Shown here one piece after another: positions 1-64,000 of a DNA stretch of 64,000 nt. Numbering within the stretch: position 1 is the stretch's first letter; each line of letters begins with the position of its first letter. The stretch is from Candidatus Saccharimonadota bacterium. GTDB lineage: Bacteria; Patescibacteriota; Saccharimonadia; Saccharimonadales; Saccharimonadaceae. A program made the translations under genes and the position numbers. The DNA lies in NCBI GenBank assembly GCA_017431105.1, contig JAFRLS010000034.1, positions 62,001 through 126,000 on the forward strand. The letters are read 5' to 3'. A model generated the notes under the pieces. The model worked only from the letters and a program-made list of their open reading frames with translations, was not told the DNA's origin and did no database searches.

Positions 1-261
1 GGTGTCTATCGGCAAATTTTTCTCAGCAAGATATTTAATGATAAATTCATTACCAATTGAATGACAAACCACAATGGAATTGTCGTTTATATACTCTTTA
101 TACTTATCTAGAATTCTTGCCCAATCTTCATAGATTACGCCTTCTTGTGGCGGGAAACTTGGTAAGATAACTTTAACACTTTGAGCTTCCAGCTTAGCCT
201 TCAGCCATTCATATATTTTCGGGATTCCGTTAAAACCGTGAATCAAGATAACATTTTTCAC
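1..261 (-). CDS. Partial alpha/beta hydrolase, RBBP9/YdeN-like (3' end outside window)
   Basis: I translated this on the minus strand from a GTG at 261; 87 codons are visible and the C-terminus is cut off by the window edge. The N-terminus reads KNVILIHGFNG, the oxyanion-loop strand of small serine hydrolases. Around residues 67-71 the motif CHSIG replaces the usual GHSLG nucleophile elbow, so the Ser is present. The pattern fits the RBBP9/YdeN family of small cytoplasmic hydrolases; the substrate is unknown. It starts 2 nt after the stop of the upstream P-loop gene, so it is probably co-transcribed and translationally coupled. The His and Asp of the triad are not in view. Confidence 0.65.
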   Translation of the reverse strand, partial: MKNVILIHGFNGIPKIYEWLKAKLEAQSVKVILPSFPPQEGVIYEDWARILDKYKEYINDNSIVVCHSIGNEFIIKYLAEKNLPIDT

Positions 262-263
262 AA

Positions 264-1067
264 TTACTCCATTCCTTCTAAATATTTAATTTTAGCTTCG
301 CGGCGGGCGTCGTCGTCCTTTTTAGGTAAGTCGGTGCGTGAAGAATAGTCATTGAATACTTCTAGGCATCCTGAGATTTTGCCGTCGTAAATTGGTGGTT
401 TATCATAGGCGCTCCAAAGGATAATGTGTAAATCGCCCCAAGATTTGGCATAAAATTCCAAAGCATGAGATGTGGCACGGATAAATTCTTTCTCGGCCTC
501 TTTCGTGTGGCGCCATGCACGGCCGGTAAGGTAATGTTCAGTGACTTCCGGAGATACGGCGAGCATGAGAAAGAGAGCTTCATAATTCCCTGCTTTTAGC
601 ATTTTGACTAAAATTTCTTCCATGGATGGGTCAAGTAGTGTAACATCTAAGACAATATCGTACCCGCCCTTAACTAATTCTGACAAAGTCATAAATAGCA
701 TAATCGTGCTAAACTCGTCGGTCATTTTGCGAAGGTTTTCATCACCGTAAAAATCTTTAATTTCTTGATAATATGGATGATATTCTACGAAGCGGCGGGC
801 GGCAAGAAGAATGGGCTCATAATTGTTTTTTGCGCAATAAGCCTCTACGGCGGGGAGAATCTGAGTGGTTTTGCCGGAACCAGAGACGCCAGCGATACGG
901 ATAAAGCGGTGGTTTTTAGTAGCAGCTAGCGTAAAATCCTCTAGAACTTTTGGGAGGATTTTCGGATATTCGGCTAAGCCAACTTGCCATTCGGGTTTTA
1001 CCTCGCTTGGCCAGTGAGCCCGCATATACGCCATGATTTTTGCTAATTCTGAATTACCTTCAGACAT
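264..1067 (-). CDS. P-loop kinase-like protein, zeta-toxin-like fold
   Basis: 267 aa. A Walker A motif GVSGSGKTT lies at residues 60-68, preceded by a short N-terminal helix region (IMAYMRAHW). A later DVTLLD segment near residue 141 sits where zeta-toxin and related small-molecule kinases carry their catalytic Asp, and an Arg-rich segment (GRAWRHTKEAE) could be the lid. No antitoxin gene is adjacent, so a toxin role is not supported; a housekeeping phosphotransferase is equally possible. The start overlaps the upstream lipid-kinase-like gene by 25 nt, and the hydrolase gene follows after 2 nt, giving a three-gene operon. Confidence 0.55.
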   Translation of the reverse strand: MSEGNSELAKIMAYMRAHWPSEVKPEWQVGLAEYPKILPKVLEDFTLAATKNHRFIRIAGVSGSGKTTQILPAVEAYCAKNNYEPILLAARRFVEYHPYYQEIKDFYGDENLRKMTDEFSTIMLFMTLSELVKGGYDIVLDVTLLDPSMEEILVKMLKAGNYEALFLMLAVSPEVTEHYLTGRAWRHTKEAEKEFIRATSHALEFYAKSWGDLHIILWSAYDKPPIYDGKISGCLEVFNDYSSRTDLPKKDDDARREAKIKYLEGME

Positions 1068-1957
1068 GTTTCGCCTTTCTTGACTTCAATTTTTTTAATA
1101 TTTTCAAAAACTTTATATTCTCCTTCGGCCTGTAGTTCTACAGTGGTAGGACTGGAGAATTCTAAAATGTCCCCGGTAGTTTCAATGCCTGGAACACGAT
1201 GAAAAATGCTCTTGGTCATAAGTGTGGTGAGGTTCCAGAAATTAGCTAACGGGGCGGCCATACTACGGAAAATTTTTGGCCTTAGATAATCATCACCACC
1301 CTTCATGACGCGACACATGGATTTACCATTAACTGCAGCATAGTCTGAAGTCTTTCTATGTTGTTTAACACCATTGATTGATAAACCTGGTAAATAAATT
1401 TTCGTATGGCGATTTTTAAAATACCATTTTGCAAGGCCTAAATATGAGCGCCATGAACTTTTGCGGCCTTTTTGAAGAGTCTTGCGGACCTCGGGTTGAT
1501 CGAAAATCTCAACCGCTTCCCCAGTCATCCCCATGGTGACATAACAGCTAGCATAGCGCCAATGTTTACCATCGACGGCAATGTCTAATGGATATAACTT
1601 TTTAATATGCCTAGGATTGATATTCCGCAGAATATCATCGAGCTTCTTGGTGCCTAAAGTGCGAGCCAAATCGTTAAAATTACCGTATGACAGAACAGCA
1701 AGGGTGGTGGATTTATCAGACCTAATAATAGCATTCATGGCCATAGAGGCGGTGGCGTCGCCACCAGCGGAAATCACAATATCGTCGTCTTTTATAATTT
1801 TAGCTAGGCGCGAAACGTTATCTTCGAAATTGGTTTTTTTAATAATATACTTACCGATGATGTAGCCTTTAAGTTCAGGGAGACGGTCTAGAATTTCGGT
1901 ACGAACATGAATATACTGTGATGAGTTCTCGTTATAAACAATGAGGAGGCGTTGCAT
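1043..1957 (-). CDS. Diacylglycerol kinase catalytic-domain protein (YegS/DgkB type)
   Basis: 304 aa, the usual length for bacterial lipid kinases. The segment ISAGGDATAS near residue 63 is the GGDGT nucleotide-binding motif with Ala for the second Gly, and LSYGNFNDLARTLG near residue 88 matches the P(x)GTxNDxAR substrate loop of the DAGK_cat family. The product probably phosphorylates a membrane lipid alcohol at the inner leaflet. The start has a Shine-Dalgarno-like GAAAGG. It overlaps the zeta-like gene by 25 nt. The exact lipid substrate cannot be read from the sequence. Confidence 0.75.
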   Translation of the reverse strand: MQRLLIVYNENSSQYIHVRTEILDRLPELKGYIIGKYIIKKTNFEDNVSRLAKIIKDDDIVISAGGDATASMAMNAIIRSDKSTTLAVLSYGNFNDLARTLGTKKLDDILRNINPRHIKKLYPLDIAVDGKHWRYASCYVTMGMTGEAVEIFDQPEVRKTLQKGRKSSWRSYLGLAKWYFKNRHTKIYLPGLSINGVKQHRKTSDYAAVNGKSMCRVMKGGDDYLRPKIFRSMAAPLANFWNLTTLMTKSIFHRVPGIETTGDILEFSSPTTVELQAEGEYKVFENIKKIEVKKGETCLKVIQN

Positions 1958-1972
1958 GATGGCCTTTCGGGA

Positions 1973-2362
1973 TTAGACCCCGTTGAAGCCTGGCAATAAC
2001 CATTGGAGAAGTGCATAGATTAATACATAGATACCTAGGCCAATAACTATCTCAAAAATGCGGCGCTTGGCTTTGCGAGTTTGTTCTTCGTTACCGCCAG
2101 CAGTGAGATATTGAACGCCGGAAATACTGATACCGATGACGCCGAGAATACCGATGCCGACGCTCATGATATCGACAACTAGTTTAAGGACATGCATTAC
2201 GCTTGAGCCTTTACCGTCGTCGCAACTGCAGCCGTCTGCGAGTATAGAGGTTTTAACACCCGTGCTACCGTCTGAACACGTGCAACTCTCAGCAAAGGCT
2301 GGCGCGAACATCATTGCGCTACCCATGAATATTGCGATTACGGCATATATTATTTTTTTCAT
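1973..2362 (-). CDS. VirB2/TrbC-like small membrane protein (type IV secretion pilin type)
   Basis: 129 aa. Residues 1-24 form a signal peptide ending AFAES. A Cys-rich stretch with CTC and CSC motifs follows, then two hydrophobic segments (about 58-80 and 100-120) separated by a charged loop GGNEEQTRKAKRR. Two helices around a short basic loop is the architecture of VirB2/TrbC pilins and of the PilA-independent pilin-like proteins common in CPR genomes. No VirB4 or VirB6 gene is adjacent here. The SD GGAGGTAAT is strong. The gene follows rpoD at 10 nt and is separate from the type IV pilus locus at 16-27 kb. Confidence 0.6.
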   Translation of the reverse strand: MKKIIYAVIAIFMGSAMMFAPAFAESCTCSDGSTGVKTSILADGCSCDDGKGSSVMHVLKLVVDIMSVGIGILGVIGISISGVQYLTAGGNEEQTRKAKRRIFEIVIGLGIYVLIYALLQWLLPGFNGV

Positions 2363-2372
2363 ATTACCTCCT

Positions 2373-3347
2373 CTATTTTAAATATTCGTGTAATTTTTTG
2401 GTTTCTTTATTCTTGCGAAGTTTTGAAAGGGCCTTAGCTTCAATTTGACGAATACGTTCACGAGTGACATCAAATTCATTGCCAACCTCTTCCAAAGTGT
2501 GTGGCCGTCCACCACCAATACCAAAGCGCAGACGAATGATTTTTTGTTCCCTGTCAGTCAGGGTGGCGATAATTTCAGAAAGTTGCTCTTTTAAAATTTG
2601 GTTGGCGGCAGAATCTTCTGGAGAATCACGCTCTTCATCTTCAACAAAATCACCGAGTACAGAATCTTCATCATCTCCTTCGCGGCCGACAGAGGCGTCC
2701 AGTGAGGCAATATCCTGCTTTATCCGCATCACGTAATCAATCTTCTCTGGTTCCATATCTAGCTCTTTGGCAATTTCTTCGTTAGTTGGTTCGCGGTTAA
2801 GTTCGGCGGTGAGTTTACGGGTAGTTCTTAAAACTTTATTGATGGTTTCGACCATGTGAACTGGGATACGAATAGTGCGAGCTTGGTCGGCGATAGCGCG
2901 AGTAATAGCTTGGCGCACCCACCAAGTAGCGTAAGTAGAAAACTTAAAACCTTTTTCAGGGTCAAACTTTTCAACGGCACGAAGTAGACCAGTATTCCCT
3001 TCTTGAATTAAATCTAGAAAATCAAGACCGCGACCACCATAACGCTTAGCAATGGAAACTACAAGGCGCATATTAGATTCAACCATTTTGTTTTTGGCCT
3101 TTTTATCTCCTTTAACTATACGTTGGGCAAGGTCGGCTTCTTCTTCGGGAGTTAATAATGGAATTTTACCGATTTCACGGAGATAAAGACGGACCGAATC
3201 ATCAGCAAAAGCGTCAACATTCTCGGCCGTAATAGCAAGATCTTCATCAGAAAGCTCTTCTTCCCCCTCAAGATCGGAAGTTTCAGGTTCGTCAAAATCA
3301 AGTGCCAAATCATTTGCGTTCAAAATATCTTCTTGATTTTGATCCAT
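2373..3347 (-). CDS. rpoD: RNA polymerase primary sigma factor (sigma-70)
   Basis: 324 aa. Region 1.2 ([14 protein letters not shown], residues 52-65), region 2 (about 90-160, with [10 protein letters not shown], the -10 recognition and melting helix) and region 4.2 (helix-turn-helix [18 protein letters not shown] near the C-terminus) are all clear. The acidic N-terminus is short, so a full region 1.1 is absent, as in many small genomes. The gene lies 15 nt downstream of dnaG, the conserved dnaG-rpoD arrangement. A TATACT hexamer at 3355-3360 sits 7 nt before the ATG, so an internal leaderless transcript is possible. Confidence 0.97.
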
Positions 3348-3362
3348 TTAGCTAAGTATAGT

Positions 3363-5003
3363 CTATCTAGCTGAATTTTGCAAGCTAAGAATCTCGCGCA
3401 GAATGTCTTCATAAGCGTCATCATCTTCACTTAGTTCAGCAAGCTTAGCGTTTAGCTCCTTGATGCGATGCTTTCTGCATTCATCCTTGTAGCGTAACAT
3501 TAGCTCAGCGGCTTCTTTTTCGTAATTTAAATCTTTTAGCCTATTGTGCTCATTATTAAATATTAATTCTAACTCGCTGAGCCTAGTTTCGTCTTCTGGG
3601 ATATCTAATGGGATCTTAGTTTTAGTAATGCCACCAAATAGTTTGAGGGCCAGGAGGCTATTTTCGAGTTTTTGAATATTATCTGGTATTATTGTAGTCT
3701 TTGGTTTTTTCAAATATCTGTGGGTGGCTGATTGTTCTAGTTTTTTATTCAACCTTTCTCCCTTTTCGCGCAAGATTTCTACTTCGATACCGAGCTTCTT
3801 TGCGACTTTTTCTTCGTAACTAGCACGCTCGACCTCATCCTTGACATAACTGAGAAGCTGGAGTGCAACATCGGAATATTTTTTCTTATCTGGGGCGAGA
3901 TTGAAGTTTAGGTTCTCTTCGTATTTTTTAAGAAGCCAATCTACTGCGGGCACACGTTCTTCAACGGCTTGTTGCCAAAGCTTGGGATCTTTTTGAATTA
4001 ATTCGTCTGGATCTTTGGCGCCATGATAATTGGAAATAACTGTAAGATTAATGCCAAGGTCGCCAGCGAGCATAATCGCGCGTTCGGTGGCTTTTACCCC
4101 GGCTTCGTCACCATCGTAAGCCAGACGAATGTCTGAAGTAAGTTTTGATAAGATTTTAAGATGTTGTTCGGTCATGGCTGTGCCAGAAGTGGCAACTGCT
4201 TCTTTTACTCCAGCCTGGTGAGAAGAAATAACATCCATGTTCCCCTCTACGATCACAACGAAACCGCTGCGGCGAATAGCTTCTTTGGCATGGTACAAAC
4301 CAAAAATAAAACGAGATTTATTAAATAGTATAGTTTCTGGCGTATTGAGATATTTGGGTTCGCCTTTTTTTAAAATGCGTGCGGTAAAACCAATCACATT
4401 ACCAGAAGTATCGATAAACGGCACCATCATGCGGTCTCGGAATAGGTCGCTTTTGTATTGGTTAAGTAGGCCAGCGGAATCAAGTTCGCCTATTGTAAAC
4501 CCACGTTTTCCTAAAACGTTTAGAAGTGCCTTACCGCCGGCGGGAGAATATCCGATTTTGAATTCTTCGACAGTTTTACGATTTAGATTGCGTTTATAAA
4601 ATACATATTCGCAAACAGATTTATCACGAACGAGACAGGCCTGATAATATTTTGTAGCAAGGGTAAGGGCTTCTTTAGCACGACTTTTGCGTTTACTAAC
4701 GCCGGCATCACCGCCATAGTATTTAGTGAGATCTACCCCGGCTTGAGCAGCTAGTTTTTCAATAGCCTCCTTGAAGCTAATTCCCTCTACTTCCATTACG
4801 AAAGAAAAGATATCGCCGCCCTTATTAGCAGAAAAGTCGTGCCAAATACCTTTCTCGGGAGAAACCATGAAAGATGGAGTTTTGTCGATGCCCCAAGGAG
4901 AATGCCCTTTTAAATTCCGGCCGGCCCGCTTTAATTCTACATACCCACCTACCACATCTTCGATCGCGAGCCGAGATTTGATTTCTTCCTTCGCGTCGTT
5001 CAT
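3363..5003 (-). CDS. dnaG: DNA primase, zinc ligands missing
   Basis: I choose the ATG at 5003 (MNDAKEEIKS), 6 nt downstream of a TATAAT hexamer at 5010-5015; the longer reading from 5045 would translate into the palindromic element. The product is 546 aa. The N-terminal CHC2 zinc domain is recognisable (KTPSFMVSPEKG), but the four ligand positions of E. coli DnaG carry Ser, Gly, Asp and Asn/Ala-type residues (HSPWG for CPFH; DFSANKGGD for CFGCGAHGN). The TOPRIM core is intact (VIVEGNMDV and YDGDEAG). It makes RNA primers at the replication fork. Loss of the zinc site is the oddity. Confidence 0.95.
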   Translation of the reverse strand: MNDAKEEIKSRLAIEDVVGGYVELKRAGRNLKGHSPWGIDKTPSFMVSPEKGIWHDFSANKGGDIFSFVMEVEGISFKEAIEKLAAQAGVDLTKYYGGDAGVSKRKSRAKEALTLATKYYQACLVRDKSVCEYVFYKRNLNRKTVEEFKIGYSPAGGKALLNVLGKRGFTIGELDSAGLLNQYKSDLFRDRMMVPFIDTSGNVIGFTARILKKGEPKYLNTPETILFNKSRFIFGLYHAKEAIRRSGFVVIVEGNMDVISSHQAGVKEAVATSGTAMTEQHLKILSKLTSDIRLAYDGDEAGVKATERAIMLAGDLGINLTVISNYHGAKDPDELIQKDPKLWQQAVEERVPAVDWLLKKYEENLNFNLAPDKKKYSDVALQLLSYVKDEVERASYEEKVAKKLGIEVEILREKGERLNKKLEQSATHRYLKKPKTTIIPDNIQKLENSLLALKLFGGITKTKIPLDIPEDETRLSELELIFNNEHNRLKDLNYEKEAAELMLRYKDECRKHRIKELNAKLAELSEDDDAYEDILREILSLQNSAR

Positions 5004-5008
5004 AGGAT

Positions 5009-5096
5009 GATTATAACACGGATATCCTTTTGAGGACACACTCAAGGCCGTTCGGCCAAGCTTACGGTCCTCAAAAGGACATTCCGTGTTATAATC
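5009..5096. repeat. Palindromic element 1, intergenic, promoter-bearing arms
   Basis: Left arm 5009-5036 and right arm 5068-5096 are inverted copies differing at few positions; both contain CGTGTTATAATC. Between them lies a core of about 31 nt with ACACTCAAGG, a GGCCGTTCGGCC palindrome and CTTACGGTCC. The arms place a TATAAT box 6 nt before dnaG on one side and 6 nt before the gene at 5102 on the other. The core resembles those at 32.4 and 49.8 kb. Confidence 0.9.
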
Positions 5097-5101
5097 TTAG
5101 T

Positions 5102-5704
5102 ATGGATAATACGGAATATCTCAAGCAAATCTCACAAACGGTGAGACCGGAAAAGAAATCGAGAGGGTGGATGTCGTCGCCGATTTTTAAAGTAGTGGTG
5201 GGTGGGATACTAGCTTTTATTGTTATTATGATAATTGGGTCAGTAATAACTGGTGGTAAGACTAGTCTTAAAGAGCAGACGATTTCATTAAAGTTACATG
5301 TTGAAAACACTATGAACGTGGTATCTGAATACCAAACAAATTTGAAATCTTCAGATTTAAGATCTAGCAGCGCTTCACTTTCTGGTATATTGTCTAACAC
5401 TAACCGTAAATTGACAGAATATATAGAAGGCAAATATTCCGATAAAGATTCTAAAGATCTAGAAGAAGAAGCCACCACGCATAAAGATGAGTTGGAAAAT
5501 GATTTGTTTGAAGCGAAGATTAATGGAATCTTAGATCGGATTTTCGCACACAAAATGGCGCTTGAGGTTTCTTTAATCATCGCAGAAGAAACTAGTATAT
5601 ACGATGCTTCTAAAGATGAGAACCTGAAATCGATATTAGAGAGTTCATATAATAGCTTGAATAATTTGTATAATAATTTTAACGATTTTTCGGAAACTAA
5701 ATAA
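5102..5704 (+). CDS. Membrane-anchored protein of unknown function
   Basis: 200 aa from ATG 5102, chosen because TATAAT at 5090-5095 is 6 nt upstream (a leaderless start); the in-frame ATG at 5030 lies inside the palindromic element. A short cytoplasmic N-terminus is followed by one strongly hydrophobic segment (about residues 28-51), then a long polar, Lys/Glu/Ser-rich, probably alpha-helical and coiled-coil-prone outer domain. I do not recognise a family. mscL follows 13 nt downstream with its own SD, so the two are probably co-transcribed. Confidence 0.8.
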
Positions 5705-5717
5705 AAGAAAGGATAAT

Positions 5718-6128
5718 ATGAGTAAAACCGAAAAAGTGGCGGGCAAAACCAAAGAAACATTAGGCAAGGCACGCGAGAAAAGCTCCGGGTTCAGGAAGGA
5801 ATTTATCGAGTTTATCAATCGTGGCTCGGTGGTAGATCTCGCAGTGGGCGTCGCAGTAGGTGGTGCATTTACGGCAATCGTTAATTCCTTGGTGAATGAT
5901 ATTATTATGCCAATCGTAGGACTAATAGCGGGGGGCGTGGATTTTACGAATTTAGCGATTAGGATACCAAACTTTTTCGGTACTGGTGACGAAGCAGTAA
6001 TCGCCTATGGCAATTTCATCCAAAATGTTATTCAATTCTTAATAATTGCCTGGGTGATTTTCATGATTGTAAAAGCAATGAATCGTATCAATCGTAAAAG
6101 AGACGAGAAAAAGGCGACTAAGGCCTAG
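5718..6128 (+). CDS. mscL: Large-conductance mechanosensitive channel
   Basis: 136 aa, normal MscL length. The pore helix TM1 ([20 protein letters not shown]) and the NDIIMPIVG segment are diagnostic; TM2 is near residues 95-118, with a basic cytoplasmic tail [11 protein letters not shown]. An extra basic N-terminal stretch of about 25 residues precedes the [11 protein letters not shown] helix. The channel releases solutes under hypo-osmotic shock. The SD AAAGGATAAT precedes the ATG. The 3' end overlaps the convergent gene at 6125 by 4 nt. Confidence 0.97.
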
Positions 6129-6409
6129 CTCAAATTATAGCTAAGACGGACGAGATCACAAAGCTCGTCCGTTTTTAGTTGGTTAGCAAGCACGATTTCG
6201 ATGCCACCACGGCCAAAATAACGCGACTCCATAACAGACTCGTATTTTTCTTTTAGGAGCCTAGCGAGCTCGTCATCGGTGCGTACTTCAATAGTATTTT
6301 TGTTAATGACTAGAAAAACTCTGTCATCTTTCAAAAACAGCTCGCGCTTTTTTTCTTTTTTTGACGTAAAATCGCCAATGCCAGTTACTTCAGAAAGGTT
6401 AAATACCAT
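6125..6409 (-). CDS. Small MmcQ/YjbR-like protein
   Basis: 94 aa. The C-terminal half, with [20 protein letters not shown] then LVRLSYNL, resembles the end of MmcQ/YjbR proteins (a substrate-like strand, then an (E)SYxLV helix). The N-terminus carries a Lys-rich patch [11 protein letters not shown] and a strand [12 protein letters not shown] typical of the same fold. It overlaps orn by 25 nt in another frame. The role of the family is poorly defined, so I assign none; identity is moderate because the protein is shorter than typical members. Confidence 0.6.
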
Positions 6410-6909
6410 TTTAATTCCTCAATTGAACCTATGATATCATCGAGGGCACGATGATTCTCGGGCTTAATAAATTTTTTATTTAGCGCGTTTTCAAAATAAA
6501 TTTTCCAAGCAGAAACGTCGAGCATACGGTAATGTAAGAGCTGATTGAGTTGTGGCATTTCTCGCTCAATGAATTTACGATCTTGATGGATTGAATTTCC
6601 AGCTAGATATATTTCCTTACCAAAGTTGTCTTCTACGAATTTTATTAATTCTTTTTCTACTTCTGCGACAGGCCTGCCAGAGACATTCTGCGAAATAAGC
6701 GCATCACGAGACTTAGAATTTTCTTCCCAGAATTTACCGACCATGCGCTCTTTCATGAGGGCTTCGTCAACCTTAACTACGGCTTCAAATCGGGCGATTT
6801 CCTCGAATTTCATATCTGTAGCAATGGCTGCAACCTCCAAAATTTTGTCTTTGTTCGGATCAAGACCGGTCATTTCTAAATCAATCCATAAAAGTTTGGC
6901 TTTTTTCAT
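6385..6909 (-). CDS. orn: Oligoribonuclease (DEDDh 3'-5' exonuclease)
   Basis: 174 aa. Exo I motif LWIDLEMTGLDP near residue 7, Exo II in GNSIHQDRKFI, and Exo III HRALDDI give the DEDDh residues in order; KNKFIKPENHRALDD-like spacing is that of Orn. It degrades 2-5 nt RNA fragments, including pGpG, in the cytoplasm. The gene begins 2 nt after the stop of argS, so it is part of the argS-orn-yjbR-like operon. Orn is mostly proteobacterial and actinobacterial, and CPR bacteria often carry it. Confidence 0.93.
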   Translation of the reverse strand: MKKAKLLWIDLEMTGLDPNKDKILEVAAIATDMKFEEIARFEAVVKVDEALMKERMVGKFWEENSKSRDALISQNVSGRPVAEVEKELIKFVEDNFGKEIYLAGNSIHQDRKFIEREMPQLNQLLHYRMLDVSAWKIYFENALNKKFIKPENHRALDDIIGSIEELKWYLTFLK

Positions 6910-6910
6910 C

Positions 6911-8545
6911 TTACATTTCCTCTGGAATTTCGATTCCTAAAATATTTAAACCATGGGTCATGGTATCAAGGTAGATTTTGACGAGTTTAAGACGATTTTC
7001 TTCTTCCGGAGAACCAACCACTGGGCAATTTTCATAAAAGCGAGAGAAAGCCTGAGCAAGCTCATATAAGTAATTCGCGACTTTGTGAGGGGCCATTTCG
7101 GCGACGGATTCTTTTAGTACGCCCTTATACTCAAGACATTTCTTGATTAAATTCTTTTCTTCTGAGGCTAAAATATATTCATGTGAAGCATTTTTCAAAT
7201 TCCCTTTTTGTAAAATTTTCTTCGCGCGGACGGCGGAATAGAGGAGGTAGGGGCCAGAGTTGCCGGTCATTTTAACGGATTCTTGAGGGTCGAAAATGAT
7301 GTCGCCGCCCATCTTATATTTAAGGAAAGCGTACTTGGTGGCAGCGAGAGAAACTTTGTTGTCTTTAGAATGGTATTCTGATTCTAGAGCTTCGTCTATT
7401 AAATTTAGAACGTCGATAGCTTTTAAGAAATTGCCTTTTCTAGATGACATTTTGACGTTGCCGGGCAGTTTAACGAGCCCGTGGATTAGGTGATTAGTTT
7501 TTTCGACTAGCTCCGGCGCATACTGCTCAATAGACTTTAAAACTACTTTCATATAATCTAATTGCTCGCTACCAGTGATTACAACAGATTTGTCAAAATG
7601 GTAGTCATCCCATTTGGTAAAAATTAGTCCAACATCTTTGGTTTCGTAAGTTGGAACACCTTCTTGATTAATAAATACGCGAGTGTGTAGACCGAATTTG
7701 TCGCCCCGGAAAATAACAGCGCCATCGCTTAATTCGTAAACGCCCTTTTCCAGTTGTTCTTGTACTTTTTGAAGCCCCAGGGATGCGACGGTAGATTCTG
7801 GATAAAATTTGTCGAACTTAACGCCGATTTTGGCATAAAAATCATTAAAATAATCGTAAGATAATTCCCTGCCACGCCAGTAAAGTTTGGCAAGGCCAGA
7901 ATCATGAAGATTTTCAGAATTAATTTTGTAAATCTCTTTATTAAGCTTGGTAATTTCAGCGTGAGCCGACTCATCTTCGTCGTAAGCAGCTGTACCCTCA
8001 ACATAACATTTGGCAATATCGTCGATTTTGAGCTCGTCGATATTTTTTTGTCTTAAAACATACATGGTCTTGGCAACATGAAGACCAACATCGCCACCGA
8101 AGTTGGCACGAATAACTTTGGCGCCAGCGTATTCAAAGAGTCGAGAAATGGAATCACCAACGATGCTAGTATACAGATGGCCAACATGAAGAACTTTAAA
8201 TGGGTTCGGATCGCTAAATTCACAAATAACAGTTTTGCCGTTAAATTCATTGGAAGAAATGGCGTTAGAGAAATTATCGGACAAATTATTTATGGCAGTG
8301 TTCAAGAAAGTGTCTGACAAAGTGAAATTCAAGAAACCGGGGGCAGAAACATTGGCGCCAAGTTCAGTATTTAGCTCCTCGGCGATTTGCATTGGGGCTT
8401 TATGGAGGGATTTGGCGAGTTTTAAGGGGGCGTTAGTGGAATAGTCGGCATTGATACTCTCTGGAGAAGTGGTAAAATCAGGATCAAAATCAATATCATA
8501 TAAGTTTTTGATGGTTTTTTTGAGTTGTTCCCTAATTTCTTCCAT
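6911..8545 (-). CDS. argS: Arginyl-tRNA synthetase
   Basis: 544 aa class I synthetase. An N-terminal Add1 domain recognises the tRNA D-loop; the HIGH motif is HVGH in FKVLHVGHLYTS (about residue 120), and the KMSKS loop is KMSSRKGN (near 375). A C-terminal DALR helical bundle with the family ending (YLYELAQAFSRFYENCPV) is present. TATAAT lies at 8555-8560, 9 nt before the ATG, so the leader is at most 2-3 nt. It is first in the operon with orn. Confidence 0.97.
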   Translation of the reverse strand: MEEIREQLKKTIKNLYDIDFDPDFTTSPESINADYSTNAPLKLAKSLHKAPMQIAEELNTELGANVSAPGFLNFTLSDTFLNTAINNLSDNFSNAISSNEFNGKTVICEFSDPNPFKVLHVGHLYTSIVGDSISRLFEYAGAKVIRANFGGDVGLHVAKTMYVLRQKNIDELKIDDIAKCYVEGTAAYDEDESAHAEITKLNKEIYKINSENLHDSGLAKLYWRGRELSYDYFNDFYAKIGVKFDKFYPESTVASLGLQKVQEQLEKGVYELSDGAVIFRGDKFGLHTRVFINQEGVPTYETKDVGLIFTKWDDYHFDKSVVITGSEQLDYMKVVLKSIEQYAPELVEKTNHLIHGLVKLPGNVKMSSRKGNFLKAIDVLNLIDEALESEYHSKDNKVSLAATKYAFLKYKMGGDIIFDPQESVKMTGNSGPYLLYSAVRAKKILQKGNLKNASHEYILASEEKNLIKKCLEYKGVLKESVAEMAPHKVANYLYELAQAFSRFYENCPVVGSPEEENRLKLVKIYLDTMTHGLNILGIEIPEEM

Positions 8546-8595
8546 ATATAATGTATTATAACATATCTAGAAGGATATGATATAATAGGGGTAGA

Positions 8596-8670
8596 GCGGG
8601 TATCGTATAGCGGCTATTATGTATCCTTCCCAAGGATGAGATCAGGGTTCGACTCCCTGTACCCGCACCA
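8596..8670 (+). tRNA. tRNA-Gly(CCC), CCA encoded
   Basis: The acceptor GCGGGTA pairs with TACCCGC, followed by A73 and an encoded CCA. The anticodon arm is TATCC-TTCCCAA-GGATG with anticodon CCC, and the T arm is CAGGG-TTCGACT-CCCTG. A TATAAT box (8581-8586) with an upstream TGA gives an extended -10 promoter. Confidence 0.95.
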
Positions 8671-8683
8671 GTGTTGATAAACA

Positions 8684-8705
8684 GCCTCTTTAAGAGGCGT
8701 TTTTT
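8684..8705 (+). terminator. Rho-independent terminator of tRNA-Gly
   Basis: GCCTCTT/AAGAGGC stem with a run of six T follows the tRNA by 13 nt. Confidence 0.85.
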
Positions 8706-8738
8706 CATCTGTTGAGGATTGGTAGCATAAGTGTTATA

Positions 8739-8767
8739 TTGACAAAATTCGTGTTGTGTGGTATAAT
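8739..8767 (+). promoter_or_regulatory. Consensus sigma-70 promoter
   Basis: TTGACA at 8739-8744 and TATAAT at 8762-8767 with an exact 17-nt spacer. It is among the strongest promoters in the window and drives the secreted protein at 8908 with a leader of about 130 nt. Confidence 0.9.
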
Positions 8768-8826
8768 TAGGGTGTAACCTTGTATAAAGCCAAGGTTAGA
8801 CCTTTAACGTTTGCTGTTTGAGATGC

Positions 8827-8877
8827 TTTTGCAACTCACTCTGTTTATTAATGTAACAGATAGTGTGAGTTGCAAAA
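8827..8877 (+). promoter_or_regulatory. Long hairpin in the 5' leader of the secreted-protein gene
   Basis: Arms 8827-8845 and 8855-8877 share TTTTGCAACTCAC and its complement, continuing to CTGTT/AACAG around an AT-rich loop. The stem ends 15 nt before the SD AGGAGG (8893-8898). It is not followed by a T-run, so it is a 5' stabiliser or regulator rather than a terminator. Confidence 0.75.
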
Positions 8878-8907
8878 ACTCAAAATATTTTTAGGAGGAG
8901 ATCTCTC

Positions 8908-9579
8908 ATGAAAAAGAAAGTCCTTGCTACTGTCCTGTCTGTTATCCTAATCCTGGCACTTGGAATCGTTACTATGGCTGCGATTTATATTTCGCAGCAA
9001 GCCCGTATGACACTGTTCAGTGGACACATTGAGCAGACGACCAATAATCCGGATGACCCGAAGCTGATTCTCAAAGTAGAAGGTGAAGACGTTGGGCAAG
9101 ATGGCAATGTATCGGTGTACGATACGGCAGTCTTCCCTATTCTCACTAATGTAGTTGGCGAGACGGCGTTTAACGACGCAACCGTCTGGACGGACGAAAA
9201 TGGGAGAACGCCGATAGCGGCGCCCGTATTTGTCCTCTCAGCTGAGAATGGTGATGTAAATAATGTTTATTTCAACATCACTGGACTTGGTGATATGACG
9301 GCTGGTTCAGCCATGCGATTTGGTATAACTACAGTGTACTATAGCGAAGAAGAAGGTACTGAGGTTACCAGGTCACAGATTGAGGAGTTCGTAATGGGTG
9401 GGCCAGAAAAAGGCGAGTCGACGACCGTCATGCTCGGTGATGGAACTATCGCCGAAGGCGAAGAAGTGAGAATTTATGTGGCGGCATGGGTAGATTCCTA
9501 TGCTTTGGCCGAGATCGGAGAATATGGTGATGGAAACTTTACCATCGATATCGTATTCTCTAGCGACTCTGCTGCCTAA
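8908..9579 (+). CDS. Secreted or membrane-anchored protein of unknown function
   Basis: 223 aa. The N-terminus KKKVLATVLSVILILALG is a signal peptide or signal anchor without a lipobox Cys. The mature part is acidic, low in Lys and beta-rich (LTNVVGETAFNDATVW, VYFNITGLGDM), suggesting an exported beta-sandwich. I do not recognise a family. A perfect SD and a consensus promoter with a structured leader suggest high expression. It stands alone between tRNA-Gly and a bidirectional terminator. Confidence 0.8.
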   Translation: MKKKVLATVLSVILILALGIVTMAAIYISQQARMTLFSGHIEQTTNNPDDPKLILKVEGEDVGQDGNVSVYDTAVFPILTNVVGETAFNDATVWTDENGRTPIAAPVFVLSAENGDVNNVYFNITGLGDMTAGSAMRFGITTVYYSEEEGTEVTRSQIEEFVMGGPEKGESTTVMLGDGTIAEGEEVRIYVAAWVDSYALAEIGEYGDGNFTIDIVFSSDSAA

Positions 9580-9593
9580 ATCCCAAAGCAAAC

Positions 9594-9623
9594 AAAAAAG
9601 CGCGGCTTTAAGCCGCGCTTTTT
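9594..9623. terminator. Bidirectional terminator between convergent genes
   Basis: A-run, AGCGCGGCTT/AAGCCGCGCT stem, T-run, symmetrical on both strands. It serves the secreted protein on + and the SurA-like gene on -. Confidence 0.93.
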
Positions 9624-10639
9624 CATTGGCCAGGATCTTGGGGCGAGATAGTAATATACTCAGATACATTGCCTTCTTCGCGGAGGGTATTTAGTCTGTT
9701 GTCGAATTCGGTAAATGGGACTTTGATAGAGACAAAATTGACGTCGGTTTCGGTTTTATTGATTAATTTAACAAAGTAGTAGCCGTCGCCGTTCATGGAG
9801 ACAAAACGTCCGCTACTAGCGCCTGGCTCAAGCCTGGAGGCTTCCGAAGCACGACCGCCATCGATGTTTTGGTCGCTAACCATGCCGCCAGTTTCCTCAT
9901 ATTTAATTTCTGAACCTAAAGCATCGGCAACGGCTTTGTAATTATTGCCGTTTTCAGCAAGTAGGGCTTCTGCTCGATTGGCGATACGATTCGCGTTTTC
10001 GTCGATTTCCATCTCGACCTTAGCTTTAATGATAGTAAGATAAAGCATCCTTTCGTATTCGTCTTTACTAAGACCGAAGTTCTCTTCAATTATTTTCATA
10101 AAAGCTTCTTCGCTACGATCAATGCCGCCAATAGAGAGGTGACGTTTGAATTCTTCGGCGATTTCTTCGTTTGAGACAGTGAGATCTAGTTCTTTAGCAA
10201 GCTTAACGGCATAAGTATAGTCCTCTGCTTCTGAAAGTGCGGCGCGTTTGTATTGAATTTGCAAATCCGCGACTGAACCTTCGTTGTCTACTTGACCAGA
10301 TTGGCGCTCGATTGATAACATACTGCTACGATAAAACATCAAGTAATCTGAAAATAGTACGTTTTCGCCGTCGATATTGGCGACTGGAACTGGTACAATT
10401 TTAGTGACACGAAAGAGCATCTCGTCGGTCATGCCAAATTGATAGAGTGCCAGCCAACCACTAGTAAAAAGAATTGCCAAAACTACGAAAGCGATTAAGA
10501 TGGTGTTAATAACAACGCGATGTTTAGTCCATTGTAGTGGGTACTTAAACTTACGGCCGGCCGCTAGAACCTCTTCACGACGTTCTTCGACCTTTTCCTG
10601 CTCGGTTTTCTTGTCTTCTTTTTTAGAGGGTAATTTCAT
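9623..10639 (-). CDS. SurA/PrsA-like membrane-anchored chaperone or isomerase
   Basis: 338 aa from ATG 10639, with TATAAT at 10646-10651 6 nt upstream (leaderless). A basic N-terminus precedes one transmembrane segment (INTILIAFVVLAILFTSGW, about residues 44-62), then a helical SurA_N-like chaperone region (ANIDGENVLFSDYLMFYRS, AKELDLTVSNEEIAEEF) and a C-terminal region where parvulin domains sit (GRFVSMNGDGYYFVKLINKT). It probably helps exported surface proteins fold outside the membrane. Whether the PPIase domain is active is uncertain, since its core is short. Confidence 0.75.
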   Translation of the reverse strand: MKLPSKKEDKKTEQEKVEERREEVLAAGRKFKYPLQWTKHRVVINTILIAFVVLAILFTSGWLALYQFGMTDEMLFRVTKIVPVPVANIDGENVLFSDYLMFYRSSMLSIERQSGQVDNEGSVADLQIQYKRAALSEAEDYTYAVKLAKELDLTVSNEEIAEEFKRHLSIGGIDRSEEAFMKIIEENFGLSKDEYERMLYLTIIKAKVEMEIDENANRIANRAEALLAENGNNYKAVADALGSEIKYEETGGMVSDQNIDGGRASEASRLEPGASSGRFVSMNGDGYYFVKLINKTETDVNFVSIKVPFTEFDNRLNTLREEGNVSEYITISPQDPGQ

Positions 10640-10665
10640 GATATAATTATAGCACATTGTAATGT

Positions 10666-10741
10666 GGCTCCGTAGCTCAATGGATAGAGCAATTCCGTCC
10701 TAAGGAAGAGGTTGTGCGTTCGACTCGCACCGGGGTCACCA
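10666..10741 (+). tRNA. tRNA-Arg(CCT), CCA encoded
   Basis: Acceptor GGCTCCG/CGGGGTC, A73 and encoded CCA; anticodon loop GTCCTAA gives CCT (reads AGG); T arm GTGCG-TTCGACT-CGCAC. Positions 10721-10739 recur exactly at 12537-12555. Confidence 0.95.
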
Positions 10742-10755
10742 CAGAATTATTCTAT

Positions 10756-10783
10756 AAAAAACGCCCCGTAGGGCTGTTTTTTA
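10756..10783 (+). terminator. Probable terminator of tRNA-Arg
   Basis: Imperfect stem ACGCCCC/GGGCTGT flanked by an A-run and a T-run. Confidence 0.6.
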
Positions 10784-10795
10784 TTCATTGAGCCA

Positions 10796-12286
10796 TCATA
10801 GTCCCTGCGCTGGGTTGATTGGGCCCGAGTTTTGATTGCTTTCGCCAGAAACAATCTCAGGTGTTTTTGGTTTACGGTCGTGCTTCTTCTTTATGATTAT
10901 CGCCATTACTGCGCCAATAATTAAGACTCCGCCAACAATACAGGAAACCAGGACCGGAATGTTTATGCTCGGTTCAGCGTCGCTACTAGAAACGTCTTGC
11001 ACCTCGCCAGTAGTGGCTTCCGTACTATCATTAAAGAATGATCTCGGCGCTGCCCCTTGGTTGATAGAGATCTCAGTCCCATTGACATAAAGCTTATGGC
11101 CATTGGCATAAATATTTGAGTTATCAGATGTAGCGTTCACTAATGAAGCTACATATGAATCGCCAGTCAAAACGACAACAGACTCTGCGTCTAATGTTAG
11201 TTTTATATTTCCGCCGTTCTCAACAGTGCCTTTATAGTAACTCCCAGTTAGGTTCATATTTAGCGAAGAAATACTATCGATAACGATATCACCAATAATC
11301 TCTTGTGAAGTCGCATTTAAAGTTACATTGCCGCCGTTTGAACCAGAGTTACCCCATTTACCGCTCTGTGCGCGCAAGAATGCTCCGGTAGTATCATTAT
11401 TCGTAAATTTATTACCGGATAGATTAATAACTGCAGTTGTGTTAGTAATAAAGAAGTGGTCGCCTTTGTTTGTAATAAATGTGCTATTTTTGGCTGTAAA
11501 GGTACCAGTACCGGTTTCGGCATCGCCACTCATCGATTGGTAAATGAAGATATTTTTATAGGTTTCTGAATTACCGTTCAAGGTATTATTCGTATCGGTA
11601 ACAGTAGTAGATTCGAGTGTAACGCTATTTAAACCCTCAATTACAACACCCTCAGACGCAGTTGCGACAAGTTCAGCATTCTTAACGGTAATATCAGCAG
11701 TTGAATAAATCGCAGGACTACCAATGCCATTGGACGTATAGCTACCGCTCTCAACCGTAAGTGTACCGCCGCCACGATCGCTACGGATTGGTGCGGAGGA
11801 GTTACCAGAAGTTTCTACGGTTAGATTAGTTGCATTAAGTGTGCCACCACCGGTAACCATAACGCCGCCAGAATTATTGGAGCTAGTGGTAATTTTTGTG
11901 TCGGTAATATTTATTGTGCCAGAGTCATAAGCGAAAACAGCATTGGCGTGTGAGCCATTGGTAGTAATTGTGCCGCCCGTAATATTCAATGTTGCATTAC
12001 TATATGCAAAAACTGCGGCATTGGTACCGTAGAAATCAGAGCTATCGCCGTTATCGTCGCCAGTTTTGGTAATCGTAGGATTAGAAATAGTGATAGTAGC
12101 ACCAGAAACTAAAAGTGCGTTCTGGGCTGAACTGGTGCTAGAATAACTTTGATCTGACAAAGTAGTGTCGCTAGTTAGCTCAGTAGCGCCACTATGAGAA
12201 ACATTACTTGAACCTTGTTCGCCAGGTGCTCCACCTGGGCCACCGTCTGGTGGTGTGCCCCCTGGTTGTTGTCCTTGTTTTTGCAT
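10796..12286 (-). CDS. Surface beta-helix protein with C-terminal membrane anchor
   Basis: 496 aa. A Pro/Gly/Gln-rich N-terminus leads into repeated short beta-strands with xGTxxITxxxI patterns (NATLNITGGTITTNG, GTINITDTKITTSS, GTLNATNLTVETSG), a right-handed parallel beta-helix. A single transmembrane helix near residues 445-468 is followed by a basic tail KKKHDRKP. It resembles large adhesin-like beta-helix proteins of gut Firmicutes and Actinobacteria. No N-terminal signal peptide is visible, although the start has an SD (AAAGGAGC) and a TATAAT promoter. The gene lies between tRNA-Arg and a 19-bp copy of that tRNA's 3' end, so it may be acquired. Confidence 0.8.
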   Translation of the reverse strand: MQKQGQQPGGTPPDGGPGGAPGEQGSSNVSHSGATELTSDTTLSDQSYSSTSSAQNALLVSGATITISNPTITKTGDDNGDSSDFYGTNAAVFAYSNATLNITGGTITTNGSHANAVFAYDSGTINITDTKITTSSNNSGGVMVTGGGTLNATNLTVETSGNSSAPIRSDRGGGTLTVESGSYTSNGIGSPAIYSTADITVKNAELVATASEGVVIEGLNSVTLESTTVTDTNNTLNGNSETYKNIFIYQSMSGDAETGTGTFTAKNSTFITNKGDHFFITNTTAVINLSGNKFTNNDTTGAFLRAQSGKWGNSGSNGGNVTLNATSQEIIGDIVIDSISSLNMNLTGSYYKGTVENGGNIKLTLDAESVVVLTGDSYVASLVNATSDNSNIYANGHKLYVNGTEISINQGAAPRSFFNDSTEATTGEVQDVSSSDAEPSINIPVLVSCIVGGVLIIGAVMAIIIKKKHDRKPKTPEIVSGESNQNSGPINPAQGL

Positions 12287-12579
12287 ATAAGCTCCTTTTA
12301 CCTACTATTAATTATACCGCCAAAGCTTAAAAAGAGCTTAAAAGTCCATTACGAGAATATTGCTATTTTTTAGTTCTACTGAGGCCGGGGATATAGTTTG
12401 TAGGATATAAAATGCTAATAATACCACTCACTCGGTAGAAGTCCTCTACGAGGATATTCCAATTCGATTGGACAAGGTTCACCATTTTTTATGATGCGCT
12501 CTAGCGAGTCGTTCTTCGAAACAGGAATCTCCGATGCGACTCGCACCGGGGTCACTATTTTTTATGCTATAATGAGCTT
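12287..12579. other. Non-coding stretch with tRNA-3'-end-like scars
   Basis: No gene seen. It holds the minus-strand promoter of the beta-helix gene, two similar segments GGTTCACCATTTTTTATG (12476-12493) and GGGTCACTATTTTTTATG (12549-12566), the second being part of the exact tRNA-Arg copy, and the + strand promoter of the ABC operon. Confidence 0.6.
12537..12555 (+). repeat. 19-bp copy of the tRNA-Arg 3' end (att-like)
   Basis: CGACTCGCACCGGGGTCAC here is identical to 10721-10739 in tRNA-Arg(CCT), from the T-loop to the first C of CCA, in the same orientation. It does not form a whole tRNA. Confidence 0.9.
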
Positions 12580-13452
12580 ATGGCAAGGAGGAAATTCTTT
12601 TCGGCGGAGAAAATAATCGTGGGGTTAATTCTGGTCGCTGTAGGTGTTAGCACGTTCTTCTTCGTAAAAGATCTGGAGTTTTATGATTACATAGTAGAGA
12701 CTAACGCGTTTTTTGCGCCGTTTGAATTTTATGACAATCGGCAAATCGTGGGTGTAGATGTAGAAATTATCAACCGGGTAGCAGAGAAATTGAATAAAAA
12801 AATTGAAATCAAAAACGTAGAGTTTGATGTGATTATTGACAATGTGGCGGATGGTGTAATTGCGGACGCTGGTGCGGCAGGCTTGACGATTACGCCGGCA
12901 CGCGAGGAAAAAGTGGACTTTAGTATTCCCTACTACACTTCGACGCAGTACGTAATATATAAAAAAGATGAGGCCCCAGAAATGCAAGAAGGATATATTT
13001 TGTGGGACGCGCTAGCAGGAAAAACAATTGGCTCACAAACTGGTAGTACTGGGTATCTTTTTATGTCTGATGAGGCAGAATCTGGCGTGCTGGCGAACAC
13101 CAACACAGTGACTAAGGGGTTTGACTCGCATCAGTTGGCGGCGGATGCGATTGGGGCGCATATTATTGACTGTGCGATTGCCGATGAGCTGGCGGCGCAA
13201 TTTATTGTAGAGAAAAACCAGGGGCTGGCGGCACAACCTTTGTATTACCGAGGAGAAGACGGAGAGCCGGATTACCCAGCAGAAGAATCTTACGCTATAG
13301 CGGTGAATAAAAAGCACACGGAGCTACTTGAAGCGTTTAACGAAGTGCTGACCGAAATGACGGCAAAAGATCCAAAAGGAATTTCGGAGATGGATAGGTT
13401 AATTATCAAATATATGGGACTAAGCGAAGAATTAGAGGAGGAAAATGAATGA
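12580..13452 (+). CDS. Amino-acid ABC transporter substrate-binding protein
   Basis: 290 aa, SBP_bac_3 family. The N-terminal segment IIVGLILVAVGVSTFFFV is an uncleaved anchor without a lipobox Cys. The binding core shows FEFYDNRQIVGVDVEIINRV, GLTITPAREEKVDFSIPYY and GKTIGSQTGSTG, the hallmarks of polar amino-acid binding proteins (GlnH/HisJ type). TGCTATAAT ends at 12573, 6 nt before the ATG, so the operon mRNA is probably leaderless. It overlaps the permease by 8 nt. The specific amino acid is unknown. Confidence 0.92.
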   Translation: MARRKFFSAEKIIVGLILVAVGVSTFFFVKDLEFYDYIVETNAFFAPFEFYDNRQIVGVDVEIINRVAEKLNKKIEIKNVEFDVIIDNVADGVIADAGAAGLTITPAREEKVDFSIPYYTSTQYVIYKKDEAPEMQEGYILWDALAGKTIGSQTGSTGYLFMSDEAESGVLANTNTVTKGFDSHQLAADAIGAHIIDCAIADELAAQFIVEKNQGLAAQPLYYRGEDGEPDYPAEESYAIAVNKKHTELLEAFNEVLTEMTAKDPKGISEMDRLIIKYMGLSEELEEENE

Positions 13453-14143
13453 TTTCTTCGAAAAGGTAGTGGAGTTATTTACTACACCACGCTATATTGA
13501 ATCATTATTACATGGGTTCTTATTGACGATGCAGATTGCATTTTTTGCAATTATTATCGGGTTGATACTGGGTACAATCATCGCTTTGGTAGAGACGGCG
13601 CGAAAATCTAGGTGGATGGTGGTGCCAAAATTTATTTGCCAGGTGTATGTGACCGTGATTCGTGGTACACCGATGGCGTTGCAGCTCTTTATTATGTTCT
13701 TCGTGATTTTCGCGATACGCGGGTTTCCGCAGATTGTAATTGCCATAATAGCATTCGGGTTGAACTCGGCAGCCTATACGGCCGAAGTGATAAGAAGCGG
13801 CATCCAATCGGTAGACACTGGGCAAACAGAGGCTGGCCTAGCTTTAGGGCTATCACGATGGACGATTTTCAGGCGAATTGTGGCGCCGCAGGCAATCAAA
13901 AATGTGATTCCGGCGCTTGGGAATGAAGTGATTACCGTGATTAAAGAAACTGCTATCGTAAGTATGGTGGGACTATACGATTTGAATATGGCGGCAAAAG
14001 ATATCGGTTCGGGGCAAAATATGTCTAGTTATATCGTGCCAATGTTTGTGGCAGCGCTATTCTATCTCGTGACGATATACTTGATTACGTTCATTGTAAA
14101 ACGGATTGAGATACGTTTAAGAAAAAGTGATCGGAGAGCGTAG
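13445..14143 (+). CDS. Polar amino-acid ABC transporter permease (HisM/GlnP type)
   Basis: 232 aa. About five transmembrane helices are visible, with the N-terminal ESLLHGFLLTMQIAF and the EAA loop region EAGLALGLSRWTIFRRIVAPQA (split by family usage) that docks on the ATPase. The segment YVTVIRGTPMALQLF is diagnostic for this family. It probably acts as a homodimer, since only one permease gene is present. An SD GAGGAGG lies within the end of the preceding gene. Confidence 0.95.
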   Translation: MNDFFEKVVELFTTPRYIESLLHGFLLTMQIAFFAIIIGLILGTIIALVETARKSRWMVVPKFICQVYVTVIRGTPMALQLFIMFFVIFAIRGFPQIVIAIIAFGLNSAAYTAEVIRSGIQSVDTGQTEAGLALGLSRWTIFRRIVAPQAIKNVIPALGNEVITVIKETAIVSMVGLYDLNMAAKDIGSGQNMSSYIVPMFVAALFYLVTIYLITFIVKRIEIRLRKSDRRA

Positions 14144-14145
14144 AG

Positions 14146-14874
14146 ATGGAAGAAAAAATGCTAGTTATAAAAGATTTGAAGAAGAGCTTTGGCAAAAACA
14201 AGGTTTTGAAGGGTATAGACTTTGAACTGCTTGCTGGGGAGCGAGTGGTAGTTTTGGGGCCGTCTGGCTCGGGAAAGTCGACATTCCTCCGATGCATCAA
14301 CCGTATGGAAGAGCCAACTTCGGGCGAGATTTATTTTGAAGGAACTTTGATCACGGATAAAAACATACAAAAAATTCGGCAAGATGTCGGTATGGTGTTC
14401 CAGCATTTTAATTTGATTAATAATCTGACGGTGATGGAAAATCTGACTTTGGCGCCGGTAAAGTTAAAATTAATGAACGAAGAGGCGGCAGAAAAAAGGG
14501 CGCGCGAGCTCTTGAAACATATTGGTCTAGCCGATAAGGTCGATTCCTTCCCTGCTAGTTTGTCTGGCGGGCAGAAACAACGTGTGGCGATTATCCGGGC
14601 AATGATGTTAAATCCGAAAGTCTTACTATTTGACGAGCCAACTTCGGCTTTGGATCCAGAGTCGATTGGTGATGTGCTGTCTTTGATACGCGAGCTCGCT
14701 GATAATGGAATGACGATTATGATAGTGACGCACGAGATGAATTTTGCCAAAGAAATTGCCACAAGAGTAGTGTTTATTGATGAAGGTAATATTATTGAAG
14801 AGGGTGAGCCAAAGGAGTTTTTCGCCCATGCAAAAACTCCGCGCGTGGCGGAGTTCTTAAGAAAAGTGCTATAA
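14146..14874 (+). CDS. Polar amino-acid ABC transporter ATPase (GlnQ/HisP type)
   Basis: 242 aa. Walker A GPSGSGKST (about 40-48), Q-loop VFQHFNL, signature LSGGQKQR, Walker B LLFDEPTSALDP and H-loop VTHEM are all intact. FLRCINRMEEPTSGEI is typical of the polar amino-acid subfamily. It powers uptake with the two genes upstream and starts 2 nt after the permease stop. For an organism with few biosynthetic genes this is a nutrient import route. Its 3' end overlaps convergent ndk by 6 nt. Confidence 0.97.
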   Translation: MEEKMLVIKDLKKSFGKNKVLKGIDFELLAGERVVVLGPSGSGKSTFLRCINRMEEPTSGEIYFEGTLITDKNIQKIRQDVGMVFQHFNLINNLTVMENLTLAPVKLKLMNEEAAEKRARELLKHIGLADKVDSFPASLSGGQKQRVAIIRAMMLNPKVLLFDEPTSALDPESIGDVLSLIRELADNGMTIMIVTHEMNFAKEIATRVVFIDEGNIIEEGEPKEFFAHAKTPRVAEFLRKVL

Positions 14875-15351
14875 GGCGGGTTCGGTGCCTAAAACATCAC
14901 CAAACCAGAGTTTGATTTCCTGCTCAGCTTCCTCAGAAGAACCAGAGGCGTGAACAAGATTTTCGATGGCGATATTGTTAGCATTGGCATATTCATAGCT
15001 CATATGCGCATAATCGCCGCGGATGGTGCCCGGAAGGGCAGATTTTGGCTCGGTAGGGCCAATCATTTTACGAACTTCTGACACTGCATCGACGCCCTCA
15101 AAGATTATTGGGATAACTGGGCCGCGCGTCAAGTATTTCTCAACCTGACGATAGACTTTCTCGCCGAGGCGAGTAGCTAGCCCGCCGATTCCTTCGTAGT
15201 GTGCACGACAGAGCTCTTTGTCTGGTAGAATCTCCCTGATACCGACAATCTCGAGGCCAACGCGTTCAAAGCGCTGAATAATTTCGCCGACTAGGCCACG
15301 TTCAAGAGCATCTGGTTTTAAAATTACCAGTGTGCATTCGGTAGATGTCAC
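14869..15351 (-). CDS. ndk: Nucleoside-diphosphate kinase, copy 1
   Basis: 160 aa. TLVILKPDALERGLVGEI opens the fold, and the catalytic His is in NLVHASGSSEEAEQEIKLWF; RGDYAHMSYEYA replaces RGDFaxxxxxN. It exchanges terminal phosphates among NTPs and dNTPs. It has its own promoter (15414-15442) and an SD AGAAGGTGG, and lies downstream of a second, diverged ndk copy with a terminator between them. Confidence 0.93.
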   Translation of the reverse strand: MTSTECTLVILKPDALERGLVGEIIQRFERVGLEIVGIREILPDKELCRAHYEGIGGLATRLGEKVYRQVEKYLTRGPVIPIIFEGVDAVSEVRKMIGPTEPKSALPGTIRGDYAHMSYEYANANNIAIENLVHASGSSEEAEQEIKLWFGDVLGTEPAL

Positions 15352-15413
15352 TCATACCACCTTCTCTTTCTAAAAGTACAAACCAAAGCCAACTGCCTGG
15401 TTCGCCTATTTAC

Positions 15414-15442
15414 AGTATATCATATTATAGAGATTTTGTCAA
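15414..15442 (-). promoter_or_regulatory. Promoter of ndk copy 1
   Basis: On the minus strand, TTGACA (15442-15437) and TATACT (15419-15414) with a 17-nt spacer. Confidence 0.85.
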
Positions 15443-15474
15443 CAAAAAGCCCCCTTGTGACAGGGGGTTTTGTT
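15441..15474 (-). terminator. Terminator of ndk copy 2
   Basis: AACAAAA-CCCCCTGTC/CAAGGGGG-CTTTTTGTT stem-loop; the T-run overlaps the -35 of the next gene. Confidence 0.85.
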
Positions 15475-15481
15475 AATTTGA

Positions 15482-15997
15482 TTAGCGAGTGTATTTTTCG
15501 TTAAGGTCGCTGTAATCGTAGAGCTCGTTGGCATTAAACCAGAGGTCGATTTCCTTCTTGGCTTCTTCGAGAGAACCAGAAGCGTGGACAAGATTTGGCA
15601 CACCGACACCTTTAGCATCAGAATAGCCAAAGCTCATATGAGAGAAGTCGCCACGGATGGTGCCCATTTCTGCGGATTTTGGTTCGGTTGGGCCAACAAT
15701 TTTACGGACGAGTGGTTGAGCCTCGACGCCTTCTAGTACCATGGCGATAACTGGGCCACTCATCATGTACTCGACATTGTAGCGGAAAGCGGTCTCACCG
15801 CGACGAGTAATCATTTGGCCGATATCTTCGTAGTGCATGCGATAAAGCTTTTCATCTGGCATGACCATCTTCATGCCAACGATCTTGAGACCGACACGCT
15901 CAAAACGTTGAACAATTTCACCGATAATACCACGCTGCACGGTGTCTGGTTTCAAAACCACGAGAGTGCGTTGAATAAAATCTTTTTCTTTTGCCAT
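15482..15997 (-). CDS. ndk: Nucleoside-diphosphate kinase, copy 2
   Basis: 171 aa. TLVVLKPDTVQRGIIGEIV and the active-site segment NLVHASGSLEEAKKEIDLWF are clear, with the same RGDFSHMSFGYSDA variation as copy 1. Compared with copy 1, it has a longer N-terminus and a C-terminal extension ELYDYSDLNEKYTR. It is a tandem paralogue; its start has SD AAGGAG. Two complete ndk genes in a reduced genome suggest different specificity or expression. Confidence 0.93.
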   Translation of the reverse strand: MAKEKDFIQRTLVVLKPDTVQRGIIGEIVQRFERVGLKIVGMKMVMPDEKLYRMHYEDIGQMITRRGETAFRYNVEYMMSGPVIAMVLEGVEAQPLVRKIVGPTEPKSAEMGTIRGDFSHMSFGYSDAKGVGVPNLVHASGSLEEAKKEIDLWFNANELYDYSDLNEKYTR

Positions 15998-16045
15998 AAA
16001 AACTCCTTTTCTTCATTATAACATAGGTTTTGATATAATATGGGT

Positions 16046-16984
16046 ATGTATGTGTCGGATTTGATTGAAGAATTTCTGGAACATCTTGAGGTAGAATCGG
16101 GGCGGAGCAAAAAGACGATTGATAATTATCGGCTGTATTTAGAGAGGTTTTTGGAGCTGTCGTCAGAAATTTTAAATAAAGACGATGTGAAGGCAGAGGA
16201 TATTGATAGGGAGCTGCTAAGAAAATATCGGCTGAAATTGAACCGTTATGGCTCGGAGAATGGGAGTGATGACCTTAAAACTATTACGCAGGCTTATCAT
16301 TTGATTGCGCTACGAGGGTTTTTGCGATATCTGGCACGAAGAGAAATAAAGTCGCTTGATCCGTCGCTAGTTGATTTGCCACATGTAATTAGGAAACAGG
16401 TGACGTTTTTGCATTTTGATGAAGTAGAGGAGATGCTAAACCAGATTGACACGTCGACTGAATCGGGGTTGAGGGATCGGGCGATTATTGAATTATTATA
16501 CTCTGGCGGGCTACGGGTTTCAGAACTAGTGGGGTTAAATCGTGATTCGATAAACCTGGAACGACGGGAGTTCGTGGTAAGAGGTAAAGGCTCGAAGGAT
16601 CGGCCGATTTTTATTAGTAAATCGGCGGCGGACAGAGTACAAGACTATTTAGATGCGCGCACTGATTCCCTGCCGGCATTATTTTTGAATAATTCGCGGA
16701 ATACGCAGGCGGTGGATACGTCGGGAAATTATCGCCGAATGACGGTGCGATCAGTGGAAAGAATAGTCGAAAAATATGCGCGATTAGCGGGGATCACCAA
16801 ACATGTTTCGCCGCATACTTTGAGACACTCTTTTGCAACAGATCTTTTGATGAACGGGGCGGATTTAAGAGCAGTGCAATCGATGTTGGGGCATGCCGAT
16901 ATTTCGACCACTCAAATTTATACTCACGTGACCGATGCGCATCTGAAAGAGATCCACGAAAAATTTCATTCTGAGACTAAATAA
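16046..16984 (+). CDS. Tyrosine recombinase XerC/XerD type
   Basis: 312 aa from ATG 16046; a second ATG at 16040 adds two residues. TATAAT at 16034-16039 is 6 nt before 16046, so a leaderless start is favoured. An N-terminal SAM-like DNA-binding domain precedes the catalytic domain with R (GGLRVSEL), K (KGSKDRPI), HxxR (HTLRHSFATDLL), H (LGHADIS) and Y (TQIYTHV). It probably resolves chromosome dimers at dif as the only Xer. No phage or integron genes surround it. Confidence 0.93.
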   Translation: MYVSDLIEEFLEHLEVESGRSKKTIDNYRLYLERFLELSSEILNKDDVKAEDIDRELLRKYRLKLNRYGSENGSDDLKTITQAYHLIALRGFLRYLARREIKSLDPSLVDLPHVIRKQVTFLHFDEVEEMLNQIDTSTESGLRDRAIIELLYSGGLRVSELVGLNRDSINLERREFVVRGKGSKDRPIFISKSAADRVQDYLDARTDSLPALFLNNSRNTQAVDTSGNYRRMTVRSVERIVEKYARLAGITKHVSPHTLRHSFATDLLMNGADLRAVQSMLGHADISTTQIYTHVTDAHLKEIHEKFHSETK

Positions 16985-17716
16985 TTAAAGGCTGCCAATT
17001 TTTGGATTGTAGAGGCGGATAACAGTAGAAATGGTAGAGGGACGGTCGGCGCCAGGGCCATACCAACAGGTACGGATATAAAAATCATAGTAGGCAGGGA
17101 TTTTTTCGGTGGTGGTAGAATCGTTAGAAACGATGGTGGTACCATTAATATCTTTAACCGCAACAATATAGATACCTTCGACGCGGTTGATTATATTGGT
17201 ATTATCGGTTTTTTCTTCGTCCGTAAACAATAGGTTGTTGCTAGGATAAATTACGCGTGGATAAGTTGAAGCCGGAAAGAAGATCTTTTCGTTCTCTGAA
17301 CTGGCTTTAATAATGATGTCGTTTGGGTTGGCATTTTTGAGGCCTTTGGTATTAATGATAAAAGCTCCTTGGTCGGATAAATTGGTGGCCGGGTTATAAA
17401 GATCGGCGCAATTACCAGGATCATACTGGGCTTCGCTGCTATTTTTAGCATTTTTAGTAATTTCATCCCATAGCCTGATATATTTAGTGTCAGTTGTGGC
17501 TGACATGCCCCCATTACTGCTAATATATGAAGACTGAATAAAGCGTAAGGCTTCGGCTTGAGCATCAATTTCTTCACGGGCAAGCGTAGTCTCGAGGGCA
17601 ACCTGGGCGCCCGAAGCGCTGCCATTGACGACGGAGACTATAATAACGGCAATCATAGAAAAAATACCGACAGCTATGGTAACTTCAATTAAAGTGTCGC
17701 CTTTTAACTTAAGCAT
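16985..17716 (-). CDS. Type IV pseudopilin-like protein
   Basis: 243 aa. The N-terminus LKLKGDTLIEVTIAVGIF is a class III prepilin signal: Gly at the PilD site, Asp at +1 and Glu at +5, then the hydrophobic helix (IFSMIAVIIVSVV). The remainder is a polar globular domain with three Cys. Asp at +1 is unusual (Phe or Met is usual). TACAAT at 17723-17728 is 6 nt before the ATG. It is probably a minor pilin that primes pilus assembly. Confidence 0.85.
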   Translation of the reverse strand: MLKLKGDTLIEVTIAVGIFSMIAVIIVSVVNGSASGAQVALETTLAREEIDAQAEALRFIQSSYISSNGGMSATTDTKYIRLWDEITKNAKNSSEAQYDPGNCADLYNPATNLSDQGAFIINTKGLKNANPNDIIIKASSENEKIFFPASTYPRVIYPSNNLLFTDEEKTDNTNIINRVEGIYIVAVKDINGTTIVSNDSTTTEKIPAYYDFYIRTCWYGPGADRPSTISTVIRLYNPKIGSL

Positions 17717-17754
17717 AACTTTATTGTATCACGCCTTGGTGGGTTATGCTAGAT

Positions 17755-18576
17755 TTAACCCAGCAACGAATTAAAGAAGGCCGAGAACGAAAAAACTATT
17801 ATAAAAGCAATGGCCATGAAAGGACCAAAGTAGATTTTTTTATGATGATCTTTTTTAACGATGGGGGCCATAGTGATGCAAGCAATAAAATTGGCAAGAA
17901 ACAAGGTAATAAGAGCAAGCCATGGCGTGCCAAGAACAAGGGCTAAAATAGCGCCGAGAATCCAATCACCATCGCCAACCCATTTACCTTTGGAGATAAG
18001 ATAGAGGGCAAGATAGAGACCACCGAGAATTAGAACTGCGAAAAAGATGTTAATAAGATTTTGGCGGAGGATTTCTGGGCTGGAGAAATAACCCCATTCT
18101 CGCAAAACAACTATAATCACTGCGCAAATTAAACAAAAAATTAGGGCGTGAAGAGGGAGCTGACCATAAATGCCATCGTAAATTGCAAGAAAGGCGAGCC
18201 CAACGATAAAAGTGAGCGTTAACCCGAAAACAGCTAATTCGGCTGGTCTAACAAGAATAGCGTCGAGAGTAAGGCCGTTCAAACTAACGCCAAAGCCAAA
18301 AAGGAGAAAGGCTGTGGCGAGCCCGATTTCGGAAAGGAACTCGGCAAGACCGATTTTTTTGCCACATTTGCGGCATTTCCCTTTTAGAAAGAGCCAGGAG
18401 AAGATCGGAATATTGTCGTACCATTTGAGTTTATATTTACAAGAAAGACAAACTGAACGTGAGCCAAGGGGTTGAGTTTTTTTGGACTTTAGATGAAGGC
18501 GGCGAGCCTGGCAACATAAGAATGAACCAAGACAAGCGCCGAGAACGAATAATAGGCATAAGAATACAATTTGCAT
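17755..18576 (-). CDS. pilD: Prepilin peptidase / N-methyltransferase
   Basis: 273 aa polytopic A24 protease. The N-terminal zinc site has CLSCKYKL and CRKCGKKI (four Cys), and the aspartate pair is in AIYDGIYGQLP and GDGDWILG (the GxGD motif). Eight hydrophobic helices are likely. It cleaves and methylates the prepilins encoded around it. TAAAAT at 18583-18588 is 6 nt before the ATG (leaderless pattern). Confidence 0.93.
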   Translation of the reverse strand: MQIVFLCLLFVLGACLGSFLCCQARRLHLKSKKTQPLGSRSVCLSCKYKLKWYDNIPIFSWLFLKGKCRKCGKKIGLAEFLSEIGLATAFLLFGFGVSLNGLTLDAILVRPAELAVFGLTLTFIVGLAFLAIYDGIYGQLPLHALIFCLICAVIIVVLREWGYFSSPEILRQNLINIFFAVLILGGLYLALYLISKGKWVGDGDWILGAILALVLGTPWLALITLFLANFIACITMAPIVKKDHHKKIYFGPFMAIAFIIVFSFSAFFNSLLG

Positions 18577-18659
18577 AGTTTAATTTTATCACGGCACTTG
18601 TGTTTTACTGGAAATAATCTTATAATTTAAGCAAAAGAAGTATGGCAAGAAAGGGTGAA

Positions 18660-19160
18660 ATGAAAATTCAAAAAGGATTTACCATTATTGAAACCTCGCT
18701 GGTGATTGCGATTGCAGGCTTGATTTTCTTGATGGTGTTTGTGGCGTTGCCGGGGCTTAGGGCGCAGCAACGTGATACAGAAAGGCGTGAAGCCGTGACG
18801 AAAACAGTCCGGGAGATTAAAAATTACCAATCAAACAACCGTGGGGCATTGCCAAGCGGAGAGACGGGAACTTTTTTGGACTTTTATAATAACTATTTAG
18901 GCGGTGAGGATTTTATGGACCCCAGCGGCGAAGAATACAAGGTGTTCTTGACACAATGTACAGCGACAACGCTTGATAGTGAGTGTACTAATCGTAACTT
19001 GCAGAGTCTGTCAGAAGCGACATTCCCTAATGATTATAGTATGTATATAGTAACTGAGGCTAGTTGCGATGGCGAAAAAGCCGTAAAATCTTCTAACCCA
19101 CGTAGCTATGCGGTACTTTATAGACTAGAGCGATCTGGGGTTTATTGCGAAAATGACTAA
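18660..19160 (+). CDS. Type IV prepilin-like protein (divergent)
   Basis: 166 aa from ATG 18660 (MKIQKGFTIIETS); an ATG at 18642 would add six residues, but AAGAAAGG gives 18660 an SD. Cleavage after QKG leaves FTIIETSLV with Glu at +5, and the helix LVIAIAGLIFLMVFVALP is nearly identical to that of the pilin at 19.2 kb, showing a recent duplication. The C-terminal domain has four Cys. It is transcribed opposite to the other pil genes. Confidence 0.88.
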   Translation: MKIQKGFTIIETSLVIAIAGLIFLMVFVALPGLRAQQRDTERREAVTKTVREIKNYQSNNRGALPSGETGTFLDFYNNYLGGEDFMDPSGEEYKVFLTQCTATTLDSECTNRNLQSLSEATFPNDYSMYIVTEASCDGEKAVKSSNPRSYAVLYRLERSGVYCEND

Positions 19161-19168
19161 CATCTCTT

Positions 19169-19207
19169 AACCAAAAAATACTCCCATAAGGGAGTATTTT
19201 TTTGGTT
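19169..19207. terminator. Bidirectional terminator between two pilin genes
   Basis: AACCAAAAAATACTCCC/GGGAGTATTTTTTTGGTT, a long nearly perfect inverted repeat between convergent pilin genes. Confidence 0.93.
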
Positions 19208-19216
19208 AGGCTAATT

Positions 19217-19849
19217 CTACTGATCGTCGATACAGTAGGTGCCAGCGCCTTCCAAACGATAAAGAATAGCAAAGTGACGCTTGGTGGATGAGGTTGCTGC
19301 ATCACCAACGCAACGACCACCTGGAATAATATAAATGACGTGAGCGTCAAATGCGTTACCGCCATTATCTTCAATAACATAATTGCCGTCTGAGTTCGCG
19401 GCCAGCTTGCTTGTACCTAATGAGTATGGTTTGACGTTTGCCTCGGTTTCCCAGTTATCTGTAATAACAAGGCTGTAAGGTACACCTTCTGGGTCTTCAA
19501 AGTTATTAGCCTTCCCGTCATTTTGAGAAGAACCAGTATTCATATAATCACGGATGAACTCACATGCTGCGTTGCCAGTACAAGTGCTAGGAAATGTGCC
19601 GTCTTCATTCGCTGTCCATGAACCCGCTTTAGGCAAATTTGGGTTTTGATTACTGTGGTTAGTTTGATATTGCACGAGTGACGTATCGACACGAGACATG
19701 TCGTTACGACGCTGTGTATCACGCTGTGAACGCTGCAACGCTGGGAGAGCTACGAACACCATGAGGAAGATAAGGCCCGCGATAGCAAGCACGAGCACGA
19801 CTTCGATAATGGTGAAGCCCTGTTTAGTGTTGATATTTTGTTTAGCCAT
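19217..19849 (-). CDS. pilA: Type IV pilin (probable major pilin)
   Basis: 210 aa. The leader MAKQNINTKQG is followed by FTIIEVVLVLAIAGLIFLM, the processed N-terminal helix with Glu at +5. The globular domain ends with a Cys pair spanning a loop (CVGDAATSS...GTYCIDD), as in disulphide-loop pilins. An SD AAAGGAT precedes the start. It sits immediately downstream of pilC and is the best candidate for the main pilus subunit. Confidence 0.88.
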   Translation of the reverse strand: MAKQNINTKQGFTIIEVVLVLAIAGLIFLMVFVALPALQRSQRDTQRRNDMSRVDTSLVQYQTNHSNQNPNLPKAGSWTANEDGTFPSTCTGNAACEFIRDYMNTGSSQNDGKANNFEDPEGVPYSLVITDNWETEANVKPYSLGTSKLAANSDGNYVIEDNGGNAFDAHVIYIIPGGRCVGDAATSSTKRHFAILYRLEGAGTYCIDDQ

Positions 19850-19919
19850 AGATAAATCCTTTCTAAGATTTTATGCTTAAGCTTATCATAACTGAAAATT
19901 TTGGAAAAATCAAGTATTT

Positions 19920-21125
19920 TTATTGAGCTACGTTGTTGACGAGAGAATAGATTGGAAGTAGGGTACCACCAACCACCACACCAATGAGACCAGCCATAAT
20001 AACCATAAGAATTGGTTCAATCATGGTAGAAATACTGTTAATTTGCTCATCGAGTTCATTTTCATAAACTTGGGCGGCCTTGCCAAGCATTTCGTCAATC
20101 TTGCCAGATTGTTCGCCTATGGACGCCATTTGCGGAACGAGTGGTAGCATATACTCCCTATCCTTAAAAGCTTCCGAGAGGGCCTTGCCACCTTTAATTG
20201 GTTCAAGCGCCTTGGAGTATTCTGCTTCAATTACCATATTACTGGTAGCGTTGATAGCAATTTGTACCGATTCTAGCATCGGTACACCGGTGGCAAGCAT
20301 CATTTCTGCGGTACGAGCAAAGCGTGAGACATAGAGTTTGCGAAAAAGACTGCCGAAGATTGGCACATGAATTTTGAAACTATCTATAGTTTTACGCCCT
20401 GCGGGGGTATATTTAACAAAATAGAAAATCGAGCCAGCAATAGCCGCAATTATTATTAAGACTAGCCACCAAAAATTACCAAAGAAATCAGTAAGATTGA
20501 CTAAACCCTGAGTGAGCCCTGGGAGTTCTTCGCCCATATCTTCGTAAAGGTCTTTTACCTGTGGGACTACAGCAATCATCATGAAGGCAAGCACAGCGAT
20601 AATGACTACGAGAATAATAGCTGGATAAACAAGGGCTCCTTTAATTTTAGAAAGCATGGCGGCGTCTTTTTCTTCTTGGTCAGCAAGACGTTTCAAGGCG
20701 ATATCGAGTGTGCCGGAAGCTTCGCCGGCTTGAATTAAAGCAGTGTAAACGCCGTTGAAAACTTCTGGGTGAGCCGAAAAGGATTCGTAAAGGCTTTTGC
20801 CGGATTCAACGTTAGTTAGAATTTCCTCGGCGATTTGTTTCATGCCTTTACCTTGAGTCTGATCAATGACGGTACGAAGACTGGTAGCGAGTGGTAAGCC
20901 AGCACCAATTAAAGTAGATAACTGGCGTGTAAACATAATACGATCTTTATTGGTGACGCGATTTTTATTACCAAATAAACCAGAGTCTTCGTTAACTACA
21001 GACTGCGGGACGTAACCTTGTTCAATCAGAAGACGGCCAGCAGTTTGTTCGTCTTCGGCCTGAATGACGCCTTTTAAAATCTTGCCAGTGGATTTTTCTT
21101 TGGCTTTATATTTAAAACGCTTCAT
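19920..21125 (-). CDS. pilC: Type IV pilus inner-membrane platform protein
   Basis: 401 aa, standard for PilC/GspF. Two T2SSF domains are visible, each with a helical bundle and transmembrane segments; ILAFMMIAVVPQVKDLYEDMGEELPGL (read in two parts) and LEPIKGGKALSEAF are typical. It couples the ATPases PilB and PilT to pilin extrusion. The start codon lies directly after the pilT stop, showing tight coupling. Confidence 0.96.
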   Translation of the reverse strand: MKRFKYKAKEKSTGKILKGVIQAEDEQTAGRLLIEQGYVPQSVVNEDSGLFGNKNRVTNKDRIMFTRQLSTLIGAGLPLATSLRTVIDQTQGKGMKQIAEEILTNVESGKSLYESFSAHPEVFNGVYTALIQAGEASGTLDIALKRLADQEEKDAAMLSKIKGALVYPAIILVVIIAVLAFMMIAVVPQVKDLYEDMGEELPGLTQGLVNLTDFFGNFWWLVLIIIAAIAGSIFYFVKYTPAGRKTIDSFKIHVPIFGSLFRKLYVSRFARTAEMMLATGVPMLESVQIAINATSNMVIEAEYSKALEPIKGGKALSEAFKDREYMLPLVPQMASIGEQSGKIDEMLGKAAQVYENELDEQINSISTMIEPILMVIMAGLIGVVVGGTLLPIYSLVNNVAQ

Positions 21126-22208
21126 CTAGCCCCTCACTAAACGATTTAATTCATTGATATCTACGGCATATTCACGAGCAGAATCGTAAGTAATAACACC
21201 TGTTTTAACAAGTTTAGCTAGTGTACGGTCCATAGTCTGCATACCTTCAGCGGCGCCAGTTTGGATGGCAGTATCGAGCTGGAATGTTTTGCCATCGCGG
21301 ATAAGTGAGCGCACAGCGGCATTGGCAATAAGAATCTCGGCAGCAACGACACGTCCGCCACCAATAGCTGGCACAAGACGCTGCGAGCAAATCGCCATTA
21401 ACATATTGGAAAGCTGCGAGCGTACTTGCGGTTGCTGATGTGACGGAAAGACATCAATCATGCGGTCGATAGATTGGGCGGCGGAGTTAGTGTGGAGTGT
21501 AGCAAAAACTAAGTGACCGGTTTCAGCAATGGTGATGGCAGCCTGAATGGTTTCGAGATCGCGCATTTCGCCAATTAGAACAACATCTGGATCTTCACGC
21601 AAGGCGGAGCGTAGGGCGGCGGCAAAGCTAAAAGTGTCATAATGAACTTCGCGTTGAACAATAACGGAGCGTTCTGACTTGTGCGTAAACTCAATTGGGT
21701 CTTCAATAGTAATAATATGTTTAGATTTTTCGCGATTGATTTTATCGATTAAGGCGGCAAGGGTAGTAGATTTGCCAGAGCCAGTAGGACCAGTAACAAG
21801 CACTAGGCCACGTGGATAGTTTGCAAAAGATTCGACAATAATTGGCATGCCAAGGTCATTGATGCTTTTGATTTGATTCGGAATAAGACGAAAGGCGGCT
21901 GCCATTTTACCACGTTCGTGGAAAGCATTAACACGGAAACGGGCAATATCACCAAAAGCAAAGGAATAATCAAATTCTTTATCTTTAAGGAAAATTTTTT
22001 GCTGTTCTGCGTCTAGGGTAGCAAAAATAATATCTTTTAGCATTTCCTCGTTTAAGGCTGGCATGCCATTAATGGGCACTAGCGTACCATCGATGCGCAA
22101 AATTGGTGGCAAGCCATATTGGACGTGAATATCAGAAGCCTTGCGGCGAATACACTCTTCGAGAAGAACTTCGATTTTTGGTTGTCTTTGTTGCCCACTA
22201 TTTTCCAT
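21126..22208 (-). CDS. pilT: Type IV pilus retraction ATPase
   Basis: 360 aa. Walker A GPTGSGKSTTLAAL, Asp-box region IEDPIEFTH, Walker B VLIGEMRDLET, His box FATLHTNSA and the AIRNLIRE-like segment (VRSLIRDGKT) place it as PilT rather than PilB. It disassembles the pilus for twitching and DNA uptake. TATAAT at 22215-22220 is 6 nt before the ATG, so it can be transcribed leaderless independently of pilB. Confidence 0.95.
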   Translation of the reverse strand: MENSGQQRQPKIEVLLEECIRRKASDIHVQYGLPPILRIDGTLVPINGMPALNEEMLKDIIFATLDAEQQKIFLKDKEFDYSFAFGDIARFRVNAFHERGKMAAAFRLIPNQIKSINDLGMPIIVESFANYPRGLVLVTGPTGSGKSTTLAALIDKINREKSKHIITIEDPIEFTHKSERSVIVQREVHYDTFSFAAALRSALREDPDVVLIGEMRDLETIQAAITIAETGHLVFATLHTNSAAQSIDRMIDVFPSHQQPQVRSQLSNMLMAICSQRLVPAIGGGRVVAAEILIANAAVRSLIRDGKTFQLDTAIQTGAAEGMQTMDRTLAKLVKTGVITYDSAREYAVDINELNRLVRG

Positions 22209-22229
22209 AATATTATTATACCATAAGCA

Positions 22230-23990
22230 TTACGATAAATCACTCGCAACACGGTTAACTTCATCGATTGTAGTAATACCAGACAGAACTTTGAGTATGC
22301 CATCCTGACGCATTGTAACGGTTCCTTTCGAGCGGGCGAGACGCATAATTTCGGCAGCGGTTGAATGTGAAATAATTAATTTCTGAATATCTTCATCAAC
22401 TTGAATTGTTTCGTAAAGACCGGCGCGGCCTTTATAGCCACCGGGGGTTTCTTTAGTGTTCATGCCTTTAGATAGCATATAATATTCGTCGCTTTTAATT
22501 GGTAAGCCTGGATAGCCAAGATCATCGCTAACTGAGGCTACATCGGCACTAGTTTTTGGTAATAAATCTCCGATTATAGAATTAATGCCTTCGGTTTCAA
22601 TTTCGGAAGATTTGTAAGTTTCGCGTTTTTCGGTAATGCGACGAACAAGACGCTGGCCAATAACCACGTTAAGTGTGGAAGCAAGTAGAAATGGTTCAAT
22701 GCCCATATCAAGAAGACGTGGCAAAATACCAGCAGCAGAGTTGGTGTGGAGCGTAGAGAAAACTAAGTGACCAGTAAGAGCGGCCTGAACGGCAAGGCTA
22801 GCAGTTTCGGAATCACGAATCTCGCCGACCATTACGACATCTGGGTCTTGGCGAAGGATTGAACGAAGACCAGAGGCAAAAGTAAGACCAGCATCTACAT
22901 TAACTTGAATCTGATTAATGCCATCCATTTTATACTCGACTGGGTCTTCTAGTGTCACGATATTGATTTCCTCAGATTTGATTTGTTGGATAAGCGCATA
23001 GAGAGTCGTAGACTTACCAGAACCAGTAGGGCCAGAAGTTAAAATCATGCCGTTAGGCTTCTTAATGCCATCTAGCACGGCGCGAAGTGCGCGACCAGAC
23101 ATGCCCATTTTCTCGATATCCATGCTCATGCCGCTTTTATCGAGTAAACGAATAACGACCTGCTCGCCCCAAGTAACTGGCGAGATTGCGATACGAAGGT
23201 CGATTTCCTTGTCATCTACCATGACAGTAAACTGGCCATCTTGTGGGATACGATGCTCATCGATTTTGAGATTACTGAGAATCTTAATGCGAGAAACAAG
23301 AGCCGGAGCAACAGTTTTGGGGAGTTCCATGATTTTACGAAGTACACCATCGATGCGGCAACGAATGATAAGCGAATCTTCCAAAGGCTCAATGTGAATA
23401 TCCGAAGCTTTAGTTTTGGCAGCATAACTTAAAATCGTGGTAAGAGCCTTGGAAATCGGTGAATCCTGGACGATAGTCTTGACGTCTTTTTCGTTAGCGG
23501 CAGCTTCAGTATTGGTTTCACGAACGGCCTCAGTAACGCCGGAAAAATCACCGTGGTTCTTTTCAATCATTTCACGAATACCGCTCTCGGAAGACATCCA
23601 AACACGGATTGGTTGATTAACGAGATTCGATAAATAATCTGTAGCTTGAACGTTAGTAACGTCAGCCATGGCGATATTGAGCATACCATCCTTTTCGCCT
23701 AACGGGATGGCGGTAACACGCACCTGAGCCTCCCGGGGTATGCGCGAAAGAATATCTTGCTCGAGCACGATATTTTTCAGCTCCACATACGGAACGCCAA
23801 TTAAAACCGCTGTAGCATGGGAGACCATGTCATCGGTAACGATTTTGCGTTTGGTAAGTTCAGCTAAAACGGACTTGCCGGTTGGTTCGACCTCATCTTT
23901 AATTTTAGCAACAAGCGCATCGTCGGCTAAACCTTCGGCAACGATGAGGGCAACTAGCTTATCTTCTGCAGCCTTAGTTAGAAGTGCCAT
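22230..23990 (-). CDS. pilB: Type IV pilus extension ATPase, zinc tetracysteine missing
   Basis: 586 aa. An N-terminal MshEN-type domain precedes the ATPase: Walker A SGPTGSGKSTTLYAL, EDPVEYK, Walker B MVGEIRDSETA and LHTNSAA. Between GQRLVRRIT and YKGRAGLYE, where PilB/GspE proteins normally carry two CxxC pairs, this protein has EKRETY and no Cys, plus an insertion. It extends the pilus with PilC. It overlaps the small gene upstream by 17 nt. Confidence 0.95.
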   Translation of the reverse strand: MALLTKAAEDKLVALIVAEGLADDALVAKIKDEVEPTGKSVLAELTKRKIVTDDMVSHATAVLIGVPYVELKNIVLEQDILSRIPREAQVRVTAIPLGEKDGMLNIAMADVTNVQATDYLSNLVNQPIRVWMSSESGIREMIEKNHGDFSGVTEAVRETNTEAAANEKDVKTIVQDSPISKALTTILSYAAKTKASDIHIEPLEDSLIIRCRIDGVLRKIMELPKTVAPALVSRIKILSNLKIDEHRIPQDGQFTVMVDDKEIDLRIAISPVTWGEQVVIRLLDKSGMSMDIEKMGMSGRALRAVLDGIKKPNGMILTSGPTGSGKSTTLYALIQQIKSEEINIVTLEDPVEYKMDGINQIQVNVDAGLTFASGLRSILRQDPDVVMVGEIRDSETASLAVQAALTGHLVFSTLHTNSAAGILPRLLDMGIEPFLLASTLNVVIGQRLVRRITEKRETYKSSEIETEGINSIIGDLLPKTSADVASVSDDLGYPGLPIKSDEYYMLSKGMNTKETPGGYKGRAGLYETIQVDEDIQKLIISHSTAAEIMRLARSKGTVTMRQDGILKVLSGITTIDEVNRVASDLS

Positions 23991-24399
23991 CCTGAGTTTC
24001 CCCGTTCACTTCTGGTTGGTTTTCTTGATTCTGGTTGCTTTGATTGTCCTGGTTATTCTGGCTATTTTCATTATCCTGGTTGGAGTTTTCGTTCTCGTCG
24101 GTTTCTGGTTTGGTCTCGTCTTCTACAATAACTTCTTCTTCGACATATTCTATATTTTCAATACATTCACCATATTGATTATATTCGGCACATTGACCAA
24201 CATAGACTTCGACCGTTGGGTTGATGGCGCGATAGTTGAAAACTTCTGGGTCTGGGTCGGTAAGTGTATAGGTGGTGCTAGAGCTTAAGGTTTTAAAAGA
24301 AACATCGGCCACTGGTGGCAAAATCATATTACAAAGAAAATAAGCAACAATAATGCCAATGATAGCGGCAACTGTTGATGTAACTAAATCAGTTTTCAT
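23974..24399 (-). CDS. Small anchored protein with Asn/Gln-rich tail, pilus operon
   Basis: 141 aa. One N-terminal transmembrane helix (STVAAIIGIIVAYFLCNMI), a short domain with two Cys (CAEYNQYGEC) and an acidic Asn/Gln-rich low-complexity C-terminus. It overlaps the PilO-like gene by 4 nt (ATGA) and pilB by 17 nt, so it belongs to the pilus assembly operon. Its position is that of PilP, but the sequence does not resemble PilP; function unassigned. Confidence 0.8.
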   Translation of the reverse strand: MKTDLVTSTVAAIIGIIVAYFLCNMILPPVADVSFKTLSSSTTYTLTDPDPEVFNYRAINPTVEVYVGQCAEYNQYGECIENIEYVEEEVIVEDETKPETDENENSNQDNENSQNNQDNQSNQNQENQPEVNGETQDGTSN

Positions 24400-25274
24400 T
24401 TCTTTTCGTTATCTCCACTTTTAATAACTTTTGATGTTTCGGTAAGGGTAGATGGGGATGTATAATAGGCATCGGCTTGAGCGCTTAAGTTAAGAACGCC
24501 ACCTTGTACGGTTTCAATCGTAGCACGTTTAATGTCGAATTCGCGGATAGAACGTTCGACGTTGTCTAGAAATTTGATAGTGGTAGCGCTGTCAGCTTCG
24601 ACGGATAATCCAATCGAAAAAGTGCTGAGGTCCTTACCGATTGATGATGTGCTTGAGCTACCAGTAGGGCTAAGCGAATTGGGTTCCCAGCCGGAGATCA
24701 AGAAAATTTTATTTAAGCTAGAAAGAAGAGCTTCTTCGTTTTTGAAAGCTGGCAATGCATCTGGAATAACACGCAAGGCAGAACAGATTTGAATTAAACT
24801 ACTAGCTGCCCGGCGTTGTTCGCCATCTTCGGCCGAATTGTAAAGTTCCATCATTTCAGAGTAAGTAAAACTCTTGTTGGTGGCTGGGTTAATACACTCC
24901 GAAGCGTTTTCTTTAGGAACAGAGTTAAGAGCTTCACTGGCAGCTATACTCTCAAGAATATTGGCGCGTAAACTACCGGGCACCGAGGATGCTTCAACTG
25001 AATCTGGGTTGCACTTTTTTAATTCCTCATCTGTATAAACTTCACCGCTAGGTTTTTTACAGATCCCGATACCTTTAATAGTGTTAGAATAGGTTACGAT
25101 GGCTTGATCTTCTTCGGAAATTACACCAGCGTTAAAGGAAATCTGATGGATAAAATGCAAAACTAGTGAGATTGCGACGCCAAGGAAAAGCGAAGCGCCA
25201 AGCACAGCCAAAAGCATATACTGCTGGGCTTGGGAGATTTTGGCGCGTTTAGATAGTGCAATTTCTTTGGCCAT
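24396..25274 (-). CDS. PilO-like pilus alignment protein
   Basis: 292 aa from ATG 25274 (MAKEIALSKR), chosen because it lies 1 nt after the stop of the PilN-like gene; an upstream ATG at 25346 would overlap that gene by 71 nt. One transmembrane helix (YMLLAVLGASLFLGVAISLVL) is followed by a periplasm-like domain. The C-terminal segment with IKFLDNVERSIREFDIKRA is typical of PilO ferredoxin-like domains. It completes a PilM-N-O platform. Confidence 0.75.
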   Translation of the reverse strand: MAKEIALSKRAKISQAQQYMLLAVLGASLFLGVAISLVLHFIHQISFNAGVISEEDQAIVTYSNTIKGIGICKKPSGEVYTDEELKKCNPDSVEASSVPGSLRANILESIAASEALNSVPKENASECINPATNKSFTYSEMMELYNSAEDGEQRRAASSLIQICSALRVIPDALPAFKNEEALLSSLNKIFLISGWEPNSLSPTGSSSTSSIGKDLSTFSIGLSVEADSATTIKFLDNVERSIREFDIKRATIETVQGGVLNLSAQADAYYTSPSTLTETSKVIKSGDNEKK

Positions 25275-25275
25275 T

Positions 25276-26496
25276 TTAATTCCCTCCGTTCGTGTTATTA
25301 TTGCAGGCGGTATCGTCTTCTGAACAGTCTGAGGCGCGTTGTTCAAACATATTTTGAATTTGAACGTAAGAATCCGTTACGTTGTGGCGTCCTGTTGGCC
25401 CAACCGCAAGCATGTGATGGTTACTAAATTTATAAAATTCTGGGGCAAACATAATGGTAGCAGAAAAGCGTAGCACTAATTCATCATTCGATCCCCGGCC
25501 ATTAGATGAATTAGAAATTTTAATGCCGTTATCAGCTCCACCTGGTACAAGTAAACAAGAATCATTCGAACTAGACCAGGTAATATTATTTGTATTAGAA
25601 TTTTTGCTGCCAGAGTAGGTCACGCATTTGCTTTCAAAATGTGCAACATTTGAAATGCTACCATTGAGACCCATATACGGTTCGCCTTCTGTCTCAGTAT
25701 CTTTGTACCAATCGTTATATTGTGGAGTGCGCCAAATGCGAACTACAGTTTGCCCATTATAATCTTCGGTAGTATAGCCTTCGCTACGCTTTGAGAGTTC
25801 GGCCGCAGAAACTTTTTTATTAGAATTATCCTCGGTTTCCTCAGCTCCTTCGGTCTTATAAGCTGGATTACAGCCATCTCCGGTGATTAGCCAGAAAGCA
25901 TAATAGCTAGATTTGGCCCGATCATAAAAGGTAGCACCGTCGGCACCGGATTCTATAATACAGTAAGCTGGGATCACAGAGCCTTCCTTGTCAACATAAT
26001 CGCCATAATCGTAGCGCATGTAGTCCATGCTCTTCTTGAAAGATTCTAGCACGGCGTAGTCAATATATGGCGGTTCGCCAGCATTAGCTTGAGCATCAAA
26101 TGAGATAGTCGGCTCGTCAGCAGAAAGATCTATGTTTAATTCAGATACCGTAATGGTGTTGGCGCCCGTTGGAAGGAGAGCTGGTAAAATATTAAAGGTA
26201 CGAGAAAGTAACTTTTTGTTGTCTGAAATAGAGGCGAGATTACCAAGCTGGTCTTTAACAGTGAGAAAATCGCTAAGATCACTATAGGAATTGATTTTTT
26301 TAGAAAGAGTATCTAGAGTATTCTTTTTGCCATCTACTACTGCTTGCTGGCCGCTGGCGATAACGGCAAAAATAACGCTCACAGCAACACTGGCCGAAGC
26401 AATGACGATGCAAAGGAACAAAATGAAATTGCGAAGCTTCAAGGCTTTAATCATTTCACCTTTAACATCTGGGACAAGATTAATTTCGCGTGCCAT
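25276..26496 (-). CDS. PilN-like pilus alignment protein
   Basis: 406 aa, much longer than proteobacterial PilN (about 200). The N-terminus AREINLVPDVKGEM is the INLLP motif that binds PilM; one transmembrane helix follows (FILFLCIVIASASVAVSVIF), then a coiled-coil stretch and a large outer domain with several Cys (CIIESG, GDGCNPAY, SKCVTYSG, CSEDDTACNN). The enlarged outer domain is the oddity. Its start overlaps the pilM stop by 1 nt. Confidence 0.82.
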   Translation of the reverse strand: MAREINLVPDVKGEMIKALKLRNFILFLCIVIASASVAVSVIFAVIASGQQAVVDGKKNTLDTLSKKINSYSDLSDFLTVKDQLGNLASISDNKKLLSRTFNILPALLPTGANTITVSELNIDLSADEPTISFDAQANAGEPPYIDYAVLESFKKSMDYMRYDYGDYVDKEGSVIPAYCIIESGADGATFYDRAKSSYYAFWLITGDGCNPAYKTEGAEETEDNSNKKVSAAELSKRSEGYTTEDYNGQTVVRIWRTPQYNDWYKDTETEGEPYMGLNGSISNVAHFESKCVTYSGSKNSNTNNITWSSSNDSCLLVPGGADNGIKISNSSNGRGSNDELVLRFSATIMFAPEFYKFSNHHMLAVGPTGRHNVTDSYVQIQNMFEQRASDCSEDDTACNNNTNGGN

Positions 26497-27542
26497 TAGT
26501 CATTGCTCCTTTCGGAAAGGCCGATTACTACAGCAAATTCACTAGCTACTGGCGCTAGGGCGTTCTGTTGCTCCTTAGATGTGCGGACGGATTGCCATGG
26601 ATTACCCTTCATAGTTGGAACATTAGTGCGAGCTTCGATATATTCTGAAAATAACGGGATACGGCTAGCGTAGCCAGATAGAACGATGCCGCCAACTTTG
26701 CCATTCAAATATTTAGTCTGGAAGAAACGAACAGATTTGGTAAGTTCTGATGCGTAACTTTCTAATTGGTGACCTAAAATTTTGAGCACTTGACCCTCGA
26801 TTTTGTCTTCAGCAAGACCAAATTTCAAGATAAATTGGCGAGCCTGGTCCTCACGAACATCTAGGCCACTAGCTAAAGTTTTGACTAGACCACTAAAACC
26901 ACCTGGGATTGAGCGGACTAGGCGCGGTTGGTCGCGATAAATGATTACAAGATCAGTGGATTTTTCACCAAAATCAACAATCATTGTGGCATCCATGGCG
27001 CCAGGAATGGCAAGTGAGCGGGCCATAGCGAGAGGTTCTGGTTCCATGGCGATGATATTGAGGCCAGTTTTTTCAATCATTTCCATAACGGATTCGGCAT
27101 ATTCTTTAGCAATGGAGGAGACTAGGACTTCGGTTTTAGCCGGATCATTAGGACTAGGGCCAAGAATAATATAATCAGCTTTAGCATCACTCATGGGCAT
27201 AGGGACATATTTATCAATCTCGTATTTAAACGATTTGGCAAGTTCTTTCTCTGGAAGAGTATCCGTCTCGACAATAGAAGTAAAAGTCTTGCCAGCTGGG
27301 AGACCGATAGCGATATTTTTGGTCCTAATACCTGCCTGGTTGACAGCGCCCATAATAGCTTCGCCGAGACGTTTTCGGCCAAGTTCTGAGCTATCATTTA
27401 AAAGTTTCTGGTCGACTGGCACGTAAGCATATTTTAAAAGAGTCCAACCATGATTAGCGTCACCAGAAAGCTGAACGATACGCATCGAATTAGTCCCAAT
27501 GTCAAGGGAGAAGAAATCGCCCACGCCATGCAATAAATTCAT
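26496..27542 (-). CDS. pilM: PilM-like actin-fold pilus protein
   Basis: 348 aa. FFSLDIGTNSMRIVQLSG is the phosphate-1 loop of the actin/FtsA fold, and MIVDFGEKSTDLVIIYRD the phosphate-2 loop; GGIVLSGYASRIP is the adenosine motif. It sits on the cytoplasmic face and binds the PilN N-terminus. TATAAT at 27549-27554 is 6 nt before the ATG, giving a leaderless first gene for the pilM-N-O-(small gene)-B-T-C-A cluster. Confidence 0.9.
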   Translation of the reverse strand: MNLLHGVGDFFSLDIGTNSMRIVQLSGDANHGWTLLKYAYVPVDQKLLNDSSELGRKRLGEAIMGAVNQAGIRTKNIAIGLPAGKTFTSIVETDTLPEKELAKSFKYEIDKYVPMPMSDAKADYIILGPSPNDPAKTEVLVSSIAKEYAESVMEMIEKTGLNIIAMEPEPLAMARSLAIPGAMDATMIVDFGEKSTDLVIIYRDQPRLVRSIPGGFSGLVKTLASGLDVREDQARQFILKFGLAEDKIEGQVLKILGHQLESYASELTKSVRFFQTKYLNGKVGGIVLSGYASRIPLFSEYIEARTNVPTMKGNPWQSVRTSKEQQNALAPVASEFAVVIGLSERSND

Positions 27543-27596
27543 AAGTTTATTATAAGCGTAAACTTTTTAAAATGCAAGTAACTTTTTAGGGATGTG

Positions 27597-29546
27597 CTAA
27601 AGGTTACTTAGACAACGAGCAGGAAGACCCCAAGCCTTAGTATTATTGACGAGGCTACTATTTACTCCGTCAAAATACAGCCTATAGGCTCCATAGTTAT
27701 CATAACGAGAGCCAAACCACAGATAACCAAACTCACCAACACTACCTTGTGAGCCAGAGCTGAAATTGCCTGACGCAGTGAGTAAACTGCGATCATTGTC
27801 CCAAAAGTCTACCATAAAATCATCGTAGGCTGGCAAAGTCCAACCGGCTGGACAAATAGAGCCGAGAGATTTAGTGTCGTTTGTAATGTTGGCGCAATCA
27901 TAGTTGCTCGGGTTAGAATAATCGAATGGATTAGCTTTAGCGGCATACCAGTTATAGTAGTATTCGCTATTAACTATTGTCATAATAGCTTTACAATAGT
28001 AATTTTGCTGATGAGAGGTCCAATTTATGGTAGGCATAGTAAACGCAGTATAGTCACTATTTGGCGTGATATCAGAATCGGTACTGGTTAGCACTCTAGC
28101 GGTAGTACCATCTGTGGTGCTGTCTAATCTCAGGTTGCTTAGCATATAACAATAATTCCCAAATTTGGAAATCGTATATGATTTACCATCACGTGTATCT
28201 GTGACGTTGGCGCCAGCAGTGGGACAATCTGCAGTGGATAAATTCTGCATAGCCATATAGGAGCCAGGTTCGCCTGTAGTAGTTAAACTAATGTGATTGC
28301 TTGTGATTGCGTCAGAAACAATATACGTAGTAGTGAGAAGTGAGGTGCTTGCGAAACCATCGACGTCGCCACTCCAATCACTGAGTTTGTAGTTTGCTTC
28401 CGGCACTACCGTAACTATATACTTTGTACCAACAGCAGGCTGCGTGAATATCACCGGTGTGCCCGTGGTAGCGTAGAATGGTTTATAGTTGTTGGAAGAA
28501 TCCGCGATAATGATAACTTCGATATTGTCTCCAGCCGCAAATGTAATCGTTGAAGGTGTCCAATGTGCATAATATGTGATACTTCGTGTTGGCGTAGTGG
28601 TGGTCGTAATTTTTTCACCATCGGTTGGATCGGTATACCAACCATCAAAGACATAGTTTGCCCTAGTGGGAGTAGGGAGGTCACCCAATGTAGTACCAGC
28701 TACAATGGATCTAGTTGTATCATTAAGAGTACCTTCACCTGGGTCAAATGTAATAGTGTAATAATGCGGTACTGCTTTGTATTCTATTTCAGCTGTATAA
28801 GTACCGGATGGAAGATCTTGGTCTACAAGTACGCCATAGTAAAAAGTAATTTTATCGTTGGTAGCCGTGGCTTCTGTATGCGAAATAACAAGCAACGGTG
28901 AATCTATAGATTCTGAGATTGGGTTCCAGATTTCATCCTCAATATCAATGTCTACATCATCTAACGCAGTAATACCATATGTGTTAGATGACAAAGTACT
29001 ATTTTCCGACTCCACTGGTGAAATGTTTTCGTCTTGCGTAGAGAGTTCTGGCTTTAATTTGTTGCCGTTTGGCGCATAAACATAGAGGTCATAGCCGGCG
29101 GCGGTGGGTTCGTTGAGTATTATTTCGGCCGCAGCTAAAACGTAGTTAGCCTCGTTCTCTTTTGTGACGTTGATAGTGGTGTCGGTAGAAGTAATATTCA
29201 GAGTTTCATTAGCTGCTTTAACGTTGTGAAAATCTGAAACGATGTTAGTAAAAAACCCGGCTACGCCAAAAATGAAACCGGTGATAAAACTAATACAAAG
29301 AAGTCTCTTGGTTTTAATCTTAAATTTAGACTTAGTTTTGCCATGACGGATTTTTGTAGCGATAAAAATCAGAATAGACATTATTAATAGGACGAGTGAT
29401 GCTGTCGGCAATACGAAATTAGAAAAGCCAACATTTGAATCGGCAACCGTAAAACTACCAGTGTATGGAGAGACGGCGTCATCGCTCGTGTCTGGAACAA
29501 CTGGCGCCTCCGCATCTTTAACTACAACACGTAAAATATTTGACAT
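27597..29546 (-). CDS. Surface protein with InlB-type repeat and Fib_succ_major-like domain
   Basis: 649 aa. Two hydrophobic segments lie near residues 38-61 and 84-106. A repeat of Listeria-Bacteroides (InlB B) type follows: ITFDPGEGTLND ... YVFDGWYTDPTDG ... YYAHW. The C-terminal third (DTRDGKSYTISKFGNYCYMLSNL, CPAGWTLPAYDDFM, LWFGSRYDN) matches the Fibrobacter-succinogenes-major-paralogue domain, frequent in Saccharibacteria surface proteins. Probable host-contact protein. Its start lacks a good SD. Confidence 0.82.
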   Translation of the reverse strand: MSNILRVVVKDAEAPVVPDTSDDAVSPYTGSFTVADSNVGFSNFVLPTASLVLLIMSILIFIATKIRHGKTKSKFKIKTKRLLCISFITGFIFGVAGFFTNIVSDFHNVKAANETLNITSTDTTINVTKENEANYVLAAAEIILNEPTAAGYDLYVYAPNGNKLKPELSTQDENISPVESENSTLSSNTYGITALDDVDIDIEDEIWNPISESIDSPLLVISHTEATATNDKITFYYGVLVDQDLPSGTYTAEIEYKAVPHYYTITFDPGEGTLNDTTRSIVAGTTLGDLPTPTRANYVFDGWYTDPTDGEKITTTTTPTRSITYYAHWTPSTITFAAGDNIEVIIIADSSNNYKPFYATTGTPVIFTQPAVGTKYIVTVVPEANYKLSDWSGDVDGFASTSLLTTTYIVSDAITSNHISLTTTGEPGSYMAMQNLSTADCPTAGANVTDTRDGKSYTISKFGNYCYMLSNLRLDSTTDGTTARVLTSTDSDITPNSDYTAFTMPTINWTSHQQNYYCKAIMTIVNSEYYYNWYAAKANPFDYSNPSNYDCANITNDTKSLGSICPAGWTLPAYDDFMVDFWDNDRSLLTASGNFSSGSQGSVGEFGYLWFGSRYDNYGAYRLYFDGVNSSLVNNTKAWGLPARCLSNL

Positions 29547-29617
29547 GTTACTGCTTATTTGTATGACCTTTTATGTTTATGATTATATGTTTTTTAATGG
29601 TAGGCGTCAAGAAAATT

Positions 29618-30271
29618 TTAGTGGGAAAGTTTTAAATAATAGAAACGCTCTAAATTACCAGTTTTGCCACGTAGGTCGTTGTCGCGTTTGTTAATAATTA
29701 AAAAATTGTTCGTCTTAAGCCAAAATTCGAAATTTTTGATAATTTCACGGCGGATCTTTTCGTTTTTAACGACGCCTTTGTTGAGTTGGTGTGGCGCAGC
29801 TTCAAATTGTGGCTTAAACATCACAAGGAATTCAGTATGTCTGTCGGCTAAATGGTTTTTGGCATGTTCTAAGATTTTAGTAAGACTTAAGAATGAAACA
29901 TCTGCTACTATGACATCCGGCAAAGCAACAAATACTTCATTTTCGGACACACTCCGGGGCGTTACTTCGTGCGCCTTCAGCGAGCGCCCAAGTCTACGGT
30001 CCTCAAATGAAGTATTTGTTGCCCTCACATCAAAAATGTCAGTCTTCTCATGAAGATCGATACGTGGGTCAAACCGGAGGGGAGTTTTCATCTGGTTGGT
30101 TCCCTTCTCGACGGCGATGACTTTTTTGGCGCCCTTTTCAAGCGCAATTTCAGTGAAGCCACCGGTGGAAGAGCCAATGTCTAAAACTACTTTGTCTTTA
30201 AAATCAAAATTAAAGGCGCGGACAGCGCCTTCAATTTTGATGTAACCTCTATTTACGTCCGCGGTATTCAT
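29618..30271 (-). CDS. TlyA/FtsJ-like rRNA methyltransferase lacking the S4 domain
   Basis: 217 aa from ATG 30271 (MNTADVNRGYIKIEGA), inside the 3' end of efp. The methyltransferase core is clear: VVLDIGSSTGGFTEIALEKGA (read in two parts), the DVSFLSL motif and VMFKPQFE. The N-terminal S4 RNA-binding domain of TlyA (about 60 aa) is absent. Near residues 83-115 a foreign peptide (EDRRLGRSLKAHE, VTPRSVSEN) interrupts the fold; it is encoded by palindromic element 2. Predicted 2'-O-methylation of rRNA. Confidence 0.8.
   Translation of the reverse strand: MNTADVNRGYIKIEGAVRAFNFDFKDKVVLDIGSSTGGFTEIALEKGAKKVIAVEKGTNQMKTPLRFDPRIDLHEKTDIFDVRATNTSFEDRRLGRSLKAHEVTPRSVSENEVFVALPDVIVADVSFLSLTKILEHAKNHLADRHTEFLVMFKPQFEAAPHQLNKGVVKNEKIRREIIKNFEFWLKTNNFLIINKRDNDLRGKTGNLERFYYLKLSH
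29925..30022. repeat. Palindromic element 2, in frame inside tlyA-like gene
   Basis: Arms GCAACAAATACTTCATTT (from 29925) and its complement (ending 30022) flank a core. The core segment 29945-30007 (63 bp) is identical to 34632-34694. The reading frame stays open through the whole element. Confidence 0.92.
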
Positions 30272-30806
30272 AAGTGTCCGTATCCACCGAGACGGTGTCG
30301 CCTTGTTTGATGAAAGCAGGGACCTTGATAACAACGCCTGTTTCGAGAGTAGCATCTTTCATGACTGAGCTAGTAGTGTCACCTTTAACGGCGGTTTCTG
30401 TATAGGTAACGGCAAGCCAAAGATTCTTTGGCAAAACTAGATTAATCGGGGTACCATTATAGAATTGAATTTCCATTTCGTCGCCGTCTTTCATGAAATC
30501 CTTCATGTCGCCGACCATATCAGCTGAAAGCTCATATTGTTCGAACGATTCTGGGTCCATAAAGTAAAACTTTTCATCATCACGATAAAGGTATTGAACC
30601 TTACGTGTGGTAACTTCAGCTGGTTCGATTTTTTCTTGGCCTTTGAAGGTCTTTGGCAAAAGTGCACCAGTAATGAGATTTTTAACTTTGACGTTTACAA
30701 TGGAACCGCCACGGCCCATAACTTTTTGTGAGTATTCCACCACTTTATACGGCTGGCCGTCTAAAGTAATGAGGGTATTTTTCTTTAGATCTGTTGGTCC
30801 GTACAT
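30249..30806 (-). CDS. efp: Translation elongation factor P, Arg at the tip
   Basis: 185 aa, three beta-barrel domains as usual. The domain I loop reads VMGRGGSIVNVK with Arg at residue 32, where many bacteria have the modified Lys. Arg32 EF-Ps are normally rhamnosylated by EarP; no earP is visible in this window. It rescues ribosomes at polyproline. It lies between rpsR and the tlyA-like gene in one operon. Confidence 0.96.
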   Translation of the reverse strand: MYGPTDLKKNTLITLDGQPYKVVEYSQKVMGRGGSIVNVKVKNLITGALLPKTFKGQEKIEPAEVTTRKVQYLYRDDEKFYFMDPESFEQYELSADMVGDMKDFMKDGDEMEIQFYNGTPINLVLPKNLWLAVTYTETAVKGDTTSSVMKDATLETGVVIKVPAFIKQGDTVSVDTDTYEYRGRK

Positions 30807-30814
30807 AAAACTCC

Positions 30815-31012
30815 TTAGTTATTTGATACAAATGGCAAAAGTGCTAGATGACGAGCGCGCTTAATAGCAACTGCGAGTTGACGTTGCTGTTTAGCAGAAA
30901 GGCCAGTCTTAGCAATAGGCTCAATGCGGCCGTAAGTATCGATGTATCGCTGCAAAGTTTTGGTGTCGCGATAATCGAAATAAAGATTTGGATCGTTCTT
31001 GTATTTTTTCAT
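30815..31012 (-). CDS. rpsR: 30S ribosomal protein S18
   Basis: 65 aa. [15 protein letters not shown] and [20 protein letters not shown] are diagnostic; [14 protein letters not shown] is the conserved C-terminal helix. It pairs with S6 in the small subunit and with the rpsF leader RNA. Operon rpsF-ssb-rpsR-efp. Confidence 0.97.
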
Positions 31013-31036
31013 TATATCCTTCCTTCGCTTTAGTTA

Positions 31037-31477
31037 TTAGAATGGAACATCACTTAAATCGATTTCGCCTTCTGGGATATCGTCTGGGATGTTTGAAGAA
31101 GTGTCATCGTTGCGGCTAGATGATGCGCCACTATTATTGTCACGGGCACTACCGGTGAAGTTGAAATCTTCAACGACGATTTCGACGCGAGAGCGTTTAC
31201 CGCCGCCGTTTTTATCTTCCCAAGTGCGTTGGCTGAGGCGGCCAGAAACGAGCACGCCAGAGCCTTTTTTAGCGTATTGACCGATCATTTCACCGAGTTT
31301 GCCCCAAGCGGAACAGTCGATGAATGAGACTTCTTCTTTTTGCTCGCCGTTAGAATCGCGATAAACACGGTTAACAGCAACTGAGAATGAGCAGACCGAA
31401 GCGCCGTTTGGGGTGCTACGAAGCTCTGGGTCGCGGGTGATGTTGCCCGCAATGATTGCTTTAGAAAATCCGCGCAT
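31037..31477 (-). CDS. ssb: Single-stranded DNA-binding protein
   Basis: 146 aa. The OB-fold begins FSKAIIAGNITRDPELR and contains FSVAVNRVYRD and SFIDCSAWGKLGE. The disordered Ser/Asp/Asn linker ends with the acidic tip EGEIDLSDVPF, the usual interaction tail (DxxPF variant). It starts 2 nt after the rpsF stop. Confidence 0.97.
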   Translation of the reverse strand: MRGFSKAIIAGNITRDPELRSTPNGASVCSFSVAVNRVYRDSNGEQKEEVSFIDCSAWGKLGEMIGQYAKKGSGVLVSGRLSQRTWEDKNGGGKRSRVEIVVEDFNFTGSARDNNSGASSSRNDDTSSNIPDDIPEGEIDLSDVPF

Positions 31478-31479
31478 GA

Positions 31480-31845
31480 TTATTCTCCTTGTTCTTCATT
31501 AGTTTCGATAGATTCTTCTTCGTCGGCTTTGACTTTGCGACGAGCGGCCATTTTGGCTTTGCGTTCATCCACACGAACGAGAAGATAACGAAGAACCTCA
31601 TCCGTGATGTTGAGGGTACTGCTAATCTTGGCTGGGGCTTCAGCAGGAAGTTCCAAGTCATAGAAATAGTAGACTGCAAAATCTTGACCATTGATTTGAT
31701 AGGCGAGGCGCTTTTTGCCGTCGTTTTCTTCTTTGGTGATTTTACCACCATTGCCTTCGATAAGTTTTTTAACTTTATCGATGACTGGATCCAGATTCAT
31801 TTCGAGATCTGGATGAAATAGGATTGAAAGTTCGTAATCTTTCAT
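31480..31845 (-). CDS. rpsF: 30S ribosomal protein S6
   Basis: 121 aa. YELSILFHPDLEMNLDPVID, KKRLAYQINGQDFAVYYFYD and LNITDEVLRYLLVRVDE are the S6 signature strands and helices, followed by an acidic/basic tail. It is the first gene of the operon, with a structured S6:S18-type leader and a good sigma-70 promoter. Confidence 0.97.
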   Translation of the reverse strand: MKDYELSILFHPDLEMNLDPVIDKVKKLIEGNGGKITKEENDGKKRLAYQINGQDFAVYYFYDLELPAEAPAKISSTLNITDEVLRYLLVRVDERKAKMAARRKVKADEEESIETNEEQGE

Positions 31846-31862
31846 GTGACTCCTTTGGTTAA

Positions 31863-31905
31863 AGCAAACGCTGCTCTTCGGCTCTCCCGGGTTGGCTCGT
31901 TTGCT
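31863..31905 (-). promoter_or_regulatory. S6:S18-type autoregulatory leader
   Basis: On the minus strand AGCAAACG pairs with CGTTTGCT; within it lies a smaller hairpin and an unpaired CCGAAGAGC. The CCG in an internal loop beside a closing helix is the S6:S18 binding motif known from rpsF leaders. It ends 17 nt before the rpsF ATG. Confidence 0.7.
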
Positions 31906-31922
31906 GAGCTAATATTGGGGTA

Positions 31923-31951
31923 ATTATAGCATAGATTACTGAAACTTACAA
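31923..31951 (-). promoter_or_regulatory. Promoter of rpsF operon
   Basis: TTGTAA (31951-31946), 17-nt spacer, TATAAT (31928-31923) with TGC just upstream (extended -10). Confidence 0.85.
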
Positions 31952-31957
31952 GATTAG

Positions 31958-33001
31958 TTACTTATCCCAAGGGAAGTTGTGGCCGTAATGACCGTATTTG
32001 GCAGTTTCTTCGTAAATTGGGCGCTTTAGGTCTAGGAATTTGATGATGCCGCGTGGGGTGAGATCGTAACCCTCGATTTCTTCTGGTTTGCCGTCGATGA
32101 TGACGGTTTTTTCTAGTGGTTCGGCATAACCAATAGCATATGCGAGACGAACAAGGACTTCGTGAGCATTTCTGTTCCTAAGGTAATCAACAGCGATTTT
32201 ACGGGCCATGTAGGCAGCGGAGCGATCAACTTTAGAAGGGTCTTTACCAGAATAGCAACCGCCACCAATTGCAATCCGTGGGCCGTAATTGTCGACAATA
32301 AGCTTGCGGCCAGTGAGACCAGTATCGGCGTCGAAACCACCTTGTTGCCAGTCGCCAGCAGGATTCAAGTGAAGCTCAATAGAAGACTCCGAACCATCTT
32401 CTTCGGACACGCTCAAGGGCGCTCGCCCAAGACTACGGTCCTCAGAAGATGGCTTCGGAGTCCCTTTCAACCCTTTCTCTTTGATAAATTCCTCAACAAG
32501 TTCTTTTAGCGCGGCTTGGCTAACATTTTGGAAACTAGCAACAATAGAATCAATAGTGCCATCTGGGGCAATGGTGACTTGAGTTTTGCCGTCATATGGA
32601 TGTTTACTATAGATAAACTCATTTAAATTTCTAGATAAGACGACTTCGAGTGGAAGCATTTCTGGAGTTTCGTCGGTCGCGTAGCCAATCATAATGCCCT
32701 GGTCGCCAGCACCACCAGTGTTAACGCCTTGAGCGATTTCTGGAGATTGTTTAACAATCTTAGTGTGAACTTCGATGTTGTCACCGGCAATGCGTTTGAC
32801 GATTTTTTCAATATCGATATCTTCGGCTTTGGAAGTTATTTCACCAGTTACAAAAACTACGCCGTGACCACCACAGGTTTCGGCTGCAACTCTTGCTTCT
32901 GGATCTTTAGCTAGATAGGCGTCCAAGATTGCATCAGAAATCTGGTCGCATAGTTTATCTGGATGTTTTGGAGAGACACTCTCCGCTGTTCGATAGAACA
33001 T
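31958..33001 (-). CDS. metK: S-adenosylmethionine synthase with an in-frame insertion
   Basis: 347 aa. ESVSPKHPDKLCDQISDAILD, GAGDQGIMIGYATDETPE and DTGLTGRKLIVDNYG are core motifs. The domains are otherwise short. Between FIKEKGLKG and IELHLNPAGDW the protein carries an extra peptide (SSEDRSLGRAPLSVSEEDGS) encoded by palindromic element 3; E. coli MetK has a short loop there. The expression is under a SAM riboswitch whose closing stem overlaps the start codon. Confidence 0.97.
   Translation of the reverse strand: MFYRTAESVSPKHPDKLCDQISDAILDAYLAKDPEARVAAETCGGHGVVFVTGEITSKAEDIDIEKIVKRIAGDNIEVHTKIVKQSPEIAQGVNTGGAGDQGIMIGYATDETPEMLPLEVVLSRNLNEFIYSKHPYDGKTQVTIAPDGTIDSIVASFQNVSQAALKELVEEFIKEKGLKGTPKPSSEDRSLGRAPLSVSEEDGSESSIELHLNPAGDWQQGGFDADTGLTGRKLIVDNYGPRIAIGGGCYSGKDPSKVDRSAAYMARKIAVDYLRNRNAHEVLVRLAYAIGYAEPLEKTVIIDGKPEEIEGYDLTPRGIIKFLDLKRPIYEETAKYGHYGHNFPWDK
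32385..32462. repeat. Palindromic element 3, in frame inside metK
   Basis: Left arm from 32385 (GACTCCGAACCATCTTCT) and right arm to 32462 are mirror copies with two differences; the short core holds CGGACACGCTCAAGGGCG and CTACGGTCCTC. 78 bp in all (26 codons). Confidence 0.92.
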
Positions 33002-33090
33002 ATCTTTCCTTTCTGGCCGGAATTACCACCTTAGTTTGCTAGGTTGGTAGGAGGTCGACGGGCCGTTCCCTCGCTCCTTCTTGATATTAT
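33000..33090 (-). promoter_or_regulatory. SAM-I-clan riboswitch controlling metK
   Basis: Reading the minus strand: ATATCAAGAAGG, GAGGGAACGGCCC, ACCAACCT and AAGGTGGTAATTCCGGCC follow in the order of the SAM-I consensus (ATCAAGAG, GAGGGA..GGCCC, GGCAACC, AGGTGCTAATTCC). AUAUC at 33087-33083 can pair with GAUAU at 33004-33000, which includes the first two bases of the metK AUG, so ligand-bound P1 would hide the SD/start region. No P4 helix or terminator is seen. Confidence 0.85.
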
Positions 33091-33112
33091 GTTTGTGAGA
33101 CAATTTTAACAT

Positions 33113-33141
33113 AAAAAATGTCCCGGCACTAGACCGGGACA
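33113..33141 (-). terminator. Terminator of the MFS gene
   Basis: TGTCCCGGTCTAGTGCCGGGACA stem read in the minus direction, followed by TTTTTTAT; upstream of the metK leader. (Stem halves TGTCCCGG and CCGGGACA.). Confidence 0.92.
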
Positions 33142-33147
33142 TACAAA

Positions 33148-34353
33148 TCACACATCTTGTTTTAATTTTTTAATAATAATAAGGCTGAGTGGTAGGAATA
33201 TGACCACTGTTACAAAGAGGCCGTATTCTAGTTTAATATCAGCGACATAACCCACGATCCAAACTACTGGTATATAAAGTAGCTGGGCAAGAGTTTTTGT
33301 GATGGAGAGCACGGAAGTCTGCTCGGCCGGTTTCGCCTGTTTTTGGACCATCGGCGTAAGTGTAGCTGCGGTCCAGCCTTGCGTGATACCCATAGCACTA
33401 TAGAGCCAAACCGTAAAAATATTAAGGTTAAAGCCCATAACAAGCATGCTAATAGACATTAACACAACAGGGACCACCATGACCTGCGCGTCAGAGAGCT
33501 TCTTGCCGTAAATAGCGGCAAGTTTGGCACCTACAATGCACATCAAGGCATTGAAGGCCCAAGCAAACGACACGAGCTCCATTGGTACGCCGGCCTTTAA
33601 AAAGATTGGCGTGGCGATCCAAATGATGCCATGTGTCATTTCACGTCCAACGGCATAGGTAAAAATCCGAAGCCGAAGCGGTTTGTTTCTCATTGTAGAC
33701 TTAGTGACGCGGGCAATGTCTTTCAGCGGGTTTTTGTGTTCGGGACGTAATTTTTCACTGTCATCCTTAATAAAAATACTAATGACGCCGCCAACAAAGT
33801 AGTTAACCGCTGAAAGAGCAATTGCTAAGCGTAAACTGATGGCGCCAATGGGGCCACCTAAAGTCAAGAGAACGAGATTACAAATCTGCTTGTAAATTTC
33901 CAACTTGGCAGTCTTAGATTTTAAGAGCTTAGTTTCCGATTCTCCAGTACTTTGGCTAATTTTGCCGACAAAATGCTTAATGAGGCTTTGATCGACACCG
34001 TCCGAAAGCGCCGAGGCAACACCGCAAATACATTCACAAATGACAGCCCCAGCGAAGCCAGCTACTTGGGAGTAGGCTAGCAGTATAACAGCGTGGGCAA
34101 AATCACCGATGATATTGGCCCATTTGCGGCTGAGCCGGTCTGCAATGTAGCCCATAGGAACATTCAGAAGAATTAGCACAATAGTAAAATAAATTTGAAC
34201 TTCGGAAATCTGCTGGTTGTTAAGACCAATGGAATTGAAAAATGGAGTGAAGACTGACATGGCAAGTAAACCAGCTGTTACGGCCGACTCGGCCATAGTT
34301 AAACGTAGGCTTCTAAGAGCAGATGCCGGAGCATCTTGCTTATGTTTTTTCAT
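33148..34353 (-). CDS. MFS transporter
   Basis: 401 aa, about twelve hydrophobic helices. The loop 2-3 motif A is GYIADRLSRKWA, and an antiporter-like segment IICECICGVASALSDGVDQS (motif variant) follows. It probably exports a small molecule or drug; substrate unknown. SD AAAGGAGC. It is preceded by about 350 nt with two nested hairpins and a palindromic element, and ends in its own terminator, so it is monocistronic. Confidence 0.85.
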   Translation of the reverse strand: MKKHKQDAPASALRSLRLTMAESAVTAGLLAMSVFTPFFNSIGLNNQQISEVQIYFTIVLILLNVPMGYIADRLSRKWANIIGDFAHAVILLAYSQVAGFAGAVICECICGVASALSDGVDQSLIKHFVGKISQSTGESETKLLKSKTAKLEIYKQICNLVLLTLGGPIGAISLRLAIALSAVNYFVGGVISIFIKDDSEKLRPEHKNPLKDIARVTKSTMRNKPLRLRIFTYAVGREMTHGIIWIATPIFLKAGVPMELVSFAWAFNALMCIVGAKLAAIYGKKLSDAQVMVVPVVLMSISMLVMGFNLNIFTVWLYSAMGITQGWTAATLTPMVQKQAKPAEQTSVLSITKTLAQLLYIPVVWIVGYVADIKLEYGLFVTVVIFLPLSLIIIKKLKQDV

Positions 34354-34388
34354 ATTTTGCTCCTTTCTTTGTGTGATTTGTTAATTTG

Positions 34389-34459
34389 CTAGCCGCTTTA
34401 ACACTTTAATGGCGTGTGCGGCTAGATAAATCCCGAAACGTTTTTCGGGATTTATCTAG
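34389..34459 (-). promoter_or_regulatory. Two adjoining hairpins in the MFS leader
   Basis: Hairpin A CTAGCCGC/GCGGCTAG (34389-34425) and hairpin B (34422-34459), a perfect stem CTAGATAAATCCCG/CGGGATTTATCTAG, share the CTAG at 34422-34425. They lie 36-106 nt before the MFS start. Neither has a T-run on the minus strand, so they are candidates for leader regulation rather than termination. The remaining stretch 34460-34615 shows no gene. Confidence 0.55.
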
Positions 34460-34615
34460 TTTATCTAGTGACGAATTGTAAGTTTTAGGTTAGATATTTC
34501 CCGCGCACGCAGTGAATGCGAAAACAAGACCCATGGAATAGGCCTTATTAATCCATGACTGGTGGGTAGGATTATATCTATTCATACCACTATACTAACA
34601 TAAGTTGAATAAAAC

Positions 34616-34705
34616 ATCAAATACATTTTGAGGACACACTCCGGGGCGTTACTTCGTGCGCCTTCAGCGAGCGCCCAAGTCTACGGTCCTCAAAATGCAT
34701 TTGAT
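34616..34705. repeat. Palindromic element 4, 3' flank of ftsK
   Basis: Arms ATCAAATACATTTTGAGGA and the complement of ATCAAATGCATTTTGAGGA differ at one position. Core 34632-34694 is identical to that of element 2. It begins 5 nt after the ftsK stop and could also act as a terminator. Confidence 0.93.
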
Positions 34706-34710
34706 ATTTT

Positions 34711-36945
34711 TTAATTATTAGCTAGATTATCAAATTCGTCCATTGATGTGATGAGAAGGTCGCGGGGTTTATTGCCGTTTTGCGGGCCAATGACACCGAT
34801 TTCTTCGAACCAGACAGCGAGACCAGAGACAAAACCATGGCCTTTGCCAAGATAGGTCTGAAGCATGGCGGTGGAGAATTTGCCTTTGTTCAGGGAAATT
34901 TCAACGGCTCTACGCACGATAGGGTCATTCGGGTCGAAGCGGCGGCCAAGATCACCAATGGCGCCACCATCAGATGGGCCAATGCCGCGAATAGCGACAG
35001 CTTGGGCAATAACTTCATTGTTATATTGTGGTGGGCGCTGAGCGCGTAAGAAATCGGTAACTTTTTCAATGTCTTCATCTGGTGACCAAGCACCTTGAAT
35101 GCGTTCAGGACCGTTTAAAGTCTTCTCGGTAGAAAGTAACATATCACCCTGGCCAAGTAATTTCTCAGCACCGGAAATGTCAAGAATAATACGTGACTCC
35201 ATAGATGTAAGTACGCGGAAAGCGATACGAGATGGGATATTACCTTTAATGAGACCAGTAATAACTTTGACAATTGGCTTCTGGGTGGCAAGTACAAGAT
35301 GCATACCGGCGGCACGGCCAAGTTGGGCGACGCGAACGATTAACGGCTCGAGTTCTTTACCAGCCTGCATCATGAGGTCGGACATTTCATCAATAACAAT
35401 AACAATGTACGGCATTTTGCCAGGGGCTTTTTGGTCTTTTTCGGAATCTTCGGACGCGCCTGCTTCAGTGGGATGAGTGGCTTTTTGTTCCATTTTTTTG
35501 TTATACTCACTGATTTTTTTGACCTTTTCTTCGGCCATTAAGGAATAGCGACGATCCATTTCGCCAACAGCCCATTTCATGGCAGAAAGGGCCTTGCTGG
35601 TATCTGTAATCACAGGAGTCAAAAGATGCGGGATATTATTATAAGCTACCATTTCAACCTGTTTTGGATCGACGATGATGAGACGCATATCGGACGGAGC
35701 ATTGCGATAAAGAAGCGACATGATGAGAGTGTTGGTCATGACGGATTTACCAGAACCAGTAGTCCCAGCAATTAAAAGGTGTGGCATACTGGCGAGATCG
35801 GCAACGATGGCTTTACCGGAAATGTCTTTACCGATTGCAAAGGTGAGGGGATCGTGGTTATTCTTCCATTCTTCGCTTTCAATAATACCTCTCAACGAAA
35901 CAGAGGCTGGGCGGACATTTGGCACCTCAACACCAATAAGTTGTGTGCCTGGAATTGGGGCTTCAATACGGACAGTTTTAGCGCTGAGATTATAGGCAAG
36001 CTCTTTGTCACGAGCGGCAATTTTAGCAAGATTAATGCCACCGGGAGCGCGCAAAGTATATTGTGTGACGCGTGGGCCAACGTTGGCATCTTCCATTTCG
36101 ACCTCAATACCAAATTCGGCGAAGGTTTTTTGGATAATATAAGCGTTTTGTTTGACGTTGCCTGGGTCTTGCGGGGTTTGTTTTTTGCTAAGTAGGGCTG
36201 TGGTAGGCATTTTCCAATCTGGATCACTTTCGGCGGTGAGGGCTTTTTCTTCGGGTTTTTCTTGTGGTTTGACTGATCCTGGTTTGGCTGGGAGATTGAC
36301 TTTGGGCGCTTTGTGAGCAAATAGCCCCCTAGCACGTGTTACGGCCGGCTCGGCTGGAGCGGAAAGACCGGAATTAACTTTGATTTCGATTTGGCCGAAT
36401 TTGTTGCCGTCTTCAGCTTGAGCAGATTTTTTGCCTGGCTTGACTAAATTTTTAGTACTTTTGAAGAAAGTGAGTGGCGAAAGCTGCAGAATGAAAGCCG
36501 TGGTAATGAAAACTAGAACAATATAAATAAAGATGACGACGCCCTGATCAAGAACGTTGGTCATGACGCCATTAAGCCATTGGCCAACTAAGCCACCATT
36601 TTGCCAAATGGCGGCGATGCCGGAAATCCAAAGTAACATTAGGACACTTGCAATGTAAACTGGCACAGCAACGCGATTGTTTTCGCTACGGAAAATTTTA
36701 ACGGCAAGATAAACGAGAAGTGCTGGGATAAAATAGGCGGCAAAGCCGATGGTATTTAGGAAAACTTTGTGAATTTCGTTGAGGACGGTGCCACCGTGGC
36801 CGAACCAAGTAATAACAAAGAAGAGTGCCAAGGCAATCATTAAAACGGCGATGATTTGACGCCAGAAACCACCAGGAAGTTCGTGCTCAACTGGAGCCTC
36901 TTTTTTAGTTCTGTGTTTTGGTGTTTTGCGCTTTCTTTTAGCCAT
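34711..36945 (-). CDS. ftsK: DNA translocase FtsK/SpoIIIE
   Basis: 744 aa from ATG 36945 (MAKRKRKTPK), with TGCTATAAT (36957-36952 hexamer) 6 nt upstream; a longer reading to 36978 would run into the promoter. Four N-terminal transmembrane helices, a linker, then the motor: Walker A IAGTTGSGKSVMTN, Walker B YIVIVIDEMSDLM, and a C-terminal gamma winged helix (KGKFSTAMLQTYLGKGHG). It pumps chromosomal DNA at the septum, probably with the single Xer at 16 kb. Confidence 0.96.
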   Translation of the reverse strand: MAKRKRKTPKHRTKKEAPVEHELPGGFWRQIIAVLMIALALFFVITWFGHGGTVLNEIHKVFLNTIGFAAYFIPALLVYLAVKIFRSENNRVAVPVYIASVLMLLWISGIAAIWQNGGLVGQWLNGVMTNVLDQGVVIFIYIVLVFITTAFILQLSPLTFFKSTKNLVKPGKKSAQAEDGNKFGQIEIKVNSGLSAPAEPAVTRARGLFAHKAPKVNLPAKPGSVKPQEKPEEKALTAESDPDWKMPTTALLSKKQTPQDPGNVKQNAYIIQKTFAEFGIEVEMEDANVGPRVTQYTLRAPGGINLAKIAARDKELAYNLSAKTVRIEAPIPGTQLIGVEVPNVRPASVSLRGIIESEEWKNNHDPLTFAIGKDISGKAIVADLASMPHLLIAGTTGSGKSVMTNTLIMSLLYRNAPSDMRLIIVDPKQVEMVAYNNIPHLLTPVITDTSKALSAMKWAVGEMDRRYSLMAEEKVKKISEYNKKMEQKATHPTEAGASEDSEKDQKAPGKMPYIVIVIDEMSDLMMQAGKELEPLIVRVAQLGRAAGMHLVLATQKPIVKVITGLIKGNIPSRIAFRVLTSMESRIILDISGAEKLLGQGDMLLSTEKTLNGPERIQGAWSPDEDIEKVTDFLRAQRPPQYNNEVIAQAVAIRGIGPSDGGAIGDLGRRFDPNDPIVRRAVEISLNKGKFSTAMLQTYLGKGHGFVSGLAVWFEEIGVIGPQNGNKPRDLLITSMDEFDNLANN

Positions 36946-37048
36946 AGGGTAATTATAGCACACTTTAGAGAAAAACACAAGAGGTATAAGCGATAAAATT
37001 AGGTGGTTCGCTTCACGTCTAGCGGAAATTGTGCTATACTATCGTCAT

Positions 37049-37123
37049 TGGACCGTCGCCAAGCGGTAAGGCACTGGGTTTTGGTCCCAGCATTCGCAGG
37101 TTCGAATCCTGCCGGTCCAGCCA
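37049..37123 (+). tRNA. tRNA-Gln(TTG), CCA encoded
   Basis: Acceptor TGGACCG/CGGTCCA, discriminator G, encoded CCA; anticodon arm CTGGG-TTTTGGT-CCCAG with TTG; T arm GCAGG-TTCGAAT-CCTGC. TGCTATACT lies just upstream. Confidence 0.96.
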
Positions 37124-37148
37124 AAATAACGATGAAGGGGCTAAATAT

Positions 37149-37484
37149 ATGTTAGTGTCAAAAATAAAGTATACTTACGGGAAAAGCGAAGAAACCGTTA
37201 TAGATGATCTGTTTGATGGAGCATTTTTTTATTTAGGAAATGGGTCTCATGCAAACAAAGTTAAAGTTGAACGAGTGCTGACTGATAAAGTTATCTTTAG
37301 TATTAAAGAAAAAAGCGAGAATCTGTATTCTATGATTGATTTCCAACACTTTGAACCAGTACCAAATGAAATTGAGCTAAAAGTTGGCGAAAAGGCACAG
37401 TTAGCAATTAACTCTTTACATAGTTTTTCACCAATCGAAATTAGTTTACTCGATATTCATGAAGGGGGAAACTTTCAGTTTTAG
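37149..37484 (+). CDS. Small protein of unknown function
   Basis: 111 aa from ATG 37149 (MLVSKIKYTYGK), after the SD-like GAAGGGG and 25 nt downstream of tRNA-Gln, so it may be co-transcribed with the tRNA. It is a beta-rich, soluble-looking protein with no signal peptide, no membrane segment and no Cys. I do not recognise it. It has a terminator at 37527-37551. Confidence 0.7.
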   Translation: MLVSKIKYTYGKSEETVIDDLFDGAFFYLGNGSHANKVKVERVLTDKVIFSIKEKSENLYSMIDFQHFEPVPNEIELKVGEKAQLAINSLHSFSPIEISLLDIHEGGNFQF

Positions 37485-37526
37485 TGGCTTATCGTGGTTA
37501 ATTTGTTCCAACCGTTAAATAGAAAT

Positions 37527-37551
37527 AAGGCTCCACAGAGAGCCTTTTTTT
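37527..37551 (+). terminator. Terminator after the gene at 37149
   Basis: AAGGCTC/GAGCCTT stem with a T-run. Confidence 0.85.
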
Positions 37552-37559
37552 GGCTTTAG

Positions 37560-37587
37560 TTGATTTTTATAAGATTTGTGATATAAT
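37560..37587 (+). promoter_or_regulatory. Promoter of the gene at 37642
   Basis: TTGATT, 16-nt spacer, TATAAT (37582-37587) with a TGA upstream; leader of about 50 nt with SD AAGGAAGGAGAT. Confidence 0.75.
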
Positions 37588-37641
37588 ATAAAAACTGCAT
37601 AGTCAGAATTTTGTACCTTTAAAGGAAGGAGATCTAAAATC

Positions 37642-38148
37642 ATGGCGAAGATTCAAAAGTCACCTGAAGAGAAGCTACTTGATGAGATTTATTATGTCCC
37701 CAGGGTATTTTGGGCCATAGGGGAAAATGGTGAACGAATTCGGATTTTTACCGAATTTAAAGAAAAAGCCGAACTCTTTGACCTCTCGTTTTATGAGGAC
37801 AATAAAAATGATCCGACCATCAAGTATCTAAAAACACATTCCGTTGAGAGCATTCTGGCCGGAAGAAACCCAGATATGGCACCGAAAATGGTCCGTATTG
37901 TTGAGGGCGGCGACGGCATTGTACAGATCGTATTCAACTGCTCAAAAAAACTGCGGGACGCCGGCGTAGATGATGTATTTCTCTTAAATCGGGCTCTGGA
38001 AGACTCAAAATTCTGCGTGATGCTGGCTCACGATGACGACATGGCGCACATGGTCGGATACGACAAAGATAGCCAGCCTTATGTCAGAAAGTATTACCCT
38101 GACGGCACTATGTGTCACATGACCTTTAGGGTTGTTTCGTCGTATTGA
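37642..38148 (+). CDS. Cytoplasmic protein of unknown function
   Basis: 168 aa, no signal peptide or membrane segment. Acidic, with mixed alpha/beta pattern (AGRNPDMAPKMVRIVEGGDG, LLNRALEDSKFCVMLAHDDD). It has a strong SD, its own promoter and its own terminator, like the small genes at 50.7 and 51.0 kb. I do not recognise a family. Confidence 0.75.
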   Translation: MAKIQKSPEEKLLDEIYYVPRVFWAIGENGERIRIFTEFKEKAELFDLSFYEDNKNDPTIKYLKTHSVESILAGRNPDMAPKMVRIVEGGDGIVQIVFNCSKKLRDAGVDDVFLLNRALEDSKFCVMLAHDDDMAHMVGYDKDSQPYVRKYYPDGTMCHMTFRVVSSY

Positions 38149-38166
38149 TGTTCGACTCCGTTTTAA

Positions 38167-38195
38167 AAACCGAGAGTGGTTCTCTCGGTTTTTTT
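38167..38195 (+). terminator. Terminator of the gene at 37642
   Basis: AACCGAGAG/CTCTCGGTT stem followed by seven T. Confidence 0.92.
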
Positions 38196-38229
38196 GTTGC
38201 ATGAAAACCTTAAGCATGATATTATGTTT

Positions 38230-41200
38230 ATGTCTATGGTTGGGACTGAAAAAAGGCAGTGGCGTTATGATAATTCTAAAAACGCTCAGCAAAGTATGCG
38301 CGACGATGAAAAAGCTGCGGCTGTGGAGGTTGCCGAAACGACCGATGATATTGATGGCGCTAGAGAAGCTGAGGATGTTGCGCCAGTAAACTATACTGGT
38401 GGGGGGCAAGGCGGCGATGGTCCCAAGGGTGGTAAAAAAGGTAAGGGTAAAGGGATTTTTAAAAGAAAAGGCGCGATTGGCGCTATTTTGGCCATAGTTT
38501 TAGGTGGGGGTGGTTTGATGATGGGAAGTCAATCACTCATGCCGTTCAGCTTAATGGAGCAGTTGAGAGATACTTTTGATTCAATTAAAACTTCTAACCA
38601 GATACGGAACGGGACCTTGTGGAGAACACAATTTGTTAAAAAGGAATTGCACGATCCGGTGCATAAAAAGTTTTTCGGATTCGGGAGCGCCGAATTTAGA
38701 GTTACTTCGAAACAGAGGAACAAGTTGAAGAATCAGGGTATTTACGTGCAAGATGTTGAGGTTGAAGGTAAATCAAAAAGTATAATGCTATTTGACGATG
38801 GGTCTGGGAAATTGAAAGTTGTCGCACCGACTGAAGCAGATATTAATGTTTTAAAAGGTATGGATGTAAATAGTATAGATTTGAAAGGTCTTGATTCAAA
38901 CGTTGATTTGTCAAATATGAGGATTGACACAGACGATATTGTGTCGTTTGATTCAGCTTTTGATAATATAGCGGATTTTAGGAATGGATATATTAAGGGT
39001 TCACGTACGTGGAGGGGGTCAATTAAGGCATGGTTTGATTCGGTAGCTTATAAATTTATAAAGAGCAATAAATTAACTAGAAATCGGTTTAAAAAATTTA
39101 GAGAGCGAGTAGAAGCGGAAAAGGCAGGCAATACACGCTCCGCCACCGCTGAGATAGAGAGAAAAGTAACTATAGAAACTATGGATGGTGGGGCCGAAGA
39201 AATGGAAGTGACGGTGAGGCATAAGAAAGGTGAAACAGAATATGAGACAGATGATGACGGGAGTATTAAAACTGAAACTGATGCTAACGGGAATGAGGTC
39301 CCAGTTGAAAAGAAGGTGGATACTGGCAACCCTAATAGTAGTGCGAATGGGGCGGCGACAATAGATGGAGATTTAGAAACGGAGGAAATAAAATATAAAA
39401 TAAAAACTGAAGACAATAAAACGGCAATCAAAAACAAAATGAATGAAATAAAAAACGGCAAACTTGGGAAAGCTACTGGTTATGTATCAGCCGCAGCCAA
39501 TGTAGCTTGTACGGTGTTTGATGTTATCGGAGCAATTAATTTGCTAATTGCTGCACAAGAAATATCCCAAGTCGTGCAGACTGCTATAGGTTTTTTTGAG
39601 GCAGTTGATGGTGCTAAATCTGGGAATGGTAGTGGGGTACCAATTAATGTTATGGCAGAGGCATTAATTACGCCAAAAGCTACCACTGTAATGCAAAACG
39701 CGACCAACAACGAAGAGGAGCTAAAAAATAATGAAAATGTAGACATAGAAGAAGTAATAGCGGACGGGAAAAACGGCACAACGGCGATGCAGTCATCTGG
39801 GGTCGCTTCAATGTTTGGTGGTGGAAGGGTAGACCCAAACGATGCTAGTGTGCAAAATTTCAATATTGGAGCGAGATTTTCAACCATTTTAGGTCTTTTT
39901 AGTAATTCTTTCGGTTCCTTTGCTGGCTGCGCAATAGCTAAAGCTGCAGCGGCGGCTGCCGACGCGATAGTTGATGTTATAGCAATCGTGACATGTGCGG
40001 CGTCTTTCGGGATTGGCTGCTTGGTGAATGCACTCGGCGAGGCTGGTACTGCAGCTGGCGTTTCAATAGGTATCGGTATAGCCGCGACATATGCAATTAA
40101 TATTATTACTCCGTTGGCAGTTAAGACCTTTACAAGGAATTTGGCAACAGAGTTGGCTGGAGAAGATTTCGGCAACGCTTTAGTGTCTGGAGCAAACATT
40201 TTGATGGGACAAAATCATTTGCAGGGTGGGGGATCTTTAGCCACTAAGAGCGCCTACATAGCATTTGCGACGAAGCAAAATGAAGTAATTGCGGAAGAAG
40301 CAAGGTTCGAAAGAGAAACTAAGGATCCGTTTGACGTAACATCGCAATATACTTTTGCCGGCAGTTTATTGAAACAGATTGCTACGCTTAACACTATGCC
40401 TTCTTCAGTGTTTGGGGCTTTGGGAACGGCTGCGAGAATGGTTTCTAGTTCTATAACCACGATGTTACCAAGTGCTTCTGCCTACAAAATAAGCGAAACT
40501 TTAATAGCAGAGGGTTCCGATGAAGAAAAGCAGTTTGAAACAAACTGCCCATATCTCGCGTCCGTGGGGGCAGTTGGTGATGCCTTTTGTAACCCATATA
40601 TGATTACTGATATGTCAACAATAACCATGGACCCATTAGAAGTAGTGAATAATGTGAGGGATAGCCTAGATGATGATGGCAATATTATTGAAAACACTAA
40701 TTTGGCAAATTATGTAAAATATTGCACGCAACGGAGTTCAGCGTTTGGGGTAGCAGATGGTAATATTGCCAACAACTTCTCGCATCTAGACGTAGATACT
40801 GGCGTCAGTGAGGCCAACACGGTAATAAATGGTGCGATTGGGGCAGTGCCGGTGATAGGTGATTTGATCGATGTGGTGAATAATTCGACTAGGTTGGCTA
40901 ATACTGGTTGGATCACTGGACAATCCTGTGTGACAACTGATGCAAAAATGGAAAGTGATGAAGGGGTAGTTTTGGGTGTATCTTGGGACGAAAATAAATA
41001 TTACCAACGCTTCGTAGAAGATCAACGTTTGTTGGAGGGTTTGGACGATAATTACACTTCCGCAGTGACGTCTTATCTTGATAAATATTATGAGGAGCAC
41101 CCTTTAGATAATTCCTACGAAGGGATTTTAGCGCGTAACTCTGGTTTGACAAAAGATCAGGTAATCGCCTTGCTTGATACGATTGAATACTGGGACTATA

Positions 41201-41361
41201 TAGCGAATTACAACCCGTCTACAAGATACCAGATGGGAGAAGAGCAAATTGTGGCAAGGCATATAGATTTTGGCGGTGAAGTAATTGGTGAAAGTAAAAC
41301 TGTAATCTTGACGGAAACCCCAATCTGGGATAGGCGACAAAGAGCTATTGTCGTAGCATAA
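38230..41361 (+). CDS. Giant membrane protein 1, family shared with the 61.6 kb gene
   Basis: 1043 aa from ATG 38230; ATGs at 38224 and 38236 are alternatives, and TTGCAT/TATTAT (17-nt spacer, -10 at 38220-38225) lies directly upstream, so the leader is very short. Gly/Lys-rich N-terminus, one transmembrane helix (AIGAILAIVLGGGGLMMG), a long acidic domain, then clustered Ala/Gly-rich hydrophobic segments (AKAAAAAADAIVDVIAIVTC, GTAAGVSIGIGIAATYAINI). The C-terminal part carries PFDVTSQYTFAGSLL and RMVSSSITTMLP, matching the paralogue. A T4SS VirB6-like or pore-forming role is only a guess. Confidence 0.85.
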   Translation: MSMVGTEKRQWRYDNSKNAQQSMRDDEKAAAVEVAETTDDIDGAREAEDVAPVNYTGGGQGGDGPKGGKKGKGKGIFKRKGAIGAILAIVLGGGGLMMGSQSLMPFSLMEQLRDTFDSIKTSNQIRNGTLWRTQFVKKELHDPVHKKFFGFGSAEFRVTSKQRNKLKNQGIYVQDVEVEGKSKSIMLFDDGSGKLKVVAPTEADINVLKGMDVNSIDLKGLDSNVDLSNMRIDTDDIVSFDSAFDNIADFRNGYIKGSRTWRGSIKAWFDSVAYKFIKSNKLTRNRFKKFRERVEAEKAGNTRSATAEIERKVTIETMDGGAEEMEVTVRHKKGETEYETDDDGSIKTETDANGNEVPVEKKVDTGNPNSSANGAATIDGDLETEEIKYKIKTEDNKTAIKNKMNEIKNGKLGKATGYVSAAANVACTVFDVIGAINLLIAAQEISQVVQTAIGFFEAVDGAKSGNGSGVPINVMAEALITPKATTVMQNATNNEEELKNNENVDIEEVIADGKNGTTAMQSSGVASMFGGGRVDPNDASVQNFNIGARFSTILGLFSNSFGSFAGCAIAKAAAAAADAIVDVIAIVTCAASFGIGCLVNALGEAGTAAGVSIGIGIAATYAINIITPLAVKTFTRNLATELAGEDFGNALVSGANILMGQNHLQGGGSLATKSAYIAFATKQNEVIAEEARFERETKDPFDVTSQYTFAGSLLKQIATLNTMPSSVFGALGTAARMVSSSITTMLPSASAYKISETLIAEGSDEEKQFETNCPYLASVGAVGDAFCNPYMITDMSTITMDPLEVVNNVRDSLDDDGNIIENTNLANYVKYCTQRSSAFGVADGNIANNFSHLDVDTGVSEANTVINGAIGAVPVIGDLIDVVNNSTRLANTGWITGQSCVTTDAKMESDEGVVLGVSWDENKYYQRFVEDQRLLEGLDDNYTSAVTSYLDKYYEEHPLDNSYEGILARNSGLTKDQVIALLDTIEYWDYIANYNPSTRYQMGEEQIVARHIDFGGEVIGESKTVILTETPIWDRRQRAIVVA

Positions 41362-41411
41362 AGAGTTGTACAGAGGTGGATTTTTTATGCTTTTTATGGT
41401 ATAATTTAAGA

Positions 41412-41840
41412 ATGATTAAGATTATCGCGGGCGGGAAAAAGAATGCCGGCTGGGTGACGGAAGCGTGCGCTGAATATGAGAAGCGCTTGCGCAAGCCTTT
41501 TGATGTGACTTGGCAATTTATGGAGGAAGAGAAACTTTTGCGACATCTTAGTGAATGGCCGTTTAAGAACTCTTTCGTGATTTGTTGTGACGAACGTGGT
41601 AAAAATATATCATCGCCTGAATTTTCGGATTTAGTTGAAAGGGCGTTTGTGAGTGGGAAAGATGTAGTGATTTTAATTGGTGGGGCGTATGGGTTTGATG
41701 ATTTGGTGCGCGAGAAGGCGGATTTTGTGTGGAGTTTTTCGAAGTTAGTATTCCCACATGGGTTATTTAGGGCAATGGTAGTAGAGCAAATCTACCGAGC
41801 AAGTCAGATTGCGGAAGGGAGGCCGTACCATCACAAATAA
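41412..41840 (+). CDS. rlmH: 23S rRNA pseudouridine1915 N3-methyltransferase
   Basis: 142 aa from ATG 41412 (MIKIIAGGKKNAGW), with TGGTATAAT ending at 41405, 6 nt upstream. The SPOUT knot is clear: FVICCDERGKNISSPEF, VILIGGAYGFDD and SKLVFPHGLFRAMVVEQIYRA with the C-terminal YHHK. It is slightly shorter than E. coli RlmH (155 aa). tsaD follows with its own -10. Confidence 0.95.
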   Translation: MIKIIAGGKKNAGWVTEACAEYEKRLRKPFDVTWQFMEEEKLLRHLSEWPFKNSFVICCDERGKNISSPEFSDLVERAFVSGKDVVILIGGAYGFDDLVREKADFVWSFSKLVFPHGLFRAMVVEQIYRASQIAEGRPYHHK

Positions 41841-41867
41841 ATATTCGTGTGGTGATATATTTAAGGT

Positions 41868-43001
41868 ATGAAAATATTAGGAATTGAAACAAGTTGCGAC
41901 GAAACGGCGGCATCTGTGGTTGAGGATGGGGTGTCGATTTTATCTAATGTGGTGGTGAGCCAGATTGATATTTTTGCGGAATACGGGGGTGTGATACCAG
42001 AGGTGGCGGCAAGGTCGCATCTTGAAGCAATGATGCCGGTGATAAATAAGGCGCTCGCTGACGCGAGCTGTTCTTGGGATGATATCGATGCGATTGCTGT
42101 GACGCATGCGCCGGGATTGCTTGGTTCCCTTTTAATTGGGACATTAACGGCGAGGACGCTAGCGATTTTGCACGATAAACCACTGTATGCGGTGCATCAT
42201 TTGAAGTCACATGTGTATGCGAATTGGTTAAATGGTGGCTTATCCGAAATGGCTTCTCTCGGGGCGCGTCGCTCGCTCCCGTCGCCACGGGGCTCGCGCG
42301 CTACTACTCGCGCTGCCGCGCTCCGTACCCCCTTCGATAAGCCATCTTCGGACAAGCCAACTTTCCCATTGTTGGCACTTGTAATCTCAGGGGGGCATAC
42401 GCAGATTTTGTATATGCCGGGACATAATCAGTTTGAAATTATTGGAACGACATATGACGATGCGGTGGGGGAATGTTTTGATAAAGTAGCAAAAATACTG
42501 GGGCTTCCCTACCCGGGTGGGCCGTCGATTGCGAAGGCAGCATTAGATGGTGATCCGAATCGGTATCATCTGCCGCATCCGAAGGTAGAGGGGTTGGATT
42601 TTTCGTTTTCGGGGCTCAAGACTGCGGTGCTGAGGGCTGTGCAGAAAGAGTTGGGTTTGCCGATTTCACACCCATCGCATGACCTTAAAAATCACTTGTC
42701 GTCTCAGCAAGTGGCGGATTTTGCGGCGTCGTTTCAGAAAACCGCAGTGGATATTTTGTGCGAAAAACTGAAGATAGCGCTTGATATGCATCCAGATGCA
42801 AAATCGGTCGTAGTGGCTGGTGGCGTGAGCGCTAACCAAGCGTTGCGTGAAGCTTTGCCGGAGGCGTATTTCCCTATTCCAGCGCTTTCTGGTGATAATG
42901 GAGCGATGGTGGCTGCGGCGTGCTATTTTGAGATCCAATCTGGCGTGAAACCAGTAGACCCATACAAGTTAAATATTTATCCGAGAATTTCGATTGATTA
43001 A
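41868..43001 (+). CDS. tsaD: tRNA N6-threonylcarbamoyladenosine transferase with an in-frame insertion
   Basis: 377 aa. GIETSCDETAASVVEDG, the metal-binding HxxxH-type HHLKSH, LALVISGGHTQ, and DDAVGECFDKVAKILGLPYPGG are diagnostic. About 40 extra residues between ANWLNGGLSE and FPLLALVISGG are Arg/Ala/Ser-rich (LGARRSLPSPRGSRATTRAA) and come from palindromic element 5. TATATT at 41856-41861 lies 6 nt before the ATG. It modifies A37 of ANN-decoding tRNAs. Confidence 0.96.
   Translation: MKILGIETSCDETAASVVEDGVSILSNVVVSQIDIFAEYGGVIPEVAARSHLEAMMPVINKALADASCSWDDIDAIAVTHAPGLLGSLLIGTLTARTLAILHDKPLYAVHHLKSHVYANWLNGGLSEMASLGARRSLPSPRGSRATTRAAALRTPFDKPSSDKPTFPLLALVISGGHTQILYMPGHNQFEIIGTTYDDAVGECFDKVAKILGLPYPGGPSIAKAALDGDPNRYHLPHPKVEGLDFSFSGLKTAVLRAVQKELGLPISHPSHDLKNHLSSQQVADFAASFQKTAVDILCEKLKIALDMHPDAKSVVVAGGVSANQALREALPEAYFPIPALSGDNGAMVAAACYFEIQSGVKPVDPYKLNIYPRISID
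42237..42358. repeat. Palindromic element 5, in frame inside tsaD
   Basis: Arms GGCTTATCCGAAATGGCTT (42237) and the complement of GGCTTGTCCGAAGATGGCTT (42358 end). The GC-rich core (CGCTCGCTCC, GGGGCTCGCGCG) differs from elements 1-4 and 6 but shares CGCTCGCTCC with element 7. Confidence 0.85.
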
Positions 43002-45211
43002 TCTTTGCCGATGAATTTGGCGCTGAGGCGCTTCATGAGGAGCTTGAGGAGCTCGAAGATGAGGATAGCGCCAAGAATAATTGAAACTGTGACGATGAGG
43101 CCATTTGTTGTGAGGAACACGAAGTCGAAAAAGTGGTGGAAAAATGGGATGAGGAAGGTGCCGGCCATGATAGCAATAATCGTGAGGAGTAGGCCACCAC
43201 GCAAAGCATTGAGTGGGCGGGAAACCCAATAGATGAGAATAAGATCAATGGTGAAGGCGATAAATACGGCGGTGGTGGTGAGCTCATAATGCGGGAAGAC
43301 GTTGAAGTGTGCCAAGCTAGAAAGCACTAACATGGCGAGGGAGATAGTAATGCCGACTGGGAAGGAGTATTCGACAATATTGGTGATAAAGCGGTTTTTG
43401 ATGCGGTCGGTGTTTTTTTCGAGAGCGAGAATAAGGCCTGGAAAGCCGATACAAGTGAAGTTGAGAAGCGACATCTCGATTGGATTAAAGGGATAACGAA
43501 GTGGAAGAATGACGAAAAGGACAGCCAGAATAGAGGCGTAGACGGTTTTGGCGAGGAAAAGGGTGGTAGAGCGCTCGAGATTATTGATAGATTGGCGGCC
43601 TTCGTCGATGATGGAGGGGACGGCGGAGAAATCGGATTTTAGAAGCACCATTTTGGCGGAACGGCGGGCAGCGTCGGAGCCGTCACCGATAGCGAGGGAG
43701 ACGTCGGCTTCTTTCATGGCGAGGATGTCGTTGACGCCATCACCGGTCATGGCGACGGTATAGCCCTGTTTTTTGAAGGCAGCGATGAGCTCCTTCTTTT
43801 CGGCGGGTTTGACGCGGGTGAAAATAGAGTAATTCTTTGCCAGGCTGGCGTAATTGTGATTCTTGGTAGTGGAAAGGTCGATACCGGTTAAATCTTTGAC
43901 GCCGACGGTGGCGGCGATGTTTTGAACCGTCTCGAGATCGTCACCGGAGATGATTTTGACGGCGATGTCGTTCTTGTAAAAATACTCAATAATCTCTTTG
44001 GCGTCTTTGCGAATTTCGTCTTCTAGGCGCACAAAGCCGAGGAGAGTTTCGTTTTTAAATACGGATAAGATGCGGTGGTTGCCCGCCAGGGATTTGGCGG
44101 TTTTGATGATTTGCTTATCTTTGGTGAGGAATTCGGTGGCGCCGAGGAGATATTCGGTGTTTTTGATCTTGATACCGGAATACTTACGCTCGGATGAGAA
44201 AGGGATAATTTCGACATTTTGCGCTGTGGGCTTAATTTTGGCACCTAGAACGAATTTTTGGTGCAAAGCCCTACTGGTAGCGTTATCAGCCGGAAGATGG
44301 CTCAGAATAAGCTCTAGCGTGTTAATAAGGGCATCTTCGGACTGGCCTTCAGCTGGAATGACGTCTTTAACTTGCATGTTGCCAGTAGTTAGGGTGCCGG
44401 TTTTGTCTAGACAAATACAATCGACGCGGGCGAGGGTTTCAATAGAATAGAGGTCCTGGACAAGAACCTTTTTCTTGCTAAGACGTACGGTGGCAAGGGC
44501 GAGAACAGAGGAGGTTAAGAGGATGAGACCTTCGGGGATCATGTTGATGAGAGCGGCGACGGTGCTGGTGACGGCATCGGCGGTGTTGGTTTCGGTGCGG
44601 AAGCGAGCCCAGAGTAAAAGTGCGCCGATTGGGATGAGGGTGTAGGAGATGTACTTAACAATATTGTTCATGAGTTTGAAAAGTTTGGAATCGGCAGTTT
44701 TGATGGCGTGGGCGGAATCTTCGAGCTTATTTACGAAATTGTCCGCACCAATGTTTTTTACAACGGCTTTGGCGGTACCGGCAACCACGAAACTCCCAGA
44801 GATGAGTTGGTCACCCTGGTGCTTGGTGATATTGTCTTGTTCACCGGTGATGAAAGCCTCGTTGACCTCTATAGTTCCCTCTTTGACGATGCTGTCGTAC
44901 AGAATTTGGTCGCCGAGACTTAAAACTAGAATGTCGCCCTTTACGACTTGCTCTGGCCTAATTTGATAGGAACGGCCATCTCTTAAAACGGTAGGATTTT
45001 GCTCGGAGAGAAGGCGCATTTGGTCAACGATTTTTTTGGCACGAAGTTCATTGACGATGCTGATTAGGGTATTAAAAATGGCGACAAAAACAAAAAGGAG
45101 GTTTTTGTAACTCCCAACAGAGATGATCATAAGGGCGAGGATGAGGTTGACGAGATTGAAAAGGGTGAAGACGTTTTTAGTAATGATGTGGAGAACGGAG
45201 TTTTTCTTCAT
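42998..45211 (-). CDS. P-type cation-transporting ATPase (CtpE-like)
   Basis: 737 aa. Actuator TGEQDN (variant of TGES), the phosphorylated Asp in CLDKTGTLTTGN, the hinge MTGDGVNDILAMKEADV, and TM4 PEGL (NMIPEGLILLTSSV) are present. The set resembles calcium-type CtpE ATPases rather than heavy-metal pumps, which have CPC and N-terminal metal domains. It overlaps the convergent tsaD by 4 nt and starts 2 nt after the FemX-like gene. Confidence 0.9.
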   Translation of the reverse strand: MKKNSVLHIITKNVFTLFNLVNLILALMIISVGSYKNLLFVFVAIFNTLISIVNELRAKKIVDQMRLLSEQNPTVLRDGRSYQIRPEQVVKGDILVLSLGDQILYDSIVKEGTIEVNEAFITGEQDNITKHQGDQLISGSFVVAGTAKAVVKNIGADNFVNKLEDSAHAIKTADSKLFKLMNNIVKYISYTLIPIGALLLWARFRTETNTADAVTSTVAALINMIPEGLILLTSSVLALATVRLSKKKVLVQDLYSIETLARVDCICLDKTGTLTTGNMQVKDVIPAEGQSEDALINTLELILSHLPADNATSRALHQKFVLGAKIKPTAQNVEIIPFSSERKYSGIKIKNTEYLLGATEFLTKDKQIIKTAKSLAGNHRILSVFKNETLLGFVRLEDEIRKDAKEIIEYFYKNDIAVKIISGDDLETVQNIAATVGVKDLTGIDLSTTKNHNYASLAKNYSIFTRVKPAEKKELIAAFKKQGYTVAMTGDGVNDILAMKEADVSLAIGDGSDAARRSAKMVLLKSDFSAVPSIIDEGRQSINNLERSTTLFLAKTVYASILAVLFVILPLRYPFNPIEMSLLNFTCIGFPGLILALEKNTDRIKNRFITNIVEYSFPVGITISLAMLVLSSLAHFNVFPHYELTTTAVFIAFTIDLILIYWVSRPLNALRGGLLLTIIAIMAGTFLIPFFHHFFDFVFLTTNGLIVTVSIILGAILIFELLKLLMKRLSAKFIGKD

Positions 45212-45213
45212 GA

Positions 45214-46293
45214 TTAATGTTTAATTTTGGATTTAAGATTGGAGAGCGTGCGGTGGAGATAGTAAATTGGAGAGACAGGGAGCTCATACGAGCCGATTAA
45301 TTCGATAACTTGGCCACCAAAGCCTTTCTTGAACTCGTAAATGCCGTAATCTTTGCTGGAAGGGTCAGGGAGGCCGTTGATGCCGTAGAAATTATACCTT
45401 GAGAAGCCGTGTTCGGCGGCGTATTTAATCATGTGCCACTGGATGAGATATTGAGCGTTGTAATCGCGCATGTATTTTTGGTCTGATCCAGAGAAAAGAT
45501 AGATAATTTCGGAACCATAGAGCATAAACATGGCAGCACTAAGTGGCGTCGTGGTTTTTTCACCTTCGATTTTGGCTTCAGCGAGGATAAACTTGACTTC
45601 GCCTTTTGGTTCAAAGAGATCGTACATCTGTTCGTAATAGCTGAGAGGGCGATCGGTAAAATGGCGACGTTCAGAGGTGGACTTGGTAATTTGTTTGAGT
45701 TTATTTAACTCTTCCCTTTTAAGTTCACGCACTTTGACACCCATTTTTTCGGCTTTGCGAACGTGATTTCTGGTGTTGCGCTTAAAATCTGCCAGTAATT
45801 GTTCTGATGTACGGCCATTAATATCCATGGCAAAAAGATATTTGGGTTGGTCGGAAGTTTTGACGGATTTAAAACCGAAATTTTGAAGATTATGGACGGC
45901 TTTTTGGTGATGAAAACCGTTTGCTACCGGCTGGCCGTCACGGTCGCGTTCGATGAGTTCATAATAGGGGTCGATATGGAAAACGTAGCCATTGTGGGAT
46001 TTGAGGTAATTCTTGAGGTTTTTGAGGAAAAAATTAGTGAGTTTGGTGTCTTCGAGGTCAAGCAGAGGGCCACCAGGGGCGTAAAAAACAGATTTACCGA
46101 GAAAATTGGGTTTAGCGACGGCCATAGTGGCGGCGATAAGCCGGTTCTCTTTGTCTTTAACGCCGAAATAATAGGGAGTCCAGCCGTCTTTGGCACGGAG
46201 AGTGGCGATTTCTGGGGTTTGCATGAAAGATTTATAGGGGCTGGTGGCAGCAAAAGTAGTAAATTCGTCTGGGCTAATAACTTCAAACTTCAT
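45214..46293 (-). CDS. FemX/FemAB-family aminoacyltransferase 1
   Basis: 359 aa. Two GNAT-like lobes with the family hallmarks: SPYKSFMQTPEIATLRAKDGW, RKAEKMGVKV in the first lobe, and the C-terminal YNFYGINGLPDPSSKDYGIYEFKKGFGGQ (split here by commentary). Such enzymes use aminoacyl-tRNA to build peptidoglycan cross-bridges at the membrane. TGCTATAAT hexamer at 46300-46305 is 6 nt before the ATG. It is adjacent to a second FemX-like gene. Confidence 0.87.
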   Translation of the reverse strand: MKFEVISPDEFTTFAATSPYKSFMQTPEIATLRAKDGWTPYYFGVKDKENRLIAATMAVAKPNFLGKSVFYAPGGPLLDLEDTKLTNFFLKNLKNYLKSHNGYVFHIDPYYELIERDRDGQPVANGFHHQKAVHNLQNFGFKSVKTSDQPKYLFAMDINGRTSEQLLADFKRNTRNHVRKAEKMGVKVRELKREELNKLKQITKSTSERRHFTDRPLSYYEQMYDLFEPKGEVKFILAEAKIEGEKTTTPLSAAMFMLYGSEIIYLFSGSDQKYMRDYNAQYLIQWHMIKYAAEHGFSRYNFYGINGLPDPSSKDYGIYEFKKGFGGQVIELIGSYELPVSPIYYLHRTLSNLKSKIKH

Positions 46294-46321
46294 ACGCTAA
46301 TTATAGCATAGTGAACTGGGT

Positions 46322-47269
46322 TTAATGCAAAAGGCGATTAACAGAGCGGAAAATTTTGTAAAGTCGATATTTGAATGAGTTTAAAACGAGGTCGTAAGTG
46401 CCGGCGTAATGGAGGGCGGAGCCACCGAAGGATTTTTTGAATTCGGTGAAGCCATACCAGGGGTGATTTTTGGAAGCGCCGTCTGGAGCGATACCCCAGA
46501 AGTCAAAGGTTTTAAGGCCTTTAGCTTTAGCATCAAAAATGGCGGTGGTGAGTAAAGCTACGGTAGCGGGGAGACGTTTGTAATCGCCATCAGCGGCGGA
46601 TTGCATGTAATAACGAGTGCCTTGATAATCGAAAAAGAGGCTGGCTGCGAGAATTTGGCCGGTGGCGGGGAGATTCTCATCTGTAGTTGGTTCTTTGGGT
46701 TGATATTTGACCAGATAAAGCATGGCAAAAGGCTGCATAAGCTCGGTTTTAAGATAATTTTCGCTGAAAGCGTTAAGTTTTTTGGTGCGGTAGATCTTAT
46801 TTTGCAAATCTACTAAGTGTTTAATTTCATCGGTATCTTTGGTGGATTCTACTACTAGACCTTTTTTAGCATAGTTGTTGTAACGAGTGCGGGTGCCTTG
46901 GGAAAAATTAGAAATAATCGTGGCTTGATCCTGCGTAAGATCGAGCACCCAGGTATCTTTAGGGTCTAAATCCTTAGTTTTGACGGAATTTTTTGGCAGA
47001 TAAGAGGTAGCTTTGGGGTCTTGAGGTTCAATACGAATAAAAATTGCTTTGTTTTGCTTTGCGATAGTCTGGATAGAAGTTAGAGCGTGCTTAAAACCGG
47101 TTTTGTCTTGAAATACTGGACCATAAGGGAGATAGAGGTAGTTCCCCACTGGAGTTTTCTTTAAAATGGCTAGATATTGGTAATCTGTCCCCTGCTCAAA
47201 AAAACTGGTTTCTTTTAAATCATTCTGGAGTTTTTGCCAGCTTTTAGATTGGGTAATTGGAATATTCAT
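46322..47269 (-). CDS. FemX/FemAB-family aminoacyltransferase 2
   Basis: 315 aa from ATG 47269 (MNIPITQSKSWQ), 7 nt below TATAAT at 47277-47282. It shares the fold and the C-terminal FWGIAPDGASKNHPWYGFTE motif with copy 1 but is well diverged. SQGTRTRYNNYAKKGLVV is the GNAT-lobe motif. It may add a second bridge residue. The two genes are separated by 28 nt and each has its own -10. Confidence 0.87.
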   Translation of the reverse strand: MNIPITQSKSWQKLQNDLKETSFFEQGTDYQYLAILKKTPVGNYLYLPYGPVFQDKTGFKHALTSIQTIAKQNKAIFIRIEPQDPKATSYLPKNSVKTKDLDPKDTWVLDLTQDQATIISNFSQGTRTRYNNYAKKGLVVESTKDTDEIKHLVDLQNKIYRTKKLNAFSENYLKTELMQPFAMLYLVKYQPKEPTTDENLPATGQILAASLFFDYQGTRYYMQSAADGDYKRLPATVALLTTAIFDAKAKGLKTFDFWGIAPDGASKNHPWYGFTEFKKSFGGSALHYAGTYDLVLNSFKYRLYKIFRSVNRLLH

Positions 47270-47314
47270 AAAAACAATTATAGCACAAAAAGCTTTTTTC
47301 CCTTTTAAACACAT

Positions 47315-47589
47315 GCTTTTTATTGACGGCTTATGCTTTTTATTTCATAAAAGCAATAGCATAATGCCCGGCTAATGTTTTAGTCGGTTGCTAATTCTCC
47401 CAACTGCATGTGAGCAACAGTTGTTGTCTTGATTTTAGCGCAAGCGGTTTTGCTTGTCAAGCTGGGTTGCTAAGTGATACGGTTGCTAGACATAAGGGAA
47501 TTAGTTTAATTTCGGTTATGCTTTGTGTGGAAAAGGTAGGGGAATTGCTGTGTAAAAATTTTGCTGCTAAGTTATGCTAAAATGAGTTT
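47315..47589. other. Non-coding stretch with several hairpins
   Basis: 275 nt with no gene seen. It contains GTTGCTAATTCTCCCAAC-like segments, a GCAAGCGGTTTTGCTTG hairpin, repeated GGTTGCTA (47465, 47481) and a -10 TAAAAT for the next gene. A small RNA is possible; I see no known family. Confidence 0.4.
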
Positions 47590-47796
47590 ATGGCTTATAT
47601 AAGAAAATTTAAGACGAGCTCGGGGGCGACTGGGGTACAAGTGTGCTACAAAGAACAGGGAAAGGTGGTGCGCACAGTACACGTGGGGTCGGCTTCGTCT
47701 GAAACAGGGGTGGAAAAACTTGTGAAAAAAGCGCGGGGGATTATGGATGAGGGGAAGAACCCGCTGTTTAATTTGGATCGATTTAATAAAAAATAG
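47590..47796 (+). CDS. Stand-alone IS1634-type transposase N-terminal domain
   Basis: 68 aa. AYIRKFKTSSGATGVQVCYK and VRTVHVGSASSETGVEKLVKKA match the first ~60 residues of IS1634/IS1549 transposases (AYIRKxKTASGATAVQIVxK, HIGSAH). No DDE domain follows in any frame; a terminator comes at once. TGCTAAAAT is 6 nt before the ATG, so it is likely expressed. It is either a remnant or a domesticated DNA-binding protein. Confidence 0.75.
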   Translation: MAYIRKFKTSSGATGVQVCYKEQGKVVRTVHVGSASSETGVEKLVKKARGIMDEGKNPLFNLDRFNKK

Positions 47797-47804
47797 CTAT
47801 CTTG

Positions 47805-47832
47805 AAAAATAGCCCCGAGGGGGGCTATTTTT
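47805..47832. terminator. Bidirectional terminator (47.6 kb gene / valS)
   Basis: AAATAGCCCC/GGGGCTATTT stem flanked by A- and T-runs, between convergent genes. Confidence 0.92.
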
Positions 47833-47845
47833 GTTTCTAATCTAT

Positions 47846-50536
47846 TTAGATCAGCTCTAGCTGGTTTTTGAGGCGAGAGATAAGCTGTTCTTTCTCTTTG
47901 ATTGCATCTCTAGTCTCTTTGACGAGATGCTCTGGGGCGCGTTCGACGTAGTTTGGGTTCATCATGCGGGCGTTGAGGGCGTCTAGATCGCGACCAACAG
48001 AGAGGATGCGCTCCATCAGGGCATCTTTATATTCTTTAACCACTTCTTCTGGCACGTCTAGATAGAGTTCGTGATTAGCGAGGGCAATACGGAGGCCCCT
48101 CGGAGCGCCACCTAGAGGATTAATTTCTGGTACTCTGGTAAGAATCTTGACAAGTAGGGCATTATCGGCCACTAGGCTATCGTTATCATACATGAGGCCA
48201 TACTTTTTCGCGTTATTGGTGCCTGGGAGGGCCTGTAAGGTACTTCTAATCTCAGATACGATAGTTCTTATGTTTTCAAAGTTCTCGGCGCTTATCGGGT
48301 CGTATTTGAGCTCGTCTGGCCAGTTTTGGGTGATAATAAAACCGCTGGTCCAAGAAAGATTTTGCCAGATTGCCTCGGTAACAAATGGGGCAAAAGGATG
48401 GAGAGCAATTAGTAGAGTCTCAAGAGTCTTTTTTAAGAGGGATGTGTTTTTGTAGATTTTTTGTGATTCGAGGAACCAATCGGCGTATTTGTCCCAGATA
48501 GTACTATAAAGAACTTCGACGGCTTCGGCAAAACGATAGGTTTTCATGTCTTCCTCGACCTGTTTTAAGCAATTGTTGATTTCGCGGCAAACCCAGTCTT
48601 CACCCATATTCAAAGTAGTGTAGGGCTCTATTCTAGAGCCCTCGTCCACAATGGATTGGATGAAGCGAGAGATGTTCCAGAGTTTGTTGCAGAGGTTGCG
48701 GCCAGAGACGACGGAATTTTCAGAGAAGGCTTGGTTCATACCGGCAGAACGACCTCTTAAAATACCAAGACGGAAAGCGTCAGAGCCATATTGGGCAACA
48801 AGGTCCATTGGGTTAATGACGTTGCCTTTAGATTTAGACATCTTCTTGCCATGGGCATCGAGTACAAGACCGTGGAGATAGACTTCTTTAAAGGGAACTT
48901 CGCCGGTAACATAAAGGCCCATCATAATCATGCGGGCAACCCAGGCGAAGAGAATATCGGCGCCGGTTTCCATGACATTAAGCGGGTAATATGGACTGTG
49001 ATTTTCTTCGGACCAATCCGTGCAAACGATCGGCCAGTGTGAGCTAGAAAACCAGGTGTCGAAGGTGTCTTCATCGCGGACGTATTTGACGCCAGCTTTT
49101 TCAATCTCTTTCAAATTGGTACGGCGGTCAAAAATCCAATCCGGCTCGTCGGTGGCAGAATCGTCAATTTTTCTAAACATTGGGATGGCAATACCCCAAG
49201 GAATTTGGCGGGAAATATTCCAGTCTTTGAGATTTTTAAGGTAATCAATGAGAATTTTTTGCTTATTTTCAGGGTAGAATTTAATTTCGTTGTTTTCGAG
49301 GTGTTTGATGGCGGTAGCGGCGAGTTTCTCGACATCGATAAACCACTGCTCTTTAAGCATTGGCTCGATAACGGTGCCACATTTGTAGCAATGAGCAACG
49401 GCATGATCAATGGTTTTTTCGCCTTTTAAGAGACCGATGGCGTTGAGATCTTTTAAGACCTGTTTACGACATTCAGTAGTGGCGAGACCATCGTATTTCT
49501 CAGGGACATTAATCATGCGGCCATCTTCGGAAATGACCTGAATACGGGGGAGATTGTGGCGTTTACCAACTTCGAAATCGTCGAAATCATGCGCTGGGGT
49601 AATTTTGACGGCACCGGTACCATACTCTGGGTCGGCATGCTCGTCGGCGATGACCGGAATTTCGCGGTCGGTAAGAGGTAGGTGGACGGTTTTGCCGATT
49701 AAATCTTTGTAACGCTCATCATCTGGGTTGACGGCGACAGCGACGTCACCAAAGAGAGTCTCGGGGCGAGTGGTAGAAACAATAAGAGAAGCTACGGAAT
49801 CCTCTTCCGAGGACCGTAAGTTTGGGCGAGCGCCCTTGGGCGTGTCCGAGGAAGACGGATCCGTAGCTTCTTCTGATAATTTATACTCAATCTCCCAGAG
49901 AGTACCTTTTTCGTCCTGGTGTTCAACTTCGATGTCGGCAAAGGCGGTTTGGTGCTTTGGGCAGAAGTTGACGAGCTTTTCGTCTCTATAAATGAGGCCG
50001 TCGTTCCACATTTTTTCGAAAGTAGTGTAGACACGGTCGACAACGTTTTCGTCGAGGGTGAAAGTGAGGTCATCCCAAGAGCAGGAAGCGCCGAGAGCGC
50101 GGAGCTGAAGCTCCATGTTGCCTCTCTGTTCGGCGACGAAATCCCAAACGCGAGCATAAAGCTCGTCGCGAGAGTATTCAAAACGGGTGTGGCCTTGTTT
50201 TTCTAGATTACGTTCATAAACCACCCAAGTTTCAAAACCGGCATGATCGGCGCCAGGGATATACCAGGAGCTGAGGCCTTTTAAGCGATAATAACGAATG
50301 AGGGAATCTTCGGTAGCAATAGTGAGGCCATGGCCAATATGGAGATTACCGTTGGCGTTCGGCGGTGGCATGACTATTGAATAAGTGTTGTAACCAGTGA
50401 TACGGTCGTCGTATCCATCGCTGTCATTGTCGACGGGGACAGTAGGGATGGTTGGTTTAAAGACACCCGAAGCCTCCCAAGCGGCGTAAACGTCGGATTC
50501 AAATTGATTAGGTTCGTAGCTACTCGAAAATTTCAT
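47846..50536 (-). CDS. valS: Valyl-tRNA synthetase with an in-frame insertion
   Basis: 896 aa class I synthetase. HIGH box NLHIGHGLTIATED, the editing domain (IVSTTRPETLFGD), KMSKS loop KKMSKSKGNVINP, and the C-terminal coiled coil with QLISRLKNQLEL are intact. Between EIEYKLSEEA and LIVSTTRPET it carries SSSDTPKGARPNLRSSEEDS, the product of palindromic element 6, next to the editing domain. TGGTATTAT is 6 nt before the ATG. Confidence 0.97.
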   Translation of the reverse strand: MKFSSSYEPNQFESDVYAAWEASGVFKPTIPTVPVDNDSDGYDDRITGYNTYSIVMPPPNANGNLHIGHGLTIATEDSLIRYYRLKGLSSWYIPGADHAGFETWVVYERNLEKQGHTRFEYSRDELYARVWDFVAEQRGNMELQLRALGASCSWDDLTFTLDENVVDRVYTTFEKMWNDGLIYRDEKLVNFCPKHQTAFADIEVEHQDEKGTLWEIEYKLSEEATDPSSSDTPKGARPNLRSSEEDSVASLIVSTTRPETLFGDVAVAVNPDDERYKDLIGKTVHLPLTDREIPVIADEHADPEYGTGAVKITPAHDFDDFEVGKRHNLPRIQVISEDGRMINVPEKYDGLATTECRKQVLKDLNAIGLLKGEKTIDHAVAHCYKCGTVIEPMLKEQWFIDVEKLAATAIKHLENNEIKFYPENKQKILIDYLKNLKDWNISRQIPWGIAIPMFRKIDDSATDEPDWIFDRRTNLKEIEKAGVKYVRDEDTFDTWFSSSHWPIVCTDWSEENHSPYYPLNVMETGADILFAWVARMIMMGLYVTGEVPFKEVYLHGLVLDAHGKKMSKSKGNVINPMDLVAQYGSDAFRLGILRGRSAGMNQAFSENSVVSGRNLCNKLWNISRFIQSIVDEGSRIEPYTTLNMGEDWVCREINNCLKQVEEDMKTYRFAEAVEVLYSTIWDKYADWFLESQKIYKNTSLLKKTLETLLIALHPFAPFVTEAIWQNLSWTSGFIITQNWPDELKYDPISAENFENIRTIVSEIRSTLQALPGTNNAKKYGLMYDNDSLVADNALLVKILTRVPEINPLGGAPRGLRIALANHELYLDVPEEVVKEYKDALMERILSVGRDLDALNARMMNPNYVERAPEHLVKETRDAIKEKEQLISRLKNQLELI
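49787..49871. repeat. Palindromic element 6, in frame inside valS
   Basis: Arms AGAAGCTACGGAATCCTCTT (49787 on) and the complement of the end at 49871. The core is the family core on the opposite strand (GGACCGTAAGTTTGGGCGAG, GGGCGTGTCCGAG), so it is inverted relative to element 3 with respect to the coding strand. Confidence 0.92.
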
Positions 50537-50600
50537 GGCTTTATAATACCATAAAATAGCCAGAGAAAAAAGAACTCTTGCTTTTTTCAGTAAAATGTGC

Positions 50601-50606
50601 TATAAT
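50601..50606 (+). promoter_or_regulatory. Promoter of the gene at 50661
   Basis: TGCTATAAT extended -10; the leader holds a TTTGGG/CCCAAA hairpin (50620-50638) and SD GAGGTGATAAG. Confidence 0.7.
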
Positions 50607-50660
50607 AGAAGGACAATATGTTTGGGCTTCGTCCCAAAAGTTCATTAACGAGGTGATAAG

Positions 50661-50903
50661 ATGGCAAAAGAAAGATATCCATCCGTTGAAGCAAATGGAC
50701 ACGAAGGCGCCGAACGCATCGCGAATATGTATCGCCCGGGCGGCGAATATTACAAACCCGGTATGACCGTGACAATAGAGCACGGTGAGATACCCCAATG
50801 GGGGTCGGCGATACCGACTTCGTCTACTTTCGGCAAAACTGAAAAGGGATATACGATCGTCGTAGACGACCATCGCCCAGCATACAAATCAATTTTCGAA
50901 TAA
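50661..50903 (+). CDS. Small acidic/basic protein of unknown function
   Basis: 80 aa, no signal peptide, membrane segment or Cys. Composition is polar with several Gly/Pro turns (RPGGEYYKPGMT). A good SD, its own promoter and its own terminator show it is a real gene. I do not recognise a family. Its neighbour at 51045 has the same layout. Confidence 0.65.
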   Translation: MAKERYPSVEANGHEGAERIANMYRPGGEYYKPGMTVTIEHGEIPQWGSAIPTSSTFGKTEKGYTIVVDDHRPAYKSIFE

Positions 50904-50940
50904 GTTCCATTTCCTACCTTCTTTCTCTACCCTTGCTCCT

Positions 50941-50966
50941 GGCCCCACAAACGGTGGGGCCTTTTT
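50941..50966 (+). terminator. Terminator of the gene at 50661
   Basis: GGCCCCAC/GTGGGGCC stem with a T-run. Confidence 0.88.
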
Positions 50967-51044
50967 CTTGGTATAGTCTTTTCTTTTTGTAAATAATATG
51001 TTATAATATATTAGATCTGTAAAAATCCTTAGGAGGTAAATCGA

Positions 51045-51311
51045 ATGGATAGCGTCATCAGATCGTACCAAAGAGAAGACCCTGTGGAGCTAGATGAAGT
51101 GCTGGCAAAAGCGAAAGAGCTGGCAGCATGTTACCAAGTGTTGTCGATTGAACACAATATGATATCGGTGGACGTACGCGATCCGAAAACTGGATGGTGG
51201 ATAACTAAATCGGTACCCGGATATCAAATTGTGGTCGACACTACTGGTAAAGCTACTGGCAAATTTCCTCAAGTCAGAGATATTCTGGCGTTATGCGGAA
51301 AACACGGCTGA
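51045..51311 (+). CDS. Small protein of unknown function
   Basis: 88 aa. SD AGGAGGT at 51031-51037 and TATAAT at 51002-51007 precede it. N-terminal helix (VELDEVLAKAKELAACYQVL), then beta strands (MISVDVRDPKTGWWITKSV) suggest a compact cytoplasmic domain. Two Cys are widely spaced. No family recognised. A terminator follows at 51351. Confidence 0.7.
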   Translation: MDSVIRSYQREDPVELDEVLAKAKELAACYQVLSIEHNMISVDVRDPKTGWWITKSVPGYQIVVDTTGKATGKFPQVRDILALCGKHG

Positions 51312-51350
51312 TATACCAGCTTCAATTAACTTACGGGTTTCTTCGCCCCC

Positions 51351-51376
51351 GCCCCGCTGATGCGGGGCATTTTATT
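51351..51376 (+). terminator. Terminator of the gene at 51045
   Basis: GCCCCGC/GCGGGGC stem with ATTTTATT. Confidence 0.85.
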
Positions 51377-51749
51377 TGTATTCAAGTTTGGTACGAATTT
51401 CTTCAAATTCTTCTGGGGTGAGTTGAACCTCGCGGCCATAATGCCAAGTCTCGTCAAAAGGCTCAAGATGAACATGAGCGTGAGGGACGTCGGTACCAAC
51501 AACTTTCCAGAGGGTACGGACACCAAGAACTTGCTCCATATGTTTGGAAAGTTTTTTTACCGTGTCCATCAGGGCTTTGTAGTCTTCGTCTTCTAAGTCG
51601 TAGATTTTGTCGACTTCTTTTTTGGGGACAACCAGGGTGTGACCTTTAGTTTCAGGGTGGATATCTAAAAAGGCGAGAGTTTTGTCGTCTTCGTAGATTT
51701 TATAACAGGGGATTTCGCCATTGATGATTTTAGTAAATACGCTAGACAT
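51372..51749 (-). CDS. HIT-family nucleotide hydrolase
   Basis: 125 aa. SSVFTKIINGEIPCYKIYED and AFLDIHPETKGHTLVVPKKE are diagnostic; the catalytic triad is HAHVHLEP near the C-terminus. HIT proteins hydrolyse nucleotide phosphoramidates and similar nucleotide substrates. It overlaps the PAP2 gene by 8 nt. Confidence 0.95.
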   Translation of the reverse strand: MSSVFTKIINGEIPCYKIYEDDKTLAFLDIHPETKGHTLVVPKKEVDKIYDLEDEDYKALMDTVKKLSKHMEQVLGVRTLWKVVGTDVPHAHVHLEPFDETWHYGREVQLTPEEFEEIRTKLEYK

Positions 51750-52218
51750 GTTTTTCCTTTTTGATTAAACAATAGATGACAGTGAAAATTACAGCGAAGG
51801 CGAGGCCGCCGATGACGTCGGAAATCCAGTGCATATCCGAGAGGACGCGACCGGTGGCGGTGATACTAATAAGAGCGAGCATGACAACATCTAACAGGGC
51901 GCAGAGCGCCTTGCTTTTGATGTATTTTGGCAGAACATTCATAGCAAGAAAGAAAATCGTGGTGACTACCATGACGTGAGTAGAAGGGAAGCTAGGTTCA
52001 CCAGAGCCATTAGGGCGGGTGTTGAGAATGAAGAATTTGTCGAAAATTACATAAGTAATAGCCATTAAAATTAGGGGGGGCATCATAGCAAGAAGGGCAC
52101 GATCTACTTTTTTAAGAGATTTACGGCGAATCCATTGATAGAGGCCCAGAAGAGTGAATACACATAAAACCGCGATTGCGGCAATGAGGATGATGTCGGT
52201 GGCTTTGTCCCATTGCAT
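51742..52218 (-). CDS. PAP2-family membrane phosphatase
   Basis: 158 aa with about five transmembrane helices. PSFPSTHVMVVTTIFF (C2, SxxH-type His) and GRVLSDMHWISDVIGG (C3) are the PAP2 motifs; the C1 Lys/Arg motif is weak (FILNTRPNGSG). It could be an undecaprenyl-pyrophosphate or lipid phosphatase. TATAAT at 52225-52230 is 6 nt before the ATG. Confidence 0.85.
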   Translation of the reverse strand: MQWDKATDIILIAAIAVLCVFTLLGLYQWIRRKSLKKVDRALLAMMPPLILMAITYVIFDKFFILNTRPNGSGEPSFPSTHVMVVTTIFFLAMNVLPKYIKSKALCALLDVVMLALISITATGRVLSDMHWISDVIGGLAFAVIFTVIYCLIKKEKHV

Positions 52219-52424
52219 AGTTTTATTATAACAAAAAAAGACTTGGTAGTCTTCTTTTTGTTTTAATGGTACACCCTAGTGAAAAAGGTAGCAACTATGC
52301 TTAAGGAAGACTTGATAAGCGGAAATTGCCCATCGTATCTGTTTTTCTCGTTAAGGCATCAAAATAAAATTGCATAACGCCTATAATGAAAGAGTTGTGT
52401 TTACAAAACCCTAAGAGCATATTG

Positions 52425-52805
52425 CTAACGAATAAAGATTATCATTAAATCTAATATTACTAGAATAAGAGGGGATATCCATGCCAGTCGTTTACCGATG
52501 TCGTGTCTGTGTTTTACAATTAAGTTTTCTTTTGTATTGGCGTCTCCTATGTAATGCACTACAGAGGGAGAAACTGAAAAGTTAAAAATTATTATTGGTA
52601 ACAGAATCGGGACAGAGCAAAATGGTAAAAAGATAAAAGCCAATGTCAAGCATGAGTGGCAGGTTTCGCCTTCGCATGGTAATAGACATTTAGCACCAAA
52701 TATTGCTAAACCGAGCGCATAAATAAAGCCAATGATTCCCAAAGCATACATCCAGTTCGCTTTTCTTCGAATTTTTATATCAAGTGTACTTTGTTGTTTT
52801 CTCAT
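52425..52805 (-). CDS. Small three-helix membrane protein of unknown function
   Basis: 126 aa. Three hydrophobic segments (ANWMYALGIIGFIYALGLAI, LTLAFIFLPFCSVPILLPII, WISPLILVILDLMIIFI) with a Cys-rich loop (CLLPCEGETCHSC) between the first two. No family recognised. No SD is obvious at the start. Confidence 0.6.
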   Translation of the reverse strand: MRKQQSTLDIKIRRKANWMYALGIIGFIYALGLAIFGAKCLLPCEGETCHSCLTLAFIFLPFCSVPILLPIIIFNFSVSPSVVHYIGDANTKENLIVKHRHDIGKRLAWISPLILVILDLMIIFIR

Positions 52806-52876
52806 AGGTAATATTATATGTTTTTGTGATTATTTCGTAAAGCATGGTGATGTTTGTTTCACTTAGGGTATTATAG

Positions 52877-52914
52877 AAAATAAAACAAGACCCCTCGGGT
52901 CTTCTTTTATTTTT
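52877..52914. terminator. Terminator of tRNA-Arg(GCG)
   Basis: AAGACCC/GGGTCTT stem with an A-run and a T-run on both sides. Confidence 0.85.
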
Positions 52915-52915
52915 A

Positions 52916-52992
52916 TGGTACACCCGACAGGATTCGAACCTACGACCTTTTGCTCCGCAAGCAAACGCTCTATCCAGCTGAGCTACGGGTGC
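52916..52992 (-). tRNA. tRNA-Arg(GCG), CCA encoded
   Basis: On the minus strand: acceptor GCACCCG/CGGGTGT, A73, encoded CCA; anticodon arm TTTGC-TTGCGGA-GCAAA with anticodon GCG, reading CGC (and CGU by wobble). Most bacteria use ACG (inosine) here. Confidence 0.93.
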
Positions 52993-53124
52993 ATGTGTGG
53001 ATGTAATTAGTTAAAAAACATCCACCTAGAAATTAAATGAGCATCACCACGAAGGTGACGGGTTTATTATAACACATTTTTGCAAAATATGTTAAAAATA
53101 TTGGCAAGGGAGAAATCTCCACAT

Positions 53125-53148
53125 AAAAAAGCACCCCTTCGGGTGCTT
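53125..53148 (-). terminator. Terminator of the LRR surface protein gene
   Basis: AAGCACCC/GGGTGCTT stem followed by a T-run in the minus direction. Confidence 0.9.
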
Positions 53149-53161
53149 CTTCAAAGGTTAT

Positions 53162-54169
53162 TTAGAATTTAACTTTCTTTCTAGTAGCAACTTTTAATAA
53201 GCATGATACCAAAATTACTGTGGCAATGGTCGCCGGCAAAACAATCGGCATGAGCTTGCTCACCGCTTCGTCATTTGTGATATTGCCAGTGTCTGGGACT
53301 CCGAGATCTTTCTTAGACCCCGATTCTGTGGATTTAGGTTCTTCGTCGCCAATTTCGTCCGACCCGGTGCCTGATGTCTCATCCTGATTAGCGTTATTAT
53401 CTAGGCTGCTTTTATCGATAAATAAATCAAAACCTTCGTTCAAGTCCGTGTCGATATGGATGCTGGATACTTTCGTAATATCGGATATAGAGACGATCCT
53501 ACTGTTCTGATCATACCCATACTTCACAAATGCAGTAGTTACAAAAGCATTGCCAGAGGTAATAAACTTTAAATTACTTAAGTCGATTGTATACCCGCTA
53601 CCATTCTTAACTAATTCCAAATCATTGTATAACATACTTCCTTGAGCTTTGATAAGTTCCAGGTCTGGGTTTTTGGAGATGTCTAAAGTTTGAATATTAT
53701 TGTCGTCGGTCGCCGTAACTTCGTATGATTCAACTTTTAGAGTTTTTAATTTGATATTTTTCGTAATATCTAACACATTCAGCTTATTGCGCCGAACGTC
53801 AAGTTCCAAAAGTTCAGTGTTCTTGGATAGATCGATCTCTTCTATCTGGTTGCCATAAAGTTTTAATGAGGTAAGGCTGGATAATTTTTCCAGACCAGCA
53901 ACGCTGGCAATTTTATCGATTTCCGCAGAATTATTATTGTTGCAATCTAGGCTAGTTACTTTTAGCAATTCTGCATCTGTTAGGATGTCAGTCTGATAAT
54001 CTTTGGTCTCTCCTTCTTTATTATTATAGGCAGTAACTACACATTGGTAGAACCGTTCGTCTTCAAATGCTGTATGCACCGCTGTTTTGGCGAAAGCTCC
54101 CTGACTAGCGAGGAGGCCATAACCAACTGCGCCTATAGTGGCAGCGGCTAAATAGAGTTTTTTATTCAT
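53162..54169 (-). CDS. Secreted leucine-rich-repeat surface protein
   Basis: 335 aa. Signal peptide (LAAATIGAVGYGLLASQGAFA), then LRRs of internalin type (LTSLKLYGNQIEEIDLSKN, LLELDVRRNKLNVLDITKN, IQTLDISKNPDLELIKA), a polar Asp/Ser/Glu linker, a VPDTG motif, a hydrophobic segment (IVLPATIATVILVSCLLKVA) and a basic tail RKKVKF. VPDTG before a membrane helix and basic tail looks like a sortase or membrane anchor, though the helix starts 13 residues after TG. The promoter upstream is phase-variable in design. Confidence 0.88.
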   Translation of the reverse strand: MNKKLYLAAATIGAVGYGLLASQGAFAKTAVHTAFEDERFYQCVVTAYNNKEGETKDYQTDILTDAELLKVTSLDCNNNNSAEIDKIASVAGLEKLSSLTSLKLYGNQIEEIDLSKNTELLELDVRRNKLNVLDITKNIKLKTLKVESYEVTATDDNNIQTLDISKNPDLELIKAQGSMLYNDLELVKNGSGYTIDLSNLKFITSGNAFVTTAFVKYGYDQNSRIVSISDITKVSSIHIDTDLNEGFDLFIDKSSLDNNANQDETSGTGSDEIGDEEPKSTESGSKKDLGVPDTGNITNDEAVSKLMPIVLPATIATVILVSCLLKVATRKKVKF

Positions 54170-54213
54170 TTTGGTTTCCTTTGTTTATTTTTTTGTATAA
54201 CCTTTATGCTTTT

Positions 54214-54241
54214 ATTCTACCCCCCCCCCCGAAAAAGTCAA
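54214..54241 (-). promoter_or_regulatory. Poly-G spacer promoter of the LRR gene
   Basis: On the minus strand: TTGACT (54241-54236), TTTTC then eleven G (54230-54220), TAGAAT (54219-54214). The spacer is 16 nt, one short of the optimum, so slippage by one G would change promoter strength. SD AAAGGAAA lies near the ATG at 54169. Confidence 0.85.
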
Positions 54242-54309
54242 GACTTATTTTGGAAGATTGTCAAATGACCGAGATGACAAATCGGGGGGCATATGATAAA
54301 ATTATTGGC

Positions 54310-54399
54310 GGAAGCGTGGCCGAGTGGTTGAAGGCGCACGACTCGAAATCGTGTGGGCGCGCAAGCGTCTCGAAGGTTCGAATCCTTTCGCTTCCGCCA
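54310..54399 (+). tRNA. tRNA-Ser(CGA), CCA encoded
   Basis: Acceptor GGAAGCG/CGCTTCC, discriminator G, encoded CCA; anticodon arm CACGA-CTCGAAA-TCGTG with CGA (reads UCG); class II long variable arm GGGCGCGCAAGCGTCT. Confidence 0.95.
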
Positions 54400-54476
54400 A
54401 ATTTAAAAAGCCTAGGTGGCTATTTTTTGTGGGTTTTATTCGGTAACTTTTTATTATCTGTTATAATGGGGGCAAG

Positions 54477-55472
54477 ATGGAGGAAGAAAAAAGGATCGAA
54501 ATCTACAAAGGAGCAGAAGGGGAAGTAGTTTTTGATGTTGATCCGGAGGGGGAAACAATCTGGGCGACACAGGCGCAAATTACAGCTTTGTTTGGAGTAG
54601 ACAGAACCGTAATCGGGCGACATTTGAGTAACATTTTTAAGGATGGCGAATTAGATGAAAAACGAGTATGTGCAAAAAATGCACATACTGGGCCGGATGG
54701 TAAGACCTACAAGGTAAAAATGTATAATCTTGATGCAATTATTTCGGTCGGTTATAGAGTAAATTCGAAAAAGGCAACCCAGTTTAGAGTCTGGGCAACA
54801 TCAGTCTTAAAACAATATTTGACTGGCGGGGTGGCAGTAAATGCACGGCGGCTTGAGTCTCTTCGCGAGAGAAAGGAACTAAAAAAATTACACGATGTTG
54901 AAGAGATGATGGGGTTAGTGCGACGCCTAACAATGCGAAACGAATTAGATGCTGGTGAAGCCAACGGTATTATTGAGGTGATTTCGAAATATGCAGGGAG
55001 TTTTAAGACTCTTCAGGAATATGACGATGGGCGAATTGATTTAAGATTTATGAACAAAACCCAGGCGGGACGAACGCTCACGGTGGAAACATGCATAAAA
55101 GCGGTTGAACAATTAAAGCGAAGCGTAAAAGGTGGAGAATTGTTTGGCAAACAGAGAAATAAGAGCTTTGACGGAAGTCTAAACGCTATTTTTCAAAGTT
55201 TTAACGACAAGGAATTATACCCGAGTATAGCTGAGAAGGCAGCGAATTTACTATATTTCGTAATTAAGGATCACCCGTTTTATGATGGGAATAAGCGTAT
55301 CGGGGCGTTATTATTTGTTTTGTTCTTAACGTTAAATAATTATCATCTAGCAGAGAATGGGGAGACGAAAATCAGTGACCGAGCATTGACGGCAATTGCG
55401 CTTTTGATTGCGGAGAGTGAACCAAAAGAAAAAGATTTGATCGTAAGTTTGGTCTGCAAATTATTAGAGTAA
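54477..55472 (+). CDS. RhuM-Fic/Doc fusion protein
   Basis: 331 aa. N-terminal RhuM/KilA-N-like domain (ATQAQITALFGVDRTVIGRH, then GYRVNSKKATQFRVWATSVL), a helical linker, and a C-terminal Fic/Doc domain with HPFYDGNKRIGALLFV. The Fic active-site motif HPFxxGNKR is intact. The protein may modify or silence an intracellular target; no separate antitoxin gene is seen. TATAAT is 9 nt before the ATG with GGGGG between, and the gene lies 77 nt after tRNA-Ser. Confidence 0.88.
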   Translation: MEEEKRIEIYKGAEGEVVFDVDPEGETIWATQAQITALFGVDRTVIGRHLSNIFKDGELDEKRVCAKNAHTGPDGKTYKVKMYNLDAIISVGYRVNSKKATQFRVWATSVLKQYLTGGVAVNARRLESLRERKELKKLHDVEEMMGLVRRLTMRNELDAGEANGIIEVISKYAGSFKTLQEYDDGRIDLRFMNKTQAGRTLTVETCIKAVEQLKRSVKGGELFGKQRNKSFDGSLNAIFQSFNDKELYPSIAEKAANLLYFVIKDHPFYDGNKRIGALLFVLFLTLNNYHLAENGETKISDRALTAIALLIAESEPKEKDLIVSLVCKLLE

Positions 55473-55518
55473 GATAGAGGTATTTATATTTTAAAGGAAA
55501 GGTGATACAATATAAGAT

Positions 55519-56265
55519 ATGGAAAAGCGCGCTGACTCTAAAGGCAAAAACAAAAAAGGTGGTTTGAAGGCAAGAACGCAAAAACTAAAGGCAGGGATTT
55601 TGAAGTCTTATTATGGTAACCCCATAAAAGACATGAAATTGATCGCAATTACCGGTACCGCTGGAAAGGTAGTGGTGGCTCATTATGTGCATGAAATTTT
55701 GCGTGGGAGTGGGGAGCAGGTAGCAGTTTTGGCATCTGATCAGCCGTTTAAACTGGGGATGCTTCATAAGTTTTTGAGTGATGCGTGGAAGGCAGGTGCA
55801 AATTATGTGATTGTGACCGTACCGGCTTCAACTTTGCGCGACAATGTGTTTTACGGGTTACCAGTACATGTGGCAGCAATGACAAATTTCGTGACCTCTT
55901 CACTCAAAGATATGACCGCGGATGAATATTTAGATTCTGAAAAAACCTTATTTGATATGAAACCGGAGATCGTGATACTAAATCACGATGATGTTAATTA
56001 TGAGACTTTTGCCGAATTTAAGGGCACAAAAGAGACTTTTGTTTATGGACAAACTGGTGGAGATGTAAAAATCTTAAATTCAAAATTATACCCGAAGGGA
56101 ACTGAAGCAACTTTGTCGATTAAATCAGAGGTAGTGTCAATGGCAACTTTTGTGCCTGGCGAGACGGCAACTTCCTATATGGCTTGTGCAGCGACAATTG
56201 CAGAAGCACTTGGAATTAAAACTGAAAAAATTATCGACGGGATTGCAGAATATCTTCCCGAATAA
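55519..56265 (+). CDS. Degenerate Mur-ligase-like protein
   Basis: 248 aa. Basic N-terminus (KGKNKKGGLKARTQKLK), then a Mur-ligase P-loop-like segment LIAITGTAGKVVVAHYVHEI where GTNGKTTT would be: the Lys is kept, but TTT is VVV. ANYVIVTVPASTLRDN stands in place of the catalytic VTSHAL motif. The C-terminal Mur domain is absent. It overlaps murE, transcribed oppositely, by 35 nt. A catalytically dead paralogue or regulator is likely; TACAAT is 7 nt before the ATG. Confidence 0.72.
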   Translation: MEKRADSKGKNKKGGLKARTQKLKAGILKSYYGNPIKDMKLIAITGTAGKVVVAHYVHEILRGSGEQVAVLASDQPFKLGMLHKFLSDAWKAGANYVIVTVPASTLRDNVFYGLPVHVAAMTNFVTSSLKDMTADEYLDSEKTLFDMKPEIVILNHDDVNYETFAEFKGTKETFVYGQTGGDVKILNSKLYPKGTEATLSIKSEVVSMATFVPGETATSYMACAATIAEALGIKTEKIIDGIAEYLPE

Positions 56266-57490
56266 GTTGTTTTGCGACTTTGATATCTTCGAAATCGTGC
56301 GGGCCGTCGGCACGAAGAATAGTTTTTTCGTGGCCTTTGCCGAGAATTAAGACTAGGTCGCCTGGTTTAGCGGATTTTAAAGCTAATTTAATGGCTTTTT
56401 TGCGATCTAATTCTTTGATAAGATCTTTACCTAGGATTTTACCAGCTTTTTCGGCACCCTCGATAAAACCGGCAGCGATAGCCTCGGGGTCTTCATCGCG
56501 AGAATCGTCTTCGGTAATAATAACAAGATCTGAATATTTCGCTAAAATGGTGCCACGTATGGGGCGGGTAGAAGGATCCCGGCGACCAGCACCACCGTGG
56601 ACAGAGATAATTCTGCCTTTGTGACCCTTAACGGATTCGAAGACTTTCTCGAGAGCGTCTGGAGCATGGGCATAATCCACGATTACCGTGAAGGGTTGAC
56701 CTTCGTCGATAACATTCATACGACCCTCTACAGAGTCAAGCGACTTGATACCGGCTTCAATTTGTGAATCACCAAGCCCGAGTTTTTTGCCGACCATGGC
56801 GGCGGCTAGGGAATTGTAGACATTAAATTCACCTGGGATGTTGGTTTCAATATTAAGCCCGTCGCAAGAATACTTGACTCCAGATACGGTTAACTGAATA
56901 TTTTTAGCCTGGTGATCACCACTTTTAATGCCGTAGGTAGTAAAATCTCGGGCGATTTTGGTATAGTGTTTGGTAGCTGGATCGTCGGCATTCAAAATAC
57001 TAAACTCAGCTTTTTTGAATAGTTTACCCTTAGCGTTGCGGTAATTAGTAAGAGTTTTGTGATAGTCAAGATGCTCGTGAGTGAGATTAGTAAAGACCGC
57101 TATTTCGATGGGGATACCAAGAGTGCGGAATTCAGCGAGCGCGTGGGAGGTAACTTCAAGGACTAAAAATTCGGCGCCGGTTTTGGCGATTTTAGCAATC
57201 CGTTGGTTGAGCGTGAAGGCATCAACGGTAGTCATATGACCAAGTTCAGGAACGAGTTTTCTAACACCCCAAGCTACAGTAGTCATAATGCCGGTTTTAT
57301 AACCGGCTAAATTCAACATATTCCAAATCATGAAACAAGTGGTGGTTTTACCATTAGTGCCAGTAACACCAATCACTCGAAGTTTTTTGCCAGGGAATTT
57401 ATACTTGATGCCAGCAAATACGGATTGCGCATAATGATATGGCAAAACGGCTTGATTGTAAAATGGAAGTTTTTCGAGTTTTTCCTTCAT
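56231..57490 (-). CDS. murE: MurE-type UDP-MurNAc peptide ligase, N-terminal domain absent
   Basis: 419 aa; E. coli MurE has 495. The protein starts close to the P-loop GVTGTNGKTTT (about residues 41-51), so the UDP-binding domain 1 is missing. LEVTSHALAEFR, FTNLTHEHLDYHKT and the C-terminal GKGHEKTI are intact. The amino-acid selecting motif DNPR (Dap) reads DDSR here. It begins 2 nt after the stop of the ABC permease gene. Substrate choice is uncertain. Confidence 0.88.
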   Translation of the reverse strand: MKEKLEKLPFYNQAVLPYHYAQSVFAGIKYKFPGKKLRVIGVTGTNGKTTTCFMIWNMLNLAGYKTGIMTTVAWGVRKLVPELGHMTTVDAFTLNQRIAKIAKTGAEFLVLEVTSHALAEFRTLGIPIEIAVFTNLTHEHLDYHKTLTNYRNAKGKLFKKAEFSILNADDPATKHYTKIARDFTTYGIKSGDHQAKNIQLTVSGVKYSCDGLNIETNIPGEFNVYNSLAAAMVGKKLGLGDSQIEAGIKSLDSVEGRMNVIDEGQPFTVIVDYAHAPDALEKVFESVKGHKGRIISVHGGAGRRDPSTRPIRGTILAKYSDLVIITEDDSRDEDPEAIAAGFIEGAEKAGKILGKDLIKELDRKKAIKLALKSAKPGDLVLILGKGHEKTILRADGPHDFEDIKVAKQLIREDILQSRR

Positions 57491-57492
57491 AT

Positions 57493-58722
57493 TTACCTAT
57501 AATGCTTTAACGAATCAATCGGATTTTTTCTGGCAGCTTTGAGGGCTGGATAAATTCCGAAGATGATGCCAACTATAATAGTCGTGACGAAGGTAACAAC
57601 GATAATCTGCCAACTGATATAAGGCGTAAACGGAGTGATAATGGAAACAAGGAAAGCGAAGACGTAGCCCAAGATAATACCGAGGAACCCGCCTAAAATC
57701 GATAAGATAAGAGCCTCAAACATAAATTGAGCGAGGATATTATTAGATGATGCACCAACGGCTTTACGAATACCAATTTCGTGAGTACGTTCGGCGACAG
57801 AAACCAACATAATATTCATGACTCCAATACCGCCAACTATAAGCGAAATACCCGCCACGACAGCTAACATGCCGGAAATAATATAAAGGAGAGCACTGGC
57901 TGGATGAGTAATTTTGTCACCATAGGCTACGGAGAAATTAGTATCTCCAGAGTTTTTATTAACTAAAGTAGTTTTAATATTCTCTGCCACCGACTCTAAA
58001 TCGCTAGTAGTAGCAACACGAACATTGATTTGTTGAATCTGTAAGGCACCAACTAACTCATTTAGAACATTAATATCCATAATGAGAGCATTATCAAAAT
58101 CAACATTGTCAAAATTGATAGATTCGTTAATTTCTTCAAGAACTCCCACCACAATAAATCTTTTGTCGCGGAAAACCAAAGTACGACCAACCGGGTTGGA
58201 AGTATTAAACAGGAGTAGTGATAATCTGTGCCCAACAACTACTGAATTATCTTTGTTTTTATCGGTAATAAATGAGCCGTAGCGAAGGGTGAGAGGCTCG
58301 ATCGTAGTGAAGCTAGGCGTAGTGCCAAGAATGGTAGTCGATTCGATAACATTATCTCCTTCTGTAATAGTATTGGAAGAAAGCGCAATAGGTGCGGCGG
58401 CGGAAACTTGGCTGAGTTTTGAAATAGTATCAGCGTCAGAAATAGTAAGGTTGCTTTTTTGGAAAGAATTAGACGAGGTAAGCTCTTCAATAATAGAAGT
58501 CATTGAGTCTTTCGTGGTGTTAGGGCGAACAACAATAAGATCGGAACCAATATCGGAAACTTCATCAGAGATAAGTTGAGAAATGCTGCCAGTGAGAGAA
58601 AGAATTAAAATAATACTAGCAATACCGATAGCAATACCAAGGCAGGTTAAGAAGGAACGCGTGCGATTTTCCTTGATGGAAGTGCGCGCTAATCTAAAAT
58701 GAGTACGGAACAATAAAGACAT
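57493..58722 (-). CDS. MacB/LolC-type ABC transporter permease
   Basis: 409 aa. N-terminal transmembrane helix (SFLTCLGIAIGIASIILIL), a long extracytoplasmic MacB_PCD domain with Ser/Thr-rich segments, and three C-terminal helices with GGIGVMNIMLVSVAERTHEI and GIRKAVGASSNNI, the FtsX-family hallmark. Together with the ATPase upstream it forms a MacB-like exporter of lipid- or peptide-like substrates. The stop overlaps no gene; murE starts 2 nt after it. Confidence 0.92.
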   Translation of the reverse strand: MSLLFRTHFRLARTSIKENRTRSFLTCLGIAIGIASIILILSLTGSISQLISDEVSDIGSDLIVVRPNTTKDSMTSIIEELTSSNSFQKSNLTISDADTISKLSQVSAAAPIALSSNTITEGDNVIESTTILGTTPSFTTIEPLTLRYGSFITDKNKDNSVVVGHRLSLLLFNTSNPVGRTLVFRDKRFIVVGVLEEINESINFDNVDFDNALIMDINVLNELVGALQIQQINVRVATTSDLESVAENIKTTLVNKNSGDTNFSVAYGDKITHPASALLYIISGMLAVVAGISLIVGGIGVMNIMLVSVAERTHEIGIRKAVGASSNNILAQFMFEALILSILGGFLGIILGYVFAFLVSIITPFTPYISWQIIVVTFVTTIIVGIIFGIYPALKAARKNPIDSLKHYR

Positions 58723-59483
58723 TATTTTTTCCTCCTGCTGCGGTGTTTACGTTTTTTAACTTTGACCTCAATAGGTTGGGGTAAGTTGTGGTCAGCAACG
58801 GTCTTAACATCAGTATCAATCTGACCATCAAGCATATTAATGACACGCGTAGCATATACAGTTAATGCTGGATTATGCGTCACCATAATAATGGTGTTTC
58901 CTTCTTCATGGATAGCCTTCAATTCTTCCATAACGATATTGGACGAGCGAGAATCTAGATTACCAGTAGGCTCGTCGGCAAGAATAATTTCTGGGTCAGA
59001 AACGATAGCGCGAGCAATGGCGGCACGTTGCTGTTGTCCACCAGAGAGTTGAGACGGTAAATAGTACTCTTTTTCTTGAAGATGAAAACGACGTAAAGCT
59101 TCTGAAGCATTTTTAAGACGTACAGTACGCGGCTGATTAATATAAACTAGGGGAAGCGCAACATTTTCGAGCGCAGATAAATCTTGAATAAGATTAAAGT
59201 TCTGAAAAATAAAGCCAATTTTTTTGGCACGTAAACGGGCTTGACGGCGGGCTGAAATACCGGCGACGTCTTCGCCGTTTAAAGTGTATTCACCGCTTGT
59301 AGCACGGTCTAAAAGACCAATAATGTTAAGCAGGGTAGTCTTGCCACAACCAGACGGACCCATAATCATAATAAACTCACCACGTTTGATAGTGAGATCA
59401 AAATCTTTTAATGCAAAAGATTCTGTGTCGCCATAACCATAGCGCTTAGTGAGCCCTTTTAGCTCGATAATGTTTTCGTTCAT
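58722..59483 (-). CDS. MacB/LolD-type ABC transporter ATPase
   Basis: 253 aa from ATG 59483 ([16 protein letters not shown]), with SD AAAGGGAG; a reading from 59546 would run into tRNA-Ser. Walker [14 protein letters not shown]-loop FIFQNFNL, signature [15 protein letters not shown], Walker [13 protein letters not shown] and H-loop VTHNPA are all intact. The last base overlaps the permease start. The C-terminal tail is Lys/Arg-rich ([13 protein letters not shown]), unusual for LolD. Confidence 0.93.
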
Positions 59484-59499
59484 TGCTCCCTTTTCTTTT

Positions 59500-59589
59500 T
59501 GGCGGAAAGGACAAGATTCGAACTTGCGAACGGGTTGCCCCGTCACACGCTTTCCAAGCGTGCGCCTTCAACCACTCGGCCACCTTTCC
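59500..59589 (-). tRNA. tRNA-Ser(GGA), CCA encoded
   Basis: On the minus strand: acceptor GGAAAGG/CCTTTCC, discriminator G, encoded CCA; anticodon arm CACGC-TTGGAAA-GCGTG with GGA (reads UCC/UCU); long class II variable arm. It precedes the ABC genes by 17 nt and may share their transcript. Confidence 0.95.
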
Positions 59590-59596
59590 GTCCCCT

Positions 59597-60259
59597 TTAT
59601 TTTAGCGCGATTTTGCGATTGTGACAATAAGAAAGTGCGCTGGAAATAGCAAAAACAGCTAAACAAAAAATAAGTAAAACTAAGGGGAGAAAAATCAGTT
59701 GACCGCCAAAAGTAAGTCCATAGAAATCTGGCCAATTTTCCAAAATCACGACATTAATGATATATGGGATTGCATAGATCGCTGGTGGCAAGATTGAAAG
59801 AATGCGAGACTTGAGGGTGAGTTTGGGTTTATCGGTAAAGAAAATAAGTGTAATTGCTGCAAGGATTGGGTTAAAAAAATGAAAGAAAAACATTGGGCCG
59901 GCAAGCATGTCAAAATAATTACGCCCTCGCATAGCACGGATTGGAGCAAGAAAAAAGATGACCGTAAGACAAGTCAACATGGCCGAGCTAGCTGCAATAA
60001 GGTACCAAGTGCTAAGAGATTCTGGTAATGGATGGTGCTTTAAAAGGGAACGAATACCGAAGACGGTAGCAACACTGGCAACAATGCCAAGTAAAATGTT
60101 GCTTTCTACCGTAAAAGTCACAATATAAAACCATCCTACTCGTTCACCGGTATCAACTTGCCCGGCAACTGTGCCTCTAGTTAAGGTAAAGTAGGTTACA
60201 ATAATGGTAGAAATAAAGAGAAAAGCGTTAATTAATGTAAATATTAGCTTTTTGTTCAT
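59597..60259 (-). CDS. Six-helix membrane protein (Pr6Pr-like)
   Basis: 220 aa with about six hydrophobic segments. [17 protein letters not shown] and a conserved-looking [13 protein letters not shown] resemble Pr6Pr-family membrane proteins. Function unknown; no enzymatic motif recognised. TATCAT lies 7 nt before the ATG. Confidence 0.65.
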
Positions 60260-60261
60260 AT

Positions 60262-61542
60262 TTATAATGATAACACAACTAAGTTTTCGATATGTGGTGT
60301 ACGCGGGAAAAAGTTAAAAGTTTTAATTTGTTCGATTTTATAGAATCCTAAGAGCGACTTAATGTCTCGAGCTTGAGTAGCAGGGTTACAGGATAAATAG
60401 ATGATTTTTGGTGGTTTAATTTCTAAAAGACGATTAATTAGTTTGGTTTCGCAACCGGCGCGAGGTGGGTCAAGAATGATTGTAGTGTCGGGTGCGATAT
60501 AGTCTGTGACCTCTTCGGATTTAGCCAAGATGGCAAGAATATTACCGCTCCGGACCACGTCGTTTTTCTCTGCTGCCAAGCCATCATCAATTCGGACTCG
60601 CTCGCTCCGGCCCATCGTTATGGGCGGAGCTTCGCTCTTTCCGCTCCTCGTTAGTCGCGTAGGGTCCTCATTGATAATGCCTTGGCAATTACGAACCAAC
60701 TCGGCGTAGGCGGATTTGTCGCACTCGACGAGAGTGAGGCGTTTATCGCGGGCGACGGAGAGTCCAATAGTGCCGACGCCGGCATAAAGATCTAATACTT
60801 TATCAGTAGTAATATATTTTTTTATTTCTTTTAGGGCGAGTTCGTAGACCGGGAGATTAATTTGAAAAAAACCGTTTGGCGAATAAGAGTATTCATGGTC
60901 TAAAATTTTATCAGTGAGGTTTTTAAAAGCAGGGTGAGGTTTACCATTTTCAAAGAGACCGCCGGAAATCTGGCCAGCTTGATTACACCGAAAAAGAAGA
61001 GATTGATATTTGCGAGCTTCTTCGCCACGGCTGTTTAAATCTGTAACTATTTGCTTAGCGGCGGTAAAAATTTCAGGACGCTCAATAGAAGAATTTGTAA
61101 TTGGCACTTTGGCGTGAGAACCACGAACATGGAAAGCAAGTCTTATCTTTGAAGTAGCTTGATCCCAGTAAAGGGCATATTCCATTTTATTGCGATAAAG
61201 ATAAGGGTTGCCATCTGTAATGATTCCTGGTTTATTAATTTCGATTTGGTGCTCACGGAAAATTTCTACAACTAAATCTTGTTTTAGGGACAACTCATAG
61301 TCATAATTCATAATTTGCCACGGAGAAGTCGAAAGATAACACCAATCTTTGGGGCTAATCCGGTGAGGGGACTGGTTCGCGACCTTTGTAGCAATAGCTC
61401 TTTCAAAACTAGATTTGATCTTGGTGGTTTGGTATTCCGTAACGGTTTCACCTGGTAAAGCATTCCAGAAGAAAATCTTCTTCCCGTTTTTGGTGGTGCC
61501 TAATGCCTCGCCACCTGGTATAATCTTGTCCACTCTAACCAT
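60262..61542 (-). CDS. RlmCD/TrmA-family RNA uracil methyltransferase with insertion
   Basis: 426 aa. N-terminal TRAM-like domain, GFFQINLPVYELAL, DLYAGVGTIGLSVA (SAM motif I), ILDPPRAGCE and the catalytic Cys in IIYLSCNPATQARDI are diagnostic of m5U methyltransferases. The Fe-S CxxxxxC cluster is not seen. Between CQGIINEDP and the next conserved strand, a Ser/Arg-rich insert (TRLTRSGKSEAPPITMGRS) comes from palindromic element 7. TATAAT at 61550-61555 is 7 nt before the ATG. Confidence 0.9.
   Translation of the reverse strand: MVRVDKIIPGGEALGTTKNGKKIFFWNALPGETVTEYQTTKIKSSFERAIATKVANQSPHRISPKDWCYLSTSPWQIMNYDYELSLKQDLVVEIFREHQIEINKPGIITDGNPYLYRNKMEYALYWDQATSKIRLAFHVRGSHAKVPITNSSIERPEIFTAAKQIVTDLNSRGEEARKYQSLLFRCNQAGQISGGLFENGKPHPAFKNLTDKILDHEYSYSPNGFFQINLPVYELALKEIKKYITTDKVLDLYAGVGTIGLSVARDKRLTLVECDKSAYAELVRNCQGIINEDPTRLTRSGKSEAPPITMGRSERVRIDDGLAAEKNDVVRSGNILAILAKSEEVTDYIAPDTTIILDPPRAGCETKLINRLLEIKPPKIIYLSCNPATQARDIKSLLGFYKIEQIKTFNFFPRTPHIENLVVLSL
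60574..60687. repeat. Palindromic element 7, in frame inside the RNA methylase
   Basis: Arms TGCCAAGCCATCATCAATTC (60574 on) and the complement of the end at 60687 match with few differences. The core starts GGACTCGCTCGCTCC and ends GGGTCCTC; the middle GCTCGCTCC resembles element 5, while GGTCCTC resembles elements 1-4. Confidence 0.87.
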
Positions 61543-61579
61543 GGTTTATATTATATCAAAAATATGTTATAATTAATAT

Positions 61580-63793
61580 ATGTCTGCAGAAGAAGTCTTG
61601 AGGGCTAATGAAAAGAGTGCGCTGGGAGAACACCAGTTTGTTTCACGTGTAACCGGTAAAATATCTGGGCAAGGCTCTAAGGGTAAATTTGGGGCGGCGG
61701 TATTTATTACATTAATATTGGCAGTGTTTTTGGTGTTTTTTAATTCTGGAAATATGATACCATCGGTAATATCAGATCGGTTAATTGAAGAAACGGATGT
61801 ACAATACGCTGACGCGGTAGAGAGTAAAATTTTGGTATTCCAACAAGCTTTGGCGACGGGTGATGTACCAGCTAATACGGCAGAACTACTAAAAAAAGAA
61901 GGTGTTTTGGTAGGATATTCCCAAGATGGTGATTTTATTGAAACAAATCAAAATGAACAGGGATTAAGTTTAAAAATTGATCAAAAAAATATTTCTGCTG
62001 ATGAATTTGTAGGGGTGGTAAATAGCGACGTACAACTTTATGATGCTTTTACTAAAGCTACTTATAGTAGGGCGGCTTATTATTATGACGATTCGGCAAA
62101 TCAAGTATTTAAAAAATTAGGAACAAACCGAAATAATTACACAAAAAATTCAAACTTTGATGATGTAATGACTAGGGTTGTGGGGGAGGGAAGCGATATT
62201 GATGTAAATAGTGTAGCGTTAATGGAAAAAGAAGTTGAAGAAAATGGTGAGACGAAAAAAATAACTTACTACGATACTGTCGGTGGCAGTATAGATTCTA
62301 AAAATGCAGTGGCGATTGATTTTGTGAACGCGGTGGGTGATAAAAATACGGCTGGAGACAGTGAAACAGCCACTTTGAATGCTGCAAATACAATAAATGT
62401 GGCTGATACGATGTCAAAAGAGCAAAAGTCGAGCTCACTGTTTTTGGCTTTTATGGAAAATATTAGCAAGATGAAAGCTGGAGAAGGAAACGAATCGAAG
62501 ATAAATGACGCGATGAATTATTTATACAGCAAGGAGAGGGTTGAGGTTGTAGATATTGAAACTGGCGAGATAATCGAAGTAGAGGGAAGTATGGTGGAAT
62601 CGCCGAGTATGTACGCAGTTCTATCTGGTGAGCGGATAGACACTAATAAAGTAAAAAACTATGCTTCGGACCGGGTTTTAAAAACGGTAGAAAACCAAGT
62701 TGGCGCGGAAACTAGTGATGATGTGATATCTGGGTCAGTAGCGTCCGCCAGCTCAAAATTACGTGGATCAATTGGGCGTTATATTAGTGGTGGAGCCGGA
62801 GCATCAAATGAGGTATTGGCCGTAGTCGCTCCTACGGTGTCGGGGTCCTTGATAAACAACTCTTTTGGCGATATTAAAGGTATAAGTGGTGGTGAGATGT
62901 TGGTAGAAGGCGCTGTGAATGTAGGAAAGGAACTAGCAAAGGCAAGTGGGGCAACGGCTGGTGATGCTGAGGCAGTGAAAGCTTATGCTAAACTAAATTT
63001 AAACATATTAGCTCTTGATGCGGCCGCTGATAGAATGAATAGGAGCCCCTTTGATATTACTTCTAAAAATACTTTTCTTGGGTCGATAGTTTATAAATTG
63101 GCAATTGCAGCAAATAGGCCTGGTTCTCTATTCAGTAACTTTTCTACAATGTCTAGGGTGGTGGCCAGTTCAATCGGGGCACTACTTCCAGTGACCTATG
63201 CAGATGATGAAGCAGAGGCATATCTTGCAAATTTCGGCGATTGTAAGACAATTGGGAGGATCGGGGCGGTGGGCTCGGCTGGTTGTTCGATGATAGCGAC
63301 TTTTGATACATCGACGCTTGAGAATACCTTTAGTGATCCTGGGTTTATTGCCTTCGTAGAAGCTAATACTACTCTAAATAACGGTACGAGGACAATTAAT
63401 CAAAATTCTGTTTTGGCTGATTTTATTAAATTTAATAATGAGAGACAAACTCCTGTCGGCGTGACAGATGGCGGAATTTTAAGCGCTATTAATAGTGGTT
63501 CACAATCAGTGGGATTCTTGCCAGACATTTTAACTATGATAAAAGGCTTCCTTAGTTCATCGGAAAGTAATAAAAGGATTGCTTCTGGTGAGGCGTTTGT
63601 GAATTCGAGCACTAATGGTGATTGGCAAACTTATAAGTATGCACAAAGATATGTGTCGCTCGCGCGAGCCACGGCGGCGCTTCGACAATATGATGGTGAC
63701 GAGACGGCTTATAGTAATTTGAGATTTTTCGAAGGCGCCGAAAATCCTGTCATAGCTTTCTTGCATAATTATTACAGTTTAGCTAAAGACTAA
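61580..63793 (+). CDS. Giant membrane protein 2, paralogue of the 38.2 kb gene
   Basis: 737 aa from ATG 61580, with TATAAT at 61568-61573 6 nt upstream (leaderless). One N-terminal membrane helix (AAVFITLILAVFLVFFNSG), a long acidic region, and a C-terminal part with RSPFDITSKNTFLGSI and RVVASSIGALLP, mirrored in the 1043-aa protein (PFDVTSQYTFAGSL, RMVSSSITTMLP). Spaced Cys pairs (CKTIG, GCSMIA) occur in both. Function unknown; probably a surface or secretion-apparatus component. Confidence 0.85.
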   Translation: MSAEEVLRANEKSALGEHQFVSRVTGKISGQGSKGKFGAAVFITLILAVFLVFFNSGNMIPSVISDRLIEETDVQYADAVESKILVFQQALATGDVPANTAELLKKEGVLVGYSQDGDFIETNQNEQGLSLKIDQKNISADEFVGVVNSDVQLYDAFTKATYSRAAYYYDDSANQVFKKLGTNRNNYTKNSNFDDVMTRVVGEGSDIDVNSVALMEKEVEENGETKKITYYDTVGGSIDSKNAVAIDFVNAVGDKNTAGDSETATLNAANTINVADTMSKEQKSSSLFLAFMENISKMKAGEGNESKINDAMNYLYSKERVEVVDIETGEIIEVEGSMVESPSMYAVLSGERIDTNKVKNYASDRVLKTVENQVGAETSDDVISGSVASASSKLRGSIGRYISGGAGASNEVLAVVAPTVSGSLINNSFGDIKGISGGEMLVEGAVNVGKELAKASGATAGDAEAVKAYAKLNLNILALDAAADRMNRSPFDITSKNTFLGSIVYKLAIAANRPGSLFSNFSTMSRVVASSIGALLPVTYADDEAEAYLANFGDCKTIGRIGAVGSAGCSMIATFDTSTLENTFSDPGFIAFVEANTTLNNGTRTINQNSVLADFIKFNNERQTPVGVTDGGILSAINSGSQSVGFLPDILTMIKGFLSSSESNKRIASGEAFVNSSTNGDWQTYKYAQRYVSLARATAALRQYDGDETAYSNLRFFEGAENPVIAFLHNYYSLAKD

Positions 63794-64000
63794 CTTTTTC
63801 AACACTCGTAATAATAACTTGGTGGTCTTTAAAGTTTTTGATTAGACACTTGCGACGAGCGTTGTCTAATTCGGAAAAAACATCATCAAGAAGTACGATG
63901 GGTTTTTGATGAAGTTTTTCGTAAATCAAGTTCGCTTCAACAAATTTGAGGGCTAAAATAATGGAGCGGGTTTCGCCTCTTGAGGCAGAACCGTCGGCTA
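63783..64000 (-). CDS. recF: RecF, C-terminal fragment
   Basis: I translated the minus strand from the window end: SASRGETRSIILALKF (the ABC signature region) and VLLDDVFSELDNARRKCL (Walker B and D-loop) precede QVIITSVEK, the end of RecF. 71 codons are visible and the gene continues beyond the window. It overlaps the stop of giant protein 2 by 11 nt, tail to tail. Confidence 0.9.
   Translation of the reverse strand, partial: ADGSASRGETRSIILALKFVEANLIYEKLHQKPIVLLDDVFSELDNARRKCLIKNFKDHQVIITSVEKVSL

Follow-up and report, generated by a model that had tools for sequence, protein, structure and literature searches.

Protein-coding palindromes are known from Rickettsia, where they are called RPEs, and from Wolbachia, and divergent promoters are a feature of the Correia elements found in Neisseria, according to the accounts in PMC2229807 and PMC10969869. 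Hairpins are known to undergo template switching, which, as outlined in PMC8794818, both creates and repairs their arms. Judged by its sequence, the palindrome between the primase gene dnaG and its divergent neighbor in the rumen-type Saccharibacterium genome studied here belongs to a family of small palindromic repeats that is spread among Saccharibacteria. Literature searches on palindromic or MITE-like repeats in Saccharibacteria and Patescibacteria and on copied-flank elements, both conducted mostly among papers accessible without subscription, returned no description of this family. We consider it likely that, at dnaG, a family copy came to lie between two pre-existing and ordinary −10 boxes, that its arms were formed by template switching, and that the flanks of the two promoters were equalized.

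The palindrome in the dnaG spacer and its repeat family

The window, i.e., the whole 64-kb stretch of DNA that was analyzed, carries dnaG on the minus strand (3363–5003, ATG at 5003–5001), assigned from its open reading frame and the Pfam domains DNAG_N, Zn_ribbon_DnaG, and Toprim. The divergent neighbor, an open reading frame of 200 amino acids on the plus strand (5102–5704), showed no Pfam match at E 0.001. The −10 box TATAAT of dnaG occupies 5010–5015 on the minus strand, with a TG at 5018–5017 and 6 nt (5009–5004) before the ATG; that of the neighbor occupies 5090–5095 on the plus strand, with a TG at 5087–5088 and likewise 6 nt (5096–5101) before the ATG at 5102. The coordinates therefore agree with the original prediction, which had placed each TATAAT 6 nt from its start codon. 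It had also found CGTGTTATAATC in both arms of the palindrome, and this sequence indeed has just two exact occurrences in the window, at 5085–5096 (plus strand) and 5009–5020 (minus strand). When up to two mismatches were allowed, seven occurrences were found against 6.1 expected; since near-matches are thus about as frequent as by chance, only the exact pair is notable. Apart from promoter consensus, CGTGTTATAATC contains only the CG ahead of the TG, the variable base of TGn, and the C that follows TATAAT.

The arms of the palindrome (5009–5037 and 5067–5096, plus strand), delimited by inverted repeats and RNA folding, form a single long stem with few interruptions, whose predicted stability (−51 kcal/mol, z = −11) was equalled by none of 200 shuffles. 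Between them lies the conserved core GGACACACTCAAGGCCGTTCGGCCAAGCTTACGGTCC (5034–5070, plus strand), which an eight-copy alignment resolves into a GGAC/GTCC stem, a conserved internal loop, and a GGCC stem. It scores 82.4 bits with R1, a covariance model built from eight copies. A family element measures about 80 nt and comprises the conserved 37-nt core and arms of about 20 nt. In the 880-kb source genome, R1 identifies 13 places (15 hits, two of which are the reverse strand of palindromes), and across the genus it matches 40 of 60 genomes at E 0.01, with 0–28 copies in each. The core pattern had no exact match in viral contigs.

Five copies lie in the window. Besides the one at dnaG, copy 2 (29931–30016, plus strand) is inserted in frame in an FtsJ-like methyltransferase gene (29618–30355, minus strand), copy 3 (32391–32455, plus strand) in frame in metK (31958–33001, minus strand), and copy 5 (49797–49861, minus strand) in frame in valS (47846–50536, minus strand), while copy 4 (34618–34703, plus strand) is intergenic and shares the long-loop core of copy 2. 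The in-frame copies of the source genome lie in the FtsJ-like methyltransferase, MetK, ValS, and IleS; three of the four read approximately SEDRxLGRAPLSVSEE or a longer version of this motif, and the ValS copy has the opposite orientation. By a simple heuristic rule, long open frames contain 65 of the 122 copies that were examined, so that the combination of in-frame and intergenic palindromic insertion known as a trait of RPEs is found here as well. This set consists of the 13 source-genome places, L105–L129, L254–L333, a second hit at L280, two at L020, and L034, and leaves out weaker hits and other element types.

ArgS and several of the four proteins named above have a loop that carries different, related palindromes in different species and none in others. 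In the ArgS of L013, L038, L049, and L061 (near 620–870), this loop holds a related, longer element type. Three of the species have nearly identical cores there, whereas their arms and the gene itself have diverged, and changes in one arm are mirrored in the other. The loop of the ValS editing domain (L165–L173; 49797–49861 in the window) is occupied in related species by numerous palindromic inserts that differ from one another and are partly decayed. A SAM riboswitch precedes metK (32997–33090, minus strand), the same gene that carries an in-frame copy. The assembly also contains a second, element-free metK (L162, contig G000:C27), 78% identical over the first part; given the assembly contamination of 7.69%, this contig probably stems from another species.

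Promoters of the dnaG spacer with and without the element

Among 59 non-overlapping open reading frames of the window, 16 have an exact TATAAT 3–12 nt upstream of an in-frame start; when the antisense strand of these genes was scored as a control, 2 of 59 did. Eleven of these 16 boxes stand at exactly 6 nt and 14 have the TGn extension. On sequence evidence, TGnTATAAT about 6 nt before the ATG is the usual promoter type of the source genome, and from the spacing we infer what resembles leaderless transcription from extended −10 promoters. Accordingly arranged, dnaG and its neighbor would each be transcribed leaderless from their own TGTTATAAT without requiring a −35 element, and for this reason a hairpin between the two genes would be tolerated. 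A literature search on leaderless starts in this phylum found nothing of use.

The dnaG region was compared in 80 relatives, which are Saccharibacteria or Nanosyncoccus apart from one uncultured bacterium (L086), many of them from ruminants. The divergent neighbor was recognized beside dnaG in 76 of them; L026, L035, L056, and L058 have no recognizable neighbor there, and in L035 the contig ends at this point. L034 and L073 are the only ones with an R1-type element in the spacer, leaving 74 of 76 spacers without it. As many as 72 of these 74 have −10 hexamers (TATAAT or TATACT) in both directions, and in the remaining two, L032 and L061, one exact hexamer is missing. The boxes overlap in 46 element-free spacers, are slightly spaced in 8, and stand back to back as in the source genome in 18. 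The first two layouts form a short palindrome such as GCTATAATTATAGC; in the overlapping one, this palindrome lies between both ATGs and constitutes a mirror-image promoter without any insert. The original prediction held that the element created the mirror-image promoters and that arm duplication transferred a core promoter between the two genes, and it named as a contradicting observation that coreless relatives have these divergent promoters too. This observation has now been made, and neither claim survives it at this locus.

What the insertion may have changed is the sequence around the boxes. Back-to-back spacing is scattered across the tree of the relatives, and the nearest relative, L013 (SH-aLRT 87), has slightly spaced, near-overlapping boxes. 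In view of this layout, the boxes were presumably drawn apart in the source lineage before or at the insertion, and their separation may have required that shared bases be duplicated. In the source spacer, the six bases that precede each −10 box agree throughout, which is unique among 18 back-to-back spacers; the 17 controls, from which L078, L034, and L073 are excluded, agree at 0–5 of 6 positions and never at more than four in a row. Such flank symmetry exceeds what two consensus promoters would share and fits a process in which one arm served to correct its counterpart. As the source spacer is the only one of the 18 with complete agreement, homogenization of the promoter flanks is likely, and arm copying probably made the flanks of the dnaG and neighbor promoters identical while supplying no missing promoter.

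The same complete agreement, together with the near-overlapping layout of the sister L013, could be read in favor of an insertion that copied the promoter of one gene in inverted form and handed it to the divergent gene. A glycosyltransferase gene (L366) lends this idea an example: TGTGTTATAAT stands 6 nt before the ATG inside one arm and is mirrored in the opposite arm, and no box was found 3–12 nt before the start in any of the 22 other readable loci. At plsC, a box in this interval is present in 5 of 24 readable element-free loci; for that reason a promoter gain there (L396, whose own box was scored as none since an upstream in-frame ATG was taken as the start) is a weak case and is not tied to the element. 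For dnaG, a transfer is contradicted by the presence of both promoters in 72 of 74 element-free relatives, and we regard a handed-over promoter there as quite unlikely.

A P-loop kinase gene and its divergent gene form a second pair arranged like that at dnaG. In L336 the element lies there between the flanks ATTATAGCATG ... CATGCTATAAT; L337, L338, and L340, which lack the element, have ATTATATCATGTTATACT at the same site and thereby both −10 boxes. Across 26 readable kinase loci counted as element-free, the kinase box reads TATACT 16 times and TATAAT 8 times, and 2 loci have none; L352, which is included in this count, has a long upstream palindrome of another kind. Of the loci with an insert, L336 and L339 have TATAAT and L354 has TATACT. 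Loci left unread numbered 7 of 30 for the glycosyltransferase, 5 of 30 for plsC, and 1 of 30 for the kinase. Upstream of the kinase gene in L364, the hot spot holds a coreless 15-nt hairpin (ATTATACCATAAATA/TATTTATGGTATACT) with a short loop, perhaps the remnant of a lost element. Sites of this kind keep promoter copying under consideration for the family, though not for dnaG. Of the broader proposal that a flank-copying insertion mechanism can rewire transcription, the copying of flanks is supported in the family by IleS arms and by unrelated arms around identical cores, but the gain of a promoter at dnaG is not.

Shared cores, private arms, and their possible origin

Identical cores, compared 14 nt inside the ends of the R1 model, were found in 11 of 210 within-genome copy pairs. 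In five of these pairs the similarity of the outer arms (0.14–0.43) is near the background of about 0.32. The other six pairs, with arms 0.64–1.0 similar, are all formed by L311, L314, L316, and L320 of one genome (G053); these four copies share an outer TTCGGACAGGACCCG-like segment and perhaps represent a longer, recent form of the element. The two arms of a copy are closely matched to each other: pairing is kept in 95.3% of cells, and 508 changes affect both sides as against 31 on one side, a result reached by none of 500 shuffles, in an alignment that was itself fitted to R1 and is therefore biased toward the pairs of the model.

Several arms can be traced to the host gene. In the IleS of L233, the left arm GCCGAGCTTGAAAATATTTC spells the conserved TYAELEN and the right arm GAAATATTTCAAGCTCGGC is its inverted copy, as read by eye. 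The same pattern with other codons was recognized by eye, against the conserved codons, in L231, L228, L226, and the source genome, and because several IleS arms are inverted host codons in this way, the idea of a copied flank holds for the family. In the FtsJ-like gene of L195, the left arm contains the host-like codons for TTKE, with the inverted copy on the right; empty forms of this type of site read KTKE in L218 and KTKV in L219. The polarity of copying does not seem to be constant. A rule that the 5′ arm is always the native one, proposed from IleS and L195, is ruled out by the FtsJ-like gene of L202, whose conserved codons are reached by the right arm and not by the left. The metK copy does not fit the pattern, since by hand count the entire 78-nt palindrome appears to be a net insertion and neither of its arms would then be host flank.

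Such arms probably arise by template switching during replication, in which a strand folded at the core would copy the opposite arm or the adjoining flank; the same event would build new arms and repair existing ones. At dnaG, it probably equalized the two promoter flanks without supplying a promoter. Taken further, this mechanism leads to the tentative possibility that only the 37-nt hairpin core spreads, and that the strand folds back at each new site and copies the local flank into perfect arms private to that copy. Whatever the flank contains, be it codons or a −10 box, would then be copied inverted to the other side: at the kinase gene the usual TATACT would have become TATAAT, and at dnaG one promoter flank would have been overwritten by that of the other gene. 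The symmetry of the arms may instead predate the element in part, if insertion prefers sites that are already palindromic, such as mirror promoters and loops. This would suit the element-free dnaG and kinase spacers, which are near-palindromes already, but IleS arms repeat conserved codons from one side, and the insert-free or decayed FtsJ-like loci L204 and L206, the two that were scored, contain no long inverted repeat. A preference of this kind is in our view rather unlikely, somewhat more so than a spread of the core alone.

Two further readings concern selection on the arms and the movement of the element. The strong covariation of the arms and their very stable folds would be expected if complementarity were maintained by selection for a regulatory or processing hairpin in the transcript. 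Selection on an mRNA hairpin should tolerate G·U but not A·C, and the mismatches show the reverse: on the model strand, A·C outnumbers G·T by 58 to 14 in the 122 copies, and by 24 to 1 in copies whose gene is transcribed along that strand. The excess of A·C even where the model strand is the mRNA argues that pairing is not kept for the mRNA. The opposite strand, as single-stranded DNA, would carry G·T, and the excess may result from mutation bias. In addition, the element matches no curated RNA family in Rfam, and the dnaG copy, being upstream of both predicted starts, would be absent from either leaderless transcript. On the direction of the mismatches and the missing Rfam match, an RNA function was rejected as a candidate, and we hold selection for a transcript hairpin to be very improbable. 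A classic MITE, non-autonomous and moved by a transposase through its own terminal repeats, would account for the dispersal, the variable copy number, and the occurrence of both intergenic and in-frame insertions. Against it stand arms that differ for most identical-core copies from different arm groups: shared terminal inverted repeats were not found, the outer arms being close to background between most copies except the four of G053. Direct repeats at the ends are inconsistent at the sites inspected by eye, with CATG perhaps repeated at L336 and no constant repeat at the others. The Pfam profile Y1_Tnp, the one transposase profile searched, is absent from the source genome and from 58 of 60 genomes of the genus; its absence from the source genome argues against a Y1 transposase as the mover there. 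A MITE origin appears improbable. The reverse transcriptase domain RVT_1 is present in 40 of these 60 genomes.

Comparison with described palindromic elements

The described systems resemble the Saccharibacteria family in different respects. Like the RPEs of PMC2229807 and PMC10969869, its members are small palindromes that occur in intergenic positions as well as in frame within conserved protein genes, and the family may be said to work like RPEs, a likeness of description and not of sequence. RPEs, as portrayed in these sources, belong to another host phylum and measure 105–150 in length compared with about 80 nt here, whereas in the Saccharibacteria family every copy has arms of its own, some of which look as if they were copied from the target. 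It is these private, partly target-derived arms that set the family apart. Protein-coding palindromes have so far been a curiosity of Rickettsia and Wolbachia, to which the Saccharibacteria add a second and dense set. Given dozens of species in which one set of essential genes offers many sites with and without an insert, both the origin and the upkeep of such palindromes become readable. If the arms are indeed copied from the target, a small element would be able to rewrite codons or promoter flanks on both of its sides without a transposase.

Correia elements (NEMIS) and other MITEs are, in the same two accounts, likewise small dispersed palindromes near genes. The promoters of Correia elements are described as lying inside the element, whereas the −10 boxes at dnaG are the genes' own and exist without it. 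Two good promoters standing back to back form an inverted repeat by themselves, and a promoter should not be attributed to a repeat until relatives have been examined. Perfect inverted repeats within conserved coding sequence are also reported from the mitochondria of Nematomorpha (PMC6649704); these belong to animal mitochondria and reach up to 284 bp, and what that report relates of them includes no mention of a shared core. The correction of quasipalindromes by template switching, as presented in PMC8794818, is similar in that one arm is copied so as to make and repair perfect inverted repeats. It is a form of mutation that can affect any hairpin, whereas the Saccharibacteria family is tied to a shared, repeated core.

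Follow-up and report, generated by a model that had tools for sequence, protein, structure and literature searches.

A poly-G promoter spacer as a predicted contingency switch for a surface-protein gene in Saccharibacteria

The promoter of a predicted surface-protein gene in a Saccharibacteria genome contains a run of eleven G residues (G11). We interpret it, at a probability of roughly 0.87, as a poly-G contingency promoter in which slippage would alter the output of a leucine-rich repeat (LRR) surface protein. The locus appears to be one of a genus-wide set of promoters lying mostly before secreted or anchored proteins. Poly-G runs of varying length recur before dozens of surface-protein genes, so bacteria of this genus probably turn the production of some coat components on and off through a miscopied run of G. 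Coordinates refer to the window, the whole 64,000-nt stretch of DNA that was analysed, and the features of the locus are as follows.

53162..54169, minus strand: gene for a 335-aa secreted LRR (internalin-J-like) surface protein, with signal peptide, LRRs, VPDTG motif, transmembrane (TM) helix and basic tail
54177..54182, minus strand: AAAGGA, the likely ribosome-binding site, assigned from the sequence
54194..54210, minus strand: conserved leader AGCATAAAGGTTATACA, common to other secreted-protein genes of the genome and genus
54214..54219, minus strand: -10 hexamer TAGAAT (sequence and promoter scan)
54220..54230, minus strand: G11 tract abutting the -10, the proposed slippage element (sequence)
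54220..54235, minus strand: 16-nt promoter spacer, TTTTC plus G11 (sequence and promoter scan)
54236..54241, minus strand: -35 hexamer TTGACT (sequence and promoter scan)

On direct reading, positions 54214-54241 are ATTCTA-C11-GAAAA-AGTCAA on the plus strand and TTGACT-TTTTC-G11-TAGAAT on the minus strand, exactly the G11 run and 16-nt spacer between two hexamers that an earlier note on this DNA had described. The promoter is of the sigma70 type. Its hexamers each match the consensus at 5/6 positions (10/12 for the pair in the promoter scan), and the -10 lies 45 nt from the ATG of the LRR gene at 54169. Eleven uninterrupted G's exceed the roughly eight taken as the minimum for a homopolymer between -35 and -10, and the 16-nt spacer is close to the functional 17 nt, the most frequent length among ordinary promoters from these loci.

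Taken by itself, the pair of hexamers does not stand out from shuffled sequence, with 6 promoter-like sites in a 1.9-kb scan against 5.3 expected; the generic scan, which cannot tell TTGACT/TAGAAT from chance, was left out of the evidence. This result would suit a chance homopolymer without function, with the true promoter elsewhere. We judge that reading very unlikely, as the leader follows the -10 directly both in the LRR gene and in other secreted-protein genes, and the poly-G promoter pattern runs through the genus. Moreover, apart from the G11 tract the genome (879,622 nt) has no run of G≥9, and Markov models built on the window predict 0.01-0.09 runs of G≥11 per genome.

The assignment of the promoter is independently supported by AGCATAAAGGTTATACA, which occupies the same place after the -10 in other secreted-protein genes of this genome. 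Five exact copies of the leader core, AAAGGTTATACA, are present in the genome, each before a gene whose product has a signal-peptide-like N-terminus (judged by eye), and the other four of these genes have -35/-10 spacers of 17 nt (by-eye count). Two further near-matches to the leader come after -35/-10 pairs with spacers of 17 and 18 nt, and copies of the leader lie on contigs C3, C36 and C43 as well. Among the leader-bearing genes of this genome, only the LRR gene has a poly-G promoter. Transcription is predicted to start just upstream of or within the leader, which may act as a signal for a surface regulon, at the RNA level or through a regulator. A leader-like AAAGGTCATACA is also present in the window at 29560-29571 (minus strand), after a -35/-10 pair with a 17-nt spacer and before a long open frame (L345).

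Promoters of this kind recur across the genus. A search of 174 species genomes of the same genus with the pattern TTGA-N2-14-G7-N0-6-TANNNT places poly-G between -35 and -10 in 57 of them, against 8 matches for the reversed pattern and 8 matches in 7 genomes with C7 in place of G7. Once double matches and chance-like ones are dropped, about 84 distinct poly-G promoters remain, and the tract adjoins TATAAT in nearly all. In a phylum-wide sample of 380 genomes, a stricter pattern is found in 21 (1 match for the control); the genus is therefore rich in poly-G promoters.

The same recurrence bears on whether the G run could be an artefact of assembly or sequencing, arising from Illumina two-colour poly-G or contamination. 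The assembly, a draft in 43 contigs, has an estimated contamination of 7.7%, and poly-G tracts of the genus lie close to contig ends beyond expectation, as an artefact might produce. However, spurious G's would not land between TTGAC and TATAAT in 57 genomes. The G11 tract is also internal to a contig longer than 160 kb and belongs to a coherent promoter, leader and gene, and the leader recurs on the three contigs named above. We give this explanation almost no credence.

The strict pattern TTGAC..G9..TATAAT is also found on at least 120 stretches from gut Clostridia, Bacilli, Treponema, Helicobacter, Streptococcus and others (the named contigs being L088-L167), and among the matches listed 58 of the 74 downstream products that could be read begin with a signal-peptide-like segment. 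On this sequence evidence, many uncultured gut bacteria may carry poly-G switches in their promoters.

Poly-G and ordinary promoters also differ in spacer length. Promoters without poly-G in the same fetched DNA show a sharp peak, with 17 nt in 30/55 (range counted 13-25), whereas exactly 17 nt is found in only 11/78 poly-G promoters (Fisher P 1e-6, indicative only, since the genomes compared are related and non-independent). The 78 poly-G spacers are spread over 14 nt (3), 15 (14), 16 (9), 17 (11), 18 (11) and 19 (16), with a long end at 20 (6), 21 (4), 22 (2), 23 (1) and 25 (1). As this set was picked for having poly-G, the leader served as bait in a second test that ignored the G's. It gave 42 promoters: 30 ordinary, 6 with an interrupted G tract and 6 with pure G≥8. 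The ordinary promoters have spacers of 16-19 nt (17 nt in 17/30, 16 nt in 8/30) and the interrupted-G promoters 16-18 nt, whereas the pure-G promoters have 14, 15, 16, 17, 18 and 20 nt (Levene P 5e-4 for pure-G against ordinary spread, again indicative only). The spacing constraint is lost in pure G tracts only, which is expected of a spacer that slips and not of one that stays fixed.

A fixed spacer, in which the G run is an invariant part of a working promoter that tunes its strength or binds a regulator, is an unlikely alternative on these data. It would accommodate the present 16 nt, a common length among ordinary promoters of the class (8/30), and the strong preference for poly-G over poly-C, which slippage alone does not demand. 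It fits poorly with pure-G spacers that span 14-25 nt across the genus where interrupted-G and ordinary ones cluster at 16-18, with near-identical paralogs up to five G's apart, and with a pure G11 that would be expected to be unstable without MutS/MutL.

The poly-G spacers show a dip at 17 nt, with 11 in the genus at this length, 14 at 15 nt and 16 at 19 nt. In gut bacteria, among the matches listed, spacers of 16, 17 and 18 nt number 23, 8 and 37, within a range bounded by the search pattern. The tracts centre on G9-G10, and the stretch ahead of the tract usually measures 6 or 9. It may be that the majority of cells lie slightly away from the spacing optimum.

Tract length differs between related copies of the promoter class, both among paralogs and among species. 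Paralogous promoters with flanks 93-99% identical are up to five G's apart: G15 and G10 in L248/L250 (flanks 97% over 70 nt), G10 and G14 in L236/L237 (93%), G11 and G10 in L251/L252 (96%), and G10 and G9 in L231/L234 (99%). A further candidate, on contigs C1 and C19 of genome G123 (G17/G16), was rejected as a single locus in two lengths; its flanks are not the same (94% over 52 nt), and the two are therefore counted as similar loci. In genome G101, the assembler placed a run of N, a scaffold gap, within a poly-G tract (L305), and 8 of 83 poly-G tracts lie no more than 120 nt from a contig end against 1.1 expected. The contig-end excess is suggestive of length change, and both it and the N gap could also be caused by repeats, repeated promoters or poor poly-G reads.

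The lineage also appears poorly equipped to correct slippage. MutS (PF00488) was not detected in 60 genomes and MutL (PF01119) was not detected in 40, the genome with the LRR gene included in both, while 11 of 14 control genomes match for each. One paper likewise describes MutS and MutL families as common to two other phyla of the Candidate Phyla Radiation (CPR) and not to Saccharibacteria (PMC8406219). This result fits rapid slippage.

The genes behind poly-G promoters are enriched in secreted products. By a simple hydropathy rule, a signal-peptide-like N-terminus without an inner TM is found in 54% of 70 such products, against 17% of other open reading frames at these loci and 19% of those in the window (P 4e-9). 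The enrichment agrees with a switch, for which the earlier note names a secreted LRR protein with a C-terminal anchor as a typical target. Pfam matches among the products include FISUMP (9), Listeria-Bacteroides repeats (7), TM2 (3), LRR, T4SS pilin and others, and a minority of products have no signal peptide. One group without a signal peptide shares an N-terminal W[DE]S[VL] or W[DE]xV/L...(PFAG) motif (L213, L214, L223, L244, L247, L264), and a Pfam scan gave no identity for this group.

Intragenic poly-G tracts of 9-12 are also present near the 5' end of surface-protein genes of the same genus (L304, L306, L307, L308, L309, L315, L321), several of which are FISUMP-like. L306 and L308 keep an open reading frame across the tract, and L304, L307, L315 and L321 are out of frame, a mixture that translational phase variation would give.

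The product of the gene behind the G11 tract has the features of a secreted protein with a C-terminal anchor, as the earlier note had proposed: an N-terminal signal peptide and, at the C-terminus, VPDTG followed by a hydrophobic helix and an RKKVKF tail. A surface-exposed product is usual for a contingency locus, if not strictly defining, and these features point to one. The LRR assignment draws on weak matches, to Pfam LRR_4 (E 6e-4, 20.5 bits against a curated cut-off of 27) and, partially, to NCBIfam internalin J (E 7e-11, far under its full-length cut-off). The repeat pattern is nevertheless visible in the protein and recurs in its homologs, which also carry a [VT]P[DE]TG motif (found in L005-L012). 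A single-sequence AlphaFold model has a pLDDT of 36 and does not confirm the fold. The features expected of a sortase anchor are present, namely an [LVT]P[DE]TG-type motif, a hydrophobic stretch, a basic tail and a sortase in the genome, which carries three sortase genes (PF04203) at C27, C36 and C43. The protein is thus a predicted sortase-anchored surface protein; anchoring stays a prediction because 14 residues lie between VPDTG and the helix.

The LRR gene has the interval between tRNA-Arg(GCG) at 52916-52992 and a divergent tRNA-Ser(CGA) at 54310-54399 to itself, and this interval may be an insertion site for variable surface genes. A search of the genome contigs with the LRR protein as query found no relative. 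In other species, a homolog in G035 has a TTGACA..G14-TAATAT promoter, an LRR-region match in G053 adjoins TTGACA..G14-TATAAT, and a homolog in G056 has an interrupted tract, G4AG5 (TTTTGTGGGGAGGGGG). Ordinary promoters precede most of the homologs identified in other species, and conservation of the LRR gene therefore does not extend to the switch. The switch appears, from these sequences, to have been gained and lost within the gene family.

RNA polymerase requires about 16-18 nt between the -35 and -10 elements. In the mechanism we propose, the G11 tract would gain or lose single G's during replication through slipped-strand mispairing, and such errors would stay uncorrected because MutS/MutL repair was not found in the lineage. 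Each change would shift the -35/-10 distance around the 16-17 nt required by the polymerase, and cells would come to carry much, little or no LRR surface protein. The assembled spacer of 16 nt would be workable, and the sequenced cells may be ON or intermediate; as 16 nt is found in 8/30 ordinary promoters of the class, the present length is not to be assumed OFF. One more G (G12) would give a 17-nt spacer and the predicted maximum, while spacers of 14 nt or less, or 19 nt or more, would be near off.

The slippage switch put forward in the earlier note is supported by the genus-wide recurrence, the loosened pure-G spacing, the secreted-gene enrichment, the failure to find MutS/MutL and the paralog tract differences. 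For the G11 locus itself, we infer both slippage within the population and its effect on transcription. The note's label of epibiont is reasonable for this species by its Saccharibacteria lineage, from which epibiosis is presumed.

Homopolymer slippage in a promoter spacer is a known type of switch, as the note had stated. A 17-nt spacer is reported to be best for both Neisseria meningitidis porA and Treponema pallidum tp0126 (PMC7864442). The porA promoter likewise has a pure G tract in its -35/-10 spacer ahead of a surface-protein gene, and the same source describes transcription as lost once the 17-nt spacing is shortened. It differs in phylum, envelope and gene, and in that its switch is experimentally proven where that of G11 is deduced; porA is also one locus among many repeat types, whereas the Saccharibacteria promoter poly-G recurs across a genus. 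The tp0126 promoter shares the pure G spacer tract and a predicted surface product (PMC7864442 and its reference 15). It belongs to a spirochaete, encodes an OmpW homolog of the outer membrane and has had its expression measured.

In Bifidobacterium breve, also a gut bacterium, G11/G12 tracts act on a sortase-dependent surface structure, a sortase-pilus; slippage was measured there and promoter-spacer G-tracts are also mentioned, but the tracts studied are intragenic and form a translational switch (PMC9187656). A repeat gene of Gracilibacteria BD1-5 likewise shows local hypervariation in a CPR bacterium, in this case through coding 9-mer repeats with no promoter homopolymer (PMC6851277). The mechanism is thus already known from porA and tp0126. 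The genus-wide Saccharibacteria set is the wider finding, and we found no report of it, nor any on-point report of phase variation in Saccharibacteria, Patescibacteria or the CPR, among the open-licence papers searched.

These observations bear on host choice and host change by epibiotic Saccharibacteria, which have very small genomes. At this locus, the switch may serve host-surface recognition, or escape from phage or host. For the genus as a whole, we lean towards a 'phasome', in which each genome would carry a number of poly-G promoters that slip independently of one another, together with some intragenic tracts, ahead of LRR, FISUMP, TM2 and further surface or secreted proteins. The absence of MutS/MutL would sustain it; each epibiont cell would show a random subset of its surface proteins, and the population would hedge over host cells or phages. 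If true, a switchable surface set would offer concrete genetic grounds for clonal variation in host range, and it would account for individual surface genes that may seem dispensable or silent in culture. The simple signature TTGAC..Gn..TATAAT could serve to list candidate host-interaction proteins in uncultured lineages.
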